DNA of 64,000 nucleotides from Panacagrimonas perspica (GTDB taxonomy: Bacteria > Pseudomonadota > Gammaproteobacteria > Nevskiales > Nevskiaceae). The stretch covers positions 62,001-126,000 of the forward strand of contig NZ_SOBT01000009.1 in assembly GCF_004364935.1 (NCBI RefSeq), read 5' to 3'. Shown here piece by piece: positions 1-64,000 of this stretch; position 1 is the first letter of the stretch, and each line of letters starts with the position of its first letter. A program made the translations under genes and the position numbers. A model generated the notes under the pieces. The model did not search any database. It saw only the letters and a program-made list of their open reading frames with translations, and was not told the origin of the DNA.

Positions 1-1082
1 CAGGCCGCCTTGGCCTGCGTTCCGAGTGTGCGCAGTTCGGGGATCACCTTCTTCGCGAACAGCGTCATGCTGCGCTCGGCGTCCTCGTACGGCATGCCCG
101 CATAGCTGAAGACGCCGGTAAATGCGTCGCCGCCGGTCTTCTGGCAGGTGCTCACGATCTTCTCGTAGCACTGCTCCGGCGTTCCCCAGACGTGCAGGTT
201 GACGAACATCTCGGCCAGGGCGTCCACACCGCCGGCGGTGCTGGCCGCTTCCTGCATCGCCTTGTAGGACTCGTATCCCTTGGTCTTGCCCAGGTGGTCG
301 CCCACCAGTTCGTAGTGCTCGATCACCGACCGCCAATAGCCGCCAATGTATTTGCGCGCCTTCTCTTCCGCACGATCCGCGTTGTCGTCGCAGAAGGTCC
401 ATGCCGTGATCCATGGGGCGGGCGCAGGGGCCTTCTGATACTCGCGAAAGGCTGCGGAATACGCTGCGATTTCGGCGGCGTGCTCTTCCCAAGGCTTCAT
501 CGGGATCACCAGCAGTCCGACGCCCAGGCGCGCCATGATCGGCTGCGACTCCGGCGACATCGCGGCCGCGTAGCTGCGGCCGTGGAAGCCCTTCATCGGA
601 CGAGGACGGATCTCGCGCCTCACCTGCTTGATGTACTTGCCGTCGTATTCGCACCAGCCGCGCTCGAGACCTTCGAGCACCATCTCGGCCGACTCGATGA
701 AACGCGGACGGCTTTCGTTCTGGTCGACGCCGAAGCCTTCGAACTCGACGCGGCCCAGGCCGCGACCGATGCCCAGGATCACGCGGCCGTTGCTCTGGTG
801 CTCGAGCATCGAGACTTTCTCGGCGACCCGCATCGGATCGTTCCACGGCAGCACGACCACCATCGTGCCGAGCTGCACCTTGCGCGTGCGGCCCGCGAAG
901 TACGCGAGATGCTGGAACACGTCCGGGCACATCGTGTAATCGGTGAAGTGATGCTCGACGCCCCACAGGGAGTCGAAACCCAATGGCTCGATCAGATCGC
1001 CCAGGCGCAGTTCATTGCGATAGATCTCGGCGTCGTCCGTGCGGCCAACGGCCTGGAAGATGGGGCAAGCTCCGACGTGCAT
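1..1082 (-). CDS. LLM-class flavin-dependent oxidoreductase (partial, 3' end off window)
   Basis: Luciferase-like monooxygenase fold enzyme that would use reduced flavin for an oxygenation or reduction; the substrate cannot be told. About 360 codons are present, close to full length for the family, and the reading frame runs off the left edge. The start ATG at 1082 opens MHVGACPIFQ. Typical family signatures follow: GVEHHF at residues 41-46, the strand-turn LGTMVVVLPWNDP (71-83) and LGIGRGLGRVEFEG just after residue 100. The C-terminal part reads GGDAFTGVFSYAGMP, as in bacterial-luciferase-like proteins. It is the last gene of a minus-strand cluster of redox enzymes, separated by 185 bases from the hydrolase upstream, so it may have its own promoter. 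Family assignment is firm; the reaction is unknown. Confidence 0.9.
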   Translation of the reverse strand, partial: MHVGACPIFQAVGRTDDAEIYRNELRLGDLIEPLGFDSLWGVEHHFTDYTMCPDVFQHLAYFAGRTRKVQLGTMVVVLPWNDPMRVAEKVSMLEHQSNGRVILGIGRGLGRVEFEGFGVDQNESRPRFIESAEMVLEGLERGWCEYDGKYIKQVRREIRPRPMKGFHGRSYAAAMSPESQPIMARLGVGLLVIPMKPWEEHAAEIAAYSAAFREYQKAPAPAPWITAWTFCDDNADRAEEKARKYIGGYWRSVIEHYELVGDHLGKTKGYESYKAMQEAASTAGGVDALAEMFVNLHVWGTPEQCYEKIVSTCQKTGGDAFTGVFSYAGMPYEDAERSMTLFAKKVIPELRTLGTQAKAA

Positions 1083-1267
1083 GCGCGGTCTCCGTCCGTT
1101 GCGCGGTCTCAGGGGCCGTGCTCGAGGCCAGCCCTCCGGAAGTCGACGGAGTTTGCGCCCGTCATCAGGACCGAGGAACTAGGGGGCTCCCTCACCCCCG
1201 AGGGTAGGACGCAGGCACCCTCGATCGGGACGTCGTCGAGCCGCCGTCGGGATGAACTTCCGCCCGG

Positions 1268-1969
1268 TCATCCGGGCAGGTTCGTCGCCAGGAAAGCCAG
1301 GGTGCGCCCACGTGCGAGCGCGGCCGCCGTCTGGTTGTAGTTCGAGCGCGACCAGCAGTTGAAGCCGTGCTCGACGCCCTCGTAGACCTCGATCATCACG
1401 TTGTCGCGACCCGCGAACGCGTCGCGCACCGACTGGACGGAGGGCAGCGGAATGAAGCTGTCGTTCTCCGCGAAGTGCAGCAGGATCGGCGCGCGGATCT
1501 TCGGAACCTCGGACAGCACCGTCGGGATGCCGCCGCCGTAGTAGCACACCGCAGCGTCGACATCCGTTTCCGCGGCCAAGTGATACGACAGGCGTCCGCC
1601 CATGCAGTAGCCCATCGATGCAACAGGGCCTGTGCACTCGGGCAGTCCGCGCAGCAGCTTCAACGCGTCAGCGAGGTCCTGCGTGCACTGCGTGAATTTC
1701 GCGCGCCGGACCAGATCCAATCCCTTCGCGAAGCCGTCCTTGTCGTAGCCGAGCTGGATGCCCGGCTCCTCGCGCCAGAACACGTCGGGCGCCAGCACGG
1801 TGTAGCCATCCATCGCGTATTGATCGGCCACGCCCCGGATGTGTTCGTTGACGCCGAATATTTCCTGGATCAGCAGGATGCCCGGCCCGCGTCCTGTCGG
1901 CGGCAAGGAGAGATAAGCCTTGAACGTTCCGCCGTCGCCTGCCTTCACGTCGATCCACTTCGAATTCAT
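1268..1969 (-). CDS. Dienelactone hydrolase family protein
   Basis: Alpha/beta hydrolase of the dienelactone hydrolase (carboxymethylenebutenolidase) family, 233 residues, the usual size, with no signal peptide and so cytoplasmic. The Cys-Asp-His triad typical of the family is visible: the nucleophile elbow GYCMGG, the acid in HFAENDSF and the histidine in EGVEHGFN. The N-terminal LIQEIFGVNEHIR block is also diagnostic. I start it at 1969 (MNSKWIDVKAG) because a GAGGAG Shine-Dalgarno lies just upstream; an in-frame GTG at 1987 would put that site inside the gene. It follows the FMN oxidase gene by 33 bases and is probably co-transcribed. In a cluster with a Baeyer-Villiger-type monooxygenase it could open a lactone or ester product, which is inference. 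Confidence 0.92.
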   Translation of the reverse strand: MNSKWIDVKAGDGGTFKAYLSLPPTGRGPGILLIQEIFGVNEHIRGVADQYAMDGYTVLAPDVFWREEPGIQLGYDKDGFAKGLDLVRRAKFTQCTQDLADALKLLRGLPECTGPVASMGYCMGGRLSYHLAAETDVDAAVCYYGGGIPTVLSEVPKIRAPILLHFAENDSFIPLPSVQSVRDAFAGRDNVMIEVYEGVEHGFNCWSRSNYNQTAAALARGRTLAFLATNLPG

Positions 1970-2002
1970 GTTCCCGCTCCTCGTCACGTTTCAATCGCAG
2001 AT

Positions 2003-3154
2003 TCAGGATGGCAGACGCGCGACCTTCGACGGTACGACGTCGGCGATGCGTGTGCAGCCGAGCAATGCCATGTCGCGCAGCAACTCGTCGCGCAGCAATT
2101 CCAGCGCCCGTTCGACACCGGCCTGTCCGCCCGCCGCCAGGCCGTACAGATAGGCACGTCCCACCGAGCACGCATCGGCGCCCAGTGCCAGCGCCTTCAG
2201 GATGTGCGTGCCGCGGCGCACGCCGCCGTCGACGATCAATTGCAGATCGCGCCCCACCGCGTCGCGGATCGGCTGCAGGCATTCGATCGGCGCGGCGCTG
2301 CCGTCGAGCTGGCGTCCACCGTGATTCGAGATCATCAGCGCCGTGGCGCCGGCGTCGCGTGCGAGACGCGCGTCTTCGGGTGTCGATACACCCTTGATGA
2401 CGAGCGGCCCGTCCCACCACTGCCGCAGCCACTCCACGTCCTTCCAGCCCAGTGAGCGATCGAACTGCTGGTTGATGTAGTCGATCAGGCCGATGCCCTT
2501 GCCCAGTGCGTTCACGCGATGCGTGACGTTGGCGATGCTGAAATCCGGATCGCGCAGGAAGTGCCAGGCCCAGGCCGGCGACGCGGCGAAACTGGCGAGG
2601 CTCTTCAAGGTCAGGCGCGGCGGCATCACCATGCCGGTTCGACGATCGCGCTCGCGATTGCCGGCCAGCGGCGTATCCACCGTCAGGCACAGCGCGTCGT
2701 ACTTGGAGGCCTTGCAGCGCTCGACGAATTCCTTCGTCAGAGCCCGATCCTTGAAGATGTAGATCTGGAACATCTTCGGGCCGCTCGTGGCGGCCGCCAC
2801 GTCCTCGATGCGCGTCGTGCCCATCGCGGACAAGGCGTACAAGGTGCCGAACTTCGCCGCCGCGCGCGCCGCGCCCAATTCGCGCTCGTGATGGAACAGC
2901 TTGGACATGCCGGTCGGCGACAGGAAGAACGGCAGGTCGAGCGCGCAACCCAGCACCGAGGTGCGCAGATCGATGTTCGCCACGTCCGCGAGCACCGCCG
3001 GCCGCAACACGTAGTCGTCGAAGGCCTCGGTATTGCGGCGCAGGGTCCACTCGTCGTCGGAGCCTCCGTCGATGTAATGGAACAGCGGCGCAGGAAGACG
3101 GCGCTTGGCGGCGCTGCGCAGGTCGCGTACGTTGAAGCAACGTTGCAGGGACAT
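2003..3154 (-). CDS. FMN-dependent alpha-hydroxy-acid oxidase/dehydrogenase (LldD-like)
   Basis: TIM-barrel flavoprotein of the lactate/glycolate/mandelate oxidase family, 383 residues. It would oxidise a 2-hydroxy acid to the 2-oxo acid. Conserved features are the N-terminal FHYIDGGSDDEWTLRRN, the FMN-binding LSPTGMSKLFHHE, QIYIFKD, LTVDTPLAGNRERD, the catalytic histidine and arginine in SNHGGRQLDG, and the phosphate-binding VDGGVRRGTHILKAL near the end. Start ATG at 3154 gives the standard N-terminus (MSLQRCFNVRDLRSAAK); an in-frame extension upstream would translate a repeat element and is unlikely. No clear Shine-Dalgarno is seen. A BIME lies 58 bases upstream. The substrate is not determinable from sequence; L-lactate, mandelate or a longer-chain hydroxy acid are all possible. 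Confidence 0.92.
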   Translation of the reverse strand: MSLQRCFNVRDLRSAAKRRLPAPLFHYIDGGSDDEWTLRRNTEAFDDYVLRPAVLADVANIDLRTSVLGCALDLPFFLSPTGMSKLFHHERELGAARAAAKFGTLYALSAMGTTRIEDVAAATSGPKMFQIYIFKDRALTKEFVERCKASKYDALCLTVDTPLAGNRERDRRTGMVMPPRLTLKSLASFAASPAWAWHFLRDPDFSIANVTHRVNALGKGIGLIDYINQQFDRSLGWKDVEWLRQWWDGPLVIKGVSTPEDARLARDAGATALMISNHGGRQLDGSAAPIECLQPIRDAVGRDLQLIVDGGVRRGTHILKALALGADACSVGRAYLYGLAAGGQAGVERALELLRDELLRDMALLGCTRIADVVPSKVARLPS

Positions 3155-3212
3155 CGGATCGGTTCGCGAAGAGGGCCGGGTGCCGATCAAGCGTACCGCG
3201 GTACGCGTCCCC

Positions 3213-3281
3213 CGTAGCCCGGACGAAGTCCGGGATGCCTCCACCTACAAGGTGACAACCCCGGACTTCGTCCGGGCTACG
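3213..3281. repeat. BIME copy 1 (two inverted REP elements)
   Basis: Left REP 3213-3234 and right REP 3260-3281 are inverted copies. Each is a GTAG tetranucleotide plus a small hairpin, CCCGGAC-GAA-GTCCGGG. The 5' GTAG plus stem-loop is the hallmark of REP sequences mobilised by RAYT (TnpA-REP) transposases. It lies 2 bases beyond the stop of the SDR gene and before the start of the FMN oxidase gene, inside a same-strand gene run. Confidence 0.9.
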
Positions 3282-3283
3282 GG

Positions 3284-4117
3284 TCAGTCCTTGTCGCCCG
3301 ATTCGCGATTGGCGCGTGCCTGCAGCCGCCGGCCGATGTAGTTGAAGGCCCGTCCGGTGAGTTCCGTCGTCGTAGCCGGCATCACCATGCTGGCAGCACC
3401 CCAGACATCGCCGAACGCAGGGCCGATGCGCGGACTGCGCTTCTCGACGGCCTGCACGATCCAGCCACCGGCCTGCTGCACCTTCATCTGCGGCACGTAG
3501 CGGTAGATCTCGGTCGGCGCCGTCATCGCCGTCTTCACCAGCGGATAGCTGATCACCGTCACCGCCACGCCCTTCCCGACCATCTCCATGGCCAGGCAGC
3601 GCGAGAAACCTTCGAGCGCCGACTTGCTCGCCACGTAGGCCGCGAAACGCGGCGTCGCGAACTGCACCGACAGGCTGGAGACGTTGACGATATGCCCGCG
3701 ACGGCGCGCCAGCATTCCCGGAAGGAATTTCTGCGTCAGCCGAATCGCCGCAAAGTAGTTGAGCTGCATCACCCGCTGATAGTCGTGAAAGCGGTCGAAC
3801 GAATCCTTCACGGCGCGCCGGATCGAGCGGCCGGCGTTGTTCACCAGCACATCCACTTCCGGATGATCGGACAGGATCATCGCGGCGCAGGCATCGACCT
3901 CGCCGTCCACCGACAGGTCCGCCGCGTAGCTCCAGGCTTCGCCGCCGACGTCGCGGATCGCGTTGCGCACGCGGTCGAGTTCCTCGGTCCGGCGCGCGAC
4001 GAGGCACACGCGAGCGCCACGGGCCGCCAGTTGCAGCGCCGCCGATTCGCCGATGCCGCTCGAGGCGCCGGTGACGACGATGGTTCTGCCCGCGATGTTC
4101 TGCTGCTTGTTGCTCAT
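3284..4117 (-). CDS. SDR family NAD(P)-dependent oxidoreductase
   Basis: Classical short-chain dehydrogenase, 277 residues, slightly longer than the 250 typical. The cofactor-binding glycine motif VTGASSGIG is near residue 17, followed by NNAG, the catalytic serine region VNVSSLSVQ and the active-site YVASK. The arginine-containing LVARRTEEL after the second strand suggests NADP preference, by family rule. The start at 4117 (MSNKQQ) has GAGAGG eight bases upstream; an in-frame GTG at 4138 is less likely. It sits 31 bases after the monooxygenase gene, so the two are surely one transcript. It may oxidise or reduce the alcohol/ketone handled by the neighbouring Baeyer-Villiger-type enzyme. Substrate unknown. 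Confidence 0.92.
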   Translation of the reverse strand: MSNKQQNIAGRTIVVTGASSGIGESAALQLAARGARVCLVARRTEELDRVRNAIRDVGGEAWSYAADLSVDGEVDACAAMILSDHPEVDVLVNNAGRSIRRAVKDSFDRFHDYQRVMQLNYFAAIRLTQKFLPGMLARRRGHIVNVSSLSVQFATPRFAAYVASKSALEGFSRCLAMEMVGKGVAVTVISYPLVKTAMTAPTEIYRYVPQMKVQQAGGWIVQAVEKRSPRIGPAFGDVWGAASMVMPATTTELTGRAFNYIGRRLQARANRESGDKD

Positions 4118-4148
4118 CGTTCGCCTCTCGCGGGTCACGCCCGCATCG

Positions 4149-5690
4149 CTATGCAGCCCGCATGGTCCGGTAGTCGTTGGCTTCGAAACGCGCCATCTGG
4201 GCCCGGTACTGCGTGGCCAGGCCCGGGTACATGGTCGAGTTGAAGCCGTCCTCGGTCAGATACCAGCTCCTGCAGCCCGAGTTCCAGTTCGTGCGCAGCA
4301 GCCGCTTCTGGATTCCAGCGTTATAGGCCTTTTGCACCTCGGCGCGCACGTCCAGCACCTTGAGGTTCTCGTCGAGCAGCTTCTTGACGCCCTGCACGAT
4401 GTAGTCGATCTGCGCTTCCATGTAGACCAGCGCCGAATTGTGGCCGGGGCCGGAGTTCGGGCCGAAGGTCAGGAACACGTTCGGGTAGCCGGACACGCTG
4501 ACGCTCTTGTAGGCCTGTGCGCCGCGCGACCACTCCGCGTCGAGCTTGCGGCCGCCCAAGCCGGTCACCGGAAACGGCGCGCCGGACTTGGAAACGTCGA
4601 AGCCGGTGGCGAAGACGATGCAGTCGAACTGATGCTCGATGCCCTCGACGGTGCGGATGCCCTTGGGCGCGAGATTCGCGATCGGCCAGGTGACGAGCTG
4701 GCAGTTCGGCGCCTGCAGCGCGGCGTACCAGTCGTTCGAGATCAGGATGCGCTTGCAGCCCAGGCGGAATTCCGGCGTGAGCTGCCGACGCATCCAGGGA
4801 TCGGGCACCTGCGAGCGCAGGTAGAGCTTCGCGAGACGTTCGAACAGGCGCGTCACCGGCGTCGTCCACACCACGCCGACGGCCATCGACTCGTGCACCC
4901 AGTACAGCAACTCCCGAAACGCGGTCTGCGCGCGCGGAATGCGCCCGAACAGTTTCTTGCTCCATTCCGGCGACGCGTAGTCGGGCCGCGGCATGACCCA
5001 GGCCGGCGTGCGCTGAAAAACCTTCACGTGCGCCGCCTGTTTCACCAGCTCGGGCACGATCTGGATGGCGCTGGCACCGGTTCCGACGACGGCCACGCGC
5101 TTGCCGGTGAAGTCGTACGAATGATCCCAGCGCGCGCTGTGGATCTTGTGGCCCTCGTAGGTCTCCAGGCCGGAGATCTTCGGCCAGCTCGAATTCGACA
5201 ACGGGCCCTGCGCCATCACGACGCTGCGCGCGCGGTGCGTCTGACCGTTGTCGGTGCGCACGCTCCACCGCCCCGAAGCCTCGTCGAAGTCCATCGAGAC
5301 GACGTTCTGCCCGAAGCGCACCAGCGGCGCGAGGTCGAAGCGCTGCACGAGCTGATGCACGTAACCGAGGATTTCGCGGCTGCCGGAGAATCCGCGCGAC
5401 CACTCGGGATTCTGGGCGAAGGAATAGGAATACAGATTCGACGGGATGTCGCAGGCGGCGCCAGGATACTGGTTGTCGCGCCAGGTTCCGCCCACTTCGC
5501 TACCGCGCTCGAGGATCGCGATGTTCTTCACGCCCGCCTGCTGCAGGCGGATCGCGGTTCCAAGACCGGCGAAGCCGGCGCCGACGATCAGCACGTCGAC
5601 GGTCGTCATCTCGGCGACCGGTTCCGGCGTCGCCGGAACGGCGGCCACCTTCTTCTTGCGCTTCAGCGTGGGGATTCGAAAGTCGTTCAT
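4149..5690 (-). CDS. FAD-dependent monooxygenase, Baeyer-Villiger/FMO type
   Basis: Flavin monooxygenase of 513 residues using FAD and NADPH to insert oxygen, probably into a ketone. The FAD-binding motif VLIVGAGFAGLGTAIRL starts near residue 34. The NADPH-binding VAVVGTGASAIQI follows the segment YEGHKIHSARWDHSYDF, which matches the Baeyer-Villiger fingerprint FxGxxxHxxxW with Y in place of F. GGTWRDNQYPGAACDIPS is also typical. A lysine-rich stretch (KRKKK) precedes the flavin domain. Start at 5690 has a GAGG about eight bases upstream. BIME copy 2 lies 15 bases upstream, between this gene and the di-iron protein gene. Similar enzymes act on cyclic ketones, steroids or fatty ketones; which one applies here is unknown. 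Confidence 0.93.
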   Translation of the reverse strand: MNDFRIPTLKRKKKVAAVPATPEPVAEMTTVDVLIVGAGFAGLGTAIRLQQAGVKNIAILERGSEVGGTWRDNQYPGAACDIPSNLYSYSFAQNPEWSRGFSGSREILGYVHQLVQRFDLAPLVRFGQNVVSMDFDEASGRWSVRTDNGQTHRARSVVMAQGPLSNSSWPKISGLETYEGHKIHSARWDHSYDFTGKRVAVVGTGASAIQIVPELVKQAAHVKVFQRTPAWVMPRPDYASPEWSKKLFGRIPRAQTAFRELLYWVHESMAVGVVWTTPVTRLFERLAKLYLRSQVPDPWMRRQLTPEFRLGCKRILISNDWYAALQAPNCQLVTWPIANLAPKGIRTVEGIEHQFDCIVFATGFDVSKSGAPFPVTGLGGRKLDAEWSRGAQAYKSVSVSGYPNVFLTFGPNSGPGHNSALVYMEAQIDYIVQGVKKLLDENLKVLDVRAEVQKAYNAGIQKRLLRTNWNSGCRSWYLTEDGFNSTMYPGLATQYRAQMARFEANDYRTMRAA

Positions 5691-5705
5691 GAGAACCTCG
5701 TCAGC

Positions 5706-5773
5706 CGTAGCCCGGACGAAGTCCGGGGTTGTCGCTCGGGGAAAGGGGAATCCCGGACTTCGTCCGGGCTACG
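5706..5773. repeat. BIME copy 2 (two inverted REP elements)
   Basis: Left REP 5706-5728 and right REP 5752-5773 have the same GTAG-plus-hairpin sequence as the other copies. It starts 6 bases beyond the stop of the di-iron protein gene and ends 15 bases before the monooxygenase start, so it must be part of the message if the cluster is one operon. There it could stabilise the upstream message or reduce downstream expression. Confidence 0.9.
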
Positions 5774-5779
5774 ACGGCC

Positions 5780-6709
5780 TCAGGCCGCCGGTTTCCAGGT
5801 CAATTGCTTGACCCACGTCGGCACCGCCGGCAACGCGCTCGCCGGAATCCGCGCCGTGAGCTTGACCAGCGCATCCACCGGCACGTGATAAGCCCAGTTG
5901 GCGCGGTCGATCACCCAGCGCCCCTGTCGGGAAATGAGCTGGAACCACGGGTTGCGGCGCCCGCCCGGCGTGCCACCGACACGCTCGTACTTGCGGATCG
6001 CCTCGTAGAGCTTCTCTTCCTTGAGCCCCAGCTTCACCAGGTTGTCGCGCATCTTGTTGAGCAGCGGCAGGTAGGACGCGATGCCGATCATCAGGCGCGG
6101 ATCGAGCAACTTCGCGACGAACTCCAGCCCCTGCCGATACAACGGCCCGTGCCCGAGCATCTCCAGCACGTGGAAGTCCACGCCCAGGTGGCGCGCCTCA
6201 TCCGCGTTGATCTTCTCGAACGCCGCGTGGCAGACCGGATCATCGACCGTGTCGAGCAGGAACTTGCACAGCGCGCCGTCGAGCGTGATCTCCAGCATCG
6301 GGATCACCGAGCCGAGCACCGACAGCGGCATCTGGTCGGAATACGTGTCGAGCCACTCGACGACCAGCCGGATGTTGATGTTGGGCTCAGGCAGCGTGTC
6401 GGCGTCGTCGAGCATGCCCCAGCGCTTCATCAGCGCCATCTCGGCGTTGGCGTGCTTCTGCTCTTCGGCGTGGAAGTAGCGGTAGATCTCGCGCAGTTCC
6501 TCGGTCGGCGCCTTCTTGGCCATCGCGGCGAAACCGCGTGCGCCGACATGCTCGATCCACATCAGATCGGCCATGAAGGCCTTGAGCTTGGGATACAGCT
6601 CGGCGTTCTCGGTGACCAGCTCGCGCCCGGGCGCATCCCAGTCGATGTCCGCGAGTGCCCACTGGCTGTCCTTGATCTTGGCCAGCATCTTCGTCAGGTC
6701 GAGTTGCAT
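5780..6709 (-). CDS. Ferritin-like di-iron protein
   Basis: Predicted four-helix di-iron carboxylate protein of 309 residues; I do not recognise a named family member. The metal ligands can be read directly: Glu53 in WIEHVGAR, the first ExxH at Glu83/His86 (EEQKH), Glu140 in PMLEITLDG and the second ExxH at Glu171/His174 (DEARH). This E, ExxH, E, ExxH order is the classic ferritin/ribonucleotide-reductase-like arrangement used for O2 activation. No signal peptide is seen. The C-terminal third has hydrophobic segments that could be membrane-associated. It lies between an SDR and the FAD monooxygenase. It may be an oxygenase, desaturase or hydroxylase component of this cluster; the reaction is not inferable. 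Confidence 0.85.
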   Translation of the reverse strand: MQLDLTKMLAKIKDSQWALADIDWDAPGRELVTENAELYPKLKAFMADLMWIEHVGARGFAAMAKKAPTEELREIYRYFHAEEQKHANAEMALMKRWGMLDDADTLPEPNINIRLVVEWLDTYSDQMPLSVLGSVIPMLEITLDGALCKFLLDTVDDPVCHAAFEKINADEARHLGVDFHVLEMLGHGPLYRQGLEFVAKLLDPRLMIGIASYLPLLNKMRDNLVKLGLKEEKLYEAIRKYERVGGTPGGRRNPWFQLISRQGRWVIDRANWAYHVPVDALVKLTARIPASALPAVPTWVKQLTWKPAA

Positions 6710-6732
6710 TGGAGTTCTCCTCGGAAGCGTTC

Positions 6733-6796
6733 AACGCAAAGGTCGCAAAGGAAAGCGCTCGACAGAGGTTCTTTGCGACCTCTGCGCCTCTGCGTT
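6733..6796. repeat. Imperfect inverted repeat in intergenic gap
   Basis: The left arm (AACGCAAAGGTCGCAAAG) and the right arm (CTTTGCGACCTCTGCGCCTC plus TGCGTT) are inverted copies, the right arm carrying one extra CGCAGAGG unit. It fills most of the 95-base gap between two same-strand genes and is unrelated to the BIMEs. It could be a degenerate miniature element or a structured RNA spacer. Confidence 0.65.
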
Positions 6797-6804
6797 TAAT
6801 TGTT

Positions 6805-7632
6805 TTAGCTTTTGGCGGCGAGCAGCCGGTTCAGCACGCCGGCGCCACGCGCGTACAGCGACGGCGCGAGCCGCTTCATGCGCCAGATCGTGCGGGCGTC
6901 GAGCTGCGGCAGGACGTAGAGCTGGTTGCGGTCGAGCGCATCGAGCGTGAGCCTCGCGACGCCCTCGGCTTCGATGCCGGTCCACTTCATGATCTTGTCC
7001 GCGAAGCCGGTGGCGCTGCCGGCGATACGGCCGTCGCGCACGATGTTGGTCTTCACGAATGTCGGGCACAGCGCCGTGATGTGCAGGCCGCTGCCCTGGA
7101 ATTCCGCGGCCATCGTCTCGGTCAGCGCCAGCACGGCGGACTTGCTGACGTTGTACGGACCCATCGTCGGCGCCGCCGCGAAGCTCGCGGTGGAACCCAC
7201 GTTGATGATTCCGCCGCGCCGCTGCGCGCGCAGCCTGGGCGTGAACACGTGGCAGCCGTGGATGACGCCCCAGAGATTGACGCCCAGCACCCACTTCCAG
7301 TCGTCCATCGTGGTGTCGCCCACGCGCGAACCACCGGCGCCGACGCCGGCGTTGTTGATCACGACGTCGATCGGGGACTCGAGCCAGCGCTCGGCCTCGA
7401 TAGCCAGCGCCTCGACCTGCGCGAGATCGGAGACGTCGGTCTGCACGGCCGTTGCCGCTCCGCCGTCGGCCTCGATCAGCGCGACGGTCTCCCGCGCCGA
7501 GGCGAGGTTGATGTCCGAGCACACGACGCGTCCGCCGCGGCGCGCGAGTTCCAGGGCGAAGGCGCGGCCGATGCCGCTGCCGGCACCCGTGACGACGGCC
7601 CCGGCATTCGAGGTGAGTTTCTGCTTGGCCAC
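6805..7632 (-). CDS. SDR family NAD(P)-dependent oxidoreductase
   Basis: Second short-chain dehydrogenase of the cluster, 275 residues. It has the cofactor motif VTGAGSGIGRA, an acidic residue after the second strand (VVCSDINLAS) suggesting NAD preference, NNAGVGAGG, the catalytic serine in INVGSTASF and YNVSK. I start it at the GTG at 7632 because AAAGGAG lies five bases upstream; the longer in-frame reading begins with no such signal. The last about 50 residues (RTIWRMKRLAPSLYARGAG) form a basic tail often seen in SDRs tied to lipid metabolism. It follows the PF10118 gene with an intrinsic-terminator-like hairpin between them, so its transcription may depend partly on readthrough. Confidence 0.92.
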   Translation of the reverse strand: MAKQKLTSNAGAVVTGAGSGIGRAFALELARRGGRVVCSDINLASARETVALIEADGGAATAVQTDVSDLAQVEALAIEAERWLESPIDVVINNAGVGAGGSRVGDTTMDDWKWVLGVNLWGVIHGCHVFTPRLRAQRRGGIINVGSTASFAAAPTMGPYNVSKSAVLALTETMAAEFQGSGLHITALCPTFVKTNIVRDGRIAGSATGFADKIMKWTGIEAEGVARLTLDALDRNQLYVLPQLDARTIWRMKRLAPSLYARGAGVLNRLLAAKS

Positions 7633-7655
7633 GACGTCTCCTTTCGTTGACCCGA

Positions 7656-7694
7656 TGGAAGAACGCCCCGCGCCGGCCATGCGGCGCGGGGCGT
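7656..7694 (-). terminator. GC-rich hairpin with short T tract between PF10118 gene and SDR
   Basis: A perfect 13-bp stem (7663-7675 with 7682-7694) closes a 6-base loop. On the minus strand it is followed by TTCTTCC. It lies 25 bases after the PF10118 stop and 30 bases before the next start, so it would act as a terminator or attenuator within the cluster. Confidence 0.6.
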
Positions 7695-7719
7695 GTGCAG
7701 GACCTGCGCGGGTCCCGCT

Positions 7720-8628
7720 TTACGCGGCCGCGGACAGCGACGCCTGGCGGCGCGCGTACGGGGCGCTGAAGCCCTCGATACCGGCCAGGTAGTGGCTGTT
7801 GTCCTCGTCCCAGGGGTGGAAGTCGGGACGAAAATACGAGAACCAGGGACGCGCCATCTTGCGCAGGAAGCCGATTTCGCCGAAAGCCATCCGCCACATC
7901 GACTTCCAGCCCTTCACGTCGGTGAGCTTGCCTTCCTGGCGCACGAAGTTGGCGTAGTGCGGCAGCACCATGCCCCAGAAGATCGCCGTGGCGAACACCA
8001 AGCCGAACGCACGGATCGTGTAGGCCTTCACACCGCGGCCTTGCGTGGCTTCCCACACGTCGTACGCGACGCCCTTGTGCTCGGTCTCTTCGAGCGCATG
8101 CCACTTCCACAGCGCGTGATAGCCCGGCTCGGCGTTCTGGGCCAGCGCCGGCTCCTTGAGCAGGCCGTCGGCCATGATGGCCGTCAGATGCTCGAGCGCG
8201 ATCGTGGCGGACAGCCGAAACGAGGGCGACGTGTTGTTCTGGAACACATCGAGCAGCGTCTTGACGCGCTTCTCGAACACGGCGGCCGACGGCAGGCGCT
8301 CGAACATCTTCGCGTTGTATTCGTCGTGCTCGCGGCCGTGCATCGCTTCCTGGCCGATGAAGGCGGTGGCGGCCTTCTTCAGCTCGGGATCCTGGATCTG
8401 GTCACGGTAGTGACGCACCGCGTCGATGAAGAAGCGCTCGCCGACCGGGATCACCAGCGACATCGTGTTCATCAGGTGCGTGAACTGCACGCCACCGTTG
8501 CCGACCCAGTCCTGCACGCGGTCGGCGGGCAGCGGGAACTGAAGGTCGCGACGGATCGGCATCACCGACTCCGACTTGGCGTTGCGCGGGTTGGATTTCA
8601 CGGACTTCACGGACTTCGTGGCGCTCAT
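7720..8628 (-). CDS. Metal-dependent hydrolase family protein (PF10118-like)
   Basis: Predicted metal-dependent hydrolase of the PF10118 family, 302 residues. Several Glu/His pairs fit a helical metal centre: GQEAMHGREHDEYN, ALEHLTAIMADGLL and WHALEETEHKGVAYDV. A hydrophobic segment follows (IRAFGLVFATAIFWGMVLPHY), suggesting membrane association. The biochemical activity of the family is not established to my knowledge; the pattern also resembles di-iron proteins. The start ATG at 8628 has AGGAG seven bases upstream; a longer reading lacks support. The N-terminus has a short Lys/Ser repeat (KSVKSVKSN) encoded by a 9-base tandem repeat. It is the first gene of the cluster, directly downstream of the putative operator shared with the divergent TetR gene. 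Confidence 0.85.
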   Translation of the reverse strand: MSATKSVKSVKSNPRNAKSESVMPIRRDLQFPLPADRVQDWVGNGGVQFTHLMNTMSLVIPVGERFFIDAVRHYRDQIQDPELKKAATAFIGQEAMHGREHDEYNAKMFERLPSAAVFEKRVKTLLDVFQNNTSPSFRLSATIALEHLTAIMADGLLKEPALAQNAEPGYHALWKWHALEETEHKGVAYDVWEATQGRGVKAYTIRAFGLVFATAIFWGMVLPHYANFVRQEGKLTDVKGWKSMWRMAFGEIGFLRKMARPWFSYFRPDFHPWDEDNSHYLAGIEGFSAPYARRQASLSAAA

Positions 8629-8676
8629 GTGCAATCTCCTCTTGCGGCATCGCGTCGCGGGGGCGACGCAAGGTAT

Positions 8677-8707
8677 ACACTCGTCTACCGGCACAGTAGA
8701 CGACTGT
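8677..8707. promoter_or_regulatory. Putative TetR operator, 12-bp inverted repeat
   Basis: ACACTCGTCTAC, a 7-base spacer and GTAGACGACTGT form a palindrome with one mismatched pair per 12-base arm. The central 8 bp on each side (8681-8688, 8696-8703) are perfect. A further GTAGAC half-site lies at 8706-8711. It sits between the divergent TetR gene and the oxidoreductase cluster, the usual place for an autoregulated TetR operator. Confidence 0.75.
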
Positions 8708-8722
8708 AGACTTCGACGTCAA
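8695..8722 (-). promoter_or_regulatory. Candidate sigma-70 promoter for the oxidoreductase cluster
   Basis: On the minus strand TTGACG (8717-8722) is followed after 16 bases by TCTACT (8695-8700), matching 5/6 and 4/6 of the -35 and -10 consensus. The -10 overlaps the right arm of the inverted repeat, so bound TetR would occlude it. The prediction is by eye. Confidence 0.4.
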
Positions 8723-8767
8723 TACGTCATGTGCCATTGTTCAATGGTAACTTTACAAGTCGCTGTC

Positions 8768-9496
8768 ATGGCTGATAATTCCGAAAAAAAGAAGAGCCCA
8801 GCGAAGCTTCCGGAGCGTCCCACGAGCGGCCGCCAGAAACTGATGGAGTCGGCGCTGGCGCTGGCCGCCAGCACCCGCAGCCTCGCGACTCTGGGGCTGC
8901 GCGAGGTGGCCCGGCACGCAGGCCTGAACCCGAACACCTTCTATCGGCACTTCAAGGATTTCGACGACTTGGGCGTGGCCATGCTCAAGGAGCTGGGCAC
9001 CGAGCTGCGCACCGGCCTGCGCGAGCGGCGCATGCGCCCGGCGGCGAAGGGATTCCGCCTGTCCGACCTGAGCAATCCCGCCGAAGGCCTGGCCCAGGCG
9101 CAGGCGCTGGCGCGCGAATCGGTGGGGCTGGTCCTCGACTTCGTCAAGGATCACCGGGAGGCCTACATCGTCGGCATCCGCGAACTGCACGGCACCAGCC
9201 CGGTGATGCGCAAGGCGATGCAGCAGATGCTCGAAGACATCGCCAAGGACATGACCGAGGACCTGCTGGGTGTGCTCAAGCTTCCGGCCGTCACGCCCGA
9301 GGAGATGATCGAGGTGGCGCGCGTGATCGTGCGCCAGATGGTGTTCTTCTCGATGGACTATCTCGACCAGCCCGCGCGCCAGCAGGAGATCAAGCGCGAG
9401 GCGGAGCGTTTCATCCTTCTGCTGTTCTGGGGCGCGATCGCCGCACGCGCCCCGGCGCTGCTGGCACAGTCCGGGCTGAAGTTCCCGGCCATCTGA
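8768..9496 (+). CDS. TetR family regulator, FabR-like
   Basis: Transcriptional regulator of 242 residues. The N-terminal helix-turn-helix reads TLGLREVARHAGLNPNTFYRHFKDFDDLG, which closely resembles the recognition helix of FabR/DesT regulators of fatty-acid desaturation (LSLREVAREAG...SFYRHF). The rest is an all-helical ligand-binding domain. The start ATG at 8768 (MADNSEKKKS) is chosen because the TetR domain follows at the normal distance; ATGs upstream at the same frame are possible and no strong Shine-Dalgarno decides. It is divergent from the eight-gene minus-strand redox cluster with a strong palindrome between, so it most likely represses that cluster. The FabR-like type suggests an acyl or other hydrophobic ligand, which is inference. 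Confidence 0.88.
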   Translation: MADNSEKKKSPAKLPERPTSGRQKLMESALALAASTRSLATLGLREVARHAGLNPNTFYRHFKDFDDLGVAMLKELGTELRTGLRERRMRPAAKGFRLSDLSNPAEGLAQAQALARESVGLVLDFVKDHREAYIVGIRELHGTSPVMRKAMQQMLEDIAKDMTEDLLGVLKLPAVTPEEMIEVARVIVRQMVFFSMDYLDQPARQQEIKREAERFILLLFWGAIAARAPALLAQSGLKFPAI

Positions 9497-9502
9497 ACCG
9501 GC

Positions 9503-10375
9503 TCAGCGGCGCGGATAGATGCGCCGCTCCCCGTCCGGCCGTCGTCGAAAGCGCTTGTAGCTCCACCAGTACTGCTCCGGAAGGTGCGTGAGCACCGACT
9601 CGATGCCGCGGTTGAGCGCCGCCGCGCCCTCGGCCATGTCGGCGATCCCGCCTCCGAGCGGTTTGACGTGGAAGCGGAATCCCCGCCCCCAGTTCAGGCG
9701 CTCGGCATAGCAGAAGCAGACCGAGGCGTGCGTGCGCGCCGCCAGCTTGCTGACCAGTTCGGTCGTGTGCGCCGGAATACCGAAGAGCGGCGCAAACACA
9801 CCCGAGCCGCGCGGCGGATCCTGGTCCGGCAGCACGCCGATCATCTCGCCGGCATGCAGCGCCTGCAGCAGAGCCTTCACACCCGCGCCGCTGGTGGGCA
9901 CGAGGTTGGCACCCAGGCGCGAACGGCCTTCGACGATCAGCGCGTCGATCGCGCCCTTCTGCGGCTTGTACAGCGAGGTGATGCGGCCCACCGACGCGCA
10001 GAACATGCCGGCCAGTTCCCAGGACCCGATGTGGGGACACAGCACGATCGTGCCGTTCTCGCCCGCCAGTTCACGGAGCCGCGCGGCCGCTACGGGGTCG
10101 TGCAGCCAGCGGCGCAGGCGGCGCTCCGGACCGAACCAGATCGCCGGGGATTCCAGCACCGCCTTCAGGAAATGACCCAGCGAACGGCGCGCGATGTCGC
10201 GCCGTTCCGCTTGCGGAAGTTCGGGCAGGCACAGGTCGAGGTGCCGCAGCGCAACGCGCTTGCGTGAATTGGGCAGCACCCACAGCAGGCCGCCGATCAT
10301 CGAGGCGAGGCCGTGCACAACCACCAGGGGCAGGTATCCGAGGGCGACCAGGAAGCCGCGCAAAAGAGATCGCAT
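9503..10375 (-). CDS. Lipid A biosynthesis lauroyl/myristoyl acyltransferase family protein
   Basis: LpxL/HtrB-family inner-membrane acyltransferase, about 290 residues, which would transfer a secondary acyl chain to lipid A or a related acceptor. The H(x4)E catalytic motif is seen as PHIGSWE, followed by the family's GVLPDQDPPRGSGVFAPLFG block. An N-terminal hydrophobic helix (LLRGFLVALGYLPLVVVHGL) anchors it. I place the start at 10375 (MRSLLRGF); an ATG at 10393 adds six residues and neither has a clear ribosome site. The usual motif asparagine (NHFGNWE) is replaced (PHIGSWE), which is seen in other members. It converges on the TetR gene with 6 bases between stops and diverges from dtd. 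Which acyl acceptor it uses is not known. Confidence 0.88.
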   Translation of the reverse strand: MRSLLRGFLVALGYLPLVVVHGLASMIGGLLWVLPNSRKRVALRHLDLCLPELPQAERRDIARRSLGHFLKAVLESPAIWFGPERRLRRWLHDPVAAARLRELAGENGTIVLCPHIGSWELAGMFCASVGRITSLYKPQKGAIDALIVEGRSRLGANLVPTSGAGVKALLQALHAGEMIGVLPDQDPPRGSGVFAPLFGIPAHTTELVSKLAARTHASVCFCYAERLNWGRGFRFHVKPLGGGIADMAEGAAALNRGIESVLTHLPEQYWWSYKRFRRRPDGERRIYPRR

Positions 10376-10478
10376 CCGGTGATTGTTGGGCATCGCGCGA
10401 CGCAGCGAAAGGCGGCGGGTCGGCTTGACGCATCCGCTGCGACTTGCATGCTGGCGACATGGAGACGAAGTTCGCACG

Positions 10479-10916
10479 ATGATCGGACTGTTGCAGCGCG
10501 TCACGCGGGCCGAAGTACACGTCGCAGGTCAGAGCATCGGCGCGATCGATCGCGGCCTGCTGGTGCTGATCGGCGTGCAGGCCGACGACGACGAGGCGCG
10601 CGCCGAACGCCTGCTCGAGCGCCTGCTGGGCTATCGCGTATTCCCCGACGACACCGGACGCATGAATCTGTCGACACGTGACATCGCGGGCGGCCTGCTG
10701 CTCGTCCCCCAGTTCACACTGGCCGCCGATACCCGCCGGGGCACGCGGGCCGGCTTCTCGACCGCCGCCGCGCCGGAACGGGCGACGGCGCTGTTCGACC
10801 ACTTGGTCCGATGCGCCCGCGCGGTGCATCCGGACGTGGCCCAGGGCCGGTTCGGCGCCGACATGCAGGTGAGCCTGATCAACGACGGCCCGGTGACATT
10901 CTGGATCGAGACATGA
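10479..10916 (+). CDS. dtd: D-aminoacyl-tRNA deacylase
   Basis: Cytoplasmic proofreading enzyme that removes D-amino acids (and glycine from tRNA-Ala) from charged tRNA. The 145-residue product is exactly the length of the E. coli protein when started at the ATG at 10479 (MIGLLQRVTRAEV). Family motifs are LLVPQFTLAADTRRG, where the usual SQFTL has Pro for Ser, and the C-terminal NDGPVTFWIET carrying the cross-subunit Gly-Pro selectivity motif. It begins about 100 bases from the divergent acyltransferase gene and is followed by the histidine operon after 154 bases. The Ser-to-Pro change at the SQFTL motif is the only oddity. Confidence 0.95.
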   Translation: MIGLLQRVTRAEVHVAGQSIGAIDRGLLVLIGVQADDDEARAERLLERLLGYRVFPDDTGRMNLSTRDIAGGLLLVPQFTLAADTRRGTRAGFSTAAAPERATALFDHLVRCARAVHPDVAQGRFGADMQVSLINDGPVTFWIET

Positions 10917-11013
10917 CGCGGTCGCGCCCCGGTTTGCGCGCAAACGGCGCGCCGGCACACCCGCGAAGCGGGCAAGGTTCTGAAAAATCGGCAGGCCGGG
11001 AATTGAATGTCGG

Positions 11014-11042
11014 TTCAAAAGCGGACCCGCCGGGGGTATCCT
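11014..11042 (+). promoter_or_regulatory. Candidate promoter of the his-tat operon
   Basis: TTCAAA (11014-11019) and TATCCT (11037-11042) are 17 bases apart and 29 bases ahead of hisB. The -10 hexamer begins a 17-base string, TATCCTTGCGCCCCCGC, that recurs exactly upstream of secB on the other strand at 21908-21924. That recurrence is the best support for this being a real promoter core. Confidence 0.45.
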
Positions 11043-11070
11043 TGCGCCCCCGCAACACCCGCCAGCCGTA

Positions 11071-11664
11071 ATGCCAGCCCGCACCGCCAGCGTCTCGCGT
11101 CAGACCAAAGAGACGACCATCCGCGTCGAGATCAATCTCGACGGCACCGGCGTCGCGCAACTGGCCACCGGCCTGCCGTTCCTGGACCACATGCTGGACC
11201 AGGTCGCACGGCACGGGCTCATCGATCTCACGGTCCAGGCCAACGGTGACCTGCACATCGACGCGCACCACACCGTAGAGGACATCGGGATCACGCTCGG
11301 CCAGGCCTTCGACCAGGCCATCGGCGACAAGAAGGGCGTCACCCGCTACGGCCACGCCTACGTGCCGCTCGACGAGGCCCTGTCGCGCGTCGTGATCGAC
11401 CTGTCCGGCCGCCCGGGCCTCGAATGGTTCGTGGAATTCCCGCGCGCCCGCATCGGCGACTTCGATGTCGACCTGTTCCGCGAGTTCTTCCAGGGTTTCA
11501 TCAACCACGCCAAGGCGACGATGCACATCGACGCCCTGCGCGGACGCAACGCGCATCACATCGCGGAAACCGTGTTCAAGGCTTTCGGCCGCGCGCTGCG
11601 CGTGGCCTGCACGCCGGATCCGCGCATGGGCGACGTGATGCCCTCGACCAAGGGCTCGCTCTGA
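11071..11664 (+). CDS. hisB: Imidazoleglycerol-phosphate dehydratase
   Basis: Mn-dependent dehydratase making imidazole-acetol phosphate in histidine synthesis. The 197-residue product is the monofunctional form, without the histidinol-phosphatase domain of enteric HisB. Metal-binding histidine clusters are evident: [15 protein letters not shown], the [16 protein letters not shown] block, and the mirrored [10 protein letters not shown] and [15 protein letters not shown] in the second half. Start ATG at 11071. It heads a tight run hisB-hisH-hisA-hisF-hisE-tatABC. hisG, hisD and hisC are not in the window and must lie elsewhere, since dtd precedes hisB. Confidence 0.97.
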
Positions 11665-11675
11665 GCGGATAGCCC

Positions 11676-12320
11676 ATGGCCGTCATTGGCGTCATCGACT
11701 ACGGGATGGGCAACCTGCACTCGCTCGGCAAATCGCTGGAGCGGGTCGCGGGTTCCGATCGCATCGAGATCTCCTTCGATCCCGAAAAACTGATCCGCTG
11801 CGACAAGCTGGTCCTGCCCGGCGTGGGCGGCGTGCTGGGCTGCATGAACGAGTTGCGCCGGCTGGAACTCAACGATCTCGTCATCGAGGCCTCGCAGAAG
11901 GTGCCGATGCTCGGCGTCTGCCTGGGCATGCAGGTGATGCTCGAATTCTCGGAGGAAAACGGCGGCGTTCCGGCGCTGGGGCTGTTCCCTGGCGAGGTCG
12001 TGCGTTTCCCGGATCCGCCGAAAGAGGGCACCGGAGAACGGCTCAAGGTTCCGCACATGGGCTGGAACCGCGTGCGCCAGGTGCGCCCGCACCCGGTCTG
12101 GGACGGCGTGCCGGACGACAGCTGGTTCTATTTCGTGCACAGCTACCACGCGCGGCCCAAGCAGCCGGAACACACCATCGGCACGTCCGAGTACGTGCAC
12201 GATTTCACCTGTGCGATCGCGCGCGACAACCTCGTGGCCTTCCAATTCCACCCCGAGAAGAGCCAGGGAGCGGGCCTGCGCCTGCTGTCCAACTTCGCCC
12301 ACTGGGACGGGACGGTTTAA
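11676..12320 (+). CDS. hisH: Imidazole glycerol phosphate synthase glutamine amidotransferase subunit
   Basis: Class I glutaminase that supplies ammonia to HisF, with which it forms the IGP synthase heterodimer. The 214 residues are normal length. The catalytic triad is visible: the nucleophile cysteine in GVCLGMQ and the His-Glu pair in FQFHPEKSQ near the C-terminus. The N-terminus MAVIGVIDYGMGNLHS is standard. It begins 11 bases after hisB and is in the same operon; hisA follows after a 142-base gap that contains a TATAAA at 12397 but no convincing -35. Confidence 0.97.
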   Translation: MAVIGVIDYGMGNLHSLGKSLERVAGSDRIEISFDPEKLIRCDKLVLPGVGGVLGCMNELRRLELNDLVIEASQKVPMLGVCLGMQVMLEFSEENGGVPALGLFPGEVVRFPDPPKEGTGERLKVPHMGWNRVRQVRPHPVWDGVPDDSWFYFVHSYHARPKQPEHTIGTSEYVHDFTCAIARDNLVAFQFHPEKSQGAGLRLLSNFAHWDGTV

Positions 12321-12462
12321 ACGCCGCCAGGCGAACCCCCTCCCTATTGCCTCGCTGCCGCCACTTGAGGCACAGTCCGGCGCATCGGGGAATCCCTATA
12401 AATCTGCTTCTGCGCGCACCGCGCCCTCTCCTTCGCGAACCCTTCTGGCCGGCCCCGCTCGC

Positions 12463-13185
12463 ATGTTGTTGATCCCCGCAATCGATCTCAAGAATGGCCA
12501 GTGTGTGCGCCTGCGCCAGGGCCGTATGGATGACGTCACGGTCTATTCCGATGACCCGGTGACCGTCGCCAAGCGCTGGGCCGACGAAGGCGCCGAGCGC
12601 CTGCATGTCGTCGACCTCGACGGCGCCATCAAGGGCCAGCCGGTCAATATCAAGGTCGTCGAGCAGATCGCCGAAGCGGTGAAGATTCCCGTCCAGGTCG
12701 GCGGTGGCGTACGCGACGAGGAAACCGTGCAGCGCTACCTCAATGCCGGTGTGGCATACGTGATCATCGGCACGAAGGCGGTGAATACGCCCCACTTCCT
12801 GCGCGACCTGTGCATCGAGTACCCGCGCCACATCATCGTGGGCCTGGATGCCAAGGATGGCCGCGTCGCCCTCAACGGCTGGGCCAAGGTGACGCACCAC
12901 GATGTGGTCGAGATGGCGCAGCACTGCGAACGCGACGGCGTCGAGGCGATCATCTACACCGACATCGGCCGCGACGGCATGATGAACGGCTTCAATTCCG
13001 CCTCGACGCAGAAGCTCGCCAAGGCCGTGAACACGCCGGTGATCGCGAGCGGCGGAGTGTCGTCGCTGGAAGACATCCGCGTCCTCAAGGAAATCGAATC
13101 CGACGGAGTCACCGGCGCGATCATCGGCCGGGCGCTGTACGAAGGCGGGCTCTCGTTCAAGGATTGTCTGGCGGCGGCTCGCTGA
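12463..13185 (+). CDS. hisA: ProFAR isomerase (phosphoribosylformimino-AICAR-phosphate isomerase)
   Basis: TIM-barrel isomerase converting ProFAR to PRFAR, 240 residues. The start is the ATG at 12463 (MLLIPAIDLKNGQCVRL); longer readings include non-homologous sequence. The catalytic aspartates sit in PAIDLKNG and YTDIGRDGMM, and the two phosphate-binding loops are QVGGGVRDEE and IASGGVSSLED. It is followed by hisF after 30 bases. The leading gap after hisH could hold an internal promoter, but nothing convincing was seen. Confidence 0.97.
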   Translation: MLLIPAIDLKNGQCVRLRQGRMDDVTVYSDDPVTVAKRWADEGAERLHVVDLDGAIKGQPVNIKVVEQIAEAVKIPVQVGGGVRDEETVQRYLNAGVAYVIIGTKAVNTPHFLRDLCIEYPRHIIVGLDAKDGRVALNGWAKVTHHDVVEMAQHCERDGVEAIIYTDIGRDGMMNGFNSASTQKLAKAVNTPVIASGGVSSLEDIRVLKEIESDGVTGAIIGRALYEGGLSFKDCLAAAR

Positions 13186-13215
13186 GCCGGTCACCACCTT
13201 TCCCGAACTCTCCCC

Positions 13216-14010
13216 ATGCTGGCCAAGCGCGTCATTCCCTGTCTCGACATCGACCGCGGCCGCGTGGTCAAGGGCGTCAAGTTCGAGGAGATCCGCGACG
13301 CGGGTGATCCGGTCGAAGTGGCGCGCCGCTATGACCGCCAGGGCGCGGACGAGCTGGTCTTTCTCGACATCACCGCCAGCAGCGACGACCGCCCGACGTT
13401 GTTCCAGACCGTCGAAGCCGTCGCGCGCGAGATCTACATCCCGCTGACCGTCGGTGGCGGCGTGCGCACCAGCGCCGACGTGCGAGCCCTGCTCAAGGCC
13501 GGGGCCGACAAGGTTTCGATCAACACCGCCGCGGTGCACAACCCGGACTTCGTCACCGAGGCCGCGAGCCGCTACGGCGTGCAGTGCATCGTCGTGGCCA
13601 TCGACGCCAAGCGCGTCAACAAGAAGAAAGAGCCGCCGCGCTGGGAGATCTTCACCCATGGCGGTCGCAAGACCACCGGGATCGAGGCCATCGGCTGGGC
13701 GCAGCTCATGGTCAGGAAGGGCGCGGGTGAATTGCTCGTCACCAGCATGGATCGCGACGGCACCAAGGAAGGCTACGACCTGGAACTGCTGCGCGCGATC
13801 GGCGATTCGGTGCCGGTTCCGGTCATCGCCTCGGGCGGCGTCGGCAGCCTCGATCACCTCGTGCAGGGCCTGCAGGACGGACATGCGGACGCGGTGCTCG
13901 CGGCCAGCATCTTCCACCAGGGCACCTACACGGTGGGCGAGGCCAAGCGGTTCATGGCCGAGCGCGGCGTACGCGTGCGCGAGCAGGCCCTTCCCGCGTT
14001 CGTCATCTGA
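13216..14010 (+). CDS. hisF: Imidazole glycerol phosphate synthase cyclase subunit
   Basis: TIM-barrel cyclase that joins PRFAR with ammonia from HisH to give imidazole glycerol phosphate and AICAR. The 264 residues are slightly longer than E. coli HisF (258). Catalytic aspartates lie in [14 protein letters not shown] and [13 protein letters not shown]; phosphate-binding loops are TVGGGVRT and [12 protein letters not shown] small basic insertion, [13 protein letters not shown], is present in the middle of the barrel. hisE begins 10 bases after its stop, with no hisI between, unlike the usual hisF-hisI-hisE order. Confidence 0.97.
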
Positions 14011-14020
14011 GCGCGCCATC

Positions 14021-14356
14021 ATGAGCGAATCCAAGGATCTGGGCGCGGCGCTGGACGAACTCTACGCCACGCTGCTGGAACGCAAGACGGCGGACCCGGC
14101 CAAGTCCTACGCGGCAAGCCTGTATGAGAAGGGGCTGGACACGATCCTCAAGAAGATCGGCGAGGAATCGGCAGAAACATTGATCGCCGCCAAGAACGGA
14201 TCGCGGTCGGAACTTGTCTACGAAACAGTGGACCTGCTGTACCACCTGTTCGTGCTGATGGCCCGGGAAGGCATCCAACCAGCCGATCTGGCCGTAGAAT
14301 TACAACGTCGCGCAGGTCGTTCCGGGCTTGAAGAGAAGGCCGTCCGCGTCAAGTAG
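14021..14356 (+). CDS. hisE: Phosphoribosyl-ATP diphosphatase
   Basis: Second enzyme of histidine synthesis, hydrolysing PR-ATP to PR-AMP. It is the stand-alone 111-residue form, not fused to HisI. The helical MazG-like motif is present: KKIGEESAETLIAAKNG followed by ELVYETVDLLYHLFVLM, supplying the Mg-binding Glu/Asp residues. Start ATG at 14021. The next enzyme, PR-AMP cyclohydrolase (HisI), has no gene in this window, so it must be elsewhere. tatA follows after 42 bases with a strong ribosome site. Confidence 0.96.
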   Translation: MSESKDLGAALDELYATLLERKTADPAKSYAASLYEKGLDTILKKIGEESAETLIAAKNGSRSELVYETVDLLYHLFVLMAREGIQPADLAVELQRRAGRSGLEEKAVRVK

Positions 14357-14398
14357 GTAAAACCGCGGAGCAATCCGCACCCGGAAAGGAGACCCGTC

Positions 14399-14626
14399 AT
14401 GGGTAGTTTCAGCATTTGGCACTGGCTCGTTGTGCTCGCCATCGTGGTGCTCGTGTTCGGCACCAAGAAGTTGCGCAATCTCGGCGGCGACCTCGGTGCG
14501 TCGATCAAGAACTTCAAGGGCGCCATGAAGGACGGCGAGGCGGAAGCCGCCAAGACGCCCGATCAGATCGCGGCCGAAGCCAAGGTCGCCGAAGAAGAAC
14601 AGCAGCGCGAATCGAACAAGGTCTGA
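14399..14626 (+). CDS. tatA: Sec-independent protein translocase subunit TatA
   Basis: Pore-forming component of the twin-arginine export system, inner membrane. The 75 residues comprise one N-terminal transmembrane helix ([16 protein letters not shown]), the [12 protein letters not shown] hinge and amphipathic helix, and a charged cytoplasmic tail. A clear GGAAAGGAG precedes the ATG. Linkage of tatABC to the histidine genes is a known arrangement in many proteobacteria. Confidence 0.96.
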
Positions 14627-14651
14627 TTTCCAGGCCGCCGGGGCGAATCCC

Positions 14652-14969
14652 GTGTTCGACATCAGTTTTGGTGAGCTGGCCTTGTGCTTCATGGTCGCGC
14701 TGGTCGTGCTCGGGCCCGAGAAGATGCCCAAGATCGCGCGCACGATCGGCCGCTGGGCGGGCCAGGCGCGCGGCTACATGAAGAACCTGTCGAGCGAGCT
14801 CGAGCGCGAGACGCAGGTCATGGACATCAAGCGCCAGCTCGAAGAGGCCAAACGCGAACTGTCCCAGGCCAGCGCCGACGTCCAGCGCGAGGCGCGTGGC
14901 ATCGGTGAGAGCGTGAACCGCGATCCGAACGCGCTGCCGCCCCCGCGAGACCCGAACCACACCCCGTGA
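14652..14969 (+). CDS. tatB: Sec-independent protein translocase subunit TatB
   Basis: Receptor-complex partner of TatC that binds twin-arginine precursors. The 105 residues start at a GTG (14652). The transmembrane helix carries the TatB-typical glutamate (FDISFGELALCFMVALVVLGPEK), followed by a long amphipathic helix and a Pro-rich C-terminus (PPPRDPNHTP). The stop overlaps the tatC start as GTGA, so the two are translationally coupled. Confidence 0.96.
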   Translation: MFDISFGELALCFMVALVVLGPEKMPKIARTIGRWAGQARGYMKNLSSELERETQVMDIKRQLEEAKRELSQASADVQREARGIGESVNRDPNALPPPRDPNHTP

Positions 14970-15742
14970 GCGAAGCCGAACAGGAGTCGACGGTTCCCGA
15001 GCAGCCGCTGATGGCGCATCTGCTGGAACTGCGCGATCGCGTCCTCAAGATGATGTACGGCGTGGGCATCGCCTTCGCGCCGCTGGCGTACTTCTCCAAG
15101 CAGATCTACGCGATCGTCGCCGAGCCGCTGATGAAGCTGATGCCGCCCGGCACTTCGATGATCGCCACCGAGGTCGCCTCTCCGTTCTTCGCCCCGCTGA
15201 AGCTGTCGATGATCCTCGCCGTCGCGGTGTCGATGCCGTGGACGCTGTTCCAGTTGTGGGCGTTCGTCGCGCCGGGCCTCTACAAGTCCGAACGACGCCT
15301 CGTCACACCGCTGCTGTTCTCCAGCACCGTGCTGTTCTACGCCGGCATGGCGATGGCGTATTTCCTGGTGCTGCCGACGGTGTTCAAGTTCCTGATCAGC
15401 GTGGCGCCCGAGGGCGTCGCGGTGATGACGGACATCAACAAGTACCTGAACTTCGTTTTGGCGATCTTCCTCGCCTTTGGCCTCGCGTTCGAAACGCCGG
15501 TGGCGATCGTGCTGCTGATTCACACGGGTTTCGTGACGCCCAAGCAGCTTCGCGAGAATCGCGGCTACGTGCTGGTGGGGTGCTTCGTCGTGGCGGCGGT
15601 GATGACACCGCCCGACATCGTGTCGCAGTTCCTGCTCGCGGTGCCTACCTACGTGCTCTACGAGATCGGCATCATCGCCGGCCAGTTCCTGACGCCCGAT
15701 ATCAAGCAAGTCGAAGAGCAACAGCTCGCAGAGCGCGAATAG
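14966..15742 (+). CDS. tatC: Sec-independent protein translocase subunit TatC
   Basis: Six-helix inner-membrane receptor for twin-arginine signal peptides, 258 residues. Conserved features: the cytoplasmic N-terminal MAHLLELRDRVLK with the signal-binding glutamate and arginine, the periplasmic FAPLKLS loop with the preceding TEVASPFF, and the FETPVAIVLL region of helix 4. The GTG start overlaps the tatB stop by four bases. It is the last gene of the his-tat run; two hairpins lie in the convergent gap before aroE. Confidence 0.97.
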   Translation: MSEAEQESTVPEQPLMAHLLELRDRVLKMMYGVGIAFAPLAYFSKQIYAIVAEPLMKLMPPGTSMIATEVASPFFAPLKLSMILAVAVSMPWTLFQLWAFVAPGLYKSERRLVTPLLFSSTVLFYAGMAMAYFLVLPTVFKFLISVAPEGVAVMTDINKYLNFVLAIFLAFGLAFETPVAIVLLIHTGFVTPKQLRENRGYVLVGCFVVAAVMTPPDIVSQFLLAVPTYVLYEIGIIAGQFLTPDIKQVEEQQLAERE

Positions 15743-15756
15743 GCTGCGCTTCGCAT

Positions 15757-15811
15757 GCCCGGGGGCCGGCCCCGGGCCTCCGCCGGGCAAGGCGTGCCAC
15801 TGGCACGCCTT
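15757..15811. terminator. Two hairpins between convergent tatC and aroE
   Basis: Hairpin one pairs GCCCGGGG (15757-15764) with CCCCGGGC (15770-15777). Hairpin two pairs AAGGCGTGCC (15789-15798) with GGCACGCCTT (15802-15811) around a 3-base loop. Neither has a long T tract, but a bidirectional terminator is expected here because two operons converge. Confidence 0.5.
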
Positions 15812-15823
15812 GAAACTCCCGGC

Positions 15824-16714
15824 TCAGTCCTGCGGCGGCAACTCGACGTGGGAACGGCGCACCGGCTGGTGCGTGCCGACTGCTTCGCACTCTCCGTGAC
15901 CGCGCATCAGACGGCGAAGCTCCTTGAGCACCGGCGCCGTTTCGGGACGCACGCCGCGCCAGATCGCGAAACTGCTGGCTGCCTGTTCCACCAGCATGCC
16001 CAGCCCATCTTCGATGTGGGAGGCGCCCTGAGAGCGCGCCCACTGGCGGAACGGCACGCTCGCGTCGCCGTAGCTCAGGTCGTAGCAGTCGCCGCCGTCG
16101 GCGATCAGGCGGCCCGGTAACAGTGGCAGGCCGCCCGTGTGTCCGGCGGATGTGGCATTGATGACGACGTCGTAGCGATCGCCTTTCAGCGCCAGATGCG
16201 TACGCGGCGTGACCACGCCGACCGGCTTGAACAGCTCGGCCAGTTCTTCGGGCTTCCAGGGATTGCGGTTGGAGACGACCAGCTGGGCCGGCCTGGCCTC
16301 GAGGATGGGCGCCAGGATGCCGCGCGTGGCGCCGCCCGCGCCGAGCACCAGCACGCGCCGGCCGGTCAGCGTGATGCCGAGCCGCGCAAGATCGGTGACG
16401 AAGCCCTCGCCATCCGTGTTGTCGCCGGTCCACCCGCTGTCCGTGCGCACCAGCGTGTTGACCGCACCGGCGAGCTGCGCGCGATCCGACACCGATTCGC
16501 AGAGCTTGGCCACCGCCTGCTTGTGCGGCAGCGTGACGTTGGATCCGCGCAGACCTTCGCCATGCAGCCGCTGCAGCTCGGCAGCAAGCGATGCGGGTGC
16601 GACTTCGATGGCCTCGTAACCCAGATCCTGCCCCGTCTGTTGCGCGAACAACGCATGGATCGAGGGCGACTTGGAATGCGAAATGGGTTGGCCGATGACG
16701 GCGTACCTATCCAT
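15824..16714 (-). CDS. aroE: Shikimate dehydrogenase
   Basis: NADPH-dependent reduction of 3-dehydroshikimate in aromatic amino acid synthesis. 296 residues, about 20 longer than E. coli AroE because of a polar C-terminal tail (GECEAVGTHQPVRRSHVE). Shikimate-binding SHSKSP, the catalytic lysine in NVTLPHKQ, the aspartate in GDNTDGEGF and the nucleotide motif LGAGGATRG are all present. It follows hemB by 30 bases on the same strand, so the two probably form one transcript. Confidence 0.95.
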   Translation of the reverse strand: MDRYAVIGQPISHSKSPSIHALFAQQTGQDLGYEAIEVAPASLAAELQRLHGEGLRGSNVTLPHKQAVAKLCESVSDRAQLAGAVNTLVRTDSGWTGDNTDGEGFVTDLARLGITLTGRRVLVLGAGGATRGILAPILEARPAQLVVSNRNPWKPEELAELFKPVGVVTPRTHLALKGDRYDVVINATSAGHTGGLPLLPGRLIADGGDCYDLSYGDASVPFRQWARSQGASHIEDGLGMLVEQAASSFAIWRGVRPETAPVLKELRRLMRGHGECEAVGTHQPVRRSHVELPPQD

Positions 16715-16744
16715 GGCGGAATGCGCGTTCGAGAGACGGTGGTC

Positions 16745-17782
16745 TTATTCGGCCAGCCAGGTCGCGGCCTGCTTGGCGTAGTAGCTGAGGATCATGTCGG
16801 CACCTGCGCGACGGAAGCACAGCAAGGCCTCCATCAATGCGCCACGCTCGTCGAGCCAGCCGTTGGCGATGGCGGCCCGCAGCATCGCGTACTCGCCGCT
16901 GACCTGATACGCCGCCACCGGCACGCCGAACGTGTCCTTCACGCGGCGCACGATGTCGAGATAGGGCATGCCGGGTTTGACCATGACGATGTCCGCGCCC
17001 TCGGCGATGTCGAGCGCAACCTCGCGCAGCGCCTCGTCGGTGTTCGCCGGATCCATCTGGTACGTGCGCTTGTCCGCCTTGCCGAGGTTTCGCGCCGAAC
17101 CCACGGCGTCGCGGAACGGCCCGTAGAAGCTCGACGCGTACTTGGCCGCGTACGACAGGATCAGCGTGTTCTTCTGGCCGTCGCGCTCGAGCACGTCGCG
17201 GATCTGGCCGATGCGGCCGTCCATCATGTCGCTGGGCGAGACGATGTCGGCGCCGGCGCGCGCGTTGACCAGCGCCTGCTTGCGCAGCATCTCGACGGTG
17301 CCGTCATTGTCGACATCGCCATCCGCGCCTAGCACGCCGTCGTGTCCATGCGTCGTGAACGGATCGAGCGCCACGTCGACCATCACCGTGAGTTGCGGAC
17401 AGGCCTGCTTCACGGCCTTGATGGCGCGCGCCACCAGGCCTTCCGGATTCAGCGCCTCGTCACCACGATCGTTCTTGAGCGCCTGCGGAATCACCGGAAA
17501 CAGCGCCACGCAGCCCACGCCCAGCGCCTGCAGCGCGGTGCATTCGCGCACCAGCTCCTCGAGATCGAAGCGGACGACCCCCGGCATGGACGCGACCGCG
17601 CCCTTTTCCGCGCCTTCGGCGACGAACAGCGGCTGGATCAGGTGTCCTGCAGACAGGCTCGTTTCACGCACCAGGGCGCGAATCGCGGCGGATTGGCGCA
17701 GGCGGCGGGGGCGGGTCAGCGGAAATCGCGCAGGGCTTGGCGCTTTCAAGGGATTGCTCGTCAGTGATTCGGCGCAAATCAT
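16745..17782 (-). CDS. hemB: Delta-aminolevulinic acid dehydratase (porphobilinogen synthase)
   Basis: Condenses two 5-aminolevulinates to porphobilinogen for haem. The active-site lysines lie in ILSYAAKYASSFYGPFRDA and VMVKPGMPYLDIV. The metal-site segment reads DVALDPFTTHGHDGVL, with Asp in place of the zinc-binding cysteines of E. coli, which indicates the Mg-dependent class as in Pseudomonas. The 345-residue form begins at the ATG at 17782; this start is only six bases from the divergent sterol-desaturase start at 17789, so at least one promoter must lie inside the opposite gene, or the real hemB start is slightly further in. aroE follows in the same direction. Confidence 0.95.
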   Translation of the reverse strand: MICAESLTSNPLKAPSPARFPLTRPRRLRQSAAIRALVRETSLSAGHLIQPLFVAEGAEKGAVASMPGVVRFDLEELVRECTALQALGVGCVALFPVIPQALKNDRGDEALNPEGLVARAIKAVKQACPQLTVMVDVALDPFTTHGHDGVLGADGDVDNDGTVEMLRKQALVNARAGADIVSPSDMMDGRIGQIRDVLERDGQKNTLILSYAAKYASSFYGPFRDAVGSARNLGKADKRTYQMDPANTDEALREVALDIAEGADIVMVKPGMPYLDIVRRVKDTFGVPVAAYQVSGEYAMLRAAIANGWLDERGALMEALLCFRRAGADMILSYYAKQAATWLAE

Positions 17783-17788
17783 AACGTT

Positions 17789-18583
17789 ATGGACACCCAT
17801 CCCGCGCTCATCGAGCTGCTGCGTCCCGCCCTGTTCTTCGGCCTGCTGGTGTTGGTCAGCATGCTGGAACAGTGGCGGCCGCTGCGCCTGAGCGATCCGC
17901 AGCGTCTGCTGCGCTGGCCGTCCAACCTGTCGCTGGTCGCGATCGGTCTGGTCATCACGATGCTGCTGCAGCTGAGTCTGCTCGGCGGCGCGCTGTGGGC
18001 GCAGCACGCGGGTTTTGGACTGTTCCATCACGTCGACGCGCCGCCGTGGGTCGAGGCTGTACTCGCATGGCTGCTGCTGGATCTGGCGATGTACGCGCAG
18101 CATCGCGCGCTTCACGAGATTCCCTGGCTGTGGCCGCTGCACCGCGTTCATCACAGCGATGTCGAGTTCGATGTGACCACCGGTCTGCGTTTCCATCCGG
18201 GCGAAGTCCTGCTGTCACAGCTCTTCAAGCTCGGGGCGATCCTGCTGGTCGGCGCGCCGTGGGTCGCCGTGCTGACGTTCGAGATCAGCCTCGCGCTGTT
18301 CACGCTGCTCACGCACGCCAACGTTCGCCTCCCGCCACGCCTCGAACGCATCCTGCGCGCGCTGGTGATCACGCCGGACATGCACCGCACGCATCACTCG
18401 GTACATGCCGACGAGATGAACTCCAACTTCGGCAACGTGCTGAGTGGGTGGGATCGCCTGCTGGCCAGCTACTCGGCCCAGTCGCGCGAACCGCCACGCG
18501 ACATGTGCATCGGTTTGCCGGGATTTCGCGTACCTGGTCACCAGTCGCTGCGCGCGCTGCTGGTGCAGCCGCTCGAACGATGA
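17789..18583 (+). CDS. Sterol desaturase / fatty acid hydroxylase family protein
   Basis: Integral membrane di-iron enzyme of the fatty acid hydroxylase superfamily (PF04116), 264 residues. The three histidine boxes are readable: AQHRALHEIP, PLHRVHHSDVEFD and MHRTHHS. Hydrophobic segments around residues 10-25, 45-70, 85-105 and 150-180 fit four membrane passes. The substrate is unknown; relatives act on sterols, carotenoids, fatty acids or sphingolipids. It starts six bases from the divergent hemB start and ends 81 bases before the ECF sigma gene, possibly co-transcribed. Confidence 0.9.
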   Translation: MDTHPALIELLRPALFFGLLVLVSMLEQWRPLRLSDPQRLLRWPSNLSLVAIGLVITMLLQLSLLGGALWAQHAGFGLFHHVDAPPWVEAVLAWLLLDLAMYAQHRALHEIPWLWPLHRVHHSDVEFDVTTGLRFHPGEVLLSQLFKLGAILLVGAPWVAVLTFEISLALFTLLTHANVRLPPRLERILRALVITPDMHRTHHSVHADEMNSNFGNVLSGWDRLLASYSAQSREPPRDMCIGLPGFRVPGHQSLRALLVQPLER

Positions 18584-18664
18584 CATCGCCGTCCCGGACG
18601 CGTCGACGCACTGCGAACGCGCCCGGGCCGCTATCATCCCGTCACTATTCCAAGAACGAGCCTG

Positions 18665-19231
18665 ATGGCCGACGCAGAGCACCTGAGGAGCCTGCTGCAC
18701 GCAACCGCGCGCGGAGATCAGCGCGCGTTCTCGGAGCTCTATCGCGCCACGAGTTCGCATCTGTACGGTTTGCTGATCCGTATGCTTCAACGACGGGACT
18801 GGGCGGAAGAAGCGCTCCAGGACTGCTTCATCAAGATATGGCAGAAGGCCGAAACCTACGAAGCGGACAAAGGTGCTCCGCTCACCTGGTTGCTCAGCGT
18901 GGCGCGCTATCGAGCGCTGGATCTTCTCCGCGTGAAGCGTCCTGAAGTCGAACTGCCGGACAACGACGAAGAGGGCGCCTCGCTGCCGCCGCTGACGCTG
19001 CAGGACGAGGGACAGGATCCGCTGGCGCGTGCCAGCGAAACGCAGGGCATCGCACGCATGCGCGAATGCCTGAGGGAATTGCCGACCGAGCAGCGCCAGG
19101 CCGTGTTGCTCGCTTACTACGAGGGGTATACGCATCAGGAGCTCGCGACGCGGATGAACGCGCCGCTGGGTACCGTCAAGAGCTGGGTGCGCCGCGGTCT
19201 GGCGCGACTGCGCGAAGCGCTGGATCGATGA
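18665..19231 (+). CDS. ECF-type RNA polymerase sigma factor
   Basis: Extracytoplasmic-function sigma factor, 188 residues, with region 2 (DWAEEALQDCFIKIWQKAETY, then PLTWLLSVARYRALDLLR) and region 4 (ELPTEQRQAVLLAYYEGYTHQELATRM...GTVKSWVRRGLARLR). It is followed after one base by an RskA-type anti-sigma gene, the usual partner in a membrane stress-sensing pair. A TATCAT lies at 18632 upstream, but no full promoter is convincing. The regulon is unknown; sigma factors of this type with RskA partners often respond to oxidative or envelope stress. Confidence 0.93.
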   Translation: MADAEHLRSLLHATARGDQRAFSELYRATSSHLYGLLIRMLQRRDWAEEALQDCFIKIWQKAETYEADKGAPLTWLLSVARYRALDLLRVKRPEVELPDNDEEGASLPPLTLQDEGQDPLARASETQGIARMRECLRELPTEQRQAVLLAYYEGYTHQELATRMNAPLGTVKSWVRRGLARLREALDR

Positions 19232-19232
19232 C

Positions 19233-19982
19233 ATGAACTACCGATCGACCAAGCTGCGACAAGCCCTTGCCTCCGAGTACGTGGCAGGCACGCTGATCGG
19301 CGCCGCACGCAAGCGCTTCAAACGGCTGATGGCGGAGGACCCCACGCTGCTGGAGGAAGTCCGGTACTGGGAAGAACGCTTCGGCGACCTCGGCATTTTC
19401 GAACCCGTTCCGCCTCGCGAGCTGGTGTGGACGGAGATCGAGCAGCGCATCTACCAGACGGCGGGCAACGTGATCCCGATCGTCGCCAAGCGTCAGCAGC
19501 GCAGCCTGATGTTCTGGCGCCTGTGGGCTGGCCTTGCCACTGCGGCAACCGTGGTCCTGGCGGTCATGCTGGTGCGCGAACAGCCGGCGCGCGCGCCTTT
19601 GCTGCCGGATCGTCCGCAGGTGGTCGAGCGACTCGTTCAGGCCCAGGCCTACGTCGCGGCGCTGAAGCTGCCGAACGAAGACGGCCAGTGGACCGTCAGC
19701 GTACTGCCCGACTCGCGCGCGCTGCGCGTGATCGCCAGCGAACCCGCGAAGCTCAAGGAAGACGAGGATTACGAGCTGTGGTGGATGGCGGACGACGGCT
19801 CGGTCACGTCGCTTGGCCTGCTGCCGCGCGAAGGCGCATGGCAGGTGCTGTTGCCGTTGCATCTGCGCGTGAAGGCCAGCGGCCGCGTCGCCGTGAGTCT
19901 CGAACAGGCAGGCGGATCGCAGGCCGAAAACGGACCGAGCGGTCCGGTGTTGCTGGCCGCGCCACTGGTTCCGTCGGTCTGA
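19233..19982 (+). CDS. Anti-sigma factor, RskA family
   Basis: Membrane anti-sigma protein of 249 residues expected to hold the upstream ECF factor. The N-terminal cytoplasmic part (about 1-90) contains the anti-sigma helices, including the EYVAGTLIGAARKRF start typical of this family. One transmembrane helix follows (FWRLWAGLATAATVVLAVMLV, about 90-110). The periplasmic RskA domain has EDEDYELWWMADDGSVTSLG. Only one base separates it from the sigma stop, so translation is coupled. A BIME follows 20 bases after the stop. Confidence 0.92.
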   Translation: MNYRSTKLRQALASEYVAGTLIGAARKRFKRLMAEDPTLLEEVRYWEERFGDLGIFEPVPPRELVWTEIEQRIYQTAGNVIPIVAKRQQRSLMFWRLWAGLATAATVVLAVMLVREQPARAPLLPDRPQVVERLVQAQAYVAALKLPNEDGQWTVSVLPDSRALRVIASEPAKLKEDEDYELWWMADDGSVTSLGLLPREGAWQVLLPLHLRVKASGRVAVSLEQAGGSQAENGPSGPVLLAAPLVPSV

Positions 19983-20002
19983 TCGGACGCAACGGATCGA
20001 AC

Positions 20003-20073
20003 CGTAGCCCGGACGAAGTCCGGAAGGTTTTTCCTCTTCATCGAGAGAAATCCCGGACTTCGTCCGGGCTACG
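20003..20073. repeat. BIME copy 3 (two inverted REP elements)
   Basis: REP units face outward (GTAG at the left edge, CTAC at the right). The left hairpin is shortened to CCGGAC-GAA-GTCCGG. It starts 20 bases beyond the anti-sigma stop and could serve as the transcript end for the sigma/anti-sigma pair. Confidence 0.9.
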
Positions 20074-20148
20074 TGAGCCCTTTTCTCGACGCCTGTGTCG
20101 TGCGTTCGCACGCTGGGAGCATCGCACCCGCGGCGCTAGCCTTTGGCC

Positions 20149-20322
20149 ATGCTCGAAAAGACCTTGCTCGACCAGCTCGAATCGCTCAGCCCCGCACAGC
20201 GGCTGGAGTTGATCGGCCACGTGTGGGAACTGCTCGACGCCGATGGCCTGCCGATCGGTGATCGCAACACCGTGATTCCCGATCTGCCGATCGGCGAGCC
20301 GACCGCGCCACGACCGGGCTGA
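20149..20322 (+). CDS. Putative addiction-module antitoxin-like small protein
   Basis: A 57-residue protein whose first half (KTLLDQLESLSPAQRLELIGHVWELLD) resembles the short helical proteins annotated as addiction module components (TIGR02574 type). The second half (VIPDLPIGEPTAPRPG) is unlike the usual C-terminus. No RelE-like toxin gene follows; the next gene, gpsA, is on the opposite strand and its stop is 6 bases away. No Shine-Dalgarno is evident. It may be an orphan or degenerate antitoxin, or not expressed. Confidence 0.45.
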   Translation: MLEKTLLDQLESLSPAQRLELIGHVWELLDADGLPIGDRNTVIPDLPIGEPTAPRPG

Positions 20323-20328
20323 AGCGAA

Positions 20329-21327
20329 CTACTCCGTCTCGGCCTTCGACGGACGCGTCGCGAGGTTCTTCACCGCCTGCACCGGCGTGATTTCGCCGGC
20401 GATCAGCCGCACGACCTGCTCGGTGATCGGCATGTCCACGCCGACGCTGCGCGCCAGGCGCAGCACTTCGGGCGCCGCCTTCACGCCCTCGACGACCTGC
20501 TGAATCTCCTCGATCGCCTGCGGCACGGTCTTGCCCTGTGCCAGCAACAGACCCATGCGCCGATTGCGCGACTGGTTGTCGGTGCAGGTCAGCACCAAGT
20601 CCCCCATGCCGGCCAGACCCATCAGCGTCTCCGGCTTCGCGCCCAGCGCCTCTCCTAGCCGCATCGTCTCGGCCAAGCCACGGGTGATCAGCGCGGCGCG
20701 CGTATTCGCCCCCAGGCTCATGCCGTCGGCGATGCCCACGGCGATCGCCATGACGTTCTTCGCCGATCCGCCGATCTCGACGCCGACGACATCGTCCGAG
20801 GTGTAGGCGCGAAAACCATCGCCGTGCAGCGACTGCGCGATCAGGTCTGCGAAGGACTCGTTGAGCGAGGCGACCGTCACGGCGGTCGGTAATCCCAGGC
20901 CCATTTCCTTGGCGAACGTCGGCCCCGAAATCACGGCCAGTGGCCGTGCCTCGCCCAGAACGTGGGCGACGACTTCGTGCACCAGCCGCCCGCTGCCCGG
21001 CTCGAGCCCCTTGCAGGCACAGGCCAGGCCCTGCTCGGGACCCAGCAGCGGGGCGATGCGCTCAAGCGTCTCGCGCAACGCGTGGCTGGGCACGACGATC
21101 AGCACGTGTGCCGCGCCCTGCACCGTTGCCTCGAGATCGGACGTCGCCGTCAGCGAAATCGGAAAGTGGCAGCCGGGCAGATAGCGCGCGTTGACGCGGG
21201 CCTGCTGCATCGCCGCCAGCTCGGCTTCGTTGCGGCCCCACAGGCGCGTGGGTGTTCCCCTGCGCGCCAGCTGGATCGCCATGGCCGTACCGTAGGAACC
21301 CGCACCGAGCACCCCCAGGCCGATCAT
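20329..21327 (-). CDS. gpsA: Glycerol-3-phosphate dehydrogenase [NAD(P)+]
   Basis: Makes sn-glycerol 3-phosphate from dihydroxyacetone phosphate for phospholipids. 332 residues from the ATG at 21327 (MIGLGVLGAGSYGTAMA). Visible: Rossmann GAGSYGTA, the GRNEAELAAM loop, SGPTFAKEMGLGLPT, the catalytic lysine in EIGGSAKNVMAIAVGIADGMSLG and LGLAGMGDLVLTCT-like GLAGMGDL. It begins 10 bases after secB in the same direction; the secB-gpsA linkage is conserved in gammaproteobacteria. Confidence 0.97.
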   Translation of the reverse strand: MIGLGVLGAGSYGTAMAIQLARRGTPTRLWGRNEAELAAMQQARVNARYLPGCHFPISLTATSDLEATVQGAAHVLIVVPSHALRETLERIAPLLGPEQGLACACKGLEPGSGRLVHEVVAHVLGEARPLAVISGPTFAKEMGLGLPTAVTVASLNESFADLIAQSLHGDGFRAYTSDDVVGVEIGGSAKNVMAIAVGIADGMSLGANTRAALITRGLAETMRLGEALGAKPETLMGLAGMGDLVLTCTDNQSRNRRMGLLLAQGKTVPQAIEEIQQVVEGVKAAPEVLRLARSVGVDMPITEQVVRLIAGEITPVQAVKNLATRPSKAETE

Positions 21328-21337
21328 GGCGCTGGAC

Positions 21338-21865
21338 TCAGTGTGCGGGTGCCGCGTTCGGATCCGCGACCGCCCGATTGCCTTCGGCTTCGGCGCGCTG
21401 GCGGGCCAGATGCTCCAGATACATCGCCTCGAAGTTGATCGGCTGCAGCAGGAGCTGCGGGAAGCCCGCCTTCTGCACGAAGTCCGCCACCGCCTCGCGG
21501 GCGAACGGGAACAGCAGGCTGGGGCAATAGCCGCCGAGAATCGCGCCGCGTTCGGCGTTGTTGGCAAAGCCGCTCACCAGGAAAACGCCGCCCTGCTGGA
21601 CCTCGACGAGAAAGACTGTTTCGTCCCCGTGCTTCGCCGTCACCGTAATCGTGATCACGATGTGGAAGTGATCGCCTTCGAGCTTGCTCGTCTGCGTGGA
21701 AACGTTGACGTCGATCTGCGGTTGCGCGGTGCTCGAGAAGATCAGCGGCGCGCCGGGCACCTCGATCGAGGCGTCCTTGACGTAGATCTTCTGCAGCATC
21801 ACCTGGCGGGTCGGCGCCTGGCCGGCGGGATCGGCGGTGCCGGAAGCGGGGCCTTGTTCGGCCAT
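21338..21865 (-). CDS. secB: Protein-export chaperone SecB
   Basis: Tetrameric cytoplasmic chaperone delivering unfolded preproteins to SecA, 175 residues from the ATG at 21865 (MAEQGPASG). Typical features: LQKIYVKDASIEVPGAP, HGDETVFLVEVQQGGVF, and the hallmark YCPSLLFPFAREAVADFVQKAGFPQLLLQPINFEAMY. The C-terminal tail AEAEGNRAVADPNAAPAH lacks the zinc-binding cysteines of E. coli SecA-type partners and is acidic. A 17-base string shared with the hisB promoter lies about 45-60 bases upstream, suggesting its own promoter. Confidence 0.97.
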   Translation of the reverse strand: MAEQGPASGTADPAGQAPTRQVMLQKIYVKDASIEVPGAPLIFSSTAQPQIDVNVSTQTSKLEGDHFHIVITITVTAKHGDETVFLVEVQQGGVFLVSGFANNAERGAILGGYCPSLLFPFAREAVADFVQKAGFPQLLLQPINFEAMYLEHLARQRAEAEGNRAVADPNAAPAH

Positions 21866-21907
21866 AATCTTGTTCTCGTCTGGGGTGAGGATCCGCCGGG
21901 GTACCCG

Positions 21908-21924
21908 GCGGGGGCGCAAGGATA
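21908..21924 (-). promoter_or_regulatory. Candidate secB promoter core (shared 17-mer)
   Basis: On the minus strand this reads TATCCTTGCGCCCCCGC, identical to 11037-11053 ahead of hisB. It lies in the 78-base gap between grxC and secB with TATCCT as a plausible -10. No clear -35 was recognised. Confidence 0.35.
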
Positions 21925-21943
21925 ACGCGCCCTCGGTCCCCGA

Positions 21944-22201
21944 TCAGCCGCCCTGGAGCAGCGGGTCCAGCTTGCCAGCGCGATCCAGAGCCGAAAGATC
22001 GTCGAACCCGCCGACGTGCGTCTCGCCCACGAAGATCTGCGGAACGGTACGCCGGCCGGTGATCCGCATCATCTCCTCACGCAGTCCGGGATCCCGGTCC
22101 ACACGCAGATCCTCGTAGCGCACACCCTTGTCGTCGAGCAGGCGCTTGGCCATGACGCAGTAGGGGCACATGAGGGAGCTGTAGACGCGTACGGCGTGCA
22201 T
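21944..22201 (-). CDS. grxC: Glutaredoxin 3
   Basis: Small dithiol glutaredoxin of 85 residues with the CPYC active site (SSLMCPYCVMAKRLL), the cis-proline TVPQIFVG and the glutathione-binding GGFDDLSALD. It reduces protein disulfides and mixed disulfides using glutathione. It follows the rhodanese gene by 10 bases; rhodanese-grxC-secB-gpsA matches the E. coli yibN-grxC-secB-gpsA order. Confidence 0.96.
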   Translation of the reverse strand: MHAVRVYSSLMCPYCVMAKRLLDDKGVRYEDLRVDRDPGLREEMMRITGRRTVPQIFVGETHVGGFDDLSALDRAGKLDPLLQGG

Positions 22202-22211
22202 GGGGTGTCCG

Positions 22212-22634
22212 TTATTTGGCCGTCACCGGCAGGTTGCTCTGCATCCATCCGTTGAGACCGCCGCGGATGGGATAAGCCTCGGAGAAACCGAGCTTGCGCA
22301 ATTTGCCCGCCGCCTCGACGCTGGAGCCGCCCAGCGCGCAATACAGCAGGATCGGACGGGCCTTGTCCTTGAACTCGGTCGCGCGCTCCTCGATCTTGGC
22401 CGCCGGAATGTTGATGGCGTTGAGCAGGTGGCCCTTCTTGAAATCCGCCATCGCTCGAAGGTCGACGATCACGGGTTCACGGTCGTTGATCATCCGCACC
22501 GCCTCGAGCGGCCCCACACGCTTGCCGCCGGTGACATTGCCGTGCACCTCGTTGGCGACGATCGCGAGCAGCACGGTGCCGAACGCGGCGAACAACGCCA
22601 GATGATTGCCGAAGAAGTCGATGAACTGCTGCAT
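22212..22634 (-). CDS. Membrane-anchored rhodanese-like protein (YibN family)
   Basis: A 140-residue protein with one N-terminal transmembrane helix (FGNHLALFAAFGTVLLAIVANEV) and a cytoplasmic rhodanese domain. The catalytic cysteine is in LLYCALGGSS; the domain entry VIVDLRAMADFKKGHLLNAINIP and the end FSEAYPIRGGLNGW are standard. It probably transfers sulfur or handles persulfides at the membrane. Start at 22634 (MQQFIDFFGNH). It is first in the block leading to grxC, secB and gpsA and is divergent from envC. Confidence 0.93.
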   Translation of the reverse strand: MQQFIDFFGNHLALFAAFGTVLLAIVANEVHGNVTGGKRVGPLEAVRMINDREPVIVDLRAMADFKKGHLLNAINIPAAKIEERATEFKDKARPILLYCALGGSSVEAAGKLRKLGFSEAYPIRGGLNGWMQSNLPVTAK

Positions 22635-22727
22635 GAGGGGGGAACGATTCGCGAATCGGGGCACCGGACACGAACTGCAAGAACCAGGGAAGCTGCGGAG
22701 GGTGCGCCGGGCGTGACACCATCGCGT

Positions 22728-23903
22728 ATGCCGATTATCGCATCGCGTCCCCGGGCGCTCCAAACGCTGCTGCTGGTAGCGCTGCTGGGACTTGCAAACG
22801 TCGTGCCGCCCGCGCAGGCGGCCTCGGACGAGGCACGACGCGAAACCGAACTCAAGCAGCTTCGGGAGCGCATCGCCGAACTCGACCGGGCGATGGCCAC
22901 CGACCGCCGCAGCCAGGATTCGCTGCAAAGAGAGATCGAATCCGCCGAAGAGGACCTGACCGCCGCTGCCCGCCGTGTGCGCAAGGCGGAGTCCGAGGTC
23001 GCCGCCCAGACCCGGGAGGTCGAAAGCGCGCAGCGCGCGCGCGCCGCCGCCGAAGCCCAGGTCGGCCAGCGCCGCGAGGATCTCGCCCGTGCGCTCAGGG
23101 CCCACTACATGGCCGGCAGTCCCGGGCGGATGCAACTGATCTTCCGACTCGACCAGCTGGCCGCGCTCGATCGGCTGGACGCCGACTCCAGCGCGGTCGC
23201 CCGTGCGCTGCAGAAGCGCCTGGCCGACCTGCAGGCCACCATCGAGCAGCTCAAGATCGCCGAGACGACGCTGGCGCAGGAGCGCGAAGCGCTGGCCGCG
23301 CGAAGCGCCGAGTCGCGCGAGGCGCTGGCGGCCTTGAAGACCGCCCAGGAAGAGCGACGCGGAAAATTGGGCCAGCTGGCCAAACGGGGTACCGACCGCG
23401 CCGCCGAACTGGCCCAGGCGCGCGCCGAACAGGGCCGCGTGCAGAAGCTGCTCGACGATCTGCGGCGGGCGCTGAAGGACTCGCCGATGAAGTTCGAGCG
23501 CGGCACGCCGTTCAAGTCGCAGAAGGGCCGGCTGCCCTGGCCGCTCAAGGGTCCGCTGCTGGCCAGGTTCGGCGCGCTCAAGGGCGGCGGACCGCTGACC
23601 TGGAGCGGCTGGTGGATCCAGGCCAGCAGCGGTGCCCCGGTTCGCGCCGTCGCCGACGGCCGCGTGGTCTACGTCGGGCGCATGCAGCGCTACGGCCTGA
23701 TGGTGATCCTCGACCACCCGGGACAGTACCTGTCGCTGTACGGGCACCTCGATGACACCGAAGTCGAGGTGGGCGAAGTGGTCAACGCCGGCACGCGCAT
23801 CGCGTCGGCCGGCGCCACCGGCGGGCATGAACAGAGTGGTGTCTACTTCGAGATTCGGGAGGGAACCAACGCCGTCGATCCGCGTCCCTGGCTGGTCCCC
23901 TGA
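22728..23903 (+). CDS. envC: Murein hydrolase activator EnvC-like protein
   Basis: Periplasmic regulator that activates cell-division amidases. 391 residues: signal peptide (PRALQTLLLVALLGLANVVPPAQA), long coiled coils rich in Glu/Arg/Ala (about 35-235), then a LytM (M23) domain. The LytM domain is degenerate: WSGWWIQASSGAPV lacks the metal-binding His and Asp of active M23 enzymes and the last box reads GVYFEIRE instead of HLHFE, as expected for EnvC activators rather than hydrolases. Start ATG at 22728. The promoter region is the 93-base gap shared with the divergent rhodanese gene. Confidence 0.92.
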   Translation: MPIIASRPRALQTLLLVALLGLANVVPPAQAASDEARRETELKQLRERIAELDRAMATDRRSQDSLQREIESAEEDLTAAARRVRKAESEVAAQTREVESAQRARAAAEAQVGQRREDLARALRAHYMAGSPGRMQLIFRLDQLAALDRLDADSSAVARALQKRLADLQATIEQLKIAETTLAQEREALAARSAESREALAALKTAQEERRGKLGQLAKRGTDRAAELAQARAEQGRVQKLLDDLRRALKDSPMKFERGTPFKSQKGRLPWPLKGPLLARFGALKGGGPLTWSGWWIQASSGAPVRAVADGRVVYVGRMQRYGLMVILDHPGQYLSLYGHLDDTEVEVGEVVNAGTRIASAGATGGHEQSGVYFEIREGTNAVDPRPWLVP

Positions 23904-23954
23904 TAAATTCCGCGTTCTGGTGGTCAAAACGCACAACGACGGTGGGTTGAAGAG

Positions 23955-25313
23955 ATGAGGGTGAGGCGACTGCTGTGGGGCCTGGTACTGGCTTGCGTGC
24001 CGATGGTGTCGATTGCGAAGGTGACCGAAGAGGACGCCCAGCAACTGCGCAACCGGCTGACGCCGATGGGCGCCGAGCGCGCGGGCGACGAGGACGGGAC
24101 CATCCCGGAGTGGCGTGGAGGCATGACCGCGCCCCCGCCCTGCTACGTCGCCGGCGGGCGGTATTGCGATCCTCACCCCGAGGACAAACCCTACGTGACG
24201 ATCACCACAGGTACGCGCGAGGAATGGCGCGACTACCTGTCGGCCGGCCACATCGCGCTGCTCGAAGCCAATCGCAAGACGTTTCAGATGAATCTGTACC
24301 CCTCGCGCCGCACGTTCGCCAATCCCGGCGCCGTCTACGACGCCGCCTACCAGAACGCGATCAAGGCCACCCTGTCTCCGGGCGGCAACGCGGTTCGCGA
24401 GGCGCGGATCGCCGTCCCCTTCCCGATGCCGACGGCTGGGGCCGAAGTGGTGTGGAACCACCGCCTGCGCTGGCGCGGCCCGGCGTACCGCCGCGTCCTC
24501 ACCCAGGCCTCGGTAACCCCCTCCGGCGAAGCGACCCTGCTGTCCCTGCGCGAGGATGCCGACTTTCCGTACGCCCGCGGCGAACTGGGCGAGGACGGCG
24601 TGGCGCAGCAGTGGCTGTGGGTGGTCCTGCTGCCCGAGCGCCTGCAGGGCTATCTGATGATGGTCAAGGATTCGATCGACGGCGATGGCGTGCCGCTGAC
24701 GGCCTGGCGCCAGCAGCCGCGCGAAGGCGAAGTCGCCCGGCGCATGCGCAAGTCGCGCATGTTCGGCTTCGACAACAACATGATGCTGTCCGATGACCTG
24801 CGTTTCGAAGACCAGCTCGACGGGTTCTTCGGCAGTCCCGAGCGCTACACCTGGCGCATCGTGGCGCGCCGCCCGATGGTGGTGCCGTACAACAGCTACG
24901 CGCTGCACTCGGGCCGCAAGACGCTGCGCAGCATCATCCGCCCGGCGCATCTCGATCCCGCGCTGGTCCGTTACGAATTGCATCGCGTGTGGGTGGTGGA
25001 GGCGGAGCTCAAGCCGCAGGCCCTCCACCGTCACAAGCGCCGCACGTTCTACTTCGACGAGGACAGCTGGCAGCTCCTGATGGTCGACTTGTACGACCGC
25101 ACCGACAAGCTGTGGCGTTTCCAGGAAATCCATCCGCTGATGGCCTACGACCGCGCCACGTTGATGCCGGCCGTGGAAGTGCAGTACGACCTGGCCTCTT
25201 CGCGCTACCTGCTGCAGGGCATCGACGAGAACGACCCCGAGCGTGCCGAGATGGCCTTCAACCCGGAACATTTCACGGTGTCGGGCGCGCGCGATTCCGC
25301 GCCCAAAAAATGA
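23955..25313 (+). CDS. DUF1329 domain-containing secreted protein
   Basis: A 452-residue exported protein with a signal peptide (RRLLWGLVLACVPMVSIA) and the DUF1329 signature LTPMGAERAGDEDGTIPEWRGGM near the N-terminus. The family is outer-membrane-associated with a LolB/LolA-like fold by prediction; its role is not established. In pseudomonads DUF1329 genes often sit beside DUF1302, YCF48 and RND/MMPL genes. Here the YCF48 and RND genes are about 28 kb away and no DUF1302 gene was found. GAAGAG precedes the ATG. It may be co-transcribed with envC, 51 bases upstream. Confidence 0.92.
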   Translation: MRVRRLLWGLVLACVPMVSIAKVTEEDAQQLRNRLTPMGAERAGDEDGTIPEWRGGMTAPPPCYVAGGRYCDPHPEDKPYVTITTGTREEWRDYLSAGHIALLEANRKTFQMNLYPSRRTFANPGAVYDAAYQNAIKATLSPGGNAVREARIAVPFPMPTAGAEVVWNHRLRWRGPAYRRVLTQASVTPSGEATLLSLREDADFPYARGELGEDGVAQQWLWVVLLPERLQGYLMMVKDSIDGDGVPLTAWRQQPREGEVARRMRKSRMFGFDNNMMLSDDLRFEDQLDGFFGSPERYTWRIVARRPMVVPYNSYALHSGRKTLRSIIRPAHLDPALVRYELHRVWVVEAELKPQALHRHKRRTFYFDEDSWQLLMVDLYDRTDKLWRFQEIHPLMAYDRATLMPAVEVQYDLASSRYLLQGIDENDPERAEMAFNPEHFTVSGARDSAPKK

Positions 25314-25359
25314 CCCGCGTATGATGATTCGACCCTGATGCAACCGTAAGCGGAACCCC

Positions 25360-25851
25360 ATGAAACGGTCTTTCTGGCTTGCACCCCTGCTGCTTCTGCC
25401 GGTGATGGCGCTGGCGGACGCCACCGTCTACCGGTGGACCGACGCGACGGGCCAGGTGCATTTCAGCCAGACGCCACCGGGCGCCGGCAAGCAGTACGAC
25501 ATGATCCAGGGCAAGCGCGCGGCGTCGACGACGCCCACGGGAGACGATGCGACCCCGGCGGGACCTTCGGCCGAGGACGTCCGTGCCCGGGAAAAGCAGT
25601 TCATCGAAAAGGCCGAAGCCGACCGGCGCGCGAAGAACGAGGCCCGGGAAAAAGAGAAGGTTGCCCGCGAAGAGTCCGTGCGCAAATGCACCGCGGCGCG
25701 CGATCGCGTGAGCTTCCTCGAGGAACGCACCGCACGCAGGCTCGTCACCAAGGCGGACGACGGCAACTACGCGCGTGTCCCGGAAGACGAATTCCTGAAG
25801 CGGCTTGATGCGGCGAAGAAAGACGTCGCCGACAACTGCGGCAAGTCCTGA
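25360..25851 (+). CDS. DUF4124 domain-containing protein
   Basis: A 163-residue exported protein: signal peptide (KRSFWLAPLLLLPVMALA), then the DUF4124 motif TVYRWTDATGQVHFSQTPP, and a Lys/Glu/Arg-rich helical segment (residues about 75-120, likely coiled coil). Two cysteines (KCTAARDR and DNCGKS) could form a disulfide. The function of DUF4124 is unknown. It lies 46 bases after the DUF1329 gene. Confidence 0.9.
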   Translation: MKRSFWLAPLLLLPVMALADATVYRWTDATGQVHFSQTPPGAGKQYDMIQGKRAASTTPTGDDATPAGPSAEDVRAREKQFIEKAEADRRAKNEAREKEKVAREESVRKCTAARDRVSFLEERTARRLVTKADDGNYARVPEDEFLKRLDAAKKDVADNCGKS

Positions 25852-25872
25852 TCCTTCTTGGCGGCGGCTTCG

Positions 25873-26736
25873 ATGAGTGACGCAGCGGTGCTGATCGTCG
25901 GGTGCGGCGATATCGGGATGCGCGTGGCGCGTCTGCTCCAGAAATCGGGGGCACGCGTGACCGGGCTCGTACGTTCGTCCGAATCCGCCGCCGCGCTGCA
26001 CGCCCAGGGACTCGACGCGCAGACGATCGATCTCGACTCCCCCACCCTCACGCTGCCCGCCGCTGATCGCGTGTTCTGGTTCGCACCGCCGCCCACGCAG
26101 GGGGAGCACGATCCGCGCCTGCGACGCGGTCTGGCTGCGCTGCGCTCGCGCTTGCCGCGCCGCTTCGTCTACATCTCGACGTCGGGCGTCTACGGCGATT
26201 GCGATGGCCGATGGATCGATGAGGACGAACCACTCAAGCCGCAGTCGGAGCGCGGCAAGAGGCGGCTCGATGCGGAACGCGCGCTTGACGAGTTCGGCGG
26301 ACAGACCCGCTGCGAAGTCGTAGTCCTGCGCGTGCCCGGCATCTACGGCCCCGGCCGCCTGCCGATCGAACGCCTGCGCCGGCAGCTGCCGGTGGTGCAG
26401 GAATCCGAATGCCCGTGGACCAACCGCATCCACTCGGAGGATCTCGCCGCCGTTGCGCTCGCCGCCATGGATCGGGGATGCGCGGGCGCCGCCTACAACG
26501 TCGCCGACGGGCAGCCGACGACGATGACGGACTACTTTTCGCAATCGGCGCGCCTGCTCGGCATGCCCGAGCCACCGCGCATCACGCTGGCCGAGGCACG
26601 CATGCAGCTGACCCCCGCGCTGCTCTCGTTTCTCGAGGAATCCAAGCGTCTGCTGACGACCCGCATGCACGCGGATCTGCGCGTGAACCTGCGCTACCCG
26701 AATCTCGCAGCCGGTCTGCGCAGCTGCCTCGAGTAG
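25873..26736 (+). CDS. NAD-dependent epimerase/dehydratase-like SDR protein
   Basis: Extended/atypical SDR of 287 residues, similar to the YeeZ group. The Rossmann start is VLIVGCGDIGMRVARLL; later VYISTSGVYGDCDGRWIDED and VLRVPGIYGPGRLPIERLR resemble NAD-dependent epimerases. The usual active-site YxxxK is not evident (the region reads SGVYGDCDGRW...RGKRRLDAERAL), so catalysis is uncertain. Start ATG at 25873; an earlier TTG is less likely. It follows the DUF4124 gene by 21 bases. Confidence 0.85.
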   Translation: MSDAAVLIVGCGDIGMRVARLLQKSGARVTGLVRSSESAAALHAQGLDAQTIDLDSPTLTLPAADRVFWFAPPPTQGEHDPRLRRGLAALRSRLPRRFVYISTSGVYGDCDGRWIDEDEPLKPQSERGKRRLDAERALDEFGGQTRCEVVVLRVPGIYGPGRLPIERLRRQLPVVQESECPWTNRIHSEDLAAVALAAMDRGCAGAAYNVADGQPTTMTDYFSQSARLLGMPEPPRITLAEARMQLTPALLSFLEESKRLLTTRMHADLRVNLRYPNLAAGLRSCLE

Positions 26737-26926
26737 AGCCCGCGCCGGTATCGGGCACGACGTGCAACGCCGGGCCACGATCGAACGCTCGCTCCCGGCC
26801 CACGTCATCTCGTCGCGATGCTGCGACCACACGGCCTTCCCACGAAGCGTCCGGCATCGCGATGCCTTCCACTGATGGCTAGAATTCGTCGAACCGGCCT
26901 CGTCGGTCGCACGCTGGAGATTTCAG

Positions 26927-27328
26927 ATGAGCATGGTTCAGGAGTTCAAGCAGTTCGCGATGCGCGGCAACGTCGTCGATCTCGCGGTCGGCGTCATCAT
27001 CGGCGCGGCCTTCGGCAAGATCGTGTCCTCGCTGGTCGGCGATGTCGTCATGCCGCTGCTCGGCCTGATCGTCGGCGGCGTCGATTTTTCCGACATGGCC
27101 ATCACGCTCAAGGCCGCCGAAGGTGAAACGCCTGCGGTGCTGCTGAGCTACGGCAAGCTGGTGCAGTCGACCTTCGACTTCATGATCGTGGCGTTCGCGA
27201 TCTTCGTGGTGGTCAAGGGCATCAACCGGATGAAGAAGGCCGAGGTTCCTCCCCCTCCTCCGCCGCCCCCGGGTCCGAGCAACGAAGAGAAGCTGCTCGC
27301 GGAAATCCGCGACCTGCTGAAGAAGTAG
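26927..27328 (+). CDS. mscL: Large-conductance mechanosensitive channel
   Basis: Pentameric inner-membrane channel that opens on osmotic downshock, 133 residues. The N-terminal amphipathic helix and TM1 read [28 protein letters not shown]2 [18 protein letters not shown], and the C-terminal bundle [14 protein letters not shown]. The linker before the bundle is a run of eight prolines ([14 protein letters not shown]), longer than usual. TAGAAT at 26880 is a possible -10. A strong intrinsic terminator follows 13 bases after the stop. Confidence 0.97.
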
Positions 27329-27340
27329 GAACGCTGCTCC

Positions 27341-27371
27341 AGAGGCCCGCGCAAGCGGGCCTCTTTCTTTC
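27341..27371 (+). terminator. Intrinsic terminator after mscL
   Basis: A perfect 10-bp stem, AGAGGCCCGC paired with GCGGGCCTCT around GCAA, is followed by TTCTTTCT. This is the clearest rho-independent terminator in the window. Confidence 0.9.
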
Positions 27372-27408
27372 TGCCGCTCCAGGCCTGCGGCGCCACCACA
27401 GGGATACC

Positions 27409-28719
27409 GTGAACGGATTCGGGATCCACGACGAGGCGGCCGATCAGCGCATGTCGGCCTCGAACCTGGCGGCCTACCTGCCGCAAATCCTGCTGTACCC
27501 GCTGCGCGGTCACTGCCCGCCGGTGATCCTGCTGGTGACGCTGCTGCTCGGCATCGGCAGTCGCTCGATCGTCGCGCTGGTGCCGCTAATCGTGGGCGTG
27601 CTGTGGGCCGCGCACTACGCGGTACGCGTCATCGAGAACACCAGCTACGGTCACGCTGCGCCGCCGCGCCTGACCGGCGACGCGCTGATGCTGGCCGATG
27701 CGATGACCTGGTCAGCCCTGGTTGCGCCGGCCCTGCTGCTGGTTCTGCACCTGAAGGCGCCGGGCGTCACCGTCATGCTGCTCGCAGCCTTGTTGCCCGC
27801 CCACTGGATCGCGCTGGCCACGACGCGAAGCCTGGTGGCCGCCAGCCACCCGCTGCGACTGCTCCACATCATCGGCGTCACCGGCGTGGCGTACGTGGGG
27901 ACCTGCGCGCTGCTGATCGGCGCGGCACTGCTCGGCGACTGGCTCTCGGCGCACGTCTCCAGCCTGCTGGTCGTCGCTGCCTGGCTGTATCTGCTGTTCG
28001 CCGCCTGCCATCTGCTCGGCTTCGTCGCCTATCACCGTCACGAGCGCCTGGGCCTGGGGGTGCACGTGGTCCGGCCTTCCCGCGAGCGCGAGCTGGACGA
28101 GGCGCAGAGCCAGCGCCTCGAAGCCCTGCTCGCACAGATCACGACGCTGCGCACCCGGCGCGACAACGAGGCCGCCGCCAAGCTGATGCACGAAACGGCA
28201 CCCGGCCCCGCCGACGCCCGGCGCTTCCACGAGGACTTGTACGAGCGGCTCAAGGCCCTGCCCGCGCGAGGCCTGGCGCTGACGCAGGCAGCGCGGATGA
28301 TCCCGTTCCTGCTCGACCGCAAGCAGGTGGATCGCGCGCTGGAGATCTTCGAGAACGCACTGGATCTCGACGCGAGCTTCCGCTGCGAGTCCCCGCTGCA
28401 CCTGCCGCCGCTGGCCGAACGGGCCTTCGAGACGCGGCAGACGCGCCTGCTGGGCCGCCTGCTCGAGTCGGCCCAGGCCTCGTTCGACGGCGACCAGGCG
28501 CTGAAGCTGCTGGACGGCATCCACGTCCGCAAGCTCATGGAACTCGACCGCGACGAGGCGGCCGCCCGCCGCCTGCTGGCGAGCCTGGGCAGCCTCGACG
28601 GCCATCCGAAAGCCGCCGAGCTGGAGACCTACGCCCAGGTGCTGGCGGTCGGAGCGACCGGAGCGGCGACGACGACCGGCCAGGCCCGCGAAACGGAGCC
28701 CCGGCGGCCTACGAACTAG
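27409..28719 (+). CDS. Hypothetical membrane protein with C-terminal helical domain
   Basis: I do not recognise a family. 436 residues from a GTG start at 27409. The first about 215 residues hold around six transmembrane helices, e.g. PPVILLVTLLLGIG, LIVGVLWAAHYAVRV, LVAPALLLVLHL, VMLLAALLPAHWIAL and LLVVAAWLYLLFAACHLLGFVAY. The soluble remainder is Leu/Ala/Arg-rich helical sequence with a TPR-like look (LLDRKQVDRALEIFENALDLD, then LLGRLLESAQASFDGDQALKLLDG). It lies between the mscL terminator and pntAA and probably has its own promoter in the 37-base gap or the terminator region. Confidence 0.75.
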   Translation: MNGFGIHDEAADQRMSASNLAAYLPQILLYPLRGHCPPVILLVTLLLGIGSRSIVALVPLIVGVLWAAHYAVRVIENTSYGHAAPPRLTGDALMLADAMTWSALVAPALLLVLHLKAPGVTVMLLAALLPAHWIALATTRSLVAASHPLRLLHIIGVTGVAYVGTCALLIGAALLGDWLSAHVSSLLVVAAWLYLLFAACHLLGFVAYHRHERLGLGVHVVRPSRERELDEAQSQRLEALLAQITTLRTRRDNEAAAKLMHETAPGPADARRFHEDLYERLKALPARGLALTQAARMIPFLLDRKQVDRALEIFENALDLDASFRCESPLHLPPLAERAFETRQTRLLGRLLESAQASFDGDQALKLLDGIHVRKLMELDRDEAAARRLLASLGSLDGHPKAAELETYAQVLAVGATGAATTTGQARETEPRRPTN

Positions 28720-28818
28720 GGCTTTCTGCAACGCGCTTCCGCTAGACTTGTGCCCTCAGCGGCGCCCCGGTGCATCGAGGGCGCCCACTATTCGAATCAT
28801 CCGGGAAGGGAGTTCTGC

Positions 28819-29943
28819 ATGCCGGTCAAGATCGCCGTGCTCAAGGAAACGGCGCCGCGCGAAAAGCGCGTCGCTCTGGTGCCCGCCGTAGCCGACAAGC
28901 TCGCCAAGCTCGGCGCGGAGCTGTACCTGCAGTCCGGAGCGGGCCTGGCGGTGAAACTCGCCGACGCCGCCTACAAGAACGTCACTTTCGCCGCCAACCC
29001 GCAGGGTCTGGTGAGCGACGCGGACATCGTGCTCGCGGTGCAGCCACCGCCGCTCGACGTGATCGACGCGATGAAGGAAGGATCGATCCTGATTTCCTTC
29101 ATCTATGCCCACAAGGAAACCGCACTCACCGCGAAGCTGCGCGATCGCAAGATCACCTGCTTCGCGATGGAACTGGTGCCGCGCATCACGCGCGCGCAGG
29201 CGATGGACGCGCTGTCGAGCCAGGCTGCTCTGGCCGGCTACTACGGCGCGCTCACCGGCGCGACCAGCATCGCGCGCATGATGCCGATGACGACCTTCGC
29301 CACCGGCTCGATCCGTCCGGGCACCGTGCTGGTGATGGGCGTCGGCGTGGCCGGCCTGTCCGCCATCGCCACGGCGCGCCGCATCGGCGCCAAGGTGGAA
29401 GGCTACGACGTGCGTCCCGAGGTCAAGGAGCAGGTCGAGTCGCTCGGCGCGAAGTTCATCGACACCGGCGTCGACGCCCGCGGTACCGGCGGCTACGCAC
29501 GTGAGCTGACGGCGGAGGAGAAGGAGAAGATCGCCGCGGTCGTCACCAAGCACATCCAGGCGGCCGACATCATCATCACGACGGCCGCGATCCCGGGCCG
29601 TCCCAGCCCGAAGCTGATCAGCAAGGCGCAGGTCGACGGCATGAAGGCCGGCGCGGTGATCATCGACCTCGCGGCGGAAGGCGGTGGCAACACCGAGTAC
29701 ACGCAGCCGGGCGAAACGATCCAGGTCGGCCAGGTCACCATCGTGGCGCCGCTGAACGTGCCGTCGCTGCTCGGCGAGCACGCCAGCGAGCTGTACTCGA
29801 AGAACCAGTACAACCTGATCGAACTGTTCGTGAAGGACAAGGCGATCAACATCGACTGGACCGACGAGGTGCTGGCCAAGACCTGCCTGACGCACGGCGG
29901 CGAAATCAAGAACGAGATGGCCAAGAAGGCCGTCGAGGGCTAA
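28819..29943 (+). CDS. pntAA: NAD(P) transhydrogenase subunit alpha, part 1
   Basis: Soluble NAD(H)-binding domain I of the proton-translocating transhydrogenase, 374 residues. The three-gene split form is encoded here. Features: KIAVLKETAPREKRVALVP at the start, VMGVGVAGLSAIATARRIGAKVEGYDVRPEVKEQ (NAD-binding), and the GRPSPKLISK and VIIDLAAEGGGN loops. The start ATG at 28819 has GGGAAGGGAG upstream; a longer reading is non-homologous. TAGACT at 28743 could be a -10. pntAB follows 10 bases downstream. Confidence 0.96.
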   Translation: MPVKIAVLKETAPREKRVALVPAVADKLAKLGAELYLQSGAGLAVKLADAAYKNVTFAANPQGLVSDADIVLAVQPPPLDVIDAMKEGSILISFIYAHKETALTAKLRDRKITCFAMELVPRITRAQAMDALSSQAALAGYYGALTGATSIARMMPMTTFATGSIRPGTVLVMGVGVAGLSAIATARRIGAKVEGYDVRPEVKEQVESLGAKFIDTGVDARGTGGYARELTAEEKEKIAAVVTKHIQAADIIITTAAIPGRPSPKLISKAQVDGMKAGAVIIDLAAEGGGNTEYTQPGETIQVGQVTIVAPLNVPSLLGEHASELYSKNQYNLIELFVKDKAINIDWTDEVLAKTCLTHGGEIKNEMAKKAVEG

Positions 29944-29953
29944 GGGGAATCAC

Positions 29954-30262
29954 ATGGAAGCGCATACCGTCCTGACGGGCTTCGTCGCCCTCTACATCTT
30001 CATGCTCGCGGCCTTCACCGGCTACGAGATCATCGGCCGCGTGCCGTCGATCCTGCACACGCCGCTGATGTCGGGCAGCAACTTCGTGCACGGCATCGTC
30101 GTCGTCGGCGCGATCTACGCGACGCTCAACGCGACCACGATGCTCGAACAGGCCATCGGCTTCTTCGGCGTGCTGCTCGGAGCGGGCAACGCCGCCGGCG
30201 GCTACGTGGTGACCGAGCGCATGCTCGAAATGTTCAAGCCTTCCGACAAGAAGAAGGGATAA
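29954..30262 (+). CDS. pntAB: NAD(P) transhydrogenase subunit alpha, part 2
   Basis: Membrane-spanning part of the alpha subunit, 102 residues with three hydrophobic helices: VLTGFVALYIFMLAAFTGY, FVHGIVVVGAIYATL and AIGFFGVLLGAGNAAGGYVV. The VPSILHTPLMSGSNFVHG loop is highly conserved. It lies between pntAA and pntB with gaps of 10 and 5 bases. Confidence 0.96.
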   Translation: MEAHTVLTGFVALYIFMLAAFTGYEIIGRVPSILHTPLMSGSNFVHGIVVVGAIYATLNATTMLEQAIGFFGVLLGAGNAAGGYVVTERMLEMFKPSDKKKG

Positions 30263-30267
30263 GCGCC

Positions 30268-31707
30268 ATGAGCCCGCAATTCATCATCGACGCAGCGTTC
30301 ATCGCCGCCGCATTCCTGTTCATCTACGGCCTCAAGCGCATGTCGTCCCCGGTGACGGCGCGCTCGGGCATCGTCGTCGCAGGCTGGGGCATGCTCGTAG
30401 CCGTACTCGCGAGCTTCCTCTACACCTTCGGCGTCGCCGAGGCGGCCAAGCCGCACCTGACGACCAACGCCATCGTCGCGGCGGTGGCCCTGGCCATCGG
30501 CGTGTCCTGGGCCTGGTGGAGCGGCAAGAAGGTCGCGATGACCGCGATGCCGCAGATGGTCGCGCTCTACAACGGCATGGGCGGCGGTTCGGCCGCCGCC
30601 ATCGCCGCGATGGTCCTGCTGCAGCCGGCGGTCGAAGGCGGCCACAGCGGTGACCTGCTGCACTACGGCGTCACCGTGTTCGGCGGCCTGATCGGCGCGA
30701 TCTCGCTGTCCGGTTCGCTGATCGCCTGGGCCAAGCTCGATGAGCGCATCAAGGGCACCTGGCGTTACACCGGCCTGCAGGCCGTCAACGGCGCGGTGAT
30801 GCTGATCACGCTCGGCATCGGCGGCTGGATCGTGTTCGCTGCCGGCGGGCACGCACCGCCGATGATCGTGGTGGGCTTCTTCGTCGCTGCGCTGGTGTTC
30901 GGCGTGTTCATGACCATGCCCATCGGCGGCGCCGACATGCCGGTCGTGATCTCGCTGTACAACGCCTTCACGGGCCTGGCCGTCGGCATGGAAGGCTACG
31001 TGCTGCAGAACCCGGCGCTGATGATCGCGGGCATGGTGGTCGGCTCGGCCGGCACGCTGCTCACGCTGCTGATGGCCAAGGCCATGAACCGCAGTGTGTC
31101 GAACGTGATCTTCTCGAACTTCGGCGCCACCGGCGGCGAAGCCGAGGGCGAGATCAAGGGCTCGATGAAGCCGATCGACGCCGGCGACGCCGGCATCCAG
31201 ATGCGCTACGCCAGCAAGGTCATCATCGCGCCGGGCTACGGCCTGGCGGTGGCGCAGGCGCAGCACAAGCTGTTCGAGTTCGTGAAGCTGCTGCAGGCGG
31301 CGGACGTCGACGTGAAGTTCGCGATCCATCCGGTTGCTGGCCGCATGCCCGGCCACATGAACGTGCTGCTTGCCGAAGCCGGCGTGCCGTACGACATCAT
31401 CTACGACATGGAAGACATCAACGCCGAGTTCAAGGAAGCGGATGTCGCCATCGTCGTCGGCGCCAACGACACCGTGAATCCGGCGGCGCGCACCAACAAG
31501 TCCTCGCCGATCTACGGCATGCCGATCCTCAACGTCGACATGGCCAAGCAGGTGTTCGTGGTCAAGCGCGGACAGGGCAAGGGCTACTCGGGCGTGGAGA
31601 ACGAACTGTTCTTCAAGGACAACACCAACATGGTGTACGGCGACGCCCAGAAGGTCATGGTGTCGATGATCCAGGCCGTGAAGTCGCTCGACGGCGGCGG
31701 ACATTGA
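30268..31707 (+). CDS. pntB: NAD(P) transhydrogenase subunit beta
   Basis: Integral-membrane proton channel plus NADP(H)-binding domain III, 479 residues. About nine helices occupy residues 1-260, with MPQMVALYNGMGGGSAAAIA. The C-terminal domain has the NADP motif PGYGLAVAQAQH, VKFAIHPVAGRMPGHMNVLLAEA and VIVVGANDTVNPAA. The complex couples proton entry to NADPH formation, supporting the many NADPH-using enzymes in this genome region. Followed by hairpins that likely end the transcript. Confidence 0.97.
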   Translation: MSPQFIIDAAFIAAAFLFIYGLKRMSSPVTARSGIVVAGWGMLVAVLASFLYTFGVAEAAKPHLTTNAIVAAVALAIGVSWAWWSGKKVAMTAMPQMVALYNGMGGGSAAAIAAMVLLQPAVEGGHSGDLLHYGVTVFGGLIGAISLSGSLIAWAKLDERIKGTWRYTGLQAVNGAVMLITLGIGGWIVFAAGGHAPPMIVVGFFVAALVFGVFMTMPIGGADMPVVISLYNAFTGLAVGMEGYVLQNPALMIAGMVVGSAGTLLTLLMAKAMNRSVSNVIFSNFGATGGEAEGEIKGSMKPIDAGDAGIQMRYASKVIIAPGYGLAVAQAQHKLFEFVKLLQAADVDVKFAIHPVAGRMPGHMNVLLAEAGVPYDIIYDMEDINAEFKEADVAIVVGANDTVNPAARTNKSSPIYGMPILNVDMAKQVFVVKRGQGKGYSGVENELFFKDNTNMVYGDAQKVMVSMIQAVKSLDGGGH

Positions 31708-31712
31708 GAATC

Positions 31713-31786
31713 CGGGTCCGGCCTCACCGCCGGACCCGCCCGTTGCACTGCCCGGACGCGGGGGCCGTTTCGCCCGCCCCCGTTAT
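31713..31786 (+). terminator. Tandem hairpins after pntB
   Basis: A 10-bp stem (31713-31722 with 31729-31738) is followed by a second stem, CGGGGGC with GCCCCCG (31759-31765, 31776-31782), and then TTATT. The second resembles an intrinsic terminator; the first adds structure. Confidence 0.6.
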
Positions 31787-31833
31787 TGCATACGCTGGCC
31801 GTCGTTCCCACGGATAGGCGTAGAGCCTCTTTC

Positions 31834-33261
31834 ATGACCGTCGTTCCTGTCCTGATGGCTGGCGGCTCCGGCACGCGCCTGTGGCCGCTGTCGCGCGCCT
31901 CGTACCCGAAACAGTTCCTGCGCCTGCTCGACCACGACAGCCTGCTGCAGGCCACCGTGCGACGCGCGCGCCAGATCCCGGGCGCGACACCGCCGCTGGT
32001 GATCGGCAACGAGAAGCATCGCTTCATCATTGCCGAGCAGCTCCAGGAGATCGGATACGAGCATCCGGACATCCTGCTCGAGCCCGAAGGCCGCAATACC
32101 GCGCCCGTGGCGGCGGTTGCCGCGCACTACGTCGCCCAGAAGTACGGGCCCGACGCGATCGTCTTCCTGATGGCGGCGGACCAGACCATCGCGGATGCGC
32201 CGACCTTCGTCACCAGCGCCAACCTCGCGGTGAAGGCGGCGCTGGCCGGCCGCCTGGTGACGTTCGGGATCCAGCCGCAGGGCCCGGAGACCGGATTCGG
32301 CTATGTCCGTGTAGGCGCACCGCTCGCCGACGTGACCGGTGCATTCGAAGTGTCCGGCTTCTTCGAGAAGCCCTCGCTCGAACGCGCGCAGGGGTATCTC
32401 AGCGAAGGCGGCTATTACTGGAACGGCGGCATGTTCATGTTTCGCGCCTCCACGATGCTCGGCGAGCTCGAGAAGCTCGAACCCGAGATGCACGCCAAGG
32501 CCGGAGAATCGCTCGCCGCCGGCGCGCGTGATCTCGATTTCGTGCGCCTCGAACCCACCGCGTTCAAGGCCTGCCGCAGCGATTCGATCGACTACGCGGT
32601 GATGGAGAAGAGCCGGAACATCGCGCTGGTTCCGCTCGACGCGGGGTGGGACGACGTCGGCTCCTGGACCTTCCTCTCCAAGCTGCCCGCCGCGGATGCG
32701 CAGGGCAATCACGCGCGCGGCAACGTGATGTTCGAAGGCGCGAGCAACAATCTCGTGCAGACGGGAAAACGTCTGGTGACGATGCTCGGCGTCGAGAACA
32801 CGGTCGTCGTCGAAAGCGACGATGCGATCCTCGTGGCCTCGCGCGATCGCCTGCAGGACGTCGGCAAGATCGTGAAGCGGCTGCAGTCGGAGAAGCGTCC
32901 CGAGGCCGACAGCCTGCCCAAGGTCGCGCGACCCTGGGGCTCCTACGAAACCATCGCGATCGCCGACCGCTTCCAGGTCAAGCGCATCCTGGTGAAGCCC
33001 GGACAGAAGCTCTCGCTGCAGATGCATCACCACCGCGCCGAGCACTGGGTGGTCGTGAAGGGCACCGCGCGTGTCACCTGCGGCGAGAAGGTCTTCCTGC
33101 TCACCGAGGATCAGTCGACGTACATCCCGCTGGGCACCACGCACCGCGTGGAGAATCCGGGCAAGGTGCCGCTCGAGATGATCGAAGTGCAGTCGGGTGC
33201 CTATCTGGGCGAAGACGACATCGTGCGCTTCGAAGATGTCTACGGCCGCACGGGCGGCTGA
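31834..33261 (+). CDS. manC: Mannose-1-phosphate guanylyltransferase / mannose-6-phosphate isomerase
   Basis: Bifunctional type II enzyme making GDP-mannose, 475 residues. The N-terminal nucleotidyltransferase has LMAGGSGTRLWPLSRASYPKQ and VFLMAADQTI; the C-terminal cupin isomerase has PWGSYETI, LVKPGQKLSLQMHHHRAEHW and PLGTTHRVENPG. It supplies GDP-mannose for exopolysaccharide or LPS. The start at 31834 (MTVVPVLMAGG) lacks a strong ribosome site; an upstream TTG is less likely. manB follows 27 bases later, completing the two-step conversion from mannose-6-phosphate. Confidence 0.95.
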   Translation: MTVVPVLMAGGSGTRLWPLSRASYPKQFLRLLDHDSLLQATVRRARQIPGATPPLVIGNEKHRFIIAEQLQEIGYEHPDILLEPEGRNTAPVAAVAAHYVAQKYGPDAIVFLMAADQTIADAPTFVTSANLAVKAALAGRLVTFGIQPQGPETGFGYVRVGAPLADVTGAFEVSGFFEKPSLERAQGYLSEGGYYWNGGMFMFRASTMLGELEKLEPEMHAKAGESLAAGARDLDFVRLEPTAFKACRSDSIDYAVMEKSRNIALVPLDAGWDDVGSWTFLSKLPAADAQGNHARGNVMFEGASNNLVQTGKRLVTMLGVENTVVVESDDAILVASRDRLQDVGKIVKRLQSEKRPEADSLPKVARPWGSYETIAIADRFQVKRILVKPGQKLSLQMHHHRAEHWVVVKGTARVTCGEKVFLLTEDQSTYIPLGTTHRVENPGKVPLEMIEVQSGAYLGEDDIVRFEDVYGRTGG

Positions 33262-33288
33262 AGTCGAAGACGACGAGGATTCCATCCG

Positions 33289-34629
33289 ATGAGCTGTTTC
33301 AAGGCCTACGACCTGCGTGGGCGTGTACCCGACCAGCTCAATCCGGACATCGCGTATCGCCTGGGCATCGCCTACGCGGAACAGTTCGGGCCCCGTCGGG
33401 TGGCGCTGGGTCGCGACGTGCGCACGTCGTCCGAGCCGCTGTTGCATGCACTGGCCCATGGCCTGGTCGCACGCGGAGTCGAGGTGCTGGACCTGGGGCT
33501 CGCGGGAACCGAGGAGTCGTACTGGGCCGCGCAGCAGCCCGGCGTGGACGGCGCCATCGAAGTCACCGCCAGTCACAACCCGATCGACTACAACGGCATG
33601 AAGCTGGTGCGCGCCGGCGCGATTCCCGTGTCCGGTGACACCGGGCTGCGTGAACTGGAGAAGCGCGTCCTGGCGATGGACGTCACGGCACCCGCCGGCG
33701 CACCGAAGATGACGCCGACGGATTTTCGCGCGGGCTATGTGAAGCACTTGTTGTCGTATGTCGACATCGCCCGGCTCGCCCCGCTGAAGATCGTCGTCAA
33801 CGCCGGCAATGGCGGCGCGGGGCTCGTCGTCGATGGCCTGGCGCCGCATCTGCCGTTCGAATTCATTCGCGTGCACCACGAGCCGGACGGTACGTTCCCG
33901 CACGGCATTCCCAATCCGCTGCTGCCGGAGATGCGCGCCGACACGGTGCGCGCGGTGCGCGACACCGGCGCCGATTTCGGCGTCGCCTGGGATGGCGACT
34001 TCGACCGCTGCTTCCTGTTCGACGAGCGCGGCGAATTCATCGAGGGCTACTACATCGTCGGCCTGCTGGCGCAGGCGCTGCTCGCGAAGAATCGCGGCGC
34101 GAAAGTCGTCCACGATCCGCGCCTGACCTGGAACACCGTCGAGATGGTCGAGGCCGCCGGCGGCGTGCCCGTGCTGTCCAAGACCGGCCATGCGTTCATC
34201 AAGGAGCGCATGCGCGCCGAGAACGCCGTCTACGGCGGTGAGATGAGCGCGCATCACTACTTCCGCGACTTCGCGTACTGCGACAACGGAAACATTCCAT
34301 GGCTGCTCGTGGCCGCGCTGGTGTCCGCATCCGGAAAGCCGCTGAGCGCACTGGTGTCGGAGCGCATGGCGCGCTTCCCCTGCAGTGGCGAGATCAATCG
34401 CACCGTGCGCGACATTCCCGCAACCATCGCCGCGGTCGAAGCGCATTACGCGGCGCAGGCACCCGCCATCGATCGCACCGATGGCCTGAGCGCGGATTTC
34501 GGCGTCTGGCGCTTCAACCTGCGCGGGTCGAACACCGAACCGGTGATCCGCGTGAACGTGGAATCGCGCGGCGACGAGAAGCTGATGCAGGCGAAGACGA
34601 CGGAGTTGCTGGGCCTGCTCGGCGCCTGA
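33289..34629 (+). CDS. manB: Phosphomannomutase (CpsG/ManB-type phosphohexomutase)
   Basis: Interconverts mannose 6- and 1-phosphate, 446 residues. Active-site phosphoserine loop [13 protein letters not shown] near residue 88, the Mg-binding GDFDRC, sugar-binding GEMSAHHYF and phosphate-binding [15 protein letters not shown] near the C-terminus. Whether it also acts on glucose phosphates cannot be told. The overlapping pathway position with manC (27 bases apart) supports a GDP-mannose role. A BIME begins five bases past the stop. Confidence 0.95.
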
Positions 34630-34634
34630 GCCCG

Positions 34635-34702
34635 CGTAGCCCGGACGAAGTCCGGGGTTGCGCTCCGCATGCGAGGGGATCCCGGACTTCGTCCGGGCTA
34701 CG
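34635..34702. repeat. BIME copy 4 (two inverted REP elements)
   Basis: Both hairpin arms are intact and separated by about 25 bases. It starts 5 bases after the manB stop and ends 21 bases before the fadL stop on the other strand, so it sits between convergent genes. Confidence 0.9.
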
Positions 34703-34723
34703 GGCGAGTGCTACCTGCCGGAC

Positions 34724-36061
34724 TCACCAGCTCTTGCTGATCTGCAGCGTCCACGCCGCCAGGCCGTATTCCTCTTTCGATCGCTCGGTCCCGGGCCGAC
34801 CGTAAGGCTGCTCGGGATTCCGGTACGTCTCGCTTTTCGGGCCCTGGATCTGCATCGAGGAACCGAACTCCCATCCCTCGCCGAATTTGTGGGAGAACCC
34901 GAACGCGACCTCGAAGTCGGCGGTGAGGTTGAGCGTCGGGGTCAGCGTCTCGTTGGGAACCGCGTTGCCCGAGATGTTCACGCCGGCACGCAGCACCGTC
35001 TTGTCGCTCCAGTTGTGTGCGATGCCCAGCGCGAGGATGTACTGGTCCTTGTGCTGGAGCGACTGCGCGAAGTAGATCTCGGCCGGCGCCTCGGCGCTGT
35101 CCGGGCGCGTTCCGGTGACCGTCACGTCGCGCAGTGCATGCGACCAGTCGAGCCAGTTCAGTTCGGCGGCCAGCATCCATTTCGGCGTGAACTGCCACGC
35201 GAAGCCGGCACCGAATTCCTGCGCGAGCGCGAACCCGTCGATGTGCACGTCCTGATACTTCACGCGCCCGAGTCCGAGCGATTCGTAGTTGAGCGTGGCC
35301 GTGCCGTTGCGCAACTTGAGATCCGTCTCGGTGGAGTAGCTCACGCCGAGCGTCAGGTTGGGCGTCTGCTTGTACATCACGCCCACGCGGCCGTTCCAGC
35401 TCAGCCCGTCGGCACCGTCGATGCGCAGGCCGATGAAGTCCGGCAAGGGATCGGGCGCCTCGGGTGTGGGCTCGGGTCCATCGAACGAGGTATTGGGAAA
35501 CAGCTTCTGGCGCGTCGACGAATACGTCAGGTTCAGCCCCAGCCCCAGGCTGAGCTTGTCGTTGGCCTGCCACGCCACCGCGCTCGCGAGCTTGGTGACG
35601 CCGAGCACCGCCGAGTACTCGTCACGCGTTCCGTAGATGGTGTTGAGATCCTTGTACCCCACGCCGGTGCCGCCGGAGACGAAGACGCCGACACCGAAAC
35701 GAAGATCGGGGTGATACGCCTGCGTGACGTACGACTGATTGGCGAGAATGCCGAGCGGCGAATCCATCGACGCCTCGTCGTTCACCTCGTCCGCGTGCTT
35801 GTAGTTGAAGGCCCAGAACGGCACGAGCGAGCCGTCGTAGCGCGTCCCCTTGATCTGCGTCATGCCCGCCGGGTTGATGTTGATGGCATTGCCATCACGC
35901 GAAACCGGAATGTCCGCACCGCCCAGGCCGAGCGATTCCGGCCCGAATCCCACGACGTTGAGTCCGTTGCTCGCAAACACCGGCGCGGGCCCGAGCACCA
36001 TCGCCACCAGTCCCATGCGGCGCGCGGCGCGCACGAGGCGCAGGCGGTGTTGGAGTTTCAT
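34724..36061 (-). CDS. Outer membrane long-chain fatty acid transporter, FadL family
   Basis: Fourteen-stranded beta-barrel importer of hydrophobic compounds, 445 residues including a signal peptide (MGLVAMVLGPAPVFA before ASNGLNVVGFGPESLG). The N-terminal hatch motif SLGLGGADIPVSRDGNAININPAG is characteristic (FadL family NPAG). The mature protein ends with the aromatic-rich barrel terminus (YGLAAWTLQISKSW), giving a C-terminal Trp as in many barrels. The start at 36061 is preceded by AGGAGAGGAG. It lies 212 bases downstream of the desT-like gene on the same strand, suggesting a shared role in fatty-acid handling. Confidence 0.95.
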   Translation of the reverse strand: MKLQHRLRLVRAARRMGLVAMVLGPAPVFASNGLNVVGFGPESLGLGGADIPVSRDGNAININPAGMTQIKGTRYDGSLVPFWAFNYKHADEVNDEASMDSPLGILANQSYVTQAYHPDLRFGVGVFVSGGTGVGYKDLNTIYGTRDEYSAVLGVTKLASAVAWQANDKLSLGLGLNLTYSSTRQKLFPNTSFDGPEPTPEAPDPLPDFIGLRIDGADGLSWNGRVGVMYKQTPNLTLGVSYSTETDLKLRNGTATLNYESLGLGRVKYQDVHIDGFALAQEFGAGFAWQFTPKWMLAAELNWLDWSHALRDVTVTGTRPDSAEAPAEIYFAQSLQHKDQYILALGIAHNWSDKTVLRAGVNISGNAVPNETLTPTLNLTADFEVAFGFSHKFGEGWEFGSSMQIQGPKSETYRNPEQPYGRPGTERSKEEYGLAAWTLQISKSW

Positions 36062-36273
36062 CTCCTCTCCTGAGGTGGTGGACGGACGATGCATGACGCT
36101 GCGAAGTGGAGATCCGCTGCATCGGAATTGTCGCGTCCGCGTCCGCACGGGCATCAGTGGGGCAGTTCCGTATTGCTGGATCGCAGCATCGACGCGCGCG
36201 TCGGACGCGCAGAGGCGTCGAGGATTTTTCTTGTGCGGAACAGCTATCGCGCGCTGCTACGCGATATCCCGAT

Positions 36274-36912
36274 TCAACCCATGGGCAGTTTCGTCCCCGG
36301 CTTCCACGCCAACCCGCCGAGCACGATCACGCGCAGCTGATCGGTGAGCGTCTTGGCGATGGCGCCCTGCGTGTCCGGGTGATCCATCGGAAGCTCGAGC
36401 AGTTCGCCGAGCGCCGACACCACGGTGTTCACGAGCAGCGTCGCCATCATCTCCACGTCGTCGCGCGGCAGCTGGCTGAAGTGCGGGAACTTGGCGAAGT
36501 CCGCGGCGAGGTCGATCGTGAAACCACGCACCTCGCGCGTGATCGATTCACGCAGCGGCGCCGATCCGCCGTAGCGCTCGCGCAGCAGGAAATGGAACGC
36601 CGAGCGGTTCGCGTTGACGTAGTGCAGGAACGTGCTCGTCGAGGCGGCCAGCATGTTGTCGCCCGGCGCCTGCGTGGTGCGCGCCGCACGGATCAGCTTG
36701 CGCAGCTGCTGGCAGGTGTCGTCCACGAGCGCGAGCCCCAGCTCGTCCATGTCGCGGAAGTGCCGATAGAACGAGGCCGGCACCACCCCCGCGTCGCGCG
36801 TGACCTCGCGCAGCGACAGGCTCGCGAAGCTGCGCCCGGTCGCGACCATCGCGATGGCGGCGTCCAGCAACGATTGCCGCGTCTGCTGCTTCTTTTCGTC
36901 GCGGATCGCCAT
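36274..36912 (-). CDS. desT: TetR family regulator, DesT/FabR type
   Basis: 212-residue repressor whose HTH reads FASLSLREVTRDAGVVPASFYRHFRDMDELG, near identical in pattern to FabR/DesT. In Pseudomonas aeruginosa DesT senses the acyl-CoA saturation state and represses desCB. Here too it is divergent from a reductase-desaturase pair, with two GTGAAC-N4-GTTCAC-like palindromes in the spacer. The symbol is by synteny and HTH similarity. The start at 36912 (MAIRDEKKQQTRQ) is taken because the HTH follows at the usual distance; longer in-frame readings would cross the operators. Confidence 0.88.
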   Translation of the reverse strand: MAIRDEKKQQTRQSLLDAAIAMVATGRSFASLSLREVTRDAGVVPASFYRHFRDMDELGLALVDDTCQQLRKLIRAARTTQAPGDNMLAASTSTFLHYVNANRSAFHFLLRERYGGSAPLRESITREVRGFTIDLAADFAKFPHFSQLPRDDVEMMATLLVNTVVSALGELLELPMDHPDTQGAIAKTLTDQLRVIVLGGLAWKPGTKLPMG

Positions 36913-37026
36913 GGAGGGCGCAGGTCGATCGGGTGGAGGGGCGCCATTTAAACACGCTTGTACGGAACAAAAGTCCATTCCGCTCATGGACATGAGGATC
37001 GAGGGTGACCGCTCGTCGGAATATAA

Positions 37027-37042
37027 GTGAACACTTGTTGAC
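37027..37042. promoter_or_regulatory. DesT-like operator, site A
   Basis: GTGAACACTTGTTGAC, 6-bp arms with a 4-base spacer and one mismatch. It lies between the divergent desT and desC genes and overlaps TTGACT (37038-37043), a possible -35 for desCB. Confidence 0.75.
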
Positions 37043-37066
37043 TGAATTTCGGACCTCGGGCATCGT

Positions 37067-37082
37067 GTGAACGCTTGTTCAC
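37067..37082. promoter_or_regulatory. DesT-like operator, site B (perfect palindrome)
   Basis: GTGAACGCTTGTTCAC has perfect 6-bp arms around a 4-base spacer and is spaced 40 bases from site A, nearly four helical turns. It ends 16 bases before the desC ATG, overlapping the ribosome-site region. A weaker copy (CACGCTTGTAC) lies at 36953-36963 near the desT start. Confidence 0.85.
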
Positions 37083-37098
37083 CCAAACGGAGTCACCG

Positions 37099-38190
37099 AT
37101 GTCCTCGCCCCGCCCCGTCCAATTTCTCCGCCGCGCCTTCGGCCCGCTGGTCGAACCGGCGGTGTTCAACTTCTGGGCGCGCGAAGTCGGCAGCACCGCC
37201 AGCCGCGACCGCGTGCTGGCCCGCGTCACGGCCAAGCGTGCTGAATCCAGCCGCGCGGTTACCTTGGAACTGCAGCCGAACCGCCATTTCGTGGGCTTCA
37301 AGGCTGGCCAGCACGTGAACCTCACGGTCGAGATCGATGGCCGTCGCGTCACGCGCAGCTACAGCCTCACCGGCGTCCCGAACGCCGAAGGCAGCTTGAG
37401 CCTGACGGTGCAGAAGATCGAAGGCGGCCAGGTCAGTGCACATCTGTTCTCGAATCTGCAGGTCGGCGATGTCGTCGAGCTCGACGCGGCCTTCGGCGAG
37501 ATGACCCTGCCGGAGACGCTGTCCGCTCCGCTGCTGTTCCTGGCGGCCGGCAGCGGCATCACGCCGCTGATGAGCCTGACGCGCGAGCTGGCGCAGCGCG
37601 GCATGCCGGTCGAGACCACGCTGATCTACTGGGCGCGTCACCGCGCCGATCTCTGCTTCCTGTCCGAGCTCAAGGCCCTGGCCGCCAAGGAGCCGAAGTT
37701 CCGCTTCCTGGTGGCGCTGACCGGCGACGCCGCCATCGGCACCGACGAACTGCGCGGTCGCCCGAGCAGCGAGCTGCTCGCCAGCGCCGTCGCATCGCTG
37801 TCCTCGCAGAGCGTGTACGCCTGCGGCCCGGCCGGCTTCGTCGAGCAGGTCGAGACGCTCGTCGCGCCAATCGCGCGCAGCTTCCAGTCTGAGGCCTTCA
37901 CGCCGCCGACGTTCACGCCGGCCGCGTCCAGCCAGACGGTCACGCTGATGCTCGCCAAGAGCAACCGCGTCGTCACCGTGCGTTCGGGCGAGCCGCTGCT
38001 CGCCGCGCTCGAGGCGCAGGGCATCAAGCCGCCGTCGGGCTGCCGCATGGGCATCTGCAACACCTGCGCCTGCGGCAAGCGCGAAGGTCTGAGCCGCAAC
38101 CTGAAGAACGGCGGCGAGAACGCCGAACCGGAAGCCAACCTGCGCATCTGCGTCAGCAGCGCGCAGTCGGACCTCACGCTCGACCTCTAA
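37099..38190 (+). CDS. desC: Flavodoxin/ferredoxin reductase, redox partner of acyl-CoA desaturase (DesC-like)
   Basis: 363-residue electron-transfer protein: FAD-binding domain (RSYSLTGVPN), NAD-binding domain (LLFLAAGSGITPLMSL, YACGPAGFVEQVE) and C-terminal plant-type 2Fe-2S ferredoxin (SGCRMGICNTCACG plus LRICVSS supplying four cysteines). It would pass electrons from NAD(P)H to the adjacent desaturase. GGAG precedes the ATG at 37099. The desaturase starts 43 bases after its stop. Gene symbol by analogy with P. aeruginosa desCB. Confidence 0.93.
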   Translation: MSSPRPVQFLRRAFGPLVEPAVFNFWAREVGSTASRDRVLARVTAKRAESSRAVTLELQPNRHFVGFKAGQHVNLTVEIDGRRVTRSYSLTGVPNAEGSLSLTVQKIEGGQVSAHLFSNLQVGDVVELDAAFGEMTLPETLSAPLLFLAAGSGITPLMSLTRELAQRGMPVETTLIYWARHRADLCFLSELKALAAKEPKFRFLVALTGDAAIGTDELRGRPSSELLASAVASLSSQSVYACGPAGFVEQVETLVAPIARSFQSEAFTPPTFTPAASSQTVTLMLAKSNRVVTVRSGEPLLAALEAQGIKPPSGCRMGICNTCACGKREGLSRNLKNGGENAEPEANLRICVSSAQSDLTLDL

Positions 38191-38233
38191 CCCTTGATCG
38201 TTCGTCACCCGCAACGAACCGGAGTCCACTGAA

Positions 38234-39385
38234 ATGAACACCCCCGACCGCAAGCTGACCCCTGCCGAGATCGACGCCTTCGGTGCCGAGCTCGACGCGC
38301 TGCGCGCGCGCACCGTCGCCAAGCTGGGCGCGGAAGACGCCAAGTACATCCGCAACATCGTGCGCACCGTGCGCTACACCGAAGTCGCCGGCCGCGCGCT
38401 GCTGATGGCCGGCATCTTCCCGCCGGCCTGGATCCTCGGAACCATCACGCTGGGTGTCTCGAAGATCATCGAGAACATGGAGCTGGGCCACAACGTGATG
38501 CACGCCCAGTACGACTGGATGAACGATCCCGAACTCAACGGCCAGACCTACGAGTGGGACACCGCCTGCACCGCCGACCATTGGCGCCAGACGCACAACT
38601 ACGAGCACCACACGTACACCAACGTGATGGGCAAGGACCACGACATCGGCTACGGCGTGCTGCGCCTGTTCCCGGAGCAGAAGTGGGAGCCGCGCTTTCT
38701 CGCCAACCCGATCATGGCGCTGCTGCTGATGACCTTGTTCCAGCACCTGCTCGCGCTGCAGAGCCTGCAGCTCGAGAAGCTGCTCAGCGGCGAGAAGACC
38801 TTCGCGGAAGTGAAGGAGCAGGCCAAGCCGATCCTGAAGAAGATGCGCAAGCAGATTGCCAAGGACTACCTGCTGTTCCCGGCACTCGCCGGCCCGTTCT
38901 TCCCGATCGTGTTCGCCGGCAACGTCGGCGCCAACCTGATCCGCAACTTCTGGTCGTCGGCCATCATCTTCTGCGGCCACTTCACCGAGGACGCCGAGGT
39001 GTTCCCGCTGGAGTCGCTGGAGAACGAGTCGCGCGGCCACTGGTACCTGCGCCAGCTCAAGGGCTCGAGCAACCTGGAAGGCAACAAGCTCATGCACATC
39101 ATGAGCGGAAATCTTTCCCATCAGATCGAGCACCACCTGTTTCCGGACGTGCCCGGCCGTCGCTACGCCGAGATGTCGGTGGAAGTGCGCGAGATCTGCA
39201 AGCGCTACGGCCAGCACTACAACAGCAAGCCGTTCTTCAAGCAGCTCGGCGAGGTCGCGGGACGCATCCTGCGCCATGCGCTGCCGAGCAAGCCTTCGTC
39301 CGACAAGCCGTCGTCGAAAAAGCCGAAGCTGGTGTCGAAGAAAGCCAGCCCGGTTGTGCGCGAGGAAGAGCTGCTCGCGGCCTGA
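38234..39385 (+). CDS. desB: Membrane fatty acid (acyl-CoA) desaturase (DesB-like)
   Basis: Di-iron membrane desaturase of 383 residues. Three histidine boxes are visible: ELGHNVMHAQYD, WRQTHNYEHHTYTN and SHQIEHHLFP. Hydrophobic segments flank them (LLMAGIFPPAWILGTITLG, IMALLLMTLFQHLLAL, YLLFPALAGPFFPIVFAG). A basic/Ser tail (SKPSSDKPSSKKPKLVSKK) ends the protein, longer than in some homologues. Partner reductase is encoded directly upstream and both sit behind DesT-like operators, so this is an acyl-saturation-responsive unit. Position specificity of desaturation is inferred as delta-9 from the Pseudomonas homologue. Confidence 0.93.
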   Translation: MNTPDRKLTPAEIDAFGAELDALRARTVAKLGAEDAKYIRNIVRTVRYTEVAGRALLMAGIFPPAWILGTITLGVSKIIENMELGHNVMHAQYDWMNDPELNGQTYEWDTACTADHWRQTHNYEHHTYTNVMGKDHDIGYGVLRLFPEQKWEPRFLANPIMALLLMTLFQHLLALQSLQLEKLLSGEKTFAEVKEQAKPILKKMRKQIAKDYLLFPALAGPFFPIVFAGNVGANLIRNFWSSAIIFCGHFTEDAEVFPLESLENESRGHWYLRQLKGSSNLEGNKLMHIMSGNLSHQIEHHLFPDVPGRRYAEMSVEVREICKRYGQHYNSKPFFKQLGEVAGRILRHALPSKPSSDKPSSKKPKLVSKKASPVVREEELLAA

Positions 39386-39397
39386 AGTCCATTCGTG

Positions 39398-39503
39398 CTC
39401 CCTCTCCCCGCTGCCGCGGGAGAGGGAGAACAGCGCGCGAGTGCCGTGAAGGGTTCGGTATTCCGGCTTTCCATGCCCGTTCAGCAGCGTTTCACGGCAC
39501 TCG
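39398..39503. repeat. Composite inverted repeat between desB and MoxR gene
   Basis: The element holds a hairpin, CTCCCTCTCCC (39398-39408) with GGGAGAGGGAG (39418-39428), followed by an exact 13-base inverted repeat, CGAGTGCCGTGAA (39438-39450) with TTCACGGCACTCG (39491-39503). The hairpin may terminate desCB. It ends 41 bases before the next gene. Confidence 0.7.
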
Positions 39504-39544
39504 TCCTTTAGACTGCGGGTCTTCCCCCGACGCCGAGATCTGCC

Positions 39545-40390
39545 GTGCGCTTTGAAGGTACCGATAATTACGTCGCCACCGACGACCTGAAGATGGCGGT
39601 CAACGCCGCCGTGACGCTCGCCCGCCCTCTGCTGGTCAAGGGTGAACCGGGCACCGGCAAGACGCGCCTCGCGCAGGAAGTGGCCGCCCAGCTCGACATG
39701 CCGTACTTCGAGTGGCACATCAAATCCACGACCAAGGCCCAGCAGGGCCTGTACGAGTACGACGCGGTATCGCGCCTGCGCGACTCGCAGCTCGGCGACG
39801 AGAAGGTCAAGGACATCTCGAACTACATCGTCAAGGGCAAGCTGTGGGAAGCCTTCGAATCCGGCAAGCGCCCGCTGCTGCTGATCGACGAGATCGACAA
39901 GGCCGACATCGAATTCCCGAACGACCTGCTGCGCGAACTCGACCAGATGGCGTTCTACGTCTACGAGACGCGCCAGACCGTCACCGCCGCCAACCGGCCG
40001 GTGATCATCATCACGTCGAACAACGAGAAGGAGCTGCCGGACGCGTTCCTGCGCCGCTGCTTCTTCCACTACATCCGCTTCCCGGACAAGGACACGATGC
40101 AGAAGATCGTGGACGTCCACTTCCCGGACCTGAAGAAGAACCTGGTCAAGGAAGCGATGGAAGTGTTCTTCGGCCTGCGCGAACTGCCGGGCCTGAAGAA
40201 GAAGCCGAGCACGTCCGAACTGCTCGACTGGCTCAAGCTGCTGCTCGCCGAGGACATCGACCCGACGATCCTGCGGGAGGCCAGCACCAAGAAGACGCTG
40301 CCGCCGCTCTACGGTGCGCTGCTGAAGAACGAGCAGGACGTGCACCTGTTCGAGCGCATCGCGTTCATGGCCCGTCGCAACAACAACTGA
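39545..40390 (+). CDS. MoxR-type AAA+ ATPase
   Basis: 281-residue ATPase starting at GTG 39545. Walker A GEPGTGKTRLAQ near residue 34, Walker B LLLIDEIDKAD near residue 115, sensor-1 IIITSNNEKELPDAFLRRC. MoxR ATPases typically act as chaperones with a VWA-domain (CoxE-like) partner encoded next door; here the next gene is a glutathione S-transferase and no VWA gene is seen. Upstream, TTTAGACT at 39507-39514 is a possible -10 region. Confidence 0.92.
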   Translation: MRFEGTDNYVATDDLKMAVNAAVTLARPLLVKGEPGTGKTRLAQEVAAQLDMPYFEWHIKSTTKAQQGLYEYDAVSRLRDSQLGDEKVKDISNYIVKGKLWEAFESGKRPLLLIDEIDKADIEFPNDLLRELDQMAFYVYETRQTVTAANRPVIIITSNNEKELPDAFLRRCFFHYIRFPDKDTMQKIVDVHFPDLKKNLVKEAMEVFFGLRELPGLKKKPSTSELLDWLKLLLAEDIDPTILREASTKKTLPPLYGALLKNEQDVHLFERIAFMARRNNN

Positions 40391-40404
40391 GCGCCGCCCA
40401 TCTC

Positions 40405-41073
40405 GTGATCATCGTCCACCACCTCGAGAACTCACGCTCGCAACGCGTGCTGTGGCTGCTCGAGGAGCTGGGCGTTGCGTACGAGGTCAAGCGTTACGAG
40501 CGCGACAAGAAGACGATGCTCGCGCCGCCGGCACTCAAGGCGGTGCATCCGCTGGGCAAATCGCCGGTGATCACCGACGGCAACGTCGTCGTGGCCGAGT
40601 CCGGCAACATCATCGAGTACCTGGTCGAGACTCACGGTGGTGGCCGACTCGTGCCGGCAGCAGGCACGCCGGATCGGCTGCGCTATCGCTACTGGCTGCA
40701 CTACGCCGAAGGCTCGGTCATGCCGCTGATGGTGATGACCTTGATCTTCGGCCGTCTCGTGCCGATGTCGCCGGCGCTGGTGCGGCCGTTGGTCAAGGGG
40801 ATCGTCGCCAACGTGAAGACGCGCTTCCTCGGCCCGCAGACGAAGCTGCACCTCGACTACATGGAAGCCGAGTTGGGCAAGTCCGAATGGTTCGCCGGCT
40901 CCGAGTTCAGCGCGGCCGACGTGCAGATGAGCTTTCCACTGGAAGCCGCTGCGAGCCGCGGCGGCCTGGATGCCTCGCGGCCCCGATTGAGCGCGTTCCT
41001 GAAGAAGATCCAGGCGCGTCCGGCCTACCAGCGCGCGCTCGCCAAGGGCGGCCCTTACGAGTTGCTGCGATAG
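40405..41073 (+). CDS. Glutathione S-transferase family protein
   Basis: 222-residue GST from the GTG at 40405 (MIIVHHLENSRSQRVLWLLEELG); the longer in-frame reading is an unrelated frame of the ATPase gene. The N-terminal thioredoxin-fold carries the catalytic Ser/Arg of the LENSRSQR start, HPLGKSPVI with the cis-proline, and the glutathione-binding VVAESGNIIEYL. The C-terminal helical domain ends SRPRLSAFLKKIQARPAYQRAL. It begins 14 bases after the ATPase stop and is likely co-transcribed. Substrate unknown. Confidence 0.93.
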   Translation: MIIVHHLENSRSQRVLWLLEELGVAYEVKRYERDKKTMLAPPALKAVHPLGKSPVITDGNVVVAESGNIIEYLVETHGGGRLVPAAGTPDRLRYRYWLHYAEGSVMPLMVMTLIFGRLVPMSPALVRPLVKGIVANVKTRFLGPQTKLHLDYMEAELGKSEWFAGSEFSAADVQMSFPLEAAASRGGLDASRPRLSAFLKKIQARPAYQRALAKGGPYELLR

Positions 41074-41085
41074 TCGACGCATCGC

Positions 41086-41155
41086 CGTAGCCCGGACGCA
41101 GTCCGGGGTTGCCCCTTATTTTTGAAGCGACATCCCGGACTTCGTCCGGGCTACG
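41086..41155. repeat. BIME copy 5 (two inverted REP elements)
   Basis: The left arm has one change (GGACGCAGTCC instead of GGACGAAGTCC), in the loop, so the stem is kept. It lies between the convergent gst and TetR genes, 12 and 10 bases from the stops. Confidence 0.9.
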
Positions 41156-41165
41156 GCGGCCTGGT

Positions 41166-41822
41166 TCAGCGCGGCGCGATCCCGCGCGCGACCATGTCCA
41201 TCATCGCGTCGACCTCGGCCGGCGGCGGCACCTTGCCGGTCCACAGGCACCAGCGCATGCCGATGAAATGACCGGCACCGATCAAGGCCCAGGCGCGAAT
41301 TTCGGCATTGCCCGAAACAAGCTCGCCCTTGCGCGCCGCGAGTTCGAGATCGTCCGCATAGCTCTTGGCCAGGCGCTCGTAGTAATCGCGAAAAACCGAT
41401 TCGTCGATGAACTGTGATTCCTGCACGATCCGCAGCAGCCCGCGATGCGTGCACGAGAATTCGAAGAACGCATCGATGCCCATGCGTTCGGCAGCCATCC
41501 GGTTCGGCGCATTGGCAGCGGCTTCGCGAATCGCACGACGCAGATTGCGCCCGATCTCGCGCACCAGCGTGACGAAGACTTCGTCCTTCGAACGGAAGTA
41601 GAGATAGAACGTCCCCTGACCCACGCTCGCACGCGTGGTGATCGAACTCACCGACGCGGCGTGGAATCCCTTGCTACCGAATTCTTCTTCGGCCGCGGTC
41701 AGCAGTTTGCGGCGCGTCGCTTCACCGCGCGCCGTCGCCGGCACCAGCGGCTCGAGCTGCGAGGCGGGAATGTGTTCGTGTTGATGGTGGTGATGCTGGG
41801 ACAACGGCGATTCAAGGATCAT
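41166..41822 (-). CDS. TetR family regulator with His-rich N-terminus
   Basis: 218-residue regulator with HTH at about residues 35-80 (RRKLLTAAEEEFGSKGFHAASVSSITTRASVGQGTFYLYFRSKDEVF). The first 20 residues contain HHHHQHEH, an unusual potential metal-binding run ahead of the DNA-binding domain. The start at 41822 (MILESPLSQHH) has no clear ribosome site; an upstream in-frame start exists but adds low-complexity sequence. Its target is unclear: it is downstream of, and in the same direction as, the patatin gene. Confidence 0.88.
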   Translation of the reverse strand: MILESPLSQHHHHQHEHIPASQLEPLVPATARGEATRRKLLTAAEEEFGSKGFHAASVSSITTRASVGQGTFYLYFRSKDEVFVTLVREIGRNLRRAIREAAANAPNRMAAERMGIDAFFEFSCTHRGLLRIVQESQFIDESVFRDYYERLAKSYADDLELAARKGELVSGNAEIRAWALIGAGHFIGMRWCLWTGKVPPPAEVDAMMDMVARGIAPR

Positions 41823-42099
41823 GTGGCCGATTCCTGTAGGAAGCAGGTCGCTCGCGCGGACCAGGAAGCCGCCACACGACGGGTTCGCATCGAAGATGTC
41901 GGCCTGCGCCGACCACCCACGGCACAAGCAGAACAGGCATTCGGGTCGATCGCGTCAATGCGGCGTCCGATCTGCCGCTCCGGGCCCAAACGGACCGGAA
42001 CTGCAAACCTGCGGCCACTTTCCCAGCCGCGACGCATACGCGCGTGGCCAACGCGACCAGCGGCCCGATCGGGCAGAAACCCGGTCTATGACGCCGTCG

Positions 42100-43581
42100 T
42101 CAGCTGAGGACTCGCAGCCGCGAACGTGGCCGCGCCGAAATCCGCTTCAGGTGTCGATCCTTGAGGATCAGCGTGCAATCCTCGAAGGCGCGCGAAATCG
42201 CCGTCTGATTGCGGATGCGATCCAGCTTGGGCCAGGTCGCGCGCTCGCCTTCCTGGATGTACTTGGCCAGCTCACGCGCATCGAGATTGCTGAACATGCG
42301 CAACAACTGACGCGGTGTGTGCCGCGGCAGGATGTTGATGTCGCCCGAGTAGCGCTGCGCGATCACGGCGTTGAGTTGATCCGCCACGCGCCGTACCGGC
42401 GACTCCTGCAGGTGCGTGCGCGCCAGGCGCACGGTGCCACGGCCGGCGTTCAGCACCACCTGCCGCGCCAGCGGCAGCAGGCCGCTGCGTCGCGCATGGT
42501 CGTTGACCATGAACGGCACCACGTGCGGATTGGTCTGGCTGACGATGTAGTGATTGACGTTGTGCAGACGCGCCAGCCGCAGCATCGGCAGGTCGCTGTA
42601 CACGGTGCCGTCGATCCAGCGCTTCGACGGAAGATAAGGGACGACCTGGCCTTCGAAGTCGCGCGCCGTGAGCTGCACCGGCGGAAACACGCCCGGCACG
42701 GCGCAGGACGCCAGCACCGCGCGGCCGAGCAGCACGTTCGGTGCGGTGAGGTAGTTCAGCAAGCGGCCCTGCTGATGCTCCTCTGCCGCGGAGACGGTGA
42801 CGCCGATGATCCGGCGCGTGCGCTGGAACGCCTCGGTGAACGTCTCTTCGCCGACGTTCGTGGCAAGGCACTGTTCGAGCTGCGCCGGATTCATCATGCC
42901 GCCGGACTTGAGCGCGTTGCGCAGGCTGACGCGCTGGAACGCCCCGAGGTTCAGCGATTCACTGTCGAACAGCTGCGGCATCTGTTCGTCGGTGCGCGTA
43001 CCGACCATGCCGCCGATGATCGCGCCGGCACTGGATCCGCTGATCACGCGAGGTAGCATTTTCTGCTCGAACAGCGCCTTGATCACGCCCAGGTGGAACA
43101 TGCCCAGCGTCGCACCGCCCGACAGCAGCAGCGCGCTGCGACCGAAGCTGGTGCCGGTACGCTTGAAGAAGACGATCTTGTCGTCCTCGGAGAAGTCCGG
43201 AAAGTCACCGGCGCAGATGTAATCCAGACAGCGCACCACTTCCGAGACGTACTCCTCGATCAGGCGCTTCGTGCCGACACGCGCGAAACCGTACAGCGAC
43301 GGCGCGGTGACGTTGCCGAGATTTCCGTGCAGGCCCTCGTTCAGGGCGTGCACCAGCCGCTGGACTTCGCCCGCCGAGCGCAGGCGCCGCATCTCGGCCA
43401 GGCGCTCGCGGATCAGCAGGTGATCGTAGTCGTCGCTGGCTTCGTCCTGCTTCCAGGCTTCGGCACCTTCAAGGCGGTCGACATCCAGCGCGATCTCGCG
43501 CCATTCGTCGTATCCCTGCGCATTGTCGAGCTCGCGCAACCGGGACGTCAGGGGACTGCGAACAGAACGATAGGCCAGCAT
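42100..43581 (-). CDS. Patatin-like phospholipase with DUF3336 domain
   Basis: 493-residue lipase-like protein. The N-terminal DUF3336 domain (about 1-150) is typical of the TGL3/4/5-like and bacterial patatin group, followed by the patatin domain. The oxyanion-hole GGATLGMFHLG, the nucleophile elbow GSSAG, and the catalytic aspartate in WIDGTVYSD are visible. It would hydrolyse an acylglycerol or phospholipid ester. No signal peptide was found. It is divergent from the DUF456 gene. Confidence 0.92.
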   Translation of the reverse strand: MLAYRSVRSPLTSRLRELDNAQGYDEWREIALDVDRLEGAEAWKQDEASDDYDHLLIRERLAEMRRLRSAGEVQRLVHALNEGLHGNLGNVTAPSLYGFARVGTKRLIEEYVSEVVRCLDYICAGDFPDFSEDDKIVFFKRTGTSFGRSALLLSGGATLGMFHLGVIKALFEQKMLPRVISGSSAGAIIGGMVGTRTDEQMPQLFDSESLNLGAFQRVSLRNALKSGGMMNPAQLEQCLATNVGEETFTEAFQRTRRIIGVTVSAAEEHQQGRLLNYLTAPNVLLGRAVLASCAVPGVFPPVQLTARDFEGQVVPYLPSKRWIDGTVYSDLPMLRLARLHNVNHYIVSQTNPHVVPFMVNDHARRSGLLPLARQVVLNAGRGTVRLARTHLQESPVRRVADQLNAVIAQRYSGDINILPRHTPRQLLRMFSNLDARELAKYIQEGERATWPKLDRIRNQTAISRAFEDCTLILKDRHLKRISARPRSRLRVLS

Positions 43582-43865
43582 CGCGGAAGTTTAAGCCATG
43601 GCCTGTTTCACTCCGCATGGCCGGACAGCCTTGCCGCGAGCCCTCACGGACCATGTGACGGCGCCGTCGCCCAGGTTCCGGCACCGCGCGATCCACGCGG
43701 GAGACCCGCCCGGTATCCGCTTAGACTTCCGGCAGGCGCAGGACGCGGCCCCCCAAAAACCGGGGAGCCCGGTTCAGCGCAGGTCTGCGCCCACCGACTT
43801 GTCGGCGTGAGTGATCCGGTTCAGCGGCGGTCGGGCCAGTGCCGTAGACGATCCGCGCCATCGAA

Positions 43866-44369
43866 ATGGAAAACATCGACCTCCTCTTCACGCTGCTCGG
43901 CTTCGTGCTCGTCGCGGTAGGCCTTGCGGGCGCCGTGCTGCCCGCGCTGCCGGGCCTGCCGTTCGTTTTCGGCGGGCTCTGGGCGCTGGCCTATGCCACG
44001 CAGTACACCCGCGTCGGCATGTTCACGCTGTCGGTGCTGGTCGTGCTGCTGGTCATCGGGCTGGCCCTGGATTTCATCGCCGGCAGCCTGGGGGCGAAAA
44101 AATTCGGCGCGAGCCCCGAGGCCATCGCCGGGTCGCTGGTCGGCGCCTTTGTCGGCATGTTCTTCGGACTGCCCGGCCTGGTCTTCGGCCCCTTCGTCGG
44201 CGCCGTGCTCGGCGAGCTCAAGGCCCGGCGCACCGTCGGCCAGGCCGCGGTCTCCGGTGTCGGCGCCTGGATCGGCCTGATGCTGGGCATCGTTGCCAAG
44301 CTCGTCATCGCGCTGGTGATGATCGGCGTGTTCGCGTTCGACTACTTCGTGAACCTGGCCCCGGCCTGA
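43866..44369 (+). CDS. DUF456 domain membrane protein
   Basis: 167-residue hydrophobic protein with about five transmembrane helices, Gly-rich: TLLGFVLVAVGLAGAVLPALPG, LSVLVVLLVIGLALDFIAGSLG, GSLVGAFVGMFFGLPGLVFGPFVGAVLGEL and GVGAWIGLMLGIVAKLVIALVMIG. This is the repeated glycine-helix pattern of DUF456. Function unknown. A DUF3096 small protein follows 41 bases downstream. Confidence 0.9.
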   Translation: MENIDLLFTLLGFVLVAVGLAGAVLPALPGLPFVFGGLWALAYATQYTRVGMFTLSVLVVLLVIGLALDFIAGSLGAKKFGASPEAIAGSLVGAFVGMFFGLPGLVFGPFVGAVLGELKARRTVGQAAVSGVGAWIGLMLGIVAKLVIALVMIGVFAFDYFVNLAPA

Positions 44370-44410
44370 GCGGGACCTACAATCGATCGTCCCCACATCC
44401 TCCGACCACG

Positions 44411-44554
44411 ATGACCCTGCACATCAACATGCAAGTCGTACCCGTGATTTCGCTGATCGCGGGCGTGCTGATCCTGGTACGGCCGAAACTGCTGAACTAC
44501 ATCGTGGCGTTCTATCTGATCGCCGTGGGCGTGTTCGGACTGATCGGCCGCTAG
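44411..44554 (+). CDS. Small membrane protein, DUF3096 family
   Basis: A 47-residue protein: MTLHINMQVVPVISLIAGVL then a second helix (YIVAFYLIAVGVFGLIG). The I-A-G-x-L-x-L-x-x-P pattern and length fit DUF3096. TACAAT at 44378 upstream is a plausible -10. A BIME begins six bases after the stop. Confidence 0.8.
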   Translation: MTLHINMQVVPVISLIAGVLILVRPKLLNYIVAFYLIAVGVFGLIGR

Positions 44555-44560
44555 CTACGC

Positions 44561-44630
44561 CGTAGCCCGGACGAAGTCCGGGGGTTCCTTTCGCATACGG
44601 AGCGCAGCCCCGGGCTTCGTCCGGGCTACG
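44561..44630. repeat. BIME copy 6 (two inverted REP elements)
   Basis: The right arm has one change (CCGGGCTTCGTCCGGG), giving one mismatched pair in its hairpin. It lies between the convergent DUF3096 and mltD-like genes. Confidence 0.9.
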
Positions 44631-44677
44631 GGATGGCTCCGGACGGGCAGCCTTGCCCAGACCTGCGCCGACTGTCC

Positions 44678-46432
44678 CTACCGGCTGACCGGCACGCGCA
44701 GCTTGTCGCCGACGCGGATCTCGCTGGAGCTGCCCATGTCGTTGGCCTGGCGCAGATCGCGCAGCGACACCTTGTAGGTGTGCGCGATAGAGGTCAGCGT
44801 CTGGCCGTAGCGGACCTTGTGCGTCCGATACCCGGCCTTCGATGGCTTTGGCACCGCCTTGGCGACCGCATCGGAGGCATGCTTCTCGGCACGCGTCAGA
44901 CCCGGCTTGGACTCGCCGACGGCGACCGTCACCGGCCCCGGGCGCGCTTCGCTGTGCGGCACGATCTTGAGGACCTGCCCGGCACGCACGCCCTTCTTGC
45001 CGACGCGGTTGTTGTTGCGGATCGAGGCCTGGGTGACGCCGTAGCGCGACGCGATCTTGGAGAGCGTGTCCCCGCGCTTGACCTTGTGCAGCAGGTAATT
45101 CACGCGCTGCTGGTCGAAGCGCTCGTGGTCGCCGAGCTGCGCGTAGCCGACCGTGAAGTTCTGCGCGGCGCCGGCCGGCACGCGGATCAGATGCCCCGGC
45201 GGGACGTACAGCTTGCCGGCGATGACCTCGGGCCGGTACGCGGGATTGAGCTTGCGGAACACCTCGTCGTCGGCATTGCAGAGCCGGCGCAGCGTCTCGT
45301 AAGGCACGTAGTGCTGGGTCTCGACGACGTCGAACTCGAGCGGCGTCTTGCGCTGGATCTCGCCGAAATGCTTGCGCCAGTTGCGCTCGACATCGGAGGC
45401 CGCGAGGAACTCGGCGTAGAAATTCCGCGACGCGAAGCCGAAGCTCTTGGCGTTGTAGCCACGGATGAGGTCCGGCAGCTCGGTGCCGCCGGTCTGCGAC
45501 AGGCCACGCGCGATACCGCCGCGCCCGTGGTTGTAGGCCGTGAGCGCCAGCGGCCAGGCGCCGAGCGCAGCGTAATCGTCACGCAGATGGCGCGCGGCGC
45601 CGTCGGTGCTGGTCCAGGGATCGCGACGATCGTCGACGACGTCGTTCAGGCGCATGTAGATGCGCGCCGACGACGGGATGAACTGCCACAGGCCCGCGGC
45701 GCCGACCTTCGAATAGGCCTCGACGTTGAAGCTCGACTCCACCAGCGGCAGGCGCGTCAGCCGCAGCGGCAGCGAGTAGGACTGGAACACGCCCTCCATC
45801 GCCGGCAGGTAGTTGCCCGAGGTCTCCAGCGCCATCTGCGTGCGCTCGCGCAGGCCGCGCTGAGAACGCAAGGCCTTCGCGGCGTTGGCGAAGCGGGCGT
45901 CGTCCGTGTTCTTCGAGAACAGGTCGAAGATGCGGCGCTGCTCGACGTTCAGCGTTTCGGGCTGGTAGCGGGCTTCGTGGACCTCTTCGAGCAGCTTGCG
46001 CGTGCGCGTCAGCGCGGCGGCTTCCTCGGCGTTCTTCAGCCGGCGCAGGGACCCCGGGTCCATGTACGCGGCTTCGCTGGTGAAATCGAGCACCTCGAAC
46101 ACCATGTCGAGGTTGTTCATGTCGTGGATCGCGCTCTGGTTCTCCGAGTATTCGGAAAACACCTTGGTCCAGAACGCCACGTTGGGCGCCAGGATCGGAT
46201 AGCGCGGGAACAGGATGTCGTCGGCGTCGGCCTTGGCCAGATCGGGACGGCGCACCGGCGGAACCGGCGCAGGCGCCACGGCCGGATCTGCAGCGAGGAT
46301 CGCACCGGACTGGGCGGTCCTGATGCCGGCGTCGAGCGCCGCGTTCGTCGAGGTTTCGTCGGCTTTGGCGGTCATCCCTCCCAGGCAGGTTGCCGCCACG
46401 CACAACCGGGACAGCCACTGGGTCACCGCCAT
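44678..46432 (-). CDS. mltD: Membrane-bound lytic murein transglycosylase D-like, LysM-containing
   Basis: 584-residue peptidoglycan lyase. Signal peptide MAVTQWLSRLCVAATCLGGM; no lipobox cysteine at the cleavage site is obvious. SLT domain with catalytic Glu in LPLVESSFNVEAYSKVGAAG and GLWQFIPSSARIY, TAYNHGRGGI. Three repeats follow, the last two clear LysM: HKVKRGDTLSKIASRYGVT and HKVRYGQTLTSIAHTYKVS. The start at 46432 is chosen for GAGG six bases upstream; 46435 also possible. A longer open frame upstream is antisense to nothing and unlikely coding. Confidence 0.9.
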   Translation of the reverse strand: MAVTQWLSRLCVAATCLGGMTAKADETSTNAALDAGIRTAQSGAILAADPAVAPAPVPPVRRPDLAKADADDILFPRYPILAPNVAFWTKVFSEYSENQSAIHDMNNLDMVFEVLDFTSEAAYMDPGSLRRLKNAEEAAALTRTRKLLEEVHEARYQPETLNVEQRRIFDLFSKNTDDARFANAAKALRSQRGLRERTQMALETSGNYLPAMEGVFQSYSLPLRLTRLPLVESSFNVEAYSKVGAAGLWQFIPSSARIYMRLNDVVDDRRDPWTSTDGAARHLRDDYAALGAWPLALTAYNHGRGGIARGLSQTGGTELPDLIRGYNAKSFGFASRNFYAEFLAASDVERNWRKHFGEIQRKTPLEFDVVETQHYVPYETLRRLCNADDEVFRKLNPAYRPEVIAGKLYVPPGHLIRVPAGAAQNFTVGYAQLGDHERFDQQRVNYLLHKVKRGDTLSKIASRYGVTQASIRNNNRVGKKGVRAGQVLKIVPHSEARPGPVTVAVGESKPGLTRAEKHASDAVAKAVPKPSKAGYRTHKVRYGQTLTSIAHTYKVSLRDLRQANDMGSSSEIRVGDKLRVPVSR

Positions 46433-46680
46433 CATCCACCTCGCCGCCAATACCGCAGAATTCTCCGGAAAAATGTGTCTCGCGAGCGTCATGCATCGCG
46501 TTCCGGAACTGCACGCGATGCTAACGCGGTCACTCGACATCATCAACGAAAATCTTGCAGGAAATCGAGGTCGCGACGAGGCCGCCGCCGATACCCGGCG
46601 CCGGCGCGCCGACGACCTGCGCGACGCGAAAAATTCCACGCCAGCGCCTACCATCGCCGACCTGCCCTGGAAACCGCCGC

Positions 46681-47139
46681 GTGAACGCCGAACAACTCTG
46701 CCTGCTGGCCGCCGGTACCTTCTTCTCCTCCGGACTGCTCACCGGATTCTGGAAATACGCCTGCATCGCACGATCGCCCGAGGCCATCGCGCCGGTGTAC
46801 GTGGACATCGCCCATCGGGCGAGCCTGATGTACGCCTTCTCGGCGATCCTGCTGCGCGAGTTCGTTCCTTACTCGCCGCTGTCGCCGACGGGCACGCTGT
46901 GGGCCGCCGGCCTGCCGCTGCTGTTCTTCGCCACGGCGATCGTGATGTACATCGTCCACGGCATCCTGCAGGACACCGACAATCAGCTGCGTTCGCCGCA
47001 CCGGCTCGGCAAGCTGACCTTGCCGGGCATCGCGATACACGGCTTCATGTGGCTGCTGGCCGCGGCCGAGATCGGCGGCTTCGCCGTGCTGCTCTACGGT
47101 TTCGTCGTCAGCCTTCCGGGCACGGGATTGCCGTCGTGA
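46681..47139 (+). CDS. Hypothetical membrane protein
   Basis: 152 residues from a GTG at 46681, about four transmembrane helices: LLAAGTFFSSGLLTGFWKYA, ASLMYAFSAILLREF, AAGLPLLFFATAIVMYIVHGIL and IHGFMWLLAAAEIGGFAVLLYGFVV. I do not recognise a family. The stop overlaps the GTG of the proline iminopeptidase gene by four bases (GTGA), so the two are translationally coupled. Confidence 0.75.
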   Translation: MNAEQLCLLAAGTFFSSGLLTGFWKYACIARSPEAIAPVYVDIAHRASLMYAFSAILLREFVPYSPLSPTGTLWAAGLPLLFFATAIVMYIVHGILQDTDNQLRSPHRLGKLTLPGIAIHGFMWLLAAAEIGGFAVLLYGFVVSLPGTGLPS

Positions 47140-48077
47140 GCTTCATCGCCACCGAGCCCTTTCGTACGCACCGCCTGCGGGTCAGCGACCTGCACGAGCT
47201 CCACATCGAGGAGTGCGGCAATCCGCAGGGCGTGCCGGCCGTCTTCCTGCACGGCGGGCCCGGCGGCGGCTCGGAACCCTGGCATCGCGAATTCTTCGAT
47301 CCGGCGAAGTACCGCCTCGTGCTGTTCGACCAGCGCGGCTGCGGGCGCTCCACGCCGCATGCCGAGCTGCGCGAGAACGGCACCTGGGAGCTGGTGGCGG
47401 ACATCGAGCGCATCCGCCGGTACCTGGGCATCGACCAATGGCTGGTGTTCGGCGGCTCCTGGGGATCGACGCTGGCGCTGGCCTACGCCGAGCGCCATCC
47501 CGAGGCGGTCAGCGCGATGGTCCTGCGCGGCATCTTCCTGCTGCGCCGTGCCGAGATCGCCTGGTTCTACCAGGAGGGCGCGAGCTGGGTGTACCCGGAT
47601 GCCTGGGAACATTTCCTCGCCCCGATCCCGGAGGCGGAACGCGACGACATGGTGATGGCCTATCACCGGCGCCTGACGAGTTCCGATGCGCGCATCCGCA
47701 GCGAGGCGGCGCGCGCCTGGAGCATCTGGGAAGGCTCGACCAGCAAGCTGCTGCCCAGCAGCGACATGGTCATGCGCTTCGGCGAGAGCCGCTTCGCCGA
47801 GGCGTTCGCGCGCATCGAGTGCCACTACTTCGTCAACAACGGTTTCTTCGAGACCGACAACTGGCTGATCGAGAACGTGCACCGCATCCGCCACATCCCG
47901 GCCGTGATCGTGCAGGGCCGCTACGACGTGGTGTGCCCGATGCGCTCGGCCTGGGACCTGCACCGCGCCTGGCCCGAGGCGGACTTCCGTGTCATCGCCG
48001 ACGCCGGCCATGCCGCCAGCGAGCACGGCACGCTGGCGCAGCTCATCGAGGCGACGAACCGCTTCGCACGCGACTGA
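47136..48077 (+). CDS. pip: Proline iminopeptidase, alpha/beta hydrolase
   Basis: 313-residue cytoplasmic peptidase removing N-terminal proline. Motifs: HGGPGGGSEPWHREFFDP, DQRGCGRSTPHAE (family signature), nucleophile GGSWGSTLALAY, and the catalytic Asp (GRYDVVCP) and His (DAGHAASE). GTG start overlaps the upstream stop. The RGIFLLRRAEIAWFYQEGASWVYPDAWE block is typical of Pip. Confidence 0.93.
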   Translation: MSFIATEPFRTHRLRVSDLHELHIEECGNPQGVPAVFLHGGPGGGSEPWHREFFDPAKYRLVLFDQRGCGRSTPHAELRENGTWELVADIERIRRYLGIDQWLVFGGSWGSTLALAYAERHPEAVSAMVLRGIFLLRRAEIAWFYQEGASWVYPDAWEHFLAPIPEAERDDMVMAYHRRLTSSDARIRSEAARAWSIWEGSTSKLLPSSDMVMRFGESRFAEAFARIECHYFVNNGFFETDNWLIENVHRIRHIPAVIVQGRYDVVCPMRSAWDLHRAWPEADFRVIADAGHAASEHGTLAQLIEATNRFARD

Positions 48078-48153
48078 GTCTCTCGAAGCCGGGAGCAGGT
48101 CTTGCGTCGTCCGGCGCGTTGCAAACCTGCGCCCCCGGCACCATCTAACCGTC

Positions 48154-49368
48154 ATGGAAATCGTCCAGAAACTCGCGGTGCTGGCCGATGCCGCCAAGTA
48201 CGATGCCTCCTGCGCGTCCAGCGGCGGCCCGAAGCGCGATTCGCTCAAATCGGGCGGCATCGGGTCGACCGAAGGGATGGGCATCTGCCACGCCTACGCG
48301 CCGGACGGACGCTGCATCTCGCTGCTCAAGATCCTGCTGACGAACTTCTGCACGTACGACTGTGCGTATTGCATCAACCGTCGCAGCAGCAACGTGGCGC
48401 GTGCGCGCTTCAGCGTCGACGAGGTCGTGAAGCTCACGCTGGATTTCTACAAGCGCAACTACATCGAGGGGCTGTTCCTGAGTTCCGGGATCATCCGTTC
48501 GCCCGACTACACGATGGAGCAACTCGGCTTGGTCGCGCGCAAGCTGCGGCTGGATCATCGCTTCGGCGGCTACATCCATCTCAAGACGATTCCGGACGCG
48601 GCGCCCGAACTCATCACCGAGGCCGGGCGCTGGGCCGACCGGCTGTCGATCAACGTCGAGATGCCCACCGAGACGGGCCTGGCGTCGCTGGCGCCGGAGA
48701 AGAATCTGCGTGATATCCGCGCCGCGATGGGCAGCCTGCGGCTCAAGATCGACGAGACCCTGGAGGAGAAGCGCGCGCCGCGTTTCGCGCCGGCCGGACA
48801 GAGCACGCAGATGATCGTCGGAGCCGACGCGGCGAAGGATCGCGACGTGCTCGAGACCAGCGACAACCTCTATCGCAACTACCGGCTGCGCCGCGTCTAC
48901 TACTCGGCGTTCAGCCCAATCCCCGATGCGTCGCGCGTGCTGCCGCCGCTGGCGCCGCCGCTGATGCGCGAGCACCGGCTGTACCAGGCCGACTGGCTGC
49001 TGCGCTTCTACGGGTTCACCGTCGACGACATCGTGCCGCTGGATGCGCCGGATCTTCCGGCGGACATCGACCCGAAGACGGCCTGGGCGCTTCGTCATCG
49101 CGAGCAGTTCCCGGTCGACGTGAATCGTGCGGACCGCGAGACGCTGCTGCGCGTGCCGGGACTGGGCGTGCGCAACGTCGAGCGCCTGCTCGAGCTGCGC
49201 CTGGTGAAGACGCTGCGCTACGACGATCTCGTGAAGCTGCGCGTGCCGATGAAGCGCGTCGCGCCCTTCATCATCACGGCCGATCACCGCCCGCGCGCGG
49301 ATGCCGAGACCGCGAACCTGCGACGCACGCAGATCACGGCGACGCAGGGCGACCTGTTCGGCGCATGA
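48154..49368 (+). CDS. Putative DNA modification/repair radical SAM protein
   Basis: 404-residue radical-SAM protein of the type annotated as linked to uracil-DNA-glycosylase-like partners (TIGR03916-like). The cluster-binding cysteines are Cys66, Cys70 and Cys73 (NFCTYDCAYC, CX3CX2C). The N-terminus has LADAAKYDASCASSGG. The C-terminal region carries a helix-hairpin-helix (PVDVNRADRETLLRVPGLGV), a DNA-binding hallmark. The stop overlaps the start of the UdgX-fusion gene as ATGA, so they are translated together. The chemistry is not known from sequence. Confidence 0.92.
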   Translation: MEIVQKLAVLADAAKYDASCASSGGPKRDSLKSGGIGSTEGMGICHAYAPDGRCISLLKILLTNFCTYDCAYCINRRSSNVARARFSVDEVVKLTLDFYKRNYIEGLFLSSGIIRSPDYTMEQLGLVARKLRLDHRFGGYIHLKTIPDAAPELITEAGRWADRLSINVEMPTETGLASLAPEKNLRDIRAAMGSLRLKIDETLEEKRAPRFAPAGQSTQMIVGADAAKDRDVLETSDNLYRNYRLRRVYYSAFSPIPDASRVLPPLAPPLMREHRLYQADWLLRFYGFTVDDIVPLDAPDLPADIDPKTAWALRHREQFPVDVNRADRETLLRVPGLGVRNVERLLELRLVKTLRYDDLVKLRVPMKRVAPFIITADHRPRADAETANLRRTQITATQGDLFGA

Positions 49369-50804
49369 GGCAGGTCGACTTTCCTCCGGGCGCCGGCTTC
49401 GAGGCCTGGCGCGACGCGGCGCGTGCGCTGTTGCGGGATGCGGTGCCGCCCGAAGACGTGAGCTGGACCACCGGGCCGCAGGACGATCTGCTCGGAGCAA
49501 CGCCGATATCGGAGTCGACCGGCCAAGGCGCTGCGCAGGCGCGCGTACCACGCGAATTTCCGCCGCTGGCCCGCAGCGTGCTCGCGCACTCGGATCCGCA
49601 GAGCCCGGCGCTGATGTATCGCATCCTGTGGCGGCTCACGCACGGCGAGCCGCGGCTGCTGGAGCAGGTGACCGACGCCGACATCGTGCGCGCGCGTGCC
49701 TGCGAGAAATCCGTACACCGCGACGCGCACAAGATGAAGGCCTTCGTGCGCTTCCGCGAGATCGCAGCACACGACGGCGAGCCGGTTTTCGTCGCCTGGT
49801 TCGAGCCCGAGCACTACGTCGTCGAGCAGCTCGCACCGTTCTTCGCGGGCCGCTTCGCCGGCATGCGCTGGTCGATTCTGACGCCGTATCGCAGCGCCCA
49901 CTGGGACGGGCAGGAGTTGAGCCTGGGGCCAGGTGCGCTGCGCAGCGATGCGCCGCAGGACGACGTCCTCGAAGACCTGTGGCGGACCTACTACGCCAGC
50001 ATCTTCAATCCGGCGCGGCTCAAGGTGAAGGCCATGACCCAGGAGATGCCGCAGAAGTACTGGAAGAATCTCCCGGAGGCGCGATTGATCCCGGGCTTGG
50101 TTCGCGAGGCCGCGCAGCGTCGGGACGCGATGGTCGAGCAGGCGTTTGCCGCGCCGAACCGAAAGATCCGCGGTCATGTCGCGCCCGAGGCTCTGCCGGT
50201 GCCGACGGGCAGCCTCGATGAGCTGCGCCGCCTTGCGCACGACTGCCGTCGCTGCGATCTGTGGAAGCCCGCGACGCAGACCGTCTTCGGCGAAGGACCG
50301 GCGCACGCGCGCGTGATGGTCATCGGCGAGCAGCCTGGCGACCAGGAAGATCTCGCGGGCAAGCCCTTCATCGGCCCCGCCGGCAAGCTGCTCGACAGCG
50401 CGCTCGAACAGGCCGGGCTCGATCGCGCGGACTTGTACGTCACCAACACCGTGAAGCATTTCAAGTTCGAGCCGCGCGGCAAGACGCGCCTGCACAAGCG
50501 CGCCGATGCCTACGAGCAGCAGGCCTGCCGTCCCTGGCTGGACGCCGAGATCGAGCGCGTGAAGCCCGACGTGATCCTGTGCCTGGGCAGCATGGCGGCG
50601 TCGGCGATGCTGGGCAGCAGCTTCAAGTTGCTCAAGCAGCGCGGCACCTGGCACACGGGCGAAGACGGATCGCGCGTGATCGCCACGGTGCATCCGTCCT
50701 ACCTGTTGCGGCTGCCGGATGCCTCTGCGCGCGAGCAGGGCTTCGCGGATTTCGTCACCGACCTTCGGCAGGTTGCCGACGCACTGGCCAAAGGTCGGCC
50801 CTGA
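49365..50804 (+). CDS. UdgX-family uracil-DNA-binding protein fused to TIGR03915-like N-terminal domain
   Basis: 479 residues. Residues 1-275 form a domain of unknown role (ALMYRILWRLTHGEP, WSILTPYRSAHWDG, KYWKNLPEARLIPGL) found with the radical-SAM partner. Residues about 280-479 are a family-4-like uracil-DNA glycosylase fold: four Fe-S cysteines at 294, 297, 388 and 406, motif A GEQPGDQED (321-329), TNTVKHFKF, and motif B HPSYLL (443-448). The inserted loop has RGKTRLHKR with His377, the position that forms the covalent link to the abasic site in UdgX proteins, so covalent DNA capture is predicted. Confidence 0.93.
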   Translation: MRQVDFPPGAGFEAWRDAARALLRDAVPPEDVSWTTGPQDDLLGATPISESTGQGAAQARVPREFPPLARSVLAHSDPQSPALMYRILWRLTHGEPRLLEQVTDADIVRARACEKSVHRDAHKMKAFVRFREIAAHDGEPVFVAWFEPEHYVVEQLAPFFAGRFAGMRWSILTPYRSAHWDGQELSLGPGALRSDAPQDDVLEDLWRTYYASIFNPARLKVKAMTQEMPQKYWKNLPEARLIPGLVREAAQRRDAMVEQAFAAPNRKIRGHVAPEALPVPTGSLDELRRLAHDCRRCDLWKPATQTVFGEGPAHARVMVIGEQPGDQEDLAGKPFIGPAGKLLDSALEQAGLDRADLYVTNTVKHFKFEPRGKTRLHKRADAYEQQACRPWLDAEIERVKPDVILCLGSMAASAMLGSSFKLLKQRGTWHTGEDGSRVIATVHPSYLLRLPDASAREQGFADFVTDLRQVADALAKGRP

Positions 50805-51176
50805 CCCCTGGCCAGGATTTCGACGCGGCCCAGCGGCGGCCTCGCGATGCAGGGGACTCGCAGCGGCAGGTGCTGATCAAGGGCGGCGTTCGTGCGTTCG
50901 ACAACCCGGGCCGCGCACTCCCGGCGTCGGCGACAGCTTCGGGAATTTCGTGGTCGACGTGCCGGGCGACCTTGCGATCACGCGCAACGATCTTCTGGAC
51001 ACGCCGATGGCGCGGACCGCGGCGCCGACGAGCCTGTCACCGGTACGGGCGACATATCCCCGATCAGACTGGCGCCGCCACCCGTCGCGCAGGACGGGCA
51101 AGGGAAGGAGTGTCGAAGAACAGGCCTGGCACGACCGGTTCTTCGAGGGCGACGGCCTGATGCCGTCGCAGGGGTA
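50805..51176. other. Intergenic stretch, possible decayed gene
   Basis: No intact gene is seen. Plus-strand reading gives protein-like fragments in two frames: QVLIKGGVRAFDNPG around 50868-50912 and then, in another frame, VGDSFGNFVVDVPGDLAI around 50927-50980. This may be a frameshifted remnant. No start codon with ribosome site or homologous family was recognised. Confidence 0.3.
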
Positions 51177-51491
51177 TCAGAACAACTTGCTCCAGAAACC
51201 CTCGCCTTCCTTCTTGTCCTTTTCCTTCTTGAGGACTTCGACCTTCGACATGTCCTCGTAGACCACGCGCTCGTTCTCGCCGTAGAGCGCCTTGTTGGTG
51301 ATCTTCGTGACGACGAACTTGTGGACCACATCGTTGCGCGTGGTGATGCGCACGTTGTCACCCTTGTTCACGCCCGAGATGACCGACTCGGCGCTGGTCG
51401 CATCGATCGTCTTCTTGGAAGCGCAGCCGCCGACCGCGAACAGGCTCAGGGCGATGGAAATGGCAATCAGGACTCGACGAAACGCGAACAT
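51177..51491 (-). CDS. Small lipoprotein
   Basis: 104-residue lipoprotein with signal peptide and lipobox (RRVLIAISIALSLFAVGGC, cysteine about residue 23). The mature part is beta-rich (VNKGDNVRITTRNDVVHKFVVTKITNKALYG) followed by a Lys-rich segment (EVLKKEKDKKEGEGFWSKLF). The KGDNVRITT-type sequence resembles small conserved lipoproteins of unknown role. Start at 51491 has GGAG seven bases upstream. Confidence 0.85.
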   Translation of the reverse strand: MFAFRRVLIAISIALSLFAVGGCASKKTIDATSAESVISGVNKGDNVRITTRNDVVHKFVVTKITNKALYGENERVVYEDMSKVEVLKKEKDKKEGEGFWSKLF

Positions 51492-51577
51492 CGGTATCTC
51501 CACAGGTGGTGGGATCCCGGCGGCATGGGCCAGGATTCGCTGGGGCGAAAAGATACCACGCGTTCCCGGGCCGTCCG

Positions 51578-52663
51578 CTACTGGCCGAGCGGGGCCCGGG
51601 CCACGCCGTCCTCGCCGACCATCTGCAGGTGATCCGCCACGGCGACGACGCCGGAAAGGGAACCCGATGCGGGCGGCGCTCGATGGGCGGTGCCATCGGG
51701 GCGTATGTAGACGATTTCCCCGTCCGATCCGACCAGCACCGCACGGCCGTCGGGCAGCATCGCGCCGCCGAACATGGACTGCACGGTGCCGATGTCGACC
51801 GGCTGCCAGGTGCCCGCGCGGACGTCGTCGGTCACCAGTACGTTGCCGCGCAGGCCGAAGACCAACGCACCCTTCTCGCCATGGGGCAGCGCGCCGAACA
51901 GTGACCCTTCGTAGGGCGCCGGCAGGCGTTCCCAGGTGACGCCGTCGATGCTGACGCCGATCAGGCCGGTCTCCCCGGCGATGAACAGATTGCCGTCGCC
52001 CAGCCGGATCAAGGCGTTGAGGTGCAGACCGTCCTCGCGAATCGGGGTGGCTTCGACCTCGGTCCAGGTCGCGCCCGCGTCTGCGGTCTGCAGAAACATG
52101 CCGTAGGCGCCGACGCCATAGGCTTGCCGCGCGTCGACCGCGAACACGTTCAGCAGCGGCTCGCCCTTCTCCGGCATGAAGCGTTGCAGGGCCCAGGTCT
52201 TTCCGCCGTCGGTGGTGTGCAGGATCGTGGCGTCGTGACCCACGGCCCAGCCGTTCTTCGCGTCGGCAAATGCCACCGCGGTCAGCGTGACGTTGATGGG
52301 CACCTCGACCTGCTTCCAGGTCTGGCCGTCGGAAGACAGCAGGATGTTGCCGCGATCGCCGACGGCGACCAGCGTGTCGCCAGCACAGGCCACGCCCAGC
52401 AGCAGCGTGTGCGAGGCCAGCCGCGCGATCTCCGCAGCACGCGGCTTCACCGGCGGCAGCGCTTCGGCAGGAGCTTGCTCGGCCGGCGCCGCTTCTTCCG
52501 CGGGCGCCGCCTCTGCGGTCGTCGCGGCGGCAGCGGAAGCATCTTCGGCCGGCGCTGCCGCTTCCGCGGCAGCCGGCGCGGTGTCGTCCTGTGCCACGGC
52601 GATGCCGAGCGCGAGCAAGGCTGTCAGAGACGCCGCGATGAGGGTTGGCTTGAGCGCGTTCAT
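51578..52663 (-). CDS. YCF48-like beta-propeller protein with Ala/Pro/Glu-rich linker
   Basis: 361-residue secreted protein: signal peptide (PTLIAASLTALLALGIAVA), a low-complexity Ala/Pro/Glu segment (about 27-75), then a YCF48/BNR-type beta-propeller with repeats such as NGWAVGHDATILHTTDGGKTW and AYGVGAYGMFLQTADAGATW. In plants Ycf48/HCF136 assists photosystem II assembly, but bacterial homologues pair with RND exporters and serve another, unknown role. Its ATG overlaps the exporter stop by four bases (ATGA). Confidence 0.92.
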   Translation of the reverse strand: MNALKPTLIAASLTALLALGIAVAQDDTAPAAAEAAAPAEDASAAAATTAEAAPAEEAAPAEQAPAEALPPVKPRAAEIARLASHTLLLGVACAGDTLVAVGDRGNILLSSDGQTWKQVEVPINVTLTAVAFADAKNGWAVGHDATILHTTDGGKTWALQRFMPEKGEPLLNVFAVDARQAYGVGAYGMFLQTADAGATWTEVEATPIREDGLHLNALIRLGDGNLFIAGETGLIGVSIDGVTWERLPAPYEGSLFGALPHGEKGALVFGLRGNVLVTDDVRAGTWQPVDIGTVQSMFGGAMLPDGRAVLVGSDGEIVYIRPDGTAHRAPPASGSLSGVVAVADHLQMVGEDGVARAPLGQ

Positions 52664-55272
52664 GCCGTCACCGCCTTGGTCGCGTCGGAAGTGGGGCCCG
52701 GAGCCGGCGGCTTGAGCAGGAAGGCCGCGAACGCCGGCAGCAGCAACACGGCGGCACCGGCATTGGCCAGGAACATGATCGTCAGCAGGATGCCCATGTC
52801 GACCTGGAACTGCAGTCCCGACAGCAGCCAGGTGCAGACGCTGGCGGCCAGCGCCAGGGCGGTCACGATCACCGCCTTGCCGGTCTGGTGCAGCGTCTGC
52901 TCGTAGGCGCGCCGCAAGCTCATCTTGCGTTCGGTGACGCACTCCTCCAGCACGCTGTAGATGTAGATGCCGTAGTCGACACCGATACCCGCGGCGAACG
53001 CGGCCACCGGCAAGGTCGAGACCTTCAGGCCGATATCGAGGAACACCATCACCGCGTAAGTGAACACCGACACCAGCGCCAGCGGCACCAGCACGCAGAC
53101 CAGGCCGGCGAGCCTGCGGAACGAGGCCCACACGCAGATGGCGATGCACAGGTACAACCAGAGCAGCACGGTGTGCTCGGTATCCTCGATGACGTCGTTG
53201 GTCGCCGCCATCACGCCGACGTTGCCGGTAGCCAGCGCGAACTTCACCGGCGAGGCGTCGCCCTCATCGGCAACGAATTTATTCACCGCCGCCACGACCT
53301 TGTCGATGGTCTCGGCCTTGTGGTCGGCGGTGAAGACGAAGACCGGCATCGCGCTGCAGTCGGCGTTGAGCAGTCCGCTCGACGTCGGGAACTGCTGCCC
53401 CGCCAGCACCAGCGCACCGGACTCGCGCGGCAGCACCATGAACTTCGGGTTGCCTTCGGAAAACGCGTTGTAGACGATCTTGGCGACCTGCGGCATCGAG
53501 AGCGTCGACTGCACGCCCTCGGTGTTCTGCATACGCCAGGCGAAGCGGTCGATCGTCTCCATGATGCGGTGATCGATGCAGCCGTCGGCCTTGTTCTGGG
53601 CGATGACCTTGATCACGTCGACGCCGATCGAGAATTCGCTGGCGATCTTCGCGGAGTCGCGGTTGTAGCGGGACTCGGGCCGCAGCTCCGGCACGCCATC
53701 GTGCAGTTCGCCGATCTTCAGATCCTTCGAGACCCACTCGGCCCAACCCCAGCTCGCCACCGCCAGGGTCAGCACCACGGCCGCGACCGGCTTGTCCGTG
53801 ATCATCGAGATCGCGCGCCACACCGGCGCAAAAGCCGCATCGCGACGGCGCTGGTGCTCGCGGAACTTGTCGGGGTTGCCGAGCTTGGCGTACGAGAGCA
53901 GGCAGGGCAGCAGGATCTTCTTGCACACGATGACGGCCACGAGGCCGAACATCGCGTTGATCGCCATCTCCTGCACGATGCCGATCGGGATCAGCAGGAT
54001 CGTGCCGAAGCCCACCACGTTGGTGAGCAGTGCGGTGATGCCAGGAATCACCAGACGACGGTACGTCGCGCGCGAGGCGTCGAGGCTGTTCAGTCGATGG
54101 TCCGCGACTTCGAACAGCCAGAAGCTGGTGATCTGGATGCCGTGACTGACGCTGATCGCGAGCACGAGGAAGGGCACGAGGATCGCGAACGGATCCAGGC
54201 CAAAACCGAACAGGTGCAGGATGCCCAGCTCCCAGACCACGGCCAGGATGCCGCAGGACAGCGGCAGCAGCGCGATCAGGCCCGAGCCGGTGTACCACCA
54301 GAGGATCACCCAGACCAGAAAGATCGTCAGCGCGAAGAAGCCGACGACTTCGAGCGATGCGTTGGCGATGTCGCCGACGACCTTCGCGAATCCGACGATG
54401 TGGATGTCGACGTTGGCGTTGTAGTCCGGGTTGTCGACTTCCGCGATCTCGAAGTCGCTCCCCTTGAGCTTGCGCACTTCCTTGTCACCGCTCTCGAGCG
54501 CGACCGTGAACTCCACGTCCTGGAAGCGCAGATTCCATTTGCGCGGATCGGTGTACGTCACCATCGCGACGTCGCCGGCCTTCAGCGGATCGCTCGCTGC
54601 CTTGAGGCGGTACTCGAACATCTTGGGATTGATGAAACGCTGGCGGACATCCTCGATCAGCGCCGCGGTCTTCACGTAGTCCAGCTTGGCCCCGGTGACC
54701 GGGTTCTGTTCCAAGAGCTCGGAGAACACCATCGCGCCGGACTGGTCGTTCGCCACCAGGCGGCCCAGCACCTTGGCCTTGGTCACGTTCGAGCGCACCC
54801 GCGTGAGCATCTCCTCGGTGGGCGCGTAATCGGCGGGAATGACGTTGCCGCCGTACAGACCTTCCTCGCGCACTTCGACGTAGCGCACGTCGGGCGTGAA
54901 GATGGAACTCACGCGTGTGCGATCCATTCCCGGCGTGAAGAACACCGAATTGGTCAGCGCCTTGAGCGTGGCCATGAATTCGGGTTCGTACAGATCCTTG
55001 CCGGGCGAGCCGTCCTTGCGGATCAGTGCGAACAGCACCAGGTTGGCGCCGCCGAACTGCTGCTGGTACTGCTTGAAAACCTGGATGTAGGGATGTCCGA
55101 GCGGAAGCTGCTTCTCGAAACCGGTGTCGAGTTTCAGGTGGGCCGCCTGCCAGCCCATGAACAGCGTCATGAAGAACAGCACGATCAACGTGCGGGGCCG
55201 CTTGCCGAACACGATCGGTTCGGTGACCCGGATGAACAACTGCGAGAAAGCGCCTCGAGCGTCGCCGTGCAT
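52660..55272 (-). CDS. RND/MMPL family exporter
   Basis: 870-residue inner-membrane protein with the MMPL layout: one N-terminal helix (TLIVLFFMTLFMGWQA), a large periplasmic loop, a block of five helices (e.g. VVGFFALTIFLVWVILWWYTG, LVPFLVLAISVSHGIQI with the charged residues typical of RND helix 4), a second loop, and a second block (LVCVLVPLALVSVFTYAVMVF, AGIGVDYGIYIYS). Sterol-sensing-like or lipid exporters share this form. Together with the YCF48 protein it may export a lipid or hydrophobic compound. No clear promoter was found in the 514 bases upstream. Confidence 0.93.
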   Translation of the reverse strand: MHGDARGAFSQLFIRVTEPIVFGKRPRTLIVLFFMTLFMGWQAAHLKLDTGFEKQLPLGHPYIQVFKQYQQQFGGANLVLFALIRKDGSPGKDLYEPEFMATLKALTNSVFFTPGMDRTRVSSIFTPDVRYVEVREEGLYGGNVIPADYAPTEEMLTRVRSNVTKAKVLGRLVANDQSGAMVFSELLEQNPVTGAKLDYVKTAALIEDVRQRFINPKMFEYRLKAASDPLKAGDVAMVTYTDPRKWNLRFQDVEFTVALESGDKEVRKLKGSDFEIAEVDNPDYNANVDIHIVGFAKVVGDIANASLEVVGFFALTIFLVWVILWWYTGSGLIALLPLSCGILAVVWELGILHLFGFGLDPFAILVPFLVLAISVSHGIQITSFWLFEVADHRLNSLDASRATYRRLVIPGITALLTNVVGFGTILLIPIGIVQEMAINAMFGLVAVIVCKKILLPCLLSYAKLGNPDKFREHQRRRDAAFAPVWRAISMITDKPVAAVVLTLAVASWGWAEWVSKDLKIGELHDGVPELRPESRYNRDSAKIASEFSIGVDVIKVIAQNKADGCIDHRIMETIDRFAWRMQNTEGVQSTLSMPQVAKIVYNAFSEGNPKFMVLPRESGALVLAGQQFPTSSGLLNADCSAMPVFVFTADHKAETIDKVVAAVNKFVADEGDASPVKFALATGNVGVMAATNDVIEDTEHTVLLWLYLCIAICVWASFRRLAGLVCVLVPLALVSVFTYAVMVFLDIGLKVSTLPVAAFAAGIGVDYGIYIYSVLEECVTERKMSLRRAYEQTLHQTGKAVIVTALALAASVCTWLLSGLQFQVDMGILLTIMFLANAGAAVLLLPAFAAFLLKPPAPGPTSDATKAVTA

Positions 55273-55691
55273 CAGGTGGTCTCCCCAGATTCTGGTTATG
55301 TTCTGCTGTTCTCAACCAGTCGCAATCCGCGTCCGCCTACGACTTCGCCGGTTGTGGACCCAAGCATGGCAGTCCTCGGCTGATCGCGCAGCCGGAAATT
55401 CACATTATCTGCAGGGCCGCGTCCTGTCGGGTCCGCCGAGCGTCGTTGTGGGCGGCTCGCGGCGACAGCCCTAAGCCCCAGGACTGGAATTTATGCGAAT
55501 CGTCCCGGCGCGATGCCGCTGTCCGGATCTCCCCACCGCTTGCCATGAATGCACGGCCAGCACTGACAGCGGTAACGACGATATCCACTCGTAGCTTGGG
55601 CGCAATGGCATGACGTCAGCTGCGGCCATGTCGCAGGTCGATGCCGATATCGATGACCCGACGCGGCACGGGGCGTAGCAATTGATCGCCC
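55273..55691. other. Intergenic, no gene seen
   Basis: About 420 bases between the RND gene start and the amtB terminators. No convincing open frame, RNA gene or operator was recognised. The exporter promoter presumably lies here. Confidence 0.5.
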
Positions 55692-55693
55692 AT

Positions 55694-55725
55694 AGAAAAG
55701 GGGCGGACCGTTGCCGATCCGCCCC
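55694..55725 (-). terminator. Second intrinsic terminator downstream of amtB
   Basis: On the minus strand GGGGCGGA, a 10-base loop and TCCGCCCC form an 8-bp stem followed by TTTTCT. It lies 19 bases beyond the first terminator. Confidence 0.8.
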
Positions 55726-55743
55726 AACACAACACCCCTGGGA

Positions 55744-55780
55744 GGAGAAAGCTGCGCGAGGGAAACTCCCCTCGCGCAGC
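55744..55780 (-). terminator. First intrinsic terminator downstream of amtB
   Basis: A 12-bp perfect stem (55751-55762 with 55769-55780) closes a 6-base loop and is followed on the minus strand by TTTCTCC. It starts six bases after the amtB stop. Confidence 0.85.
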
Positions 55781-55786
55781 CTGTCA

Positions 55787-57472
55787 TTACATGTTGTAGG
55801 CCTTCTCGCCGTGCTCGGCGAGATCGAGACCTTCGCTCTCGGCCTCTTCGCTCGGACGCAGGCCGATGGTGTACTTGAGGGCCAGCAGCGTGACGCCTGA
55901 AACCACCGCGCTCCACACCACCGCCAGAGCCACCGCCTTGACCTGGATCAGGATCTGCGTCGGCGAGTAGCCCACCGTCATCGAGAACCAGTCGGCGTAG
56001 ACGCCCACGCCGCCCTTGGCCGGATCCACGAACACACCGGTGAGGATGGCGCCGATGATGCCGCCGACGGCGTGCACACCGAACACGTCGAGCGCATCGT
56101 CATAGCCCAGCATGCGCTTGAGGTAAGCGCAGGCGAAGAAGCAGCCAGCGCCTGCCGCCAGACCGATGATCAGCGCACCCTCGATGCCGACGAATCCGCA
56201 AGCCGGCGTGATGCCGACCAGACCCGCGATGGCGCCGGAGATGATGCCCAGCAGGCTCGGCTTGCCCTTGAAGACCCATTCGGCAAAGAACCAGGCCAGA
56301 CCCGCCGTCGCCGTGGCAACCATGGTGTTGGCGAACGCCAGCACCGCGTAGCCGTTGGCTTCGAGGTTCGAACCCGCGTTGAAGCCGAACCATCCGAACC
56401 AGAGCATCGAGGCACCGATGACCGACATCGTGAGCGAGTGCGGGGGCATGGCGACCTTGCCGTAGCCCGAGCGCTTTCCGACGATGATCGCTGCCACCAG
56501 GCCTGCGATACCGGAGTTGATGTGCACCACCGTGCCGCCGGCGAAGTCGAGCGCGCCGAGCTGCCACAGGTAGCCCGCGGTCGAGTTGAGTTCGCCCACG
56601 ACTTCGGCCGAGGTGTACGCATCCGGACCCGCCCACCACCAGACCATGTGCGCCATCGGCAGGTAGCTGAGCGTGAACCAGACCACCGTGAAGATCAGCA
56701 CCGCCTTGAACTTCATGCGCTCGGCATAACCGCCCGCGATCAGCGCGCAGGTGATGCAAGCGAAGGTGAGCTGGAAGATCGCGAACATCAGCTCCGGAAT
56801 CACGACGCCCTTGCTGAAGGTCGCAGTGGCGGTGAAGAAGCCGTTCGAGTCGTAGATCACTCCCTTCAGGAACATCTTGTCCAGGGTTCCGAAGAACGGA
56901 CTCGAGCCGCTGAAAGCGATGCTGTAGCCGTAGACGACCCAGAGCACCGAGATCAGACAGAAGATCGCGAACGTCTGCGTCATCGTCGACGCCATGTTCT
57001 TCTGGCGCGTCATACCGCCATAGAACAAGGCCAGGCCCGGCAGCGACATGAACAGTACGAGCGCCGTCGAGGTCATCATCCAGCTGACGTTGCCTTCATT
57101 GAAGGTCGGCGCGACGGGCGCGTCGGCCGGAGCCTCGGCTGCGGGAGCAGCTTCGGCCGGTACGGCAGCCGCTTCGGCGACGGGGGCTTCAGCCGGCGCA
57201 GGCTCGGCCTGCGCCACTTCCACCGGAGCGGCAGCCGCCACTTCGGGCTCCGCCTTCTTCTTTTCCTTCTTGGGCTTCTTCACTTCCGCCACCGGCGCTT
57301 CGGCGGGCGCGGCCTCGACGGCTGCAGCCTCCGGAGCCGCTTCGGCCGGTGCGGCCTCGGGCGCGGGAGCAGCCGCTTCAATTGCGGCCGGCGCCGCTTC
57401 TTCGGCTCCCGCCGGCATCGCGAACATGCAGCTCGCGGCCAGCCAGAACCCCAGTGTCATCTTCCGAATCAT
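55787..57472 (-). CDS. amtB: Ammonium transporter with long N-terminal Ala/Pro/Glu/Lys-rich extension
   Basis: Ammonium channel of 561 residues, about 150 longer than usual. After a signal-peptide-like start (MTLGFWLAASCMFAMPAGA), residues about 24-122 are low-complexity Ala/Pro/Glu with a central basic patch (KKPKKEKKKAEPE). The channel core begins near residue 125 (NEGNVSWMMTSTALVLFMS). Conserved pore histidines lie in PMAHMVWWWAG and DVFGVHAVGGI. By family topology the N-terminus is periplasmic, so the extension would be outside. AAGGAG precedes the ATG at 57472. It follows glnK by 96 bases and is its regulated partner. Confidence 0.95.
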   Translation of the reverse strand: MIRKMTLGFWLAASCMFAMPAGAEEAAPAAIEAAAPAPEAAPAEAAPEAAAVEAAPAEAPVAEVKKPKKEKKKAEPEVAAAAPVEVAQAEPAPAEAPVAEAAAVPAEAAPAAEAPADAPVAPTFNEGNVSWMMTSTALVLFMSLPGLALFYGGMTRQKNMASTMTQTFAIFCLISVLWVVYGYSIAFSGSSPFFGTLDKMFLKGVIYDSNGFFTATATFSKGVVIPELMFAIFQLTFACITCALIAGGYAERMKFKAVLIFTVVWFTLSYLPMAHMVWWWAGPDAYTSAEVVGELNSTAGYLWQLGALDFAGGTVVHINSGIAGLVAAIIVGKRSGYGKVAMPPHSLTMSVIGASMLWFGWFGFNAGSNLEANGYAVLAFANTMVATATAGLAWFFAEWVFKGKPSLLGIISGAIAGLVGITPACGFVGIEGALIIGLAAGAGCFFACAYLKRMLGYDDALDVFGVHAVGGIIGAILTGVFVDPAKGGVGVYADWFSMTVGYSPTQILIQVKAVALAVVWSAVVSGVTLLALKYTIGLRPSEEAESEGLDLAEHGEKAYNM

Positions 57473-57568
57473 GAACTTCTCCTTGCGTGGTTCTTCAACG
57501 CGCTGCGCGCTTCTGCGTCGGCTGGGGCACATGGCCGGCCGGCGGACTCCCTGCGCTGCGGCTGATGT

Positions 57569-57907
<339 letters not shown>

Positions 57908-57989
57908 TTAGTAACTCCTTGATCAAGCTGCGAAAAAGCTTTGAGAATGCACAGGCTGCTAACTGTTGGCCTTGCGCCAAGGGCAAAAA

Positions 57990-58005
57990 AGCACGGAGCA
58001 TGCCA
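57990..58005 (-). promoter_or_regulatory. Sigma-54 promoter of glnK-amtB
   Basis: Minus strand TGGCATGCTCCGTGCT matches TGGCAYG-N4-TTGCW with one change in each half (Y allowed T; GTGCT for TTGCT). The GG and GC elements are exactly ten bases apart. It starts 83 bases before the glnK ATG. Confidence 0.8.
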
Positions 58006-58056
58006 GCGCGTTCAAGCACTGTTCAGGTCATTCGACCGGCTCAAGCGATCTACATC

Positions 58057-58071
58057 GCACCACATTGGTGC
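58057..58071. promoter_or_regulatory. NtrC-binding palindrome
   Basis: GCACCACATTGGTGC, perfect 6-bp arms (GCACCA, TGGTGC) around three bases, matching the NtrC consensus GCACYA-N3-TRGTGC. Its centre is about 84 bases upstream of the predicted start site of the sigma-54 promoter, a normal enhancer distance. Confidence 0.85.
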
Positions 58072-58409
58072 ATTCACCCAATTCCTGTGCGGTCGCCTTG
58101 CGCGACGCCCCGCCTTGGACCTCCCATCCCCAATGTCCTTTGTCGAGCCCTACGAATTGGAGCGCCGGAATCGGGGCCGGGTCATTCAGTCTGGCTCCCC
58201 CAATCGAGTGAGCTGGAAGGTCTTATGCACATGCGCGATTGCTCACAGCGTGTTTGTCACGTCAAGACATGCCCGCTTCACGCTGCTGCAATGCACGTGC
58301 AGGTACCGGTTTAAAAAGAATTTATTTGTGCCGATCCGGACGCGGTCCGGAACGGAAATTGGCCGGGGCGCCGCGGCGCCATTTCGGCGAGCATTGCTGA
58401 TACACAAAG
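58072..58409. other. Intergenic between NtrC site and priA, no gene seen
   Basis: No convincing gene. It is somewhat more A/T rich near 58310-58330 (a TTTAAAAAGAATTTATTTG stretch), which could be a promoter region for priA, but no hexamer pair was clear. A sigma-54-like fragment near 58286 is weak. Confidence 0.4.
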
Positions 58410-58418
58410 TTATCCACA
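58410..58418 (+). promoter_or_regulatory. Consensus DnaA box upstream of priA
   Basis: TTATCCACA, identical to the high-affinity DnaA box, 10 bases before the priA ATG. It could allow DnaA control of a replication-restart gene. A single 9-mer can occur by chance. Confidence 0.4.
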
Positions 58419-58428
58419 CCGCTGCACC

Positions 58429-60423
58429 ATGACGGAACATCGAGTCAAGGTCGCCGTTCCAGCACCGTTTTTTCACGCGCTCGACTACCTCCCGGGCGAC
58501 CTGGAACTGGTGCCCGGAATGCGGGTGCAAGTGCCGCTCGGACGACGGCAGGTCGTGGGCGTGGTAACTGCCGTCGAGCGCACCATCGATGACGAAATCC
58601 GCTGTCGTCCCATCACAGCCGTGCTCGACAACGGGGCACCTCTACCTGCTGATCTGCTGAGTCTGTGCAACTGGGCTGCCGACTACTACTGCCATCCTTT
58701 GGGCGAGGTATTGGCCGCCGCACTGCCCGCGGGATTGCGAAAGCTTCCGGGCAAGGCGATCCGCCGACGCAAGTCCCCGAAGGCATTGCGGTCTCCTTCG
58801 TCCGCGGGTGAGGCGTTGCAGCGGGCGCCAACGCCCGAGCAGGCGGTCGTGCTTGACGCGCTGGCAGGTCAGCCGCCGGGTTTCGGCGTGGACCTGATCG
58901 AAGGGGTTACCGGCAGCGGCAAGACAGAGATCTACCTGCATCGGGTGCAGGCCGCGATCGAGGCGCAGGGGCAGGCCTTGGTCCTGACGCCCGAGATCGG
59001 CCTGACACCCCAGCTCGTCGAGCGCTTCCGGCAACGATTCGGTGACGGCGTCGCCGTCTTCCACTCCGGCATGACGGAGCGCGCTCGCACCGACACCTGG
59101 CAGGCCTGCAGCGAAGGTCGCTGCCCGGTCGTGATCGGCACCCGGTCCGCCGTCTTCCTGCCCCTGCCCCGGCTGGCGCTGATCGTCATCGATGAGGAGC
59201 ACGACGCCTCGTTCAAGCAACAGGACGGCTTCCGCTACTCGGCACGCGACATCGCGATCGTCCGCGCACAGCGGGCCGCAGTGCCGGTCATCCTGGGATC
59301 CGCCACCCCTTCGCTCGAGTCCTTGCACAACGTCGCACGCGGGCGCTATCGGCATCACCGATTGAACGCCCGCGCCGGCGCGGCGCGGATGCCGCAGCCG
59401 CGCCTGCTCGACCTGCGCAACACCAAGCTGCGCGACGGGCTGTCGGCCGAGCTGATCGACACCGCGTCGCGGCATCTGGCAGCCGGTGGTCAGGTTCTGT
59501 TCTTCGTCAACCGCCGCGGGTATGCGCCGGCTCTGCTCTGCCACGAGTGCGGCTGGCTCGCGCCCTGCCCGCATTGCGACGCGCGACTGACGCTGCACCG
59601 GGCACGCGGCCGCCTGATCTGCCATCACTGCGGAAGCGACTCTCGAGTGCCGCTGCGCTGTGGCCAGTGTTCCAGCACCGATCTGATCCCGGTCGGGCAG
59701 GGAACGGAGCGCGTCGAGGACGCCCTGCGCGCCCTGTATCCCGATCTGCGGGTGGAACGCATCGACTCCGATCGGGCGCGCCTTGCCGGGGAACTCGATC
59801 GCCTGCTCGCGGACATCCACTCGCGCGACATCCGCATCCTCGTGGGCACACAGATGCTCGCCAAGGGGCACGACTTCGAGGGGCTGACCCTGGTCGGCGT
59901 CATCGACGCGGACCAGGCGCTCTACAGCTCCGACTTCCGCGCCGTCGAACGAATGGGGCAGCTTCTCACGCAGGTGACGGGCCGCGCGGGGCGCGGCGCC
60001 ACATCGGGCGAAGTCGTCGTGCAGACCCATCAGCCCGATCATCCGCAGCTCCAGCGATGGCTACGCGATGGCTACGCCGGTCTGAGCCGGGAACTGCTCG
60101 AAGAGCGGCGCCTCATGGGCTTTCCGCCGTTCTCGCATCTGGCGTTGCTACGCGCCGATGCGCTGGATGCCGACGCAGCGCAGGACTTTCTGCAGAAGGT
60201 TGCCGCGCTGATTCCTGGCGATCGATCGATCGACAAGCTCGGGCCGGTGCCGGCCCCGATGGAACGTCGCGCCAACCGCGTGCGCGCACAGCTGCTGCTG
60301 CGCTCGCAGAATCGGATGGGGCTTCAGCGCCTGCTCGCGGAACTCGTCCCACAACTCGGCTCACTGCCCGGAGCGCGGCGGGTGCGATGGTCGGTCGACG
60401 TCGACCCGATCGATCTCTACTGA
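58429..60423 (+). CDS. priA: Primosomal protein N' (replication restart helicase PriA)
   Basis: 664 residues, about 70 fewer than E. coli. The 3'-DNA-binding domain is residues 1-105 (KVAVPAPFFHALDYLPG). Walker A GVTGSGKTE lies at 159-167, about 64 residues nearer the N-terminus than in E. coli, so the winged-helix domain that normally intervenes is replaced by a basic/Ser linker (RKLPGKAIRRRKSPKALRSP). DEEHD box, GSATPSLES, two zinc sites (CHECGWLAPCPHCD, CHHCGSDSRVPLRCGQC) and ARGxGRxG-like TGRAGRG are intact. It restarts stalled forks. Confidence 0.95.
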   Translation: MTEHRVKVAVPAPFFHALDYLPGDLELVPGMRVQVPLGRRQVVGVVTAVERTIDDEIRCRPITAVLDNGAPLPADLLSLCNWAADYYCHPLGEVLAAALPAGLRKLPGKAIRRRKSPKALRSPSSAGEALQRAPTPEQAVVLDALAGQPPGFGVDLIEGVTGSGKTEIYLHRVQAAIEAQGQALVLTPEIGLTPQLVERFRQRFGDGVAVFHSGMTERARTDTWQACSEGRCPVVIGTRSAVFLPLPRLALIVIDEEHDASFKQQDGFRYSARDIAIVRAQRAAVPVILGSATPSLESLHNVARGRYRHHRLNARAGAARMPQPRLLDLRNTKLRDGLSAELIDTASRHLAAGGQVLFFVNRRGYAPALLCHECGWLAPCPHCDARLTLHRARGRLICHHCGSDSRVPLRCGQCSSTDLIPVGQGTERVEDALRALYPDLRVERIDSDRARLAGELDRLLADIHSRDIRILVGTQMLAKGHDFEGLTLVGVIDADQALYSSDFRAVERMGQLLTQVTGRAGRGATSGEVVVQTHQPDHPQLQRWLRDGYAGLSRELLEERRLMGFPPFSHLALLRADALDADAAQDFLQKVAALIPGDRSIDKLGPVPAPMERRANRVRAQLLLRSQNRMGLQRLLAELVPQLGSLPGARRVRWSVDVDPIDLY

Positions 60424-60429
60424 AGCGCC

Positions 60430-61566
60430 TCAGGGCGCGTAGATGCCGCCGAGCGATGTGGCGCGACGCGCACCCGTCACCGACGGCAGATTTCCACTCT
60501 CTCCGCGAAGGCGCCGGCAGGCCAGCCACGCGAAGGCACTGGCCTCCACAGCCTGGGGATCGAGCCCTCGCGCCGCCGAATCTTCGACCACCACGTCCGG
60601 CAACAGCGCGCGCAAGAGTGCCATCAGGAATGCGTTGCGTGTGCCGCCGCCGCACGCGATGAGCCTCCGCGTCCGGGGTGCGTGCCGAAGCAGCGCGCTT
60701 GCGACGGTCGACGCCGTGAGTTCGCACAGCGTGCGCTGGACGTTCGCCGGATCGCGCTGCGCGAGCTGCACGTCGCGTGCCTCCAGCCATCCCAGGTTGA
60801 ACAATCCGCGGCCGGTGCTCTTCGGAATGTCGCGCTCGAAGTACGGCTCGGCCAGACAAGCGCGTAGCAAGTCGTCGTCGATCTCGCCCGACGCGGCCCA
60901 GGCGCCGTCGCGGTCGCAGGTCTGCTGGAGGTGACGCTCGATCCACTCGTCCATCAGGCAGTTGGCGGGGCCGCAATCGAAGCCGCGCACCTTGCCCGCG
61001 TCGGCATCCGGCATCAGCGTGAGATTGGCGATGCCGCCGAGGTTCAACACGGCCCGTGGCTCCGCAGCGTCCGCGAACTGCGCGTGATGAAAGACCGGCA
61101 GCAGCGGAGCGCCCTGCCCCCCGAGCGCAACGTCGGCGCGCCGGAAGTCGGCCACGACGGTCAGTCCGGTACGGACCGCGATTCGGGATGGATCGCCGAG
61201 CTGAAGGCTGTTGCCGATGGTGACGGCGTCGTGGAAGACCGTCTGCCCGTGGCTGCCGATCGCGCGTATGGAATCGGCTCTGTCGCCAGCTCGTTCGATC
61301 AGGGCGAGCGCGGTATCGGCGAACGCGTCGGCGACGGCACGATCGAGCTGGGCGTAACGCGCCAGCGAAACCGGCGTGGCCTCCCGGCTCAGGTCGACGA
61401 GTTCGCTACGCAGATCCGCCGTGTAGTGACCCGAGTGAGAGGCGAGGACGCGAACGAAGCGCCCTTCCTTGAACTCCGCGAGAACGGCGTCGATGCCGTC
61501 CTGGCTGGTTCCCGACATCAACCCGATGTACTGCTCCACCGGACCTGCCGCGAAGAGATCCGTCAC
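60430..61566 (-). CDS. anmK: Anhydro-N-acetylmuramic acid kinase
   Basis: Phosphorylates anhydroMurNAc from recycled cell wall to MurNAc-6-phosphate. 378 residues from a GTG at 61566 (position chosen as the last start before QYIGLMSGTSQDGIDAVL, the ATP motif); an in-frame reading extends further upstream into the previous gene and is unlikely. Other motifs: SHGQTVFHD, the metal-site DFRRADVALGGQGAPLLP, NLGGIANLT and DCGPANCLMDEW. It lies 34 bases after the M23 peptidase gene, coupling cell-wall cutting and recycling. Confidence 0.94.
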   Translation of the reverse strand: MTDLFAAGPVEQYIGLMSGTSQDGIDAVLAEFKEGRFVRVLASHSGHYTADLRSELVDLSREATPVSLARYAQLDRAVADAFADTALALIERAGDRADSIRAIGSHGQTVFHDAVTIGNSLQLGDPSRIAVRTGLTVVADFRRADVALGGQGAPLLPVFHHAQFADAAEPRAVLNLGGIANLTLMPDADAGKVRGFDCGPANCLMDEWIERHLQQTCDRDGAWAASGEIDDDLLRACLAEPYFERDIPKSTGRGLFNLGWLEARDVQLAQRDPANVQRTLCELTASTVASALLRHAPRTRRLIACGGGTRNAFLMALLRALLPDVVVEDSAARGLDPQAVEASAFAWLACRRLRGESGNLPSVTGARRATSLGGIYAP

Positions 61567-61600
61567 TTCGCGGCCAACGCCATGTCCGGACGCCCCGATA

Positions 61601-62965
61601 TCAGGGCGTGGCGGCGGAAATTGCGGGCAGGATGGCGGCCGGCGCCTGCGCAACGCGCGGGGCACGAGCCGATTCGATCTGCGCGATCAGCGGCACGATC
61701 TGCGACTGGAACTTGGGCAGCTGCGCGCGGGCGATCGGGTTGGCACGCGGCATCACGATGTTCACCGGGTTCTTGTGGACGCCGTTGACGCGGAATTCGT
61801 AATGCAGATGCGGTGCGGTGGCGAGACCCGAGGCGCCGACGTAGCCGATCACCTGTCCCTGCTTCACCTTGGCTCCGGCCTTCATGCCGGCGCGAAACCG
61901 CGACATGTGCGCGTAGAGCGTCTCGTACTGCTGACCGTGCTGGAGGATCACGACGCGACCGTAGCCGCCCTTGTTGCCGATGAAGGCCACCTTGCCGTCA
62001 CCCGTCGCCTTGATCGGCGTGCCGGAGCTGGCGGCGTAATCCACGCCCTTGTGGGCCCGGATGGTGTTGAGGATGGGGTGGCGACGGCGCAGGTTGAACG
62101 GCGAGCTGACACGCACCACGTCGAGCGGGGTACGGAAGAACGCCTTGCGCAGCGACTGCCCGTCCGGCGTGTAGAACGCCGAGCGCCCTTCGCCGTCCTT
62201 GAAGCGGACCGCGCGATGAACCTTGCCCTGGTTGACGAATTCCGCCGCGAGCATGTCGCCGTCACGCAGCTTCACGCCATCCTTGTAGAGCTCTTCCATG
62301 ACGACGGTGAAACGGTCGCCGTCACGAAGGTCGAGCGCGAAGTCGATGTCGTAGCGGAACAGCTCCGCCAGTTCCATCACCATCCGGACCGGCAGGCCCG
62401 CTTTCTGGCCGGCGATGAACAGCGAGCTGTCGATGGTGCCGGTGATGGTGCGCGTGCTGCGCGCCAGGTCCGCCGTCAGGGTATTCGCTTCGAAATGATC
62501 GCCAACGCGCTCCACGTGCAGAGTGCGCAGATCGTCCAGTTCGTAGCGAAGCTCGAGAAGGTCGTCACCGGACTTTCGGATCTCCAGCGTGTCGCCGGCC
62601 TTGATCCGCTTGAGCTGGCGAGCGTCGGGTCCGAGTTCGAGGATCGACATCCACTGAGCGGTGTCCAGGCCTTCCGTCTCGAAGACCGTCGAGAGCGTCT
62701 CGCCCGGTTCGATGCGGACCGAACTCCACTCGCTGGCTTCGGGGACGACCAGCGGATCCGAGACAGCCGACTGGATCGCCTGTTCGTAGGCCACAGCCTC
62801 CGCGATCGCGACGTCCTCCGAAAAACTCGGGGTCGACAGGTCTCGCTTGGCAATACTTTCTCGTGAAACCAGGATCGCTAGCCCCACCACGCATACCGAG
62901 GCGGCCAAAACGATCCTTCTTGCCGAACGGGGTGACCGATCGACTGAGCTATAATCCAGCTTCAT
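61601..62965 (-). CDS. mepM: M23 family murein DD-endopeptidase, MepM-like
   Basis: 454-residue envelope endopeptidase that cleaves cross-links. N-terminal anchor (RIVLAASVCVVGLAILVS), an OapA/LysM-like region with EPGETLSTVFETEGLD, and a C-terminal LytM domain with zinc ligands in RAHKGVDYAASSGTPI, LYAHMSRF and HLHYEFRVNG, all intact, so it should be active, unlike EnvC. It is divergent from tyrS; the arrangement M23-anmK opposite tyrS occurs in pseudomonads too. Confidence 0.94.
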   Translation of the reverse strand: MKLDYSSVDRSPRSARRIVLAASVCVVGLAILVSRESIAKRDLSTPSFSEDVAIAEAVAYEQAIQSAVSDPLVVPEASEWSSVRIEPGETLSTVFETEGLDTAQWMSILELGPDARQLKRIKAGDTLEIRKSGDDLLELRYELDDLRTLHVERVGDHFEANTLTADLARSTRTITGTIDSSLFIAGQKAGLPVRMVMELAELFRYDIDFALDLRDGDRFTVVMEELYKDGVKLRDGDMLAAEFVNQGKVHRAVRFKDGEGRSAFYTPDGQSLRKAFFRTPLDVVRVSSPFNLRRRHPILNTIRAHKGVDYAASSGTPIKATGDGKVAFIGNKGGYGRVVILQHGQQYETLYAHMSRFRAGMKAGAKVKQGQVIGYVGASGLATAPHLHYEFRVNGVHKNPVNIVMPRANPIARAQLPKFQSQIVPLIAQIESARAPRVAQAPAAILPAISAATP

Positions 62966-63190
62966 CCTGTTGACTCGATTGAGACTTTCGTCCGCTGAAC
63001 GTATCCAGCGGGCCAGCCCGGCGCATTAGTTGTAAGACGCGGGTTGCAACTCGGGCGAAACAGGGGCGTAAAGAACCATAAATCCACAGGTCGCGCAAGG
63101 CTTTCCTGCGGGTCTCTGTTCCATTACCTGAGCATTCGCCGACGGACGGTTTCGAACTGACCTCGGACAAAAAACCGCCGAAAACCCCTT

Positions 63191-64000
63191 ATGTCCCTCG
63201 CAGAACTCGAACGCGGTACCTCCGAAATTCTTCCCCTCGAAGAGTTTCGTTCACGGATCAAAGAAGCGGCTCAGAAGGGCACTCGCCTTCGCATCAAAGC
63301 CGGCTTCGACCCCACCGCGCGCGACCTCCACCTGGGCCATACGGTTCTTCTGAACAAGATGCGTGCCTTTCAGGACGCCGGCCACGAGGCGGTGTTCCTG
63401 ATCGGCGATTTCACCGGGATGATCGGCGACCCGACCGGCAAGAACGAGACGCGCAAGCCGCTGACGCGCGCCGACGTCGAAGCCAACGCCCAGACCTACC
63501 GCGATCAGGTGTTCAAGGTGCTGGACCCCGAGCGCACCACGGTGGTGTTCAACTCTCACTGGCTGGACAAGCTCGGCACCGATGGCCTGATCCGTCTCGC
63601 GGCGCAGCAGACGGTGGCGCGCATGCTCGAGCGCGACGATTTCTCGAACCGCTACAAGGGCGGCCAACCGATCGCCATCCACGAGTTCCTGTATCCGCTG
63701 CTGCAGGGCTACGACTCGGTGGAGCTGAAAGCCGATGTCGAACTCGGCGGCAACGACCAGAAATTCAACCTGCTGATGGGCCGCCATCTTCAGCAGGCCT
63801 ATGGGCAGAGGCCGCAGTGCGTGCTCACGGTGCCGATCCTCGAAGGCCTGGACGGCGTGAACAAGATGAGCAAGTCGCTCAACAACTACATCGGCGTGAA
63901 GGATCCGGCGCCGGAGATGTTCGGCAAGATCATGTCGATCTCCGACACGCTGATGTGGCGGTACTACGAGCTGTTGTCGTTCAAGCCGCTGGCCGAGGTC
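63191..64000 (+). CDS. tyrS: Tyrosyl-tRNA synthetase (partial, 3' end off window)
   Basis: First 270 codons of tyrosyl-tRNA synthetase. The HIGH-like motif is HLGHTVLL near residue 47 and KMSKS is present ([12 protein letters not shown]), spaced as in the TyrRZ-like bacterial form. [15 protein letters not shown] lies between. The ATG at 63191 opens MSLAELERG. An exact TATAAT at 62950-62955 on this strand is a possible -10, but no -35 fits and it lies inside the divergent gene's start. Anticodon-binding and S4-like domains would be beyond the edge. Confidence 0.95.

Follow-up and report, generated by a model that had tools for sequence, protein, structure and literature searches.

Gene pairs that join a radical-SAM protein to a relative of uracil-DNA glycosylases (UDG) are already known, both from named family models and from an earlier report of a putative SOS-linked repair operon. 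The radical-SAM/helix-hairpin-helix (HhH) family of the gene studied here is the one that we take to be COG4277. In the available portions of PMC8565304, a two-gene COG1573-COG4277 operon is placed in the SOS networks of Bacteroidetes, Verrucomicrobia and Alphaproteobacteria and assigned to putative base-excision repair; among the matches listed for COG4277 in the open-access literature, this paper was the only one. A CAC3343-CAC3344 operon is given as putatively under LexA in the available part of PMC3828012. For UdgX, the accessible text of PMC10359453 defines motif A, the R-loop histidine and motif B, and terms the physiological role of the protein largely unknown as of 2023.

Here we describe a copy of this pair in a window of 64,000 nucleotides from Panacagrimonas perspica (contig NZ_SOBT01000009.1, positions 62,001 to 126,000), the window being the whole stretch of DNA that was analysed. 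What we add to the known pair is a clamp-type tail, a set of extra cysteines and LexA-type boxes, as leads. A preliminary description had reported an ATGA overlap between a radical-SAM gene and a gene for a fused TIGR03915-like/UdgX protein, and its coordinates for the pair were exact. The features of the locus are as follows.

48078..48153, + strand: intergenic stretch before the pair, lacking a LexA box like those of the host
48154..49368, + strand: radical-SAM gene (NCBIfam rSAM_link_UDG), ATG at 48154, stop at 49368, 404 aa
48211..48315, + strand: three extra invariant cysteines, C20 (48211), C45 (48286) and C54 (48313), a candidate auxiliary iron-sulphur cluster site
48349..48372, + strand: CX3CX2C radical-SAM cluster motif, C66/C70/C73
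49066..49257, + strand: helix-hairpin-helix-like region, about residues 305-368
49345..49359, + strand: C-terminal beta-clamp-binding-type motif QGDLF, residues 398-402
49365..49368, + strand: ATGA overlap, four bases common to both genes
49365..50804, + strand: fused DUF4130-UdgX gene, ATG at 49365, stop at 50804, 479 aa
49398..50081, + strand: DUF4130 / TIGR03915 domain, residues 12-239, the constant partner of the radical-SAM protein
49479..49493, + strand: xx[D/S/G]LF-like loop QDDLL, residues 39-43, within DUF4130, of lower confidence
50085..50774, + strand: UdgX domain (TIGR03914), residues 241-470
50325..50339, + strand: UdgX motif A, GEQPG (E322, Q323)
50481..50495, + strand: UdgX R-loop, KTRLH, with nucleophile His377
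50691..50711, + strand: UdgX motif B, HPSYLLR

The family scores of both genes are too large for chance. The first protein matched TIGR03916 at 561.2 bits (NCBIfam cut-off 343.5) and Pfam Radical_SAM at 38.8 bits (cut-off 29.5), and its CX3CX2C motif was kept in all 131 aligned rows. No clear radical-SAM relative was found among solved chains by sequence; the best 50 fold matches listed include HydE, lipoyl synthase, biotin synthase and others, and in PHROGs the protein gave a weak radical-SAM match and nothing else. The preliminary description had also assigned it a helix-hairpin-helix. The radical-SAM assignment held, and the HhH part was weak: HHH_5 reached 18.8 bits, under the Pfam cut-off of 27, and the best profile matches of this region to solved chains were the weak ones to ComEA (E 0.013) and RuvA (E 0.046), although the structure model does place helices there.

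Upstream of the cluster motif, C20, C45 and C54 were invariant in two alignments of 24 and 57 rows, and were kept in 130 of the 131 rows of the larger alignment. The one exception, L124 (Gemmatimonadota), carries QLSLW near its end and has neither the three extra cysteines nor a detected DUF4130. In relatives without DUF4130, C20 was kept in 21 of 21 and C45 and C54 in 0 of 21; only the latter two are therefore specific to the DUF4130-paired group, C20 being common to these relatives as well. The conserved cysteines suggest that the protein may hold an auxiliary iron-sulphur cluster, in a part of the structure model that is of low confidence (block means of pLDDT 51-74).

The radical-SAM protein ends in QGDLF, whose Q398 is invariant in the 24-row and 57-row alignments. 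The clamp-binding consensus is given as QL[S/D]LF, with a broader form QxxLF, in the available text of PMC12309361, which also places a C-terminal one in PolC; the window copy has glycine at position 2. Motifs of this type end 114 of the 115 radical-SAM proteins in the loci examined, compared with a mean of 7.15 and a largest value of 15 out of 115 in 1000 rounds of tail shuffling, and with 0 of 340 in the last 12 residues of neighbouring genes. Similar tails are also seen in Bacteroides, Fusobacterium, Acinetobacter and one gut contig. Furthermore, the tail goes with DUF4130. Within 33 loci of Planctomycetota and Verrucomicrobiota, it was present in all 11 radical-SAM proteins with an adjacent DUF4130, and in 0 of 21 from the 22 loci without one, where L135 was excluded since the end of its protein is not visible. 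Among more distant relatives without DUF4130 it was missing in 20 and present in one, and L148, which passes the TIGR03916 cut-off, lacks the tail and has no DUF4130 in its stretch. In the structure model residues 395-404 have pLDDT under 50, so that the motif lies in a flexible segment. From the motif, the radical-SAM protein is predicted to dock on the beta sliding clamp. We found no earlier report of a clamp motif on radical-SAM proteins in the open-access literature searched, which is not proof of absence, and no report there linking the sliding clamp with a uracil glycosylase.

The second protein is indeed a fusion, as the preliminary description had it, with both TIGR03915 and TIGR03914 over their cut-offs. 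Its DUF4130 part scored 220.2 bits with TIGR03915 (cut-off 112.25) and 140.4 with Pfam DUF4130 (cut-off 27), and its near-universal residues are arginines and aromatics. We found no relative of DUF4130 among solved chains by sequence, and a Pfam search at E 10 with six DUF4130 proteins returned no family other than DUF4130. The PDB fold matches listed for the fused protein all fall over the UDG part, as do its PHROGs matches to one DNA-polymerase family and one unknown family. A loop in DUF4130 might be a second, weaker clamp site. Of 65 rows, 56 have the form [x]L[F/W] in this loop, compared with 113 of 1300 windows taken from other parts of these proteins; only 6 of the 65 begin the motif with Q, and the window copy has LL.

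The UdgX part scored 307.8 bits with TIGR03914 (cut-off 189.95). The glutamate and glutamine of motif A, the R-loop histidine and H443 of motif B are each kept in 86 of 87 fused rows, the exception for motif A and the R-loop being L019; R449 is kept in 84 of 87, and the other three are gaps. His377, which had been proposed to be the retained nucleophile, aligns with the KRRIH histidine of the solved Mycobacterium smegmatis UdgX, bearing out that proposal. The fused gene also passes the model of a related fold, TIGR00758 UDG_fam4 (142.3 bits, cut-off 125.3). We rejected a family-4 identity, which needs GE(A/G)PG and no R-loop, whereas the window protein has GEQPG and the R-loop. As a separate observation, the host also encodes a distinct family-4-type protein (L001), which has GEGPG and VKCRPPGNR.

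The distribution of the genes separates a constant core from an optional domain. Among 200 genomes of the phylum, the radical-SAM gene was found in 31 and DUF4130 in the identical 31. Caulobacter vibrioides, included as a control genome, has matches to all three families. DUF4130 adjoins the radical-SAM gene in 113 of 115 loci; as these loci are related, neither this count nor our tail, UdgX and LexA counts are independent. UdgX was missing from 8 of the 31 genomes with the pair, and across the 115 loci it was fused in 86, separate in 2 and not detected in 27, the last being an upper bound because some stretches end early. The Bacteroides, Fusobacterium and Acinetobacter stretches gave no UdgX match. 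A quick tree of the radical-SAM proteins, made without a mixture model, with L024, L025, L105 and L110 left out and others thinned by similarity, shows at least 15 changes in the presence or absence of UdgX. Because UdgX can be missing, the core of the pair must work without it. The pair itself is patchy, occurring in 6 of 58 genomes of the family. There was no sign of a third operon member, in that, once shadow frames of the pair were set aside, each neighbour family (grouped without names) was present in at most 7 of 80 named loci.

Of the 115 loci, 88 have a LexA-type box upstream of the radical-SAM gene, compared with 38 of 2300 control windows; by class, such boxes precede it in 44 of 48 alphaproteobacterial and 11 of 16 betaproteobacterial loci. 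Boxes with one mismatch, counted without a control, were seen in 7 loci. These boxes suggest that the gene is usually SOS-induced in the lineages examined, the window copy apart. Near position 48154 of the window no CTGT-N8-ACAG with up to one mismatch was found, and the close gammaproteobacterial relatives of the window copy have no recognisable LexA box upstream either. In the host, exact CTGT-N8-ACAG boxes lie upstream of lexA and near recA, but because the pair has none, SOS control of the window copy stays putative.

We considered what these observations imply for the function of the pair. The preliminary description had suggested a DNA-repair pair of unestablished function with the capture residues of UdgX kept, all of which stands, and had put uracil capture at its heart, which does not, given the 8 of 31 genomes where UdgX is absent. 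In its strong form, that account has UdgX capture uracil sites, after which the UdgX-DNA bond is processed or freed by the radical-SAM protein. UdgX does bond covalently with an abasic site, according to the available text of PMC10359453, and the domain is common in these loci (86 fused, 2 separate) with its active-site residues nearly always intact. However, an activity built on uracil sits poorly with genomes that have the pair and lack UdgX, with as many as 27 loci where none was detected, including the Bacteroides, Fusobacterium and Acinetobacter stretches, and with at least 15 changes of state on the tree. Because UdgX is optional, uracil is not the core substrate, and we consider this account distinctly unlikely. 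A reaction like that of spore photoproduct lyase, in which a UV or pyrimidine lesion is reversed directly and DUF4130 serves as a cofactor, would be consistent with the SOS link but is unlikely: no such lyase family appears among the NCBIfam matches to E 0.01, and the available text of PMC8565304 gives SplB (COG1533) and COG4277 as separate genes. No such lyase is among the best 50 fold matches listed, which excludes nothing.

The family name, 'DNA modification/repair', would also allow the radical-SAM protein to modify bases behind the fork while UdgX clears stray uracil, and clamp binding would fit such post-replicative modification. Against this, the LexA-type boxes at 88 of 115 loci favour a damage response and no third gene recurs widely beside the pair, which together make base modification very unlikely. 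The same lack of a recurring neighbour bears on an anti-phage role against uracil-containing or deaminated phage DNA, which our searches did not support. Its attraction lies in the patchy distribution and in the UdgX domain, yet neither protein matched any PADLOC-DB family to E 0.01, and only 10 of 50,697 phage records had matches, of which 8 are 'Bacteriophage sp.' entries without annotation that come from human faecal samples. We regard defence as hardly probable at all.

The pair is thus probably a two-protein unit that processes DNA lesions at or behind the replication fork, recruited by the clamp and usually SOS-induced, with UdgX as an optional part. After DNA damage, the radical-SAM protein would be brought onto the sliding clamp by QxxLF, and docking would deliver its DUF4130 partner to stalled forks or gaps of single-stranded DNA. 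There the arginines and aromatics of DUF4130 may help hold the damaged strand, and the radical-SAM centre would repair a nucleotide by radical chemistry. In copies with UdgX, this domain would excise uracil and use His377 to form a bond with C1' of the abasic site, and this bond could shield the site so that it does not break before it is resolved, either RecA-dependently or by proteolysis, both shielding and RecA-dependent resolution having been proposed earlier (PMC10359453, in the available text). More tentatively, and with somewhat less than even confidence, we propose a clamp-delivered radical-SAM repair enzyme with two iron-sulphur sites, under SOS induction in most of the lineages covered, whose DUF4130 partner often carries a UdgX that parks suicidally on abasic sites; such an enzyme might serve fork-associated direct repair or lesion tolerance, its radical centre acting on damage beside the abasic site. 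If this is true, radical chemistry performed on DNA by an enzyme tethered to the clamp would be repair of a new kind; it would bring radical-SAM enzymes to the replication clamp and give UdgX a setting. The function of this widespread pair has so far been a guess, which the tail, the cysteines and the LexA-type boxes make testable.

HMCES/YedK (SRAP) proteins covalently shield abasic sites, as is also proposed for UdgX, through a protein and a bond chemistry unrelated to those of UdgX; no SRAP family was among the NCBIfam and Pfam matches of the pair. SplB, like the window gene, encodes a radical-SAM enzyme with links to SOS and DNA repair (PMC3765255 and PMC8565304, in the parts available). 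The window radical-SAM protein has no sequence-family match to SplB; features checked on the window side are its extra N-terminal cysteines, its HhH-like region, the clamp-type tail and the partnership with DUF4130. The COG1573-COG4277 operon of PMC8565304 likewise sets a UDG-family gene beside COG4277. As far as the available text goes, that operon is under LexA and is treated as UDG-based repair, whereas the window copy has no LexA box and DUF4130 is the constant partner, with UdgX optional. The window pair matches all three members of the NCBIfam trio TIGR03916/TIGR03915/TIGR03914 (rSAM_link_UDG, SAM_7_link_chp and UdgX domain) over their cut-offs, in the same architecture. Its UdgX has the GEQPG, R-loop histidine and HPS..LLR of M. 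smegmatis UdgX (6ail, 6ajo), with 6ajo_A as the best solved fold match (Z 32.0, rmsd 1.4, 197 aligned residues, 53% identity). In contrast to the M. smegmatis protein, its R-loop region is two residues shorter, with KTRLH for KRRIH, and it is fused to DUF4130 and partnered with a radical-SAM protein.

The radical-SAM gene of the window overlaps the following UdgX-fusion gene by ATGA, as the preliminary description had it, and both lie on the plus strand:

48154-49368, plus strand: radical-SAM protein gene, 404 aa, match to family model TIGR03916
49365-50804, plus strand: DUF4130 (TIGR03915)-UdgX (TIGR03914) fusion gene, 479 aa, matches to both family models

The radical-SAM assignment holds, with the TIGR03916 match and a CX3CX2C motif at C66/C70/C73, and the helix-hairpin-helix described with it is weakly supported by family and profile matches. 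The host genome is 5.4 Mb in size, and the closest named relative by this gene among the matches listed (best 80 of 590) is a Panacagrimonas MAG at 87% identity.

TIGR03916 scored above its cut-off in 31 of 200 genomes of the phylum, and TIGR03915 did so in the identical 31. UdgX was above cut-off in 29 genomes, comprising 23 with the pair and 6 without it, so that 8 of 31 pairs lack UdgX. In the host's own family, just 6 of 58 genomes carry the radical-SAM gene. Across 115 loci (35 including the window's own, plus the best 80 of 590 further matches), DUF4130 adjoins the radical-SAM gene on the same strand in 113; at locus L105 a contig end cuts the stretch just past a recognisable DUF4130 start, and at L110 a different gene takes its place. 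UdgX was fused in 86 of these loci and a separate gene in 2; in the other 27 it was not detected, an upper bound as some stretches are cut. Its presence or absence changed at least 15 times on a quick tree built from the window and 97 thinned rows. Because pairs without UdgX occur, DUF4130 is nearly constant and the UdgX state changes so often, UdgX is an accessory of a radical-SAM/DUF4130 core. In DUF4130 itself, R129, F130, P148, F160 and R163 are found in 120/120 rows and R218 in 115/120, a pattern more suggestive of contact with nucleic acid than of metal catalysis. In one surveyed genome (G128:C1:5486827-5487696), a DUF4130 fragment (49 bits, one internal stop) adjoins a UdgX gene, and no radical-SAM family match for this genome is among the matches listed; this locus looks like a decayed pair with UdgX left alone.

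The radical-SAM proteins share a C-terminal motif of the type that binds the beta sliding clamp, Q-x-x-[L/M]-[F/L/W/I] or a hexapeptide form (QLxLxF/L type) in the last 30 residues. It is present in 114 of 115 proteins, compared to a mean of 7.15 and a maximum of 15 in 1000 rounds of shuffled tails, and the remaining protein (L055) has RQADLF slightly farther from its end. In a comparison with 340 further genes from these loci, each with homologues across loci, the motif lies in the last 12 residues of 77/80 radical-SAM genes versus 0/340, and in the last 30 residues of 79/80 versus 4/340. Near-end forms in distant relatives include QLLLDF (Bacteroides), QLSLGF (Acinetobacter), QLKLF (Fusobacterium) and QLSLW (Gemmatirosa), with the variant QLSFF in a gut-contig relative. 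The available text of PMC12309361 gives the clamp-binding consensus as QL[S/D]LF or QxxLF and the PolC C-terminus as QLSLF. The window motif, QGDLF (residues 398-402), is predicted to lie in a tail with pLDDT < 50. A possible second, weaker clamp site is an xx[D/S/G]LF-like motif that a lower-confidence loop of the DUF4130 protein carries in 56/65 rows (versus 113/1300 windows elsewhere), with the leading Q in just 6/65 rows.

Three further cysteines of the radical-SAM protein, C20, C45 and C54, are invariant in 24-row and 57-row alignments and present in 130/131 rows of a wider set. A natural control is provided by 33 loci of Planctomycetota and Verrucomicrobiota, 12 above the family cut-off and 21 lower-scoring relatives (L132-L135, L153-L169; L132, at 357.9 bits, exceeds the NCBIfam cut-off yet is counted with the relatives because of its score against the window protein). 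The clamp-type tail accompanies an adjoining DUF4130 in 11/11 loci and is absent from all 21 visible ends of the 22 loci without DUF4130 in the available stretch (the 21 relatives and L148). All three cysteines are found in 12/12 family members, whereas the relatives keep C20 (21/21) but neither C45 nor C54 (0/21 each); C45 and C54 thus belong to the DUF4130-paired group. The extra cysteines are a candidate auxiliary iron-sulphur site, in a region that the predicted model renders with low confidence. The one exception in the wider set, L124 (Gemmatirosa, Gemmatimonadota), carries QLSLW close to the end of the protein, lacks all of the extra cysteines and has no DUF4130 detected, and counts against the correlation of tail, DUF4130 and cysteines. 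One lower-scoring relative, L161, adjoins a UDG with a family-4-type VKCRPPGNR stretch.

Upstream of the radical-SAM gene we found boxes that we take to be the LexA boxes of the respective lineages: GTTC-N7-GTTC in 44/48 alphaproteobacterial loci (26/960 control windows), and CTGT-N8-ACAG in 11/16 betaproteobacterial (4/320) and 2/11 gammaproteobacterial loci (0/220). An exact box of any of three types occurs in 88/115 loci versus 38/2300 control windows; 7 further loci have a one-mismatch CTGT-N8-ACAG, a figure given without control windows. No LexA-type box was found near the start of the window's radical-SAM gene, and CTGT-N8-ACAG is likewise absent upstream in the close gammaproteobacterial relatives L006-L010, L026, L041, L042, L044, L045, L057 and L062; exact CTGT-N8-ACAG boxes do occur elsewhere in the host genome, ahead of lexA and in the vicinity of recA. 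Four of these relatives (L026, L044, L045, L057) share an upstream palindrome, GTCTCA-N5-TGAGAC, in place of the LexA box, and its carriers, with the palindrome upstream of the radical-SAM start, include Stenotrophomonas, Xanthomonas and Pseudoxanthomonas copies. The radical-SAM family of the pair is presumably COG4277. The available part of PMC8565304 assigns an operon of COG1573 and COG4277 to the SOS networks of Bacteroidetes and cites earlier reports for Verrucomicrobia and Alphaproteobacteria, and an excerpt of PMC13130816 describes such a radical-SAM gene as upregulated in drying Acinetobacter.

Taken together, the tail motif, control by the SOS response and the parts that bind DNA point to a radical-SAM/DUF4130 pair that probably works at replication forks and gaps, either in repair or in tolerance. 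The predicted radical-SAM barrel is generic in fold, with HydE (Z 16.8, rmsd 2.3, 212 aligned) and lipoyl synthase (Z 16.4, rmsd 3.2, 222 aligned) tied as best solved matches among those listed.

The preliminary description's TIGR03915-like/UdgX fusion with a retained capture histidine is confirmed by the family matches and by alignment of His377 with the KRRIH histidine of M. smegmatis UdgX, whose solved structure the predicted UdgX part matches closely (Z 32.0, rmsd 1.4, 53% identity, 197 residues). E322, Q323, R375, H377 and H443 are each conserved in 86/87 fused rows; L019 is the sole exception at all five, and looks disrupted. Ten of the 87 fused proteins (L032, L033, L036, L037, L050, L061, L082, L089, L094, L098) lack all three equivalents of C294, C297 and C388, presumably iron-sulphur cluster ligands, and retain H365 and the nucleophile His377. 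The host genome has four further UDG-superfamily matches above cut-off (L001, L003, L004, L005), one of family-4 type, so uracil removal as such is probably independent of the window's UdgX gene. Abasic-site protection with RecA-dependent or proteolytic resolution, proposed for UdgX in the available text of PMC10359453, would fit a fork-associated role.

The pair itself is already known from named NCBIfam models and SOS papers, and the window holds a further member. The NCBIfam text reportedly describes UDG fusion in only part of the family. A 2013 note (PMC3765255), in the part available, links DUF4130 to UDGs and to radical-SAM proteins that are SplB-like. In the literature searched we found no earlier report of the clamp motif or extra cysteines of the radical-SAM family, and the clamp-type tail and these cysteines are apparently new additions to a known pair.
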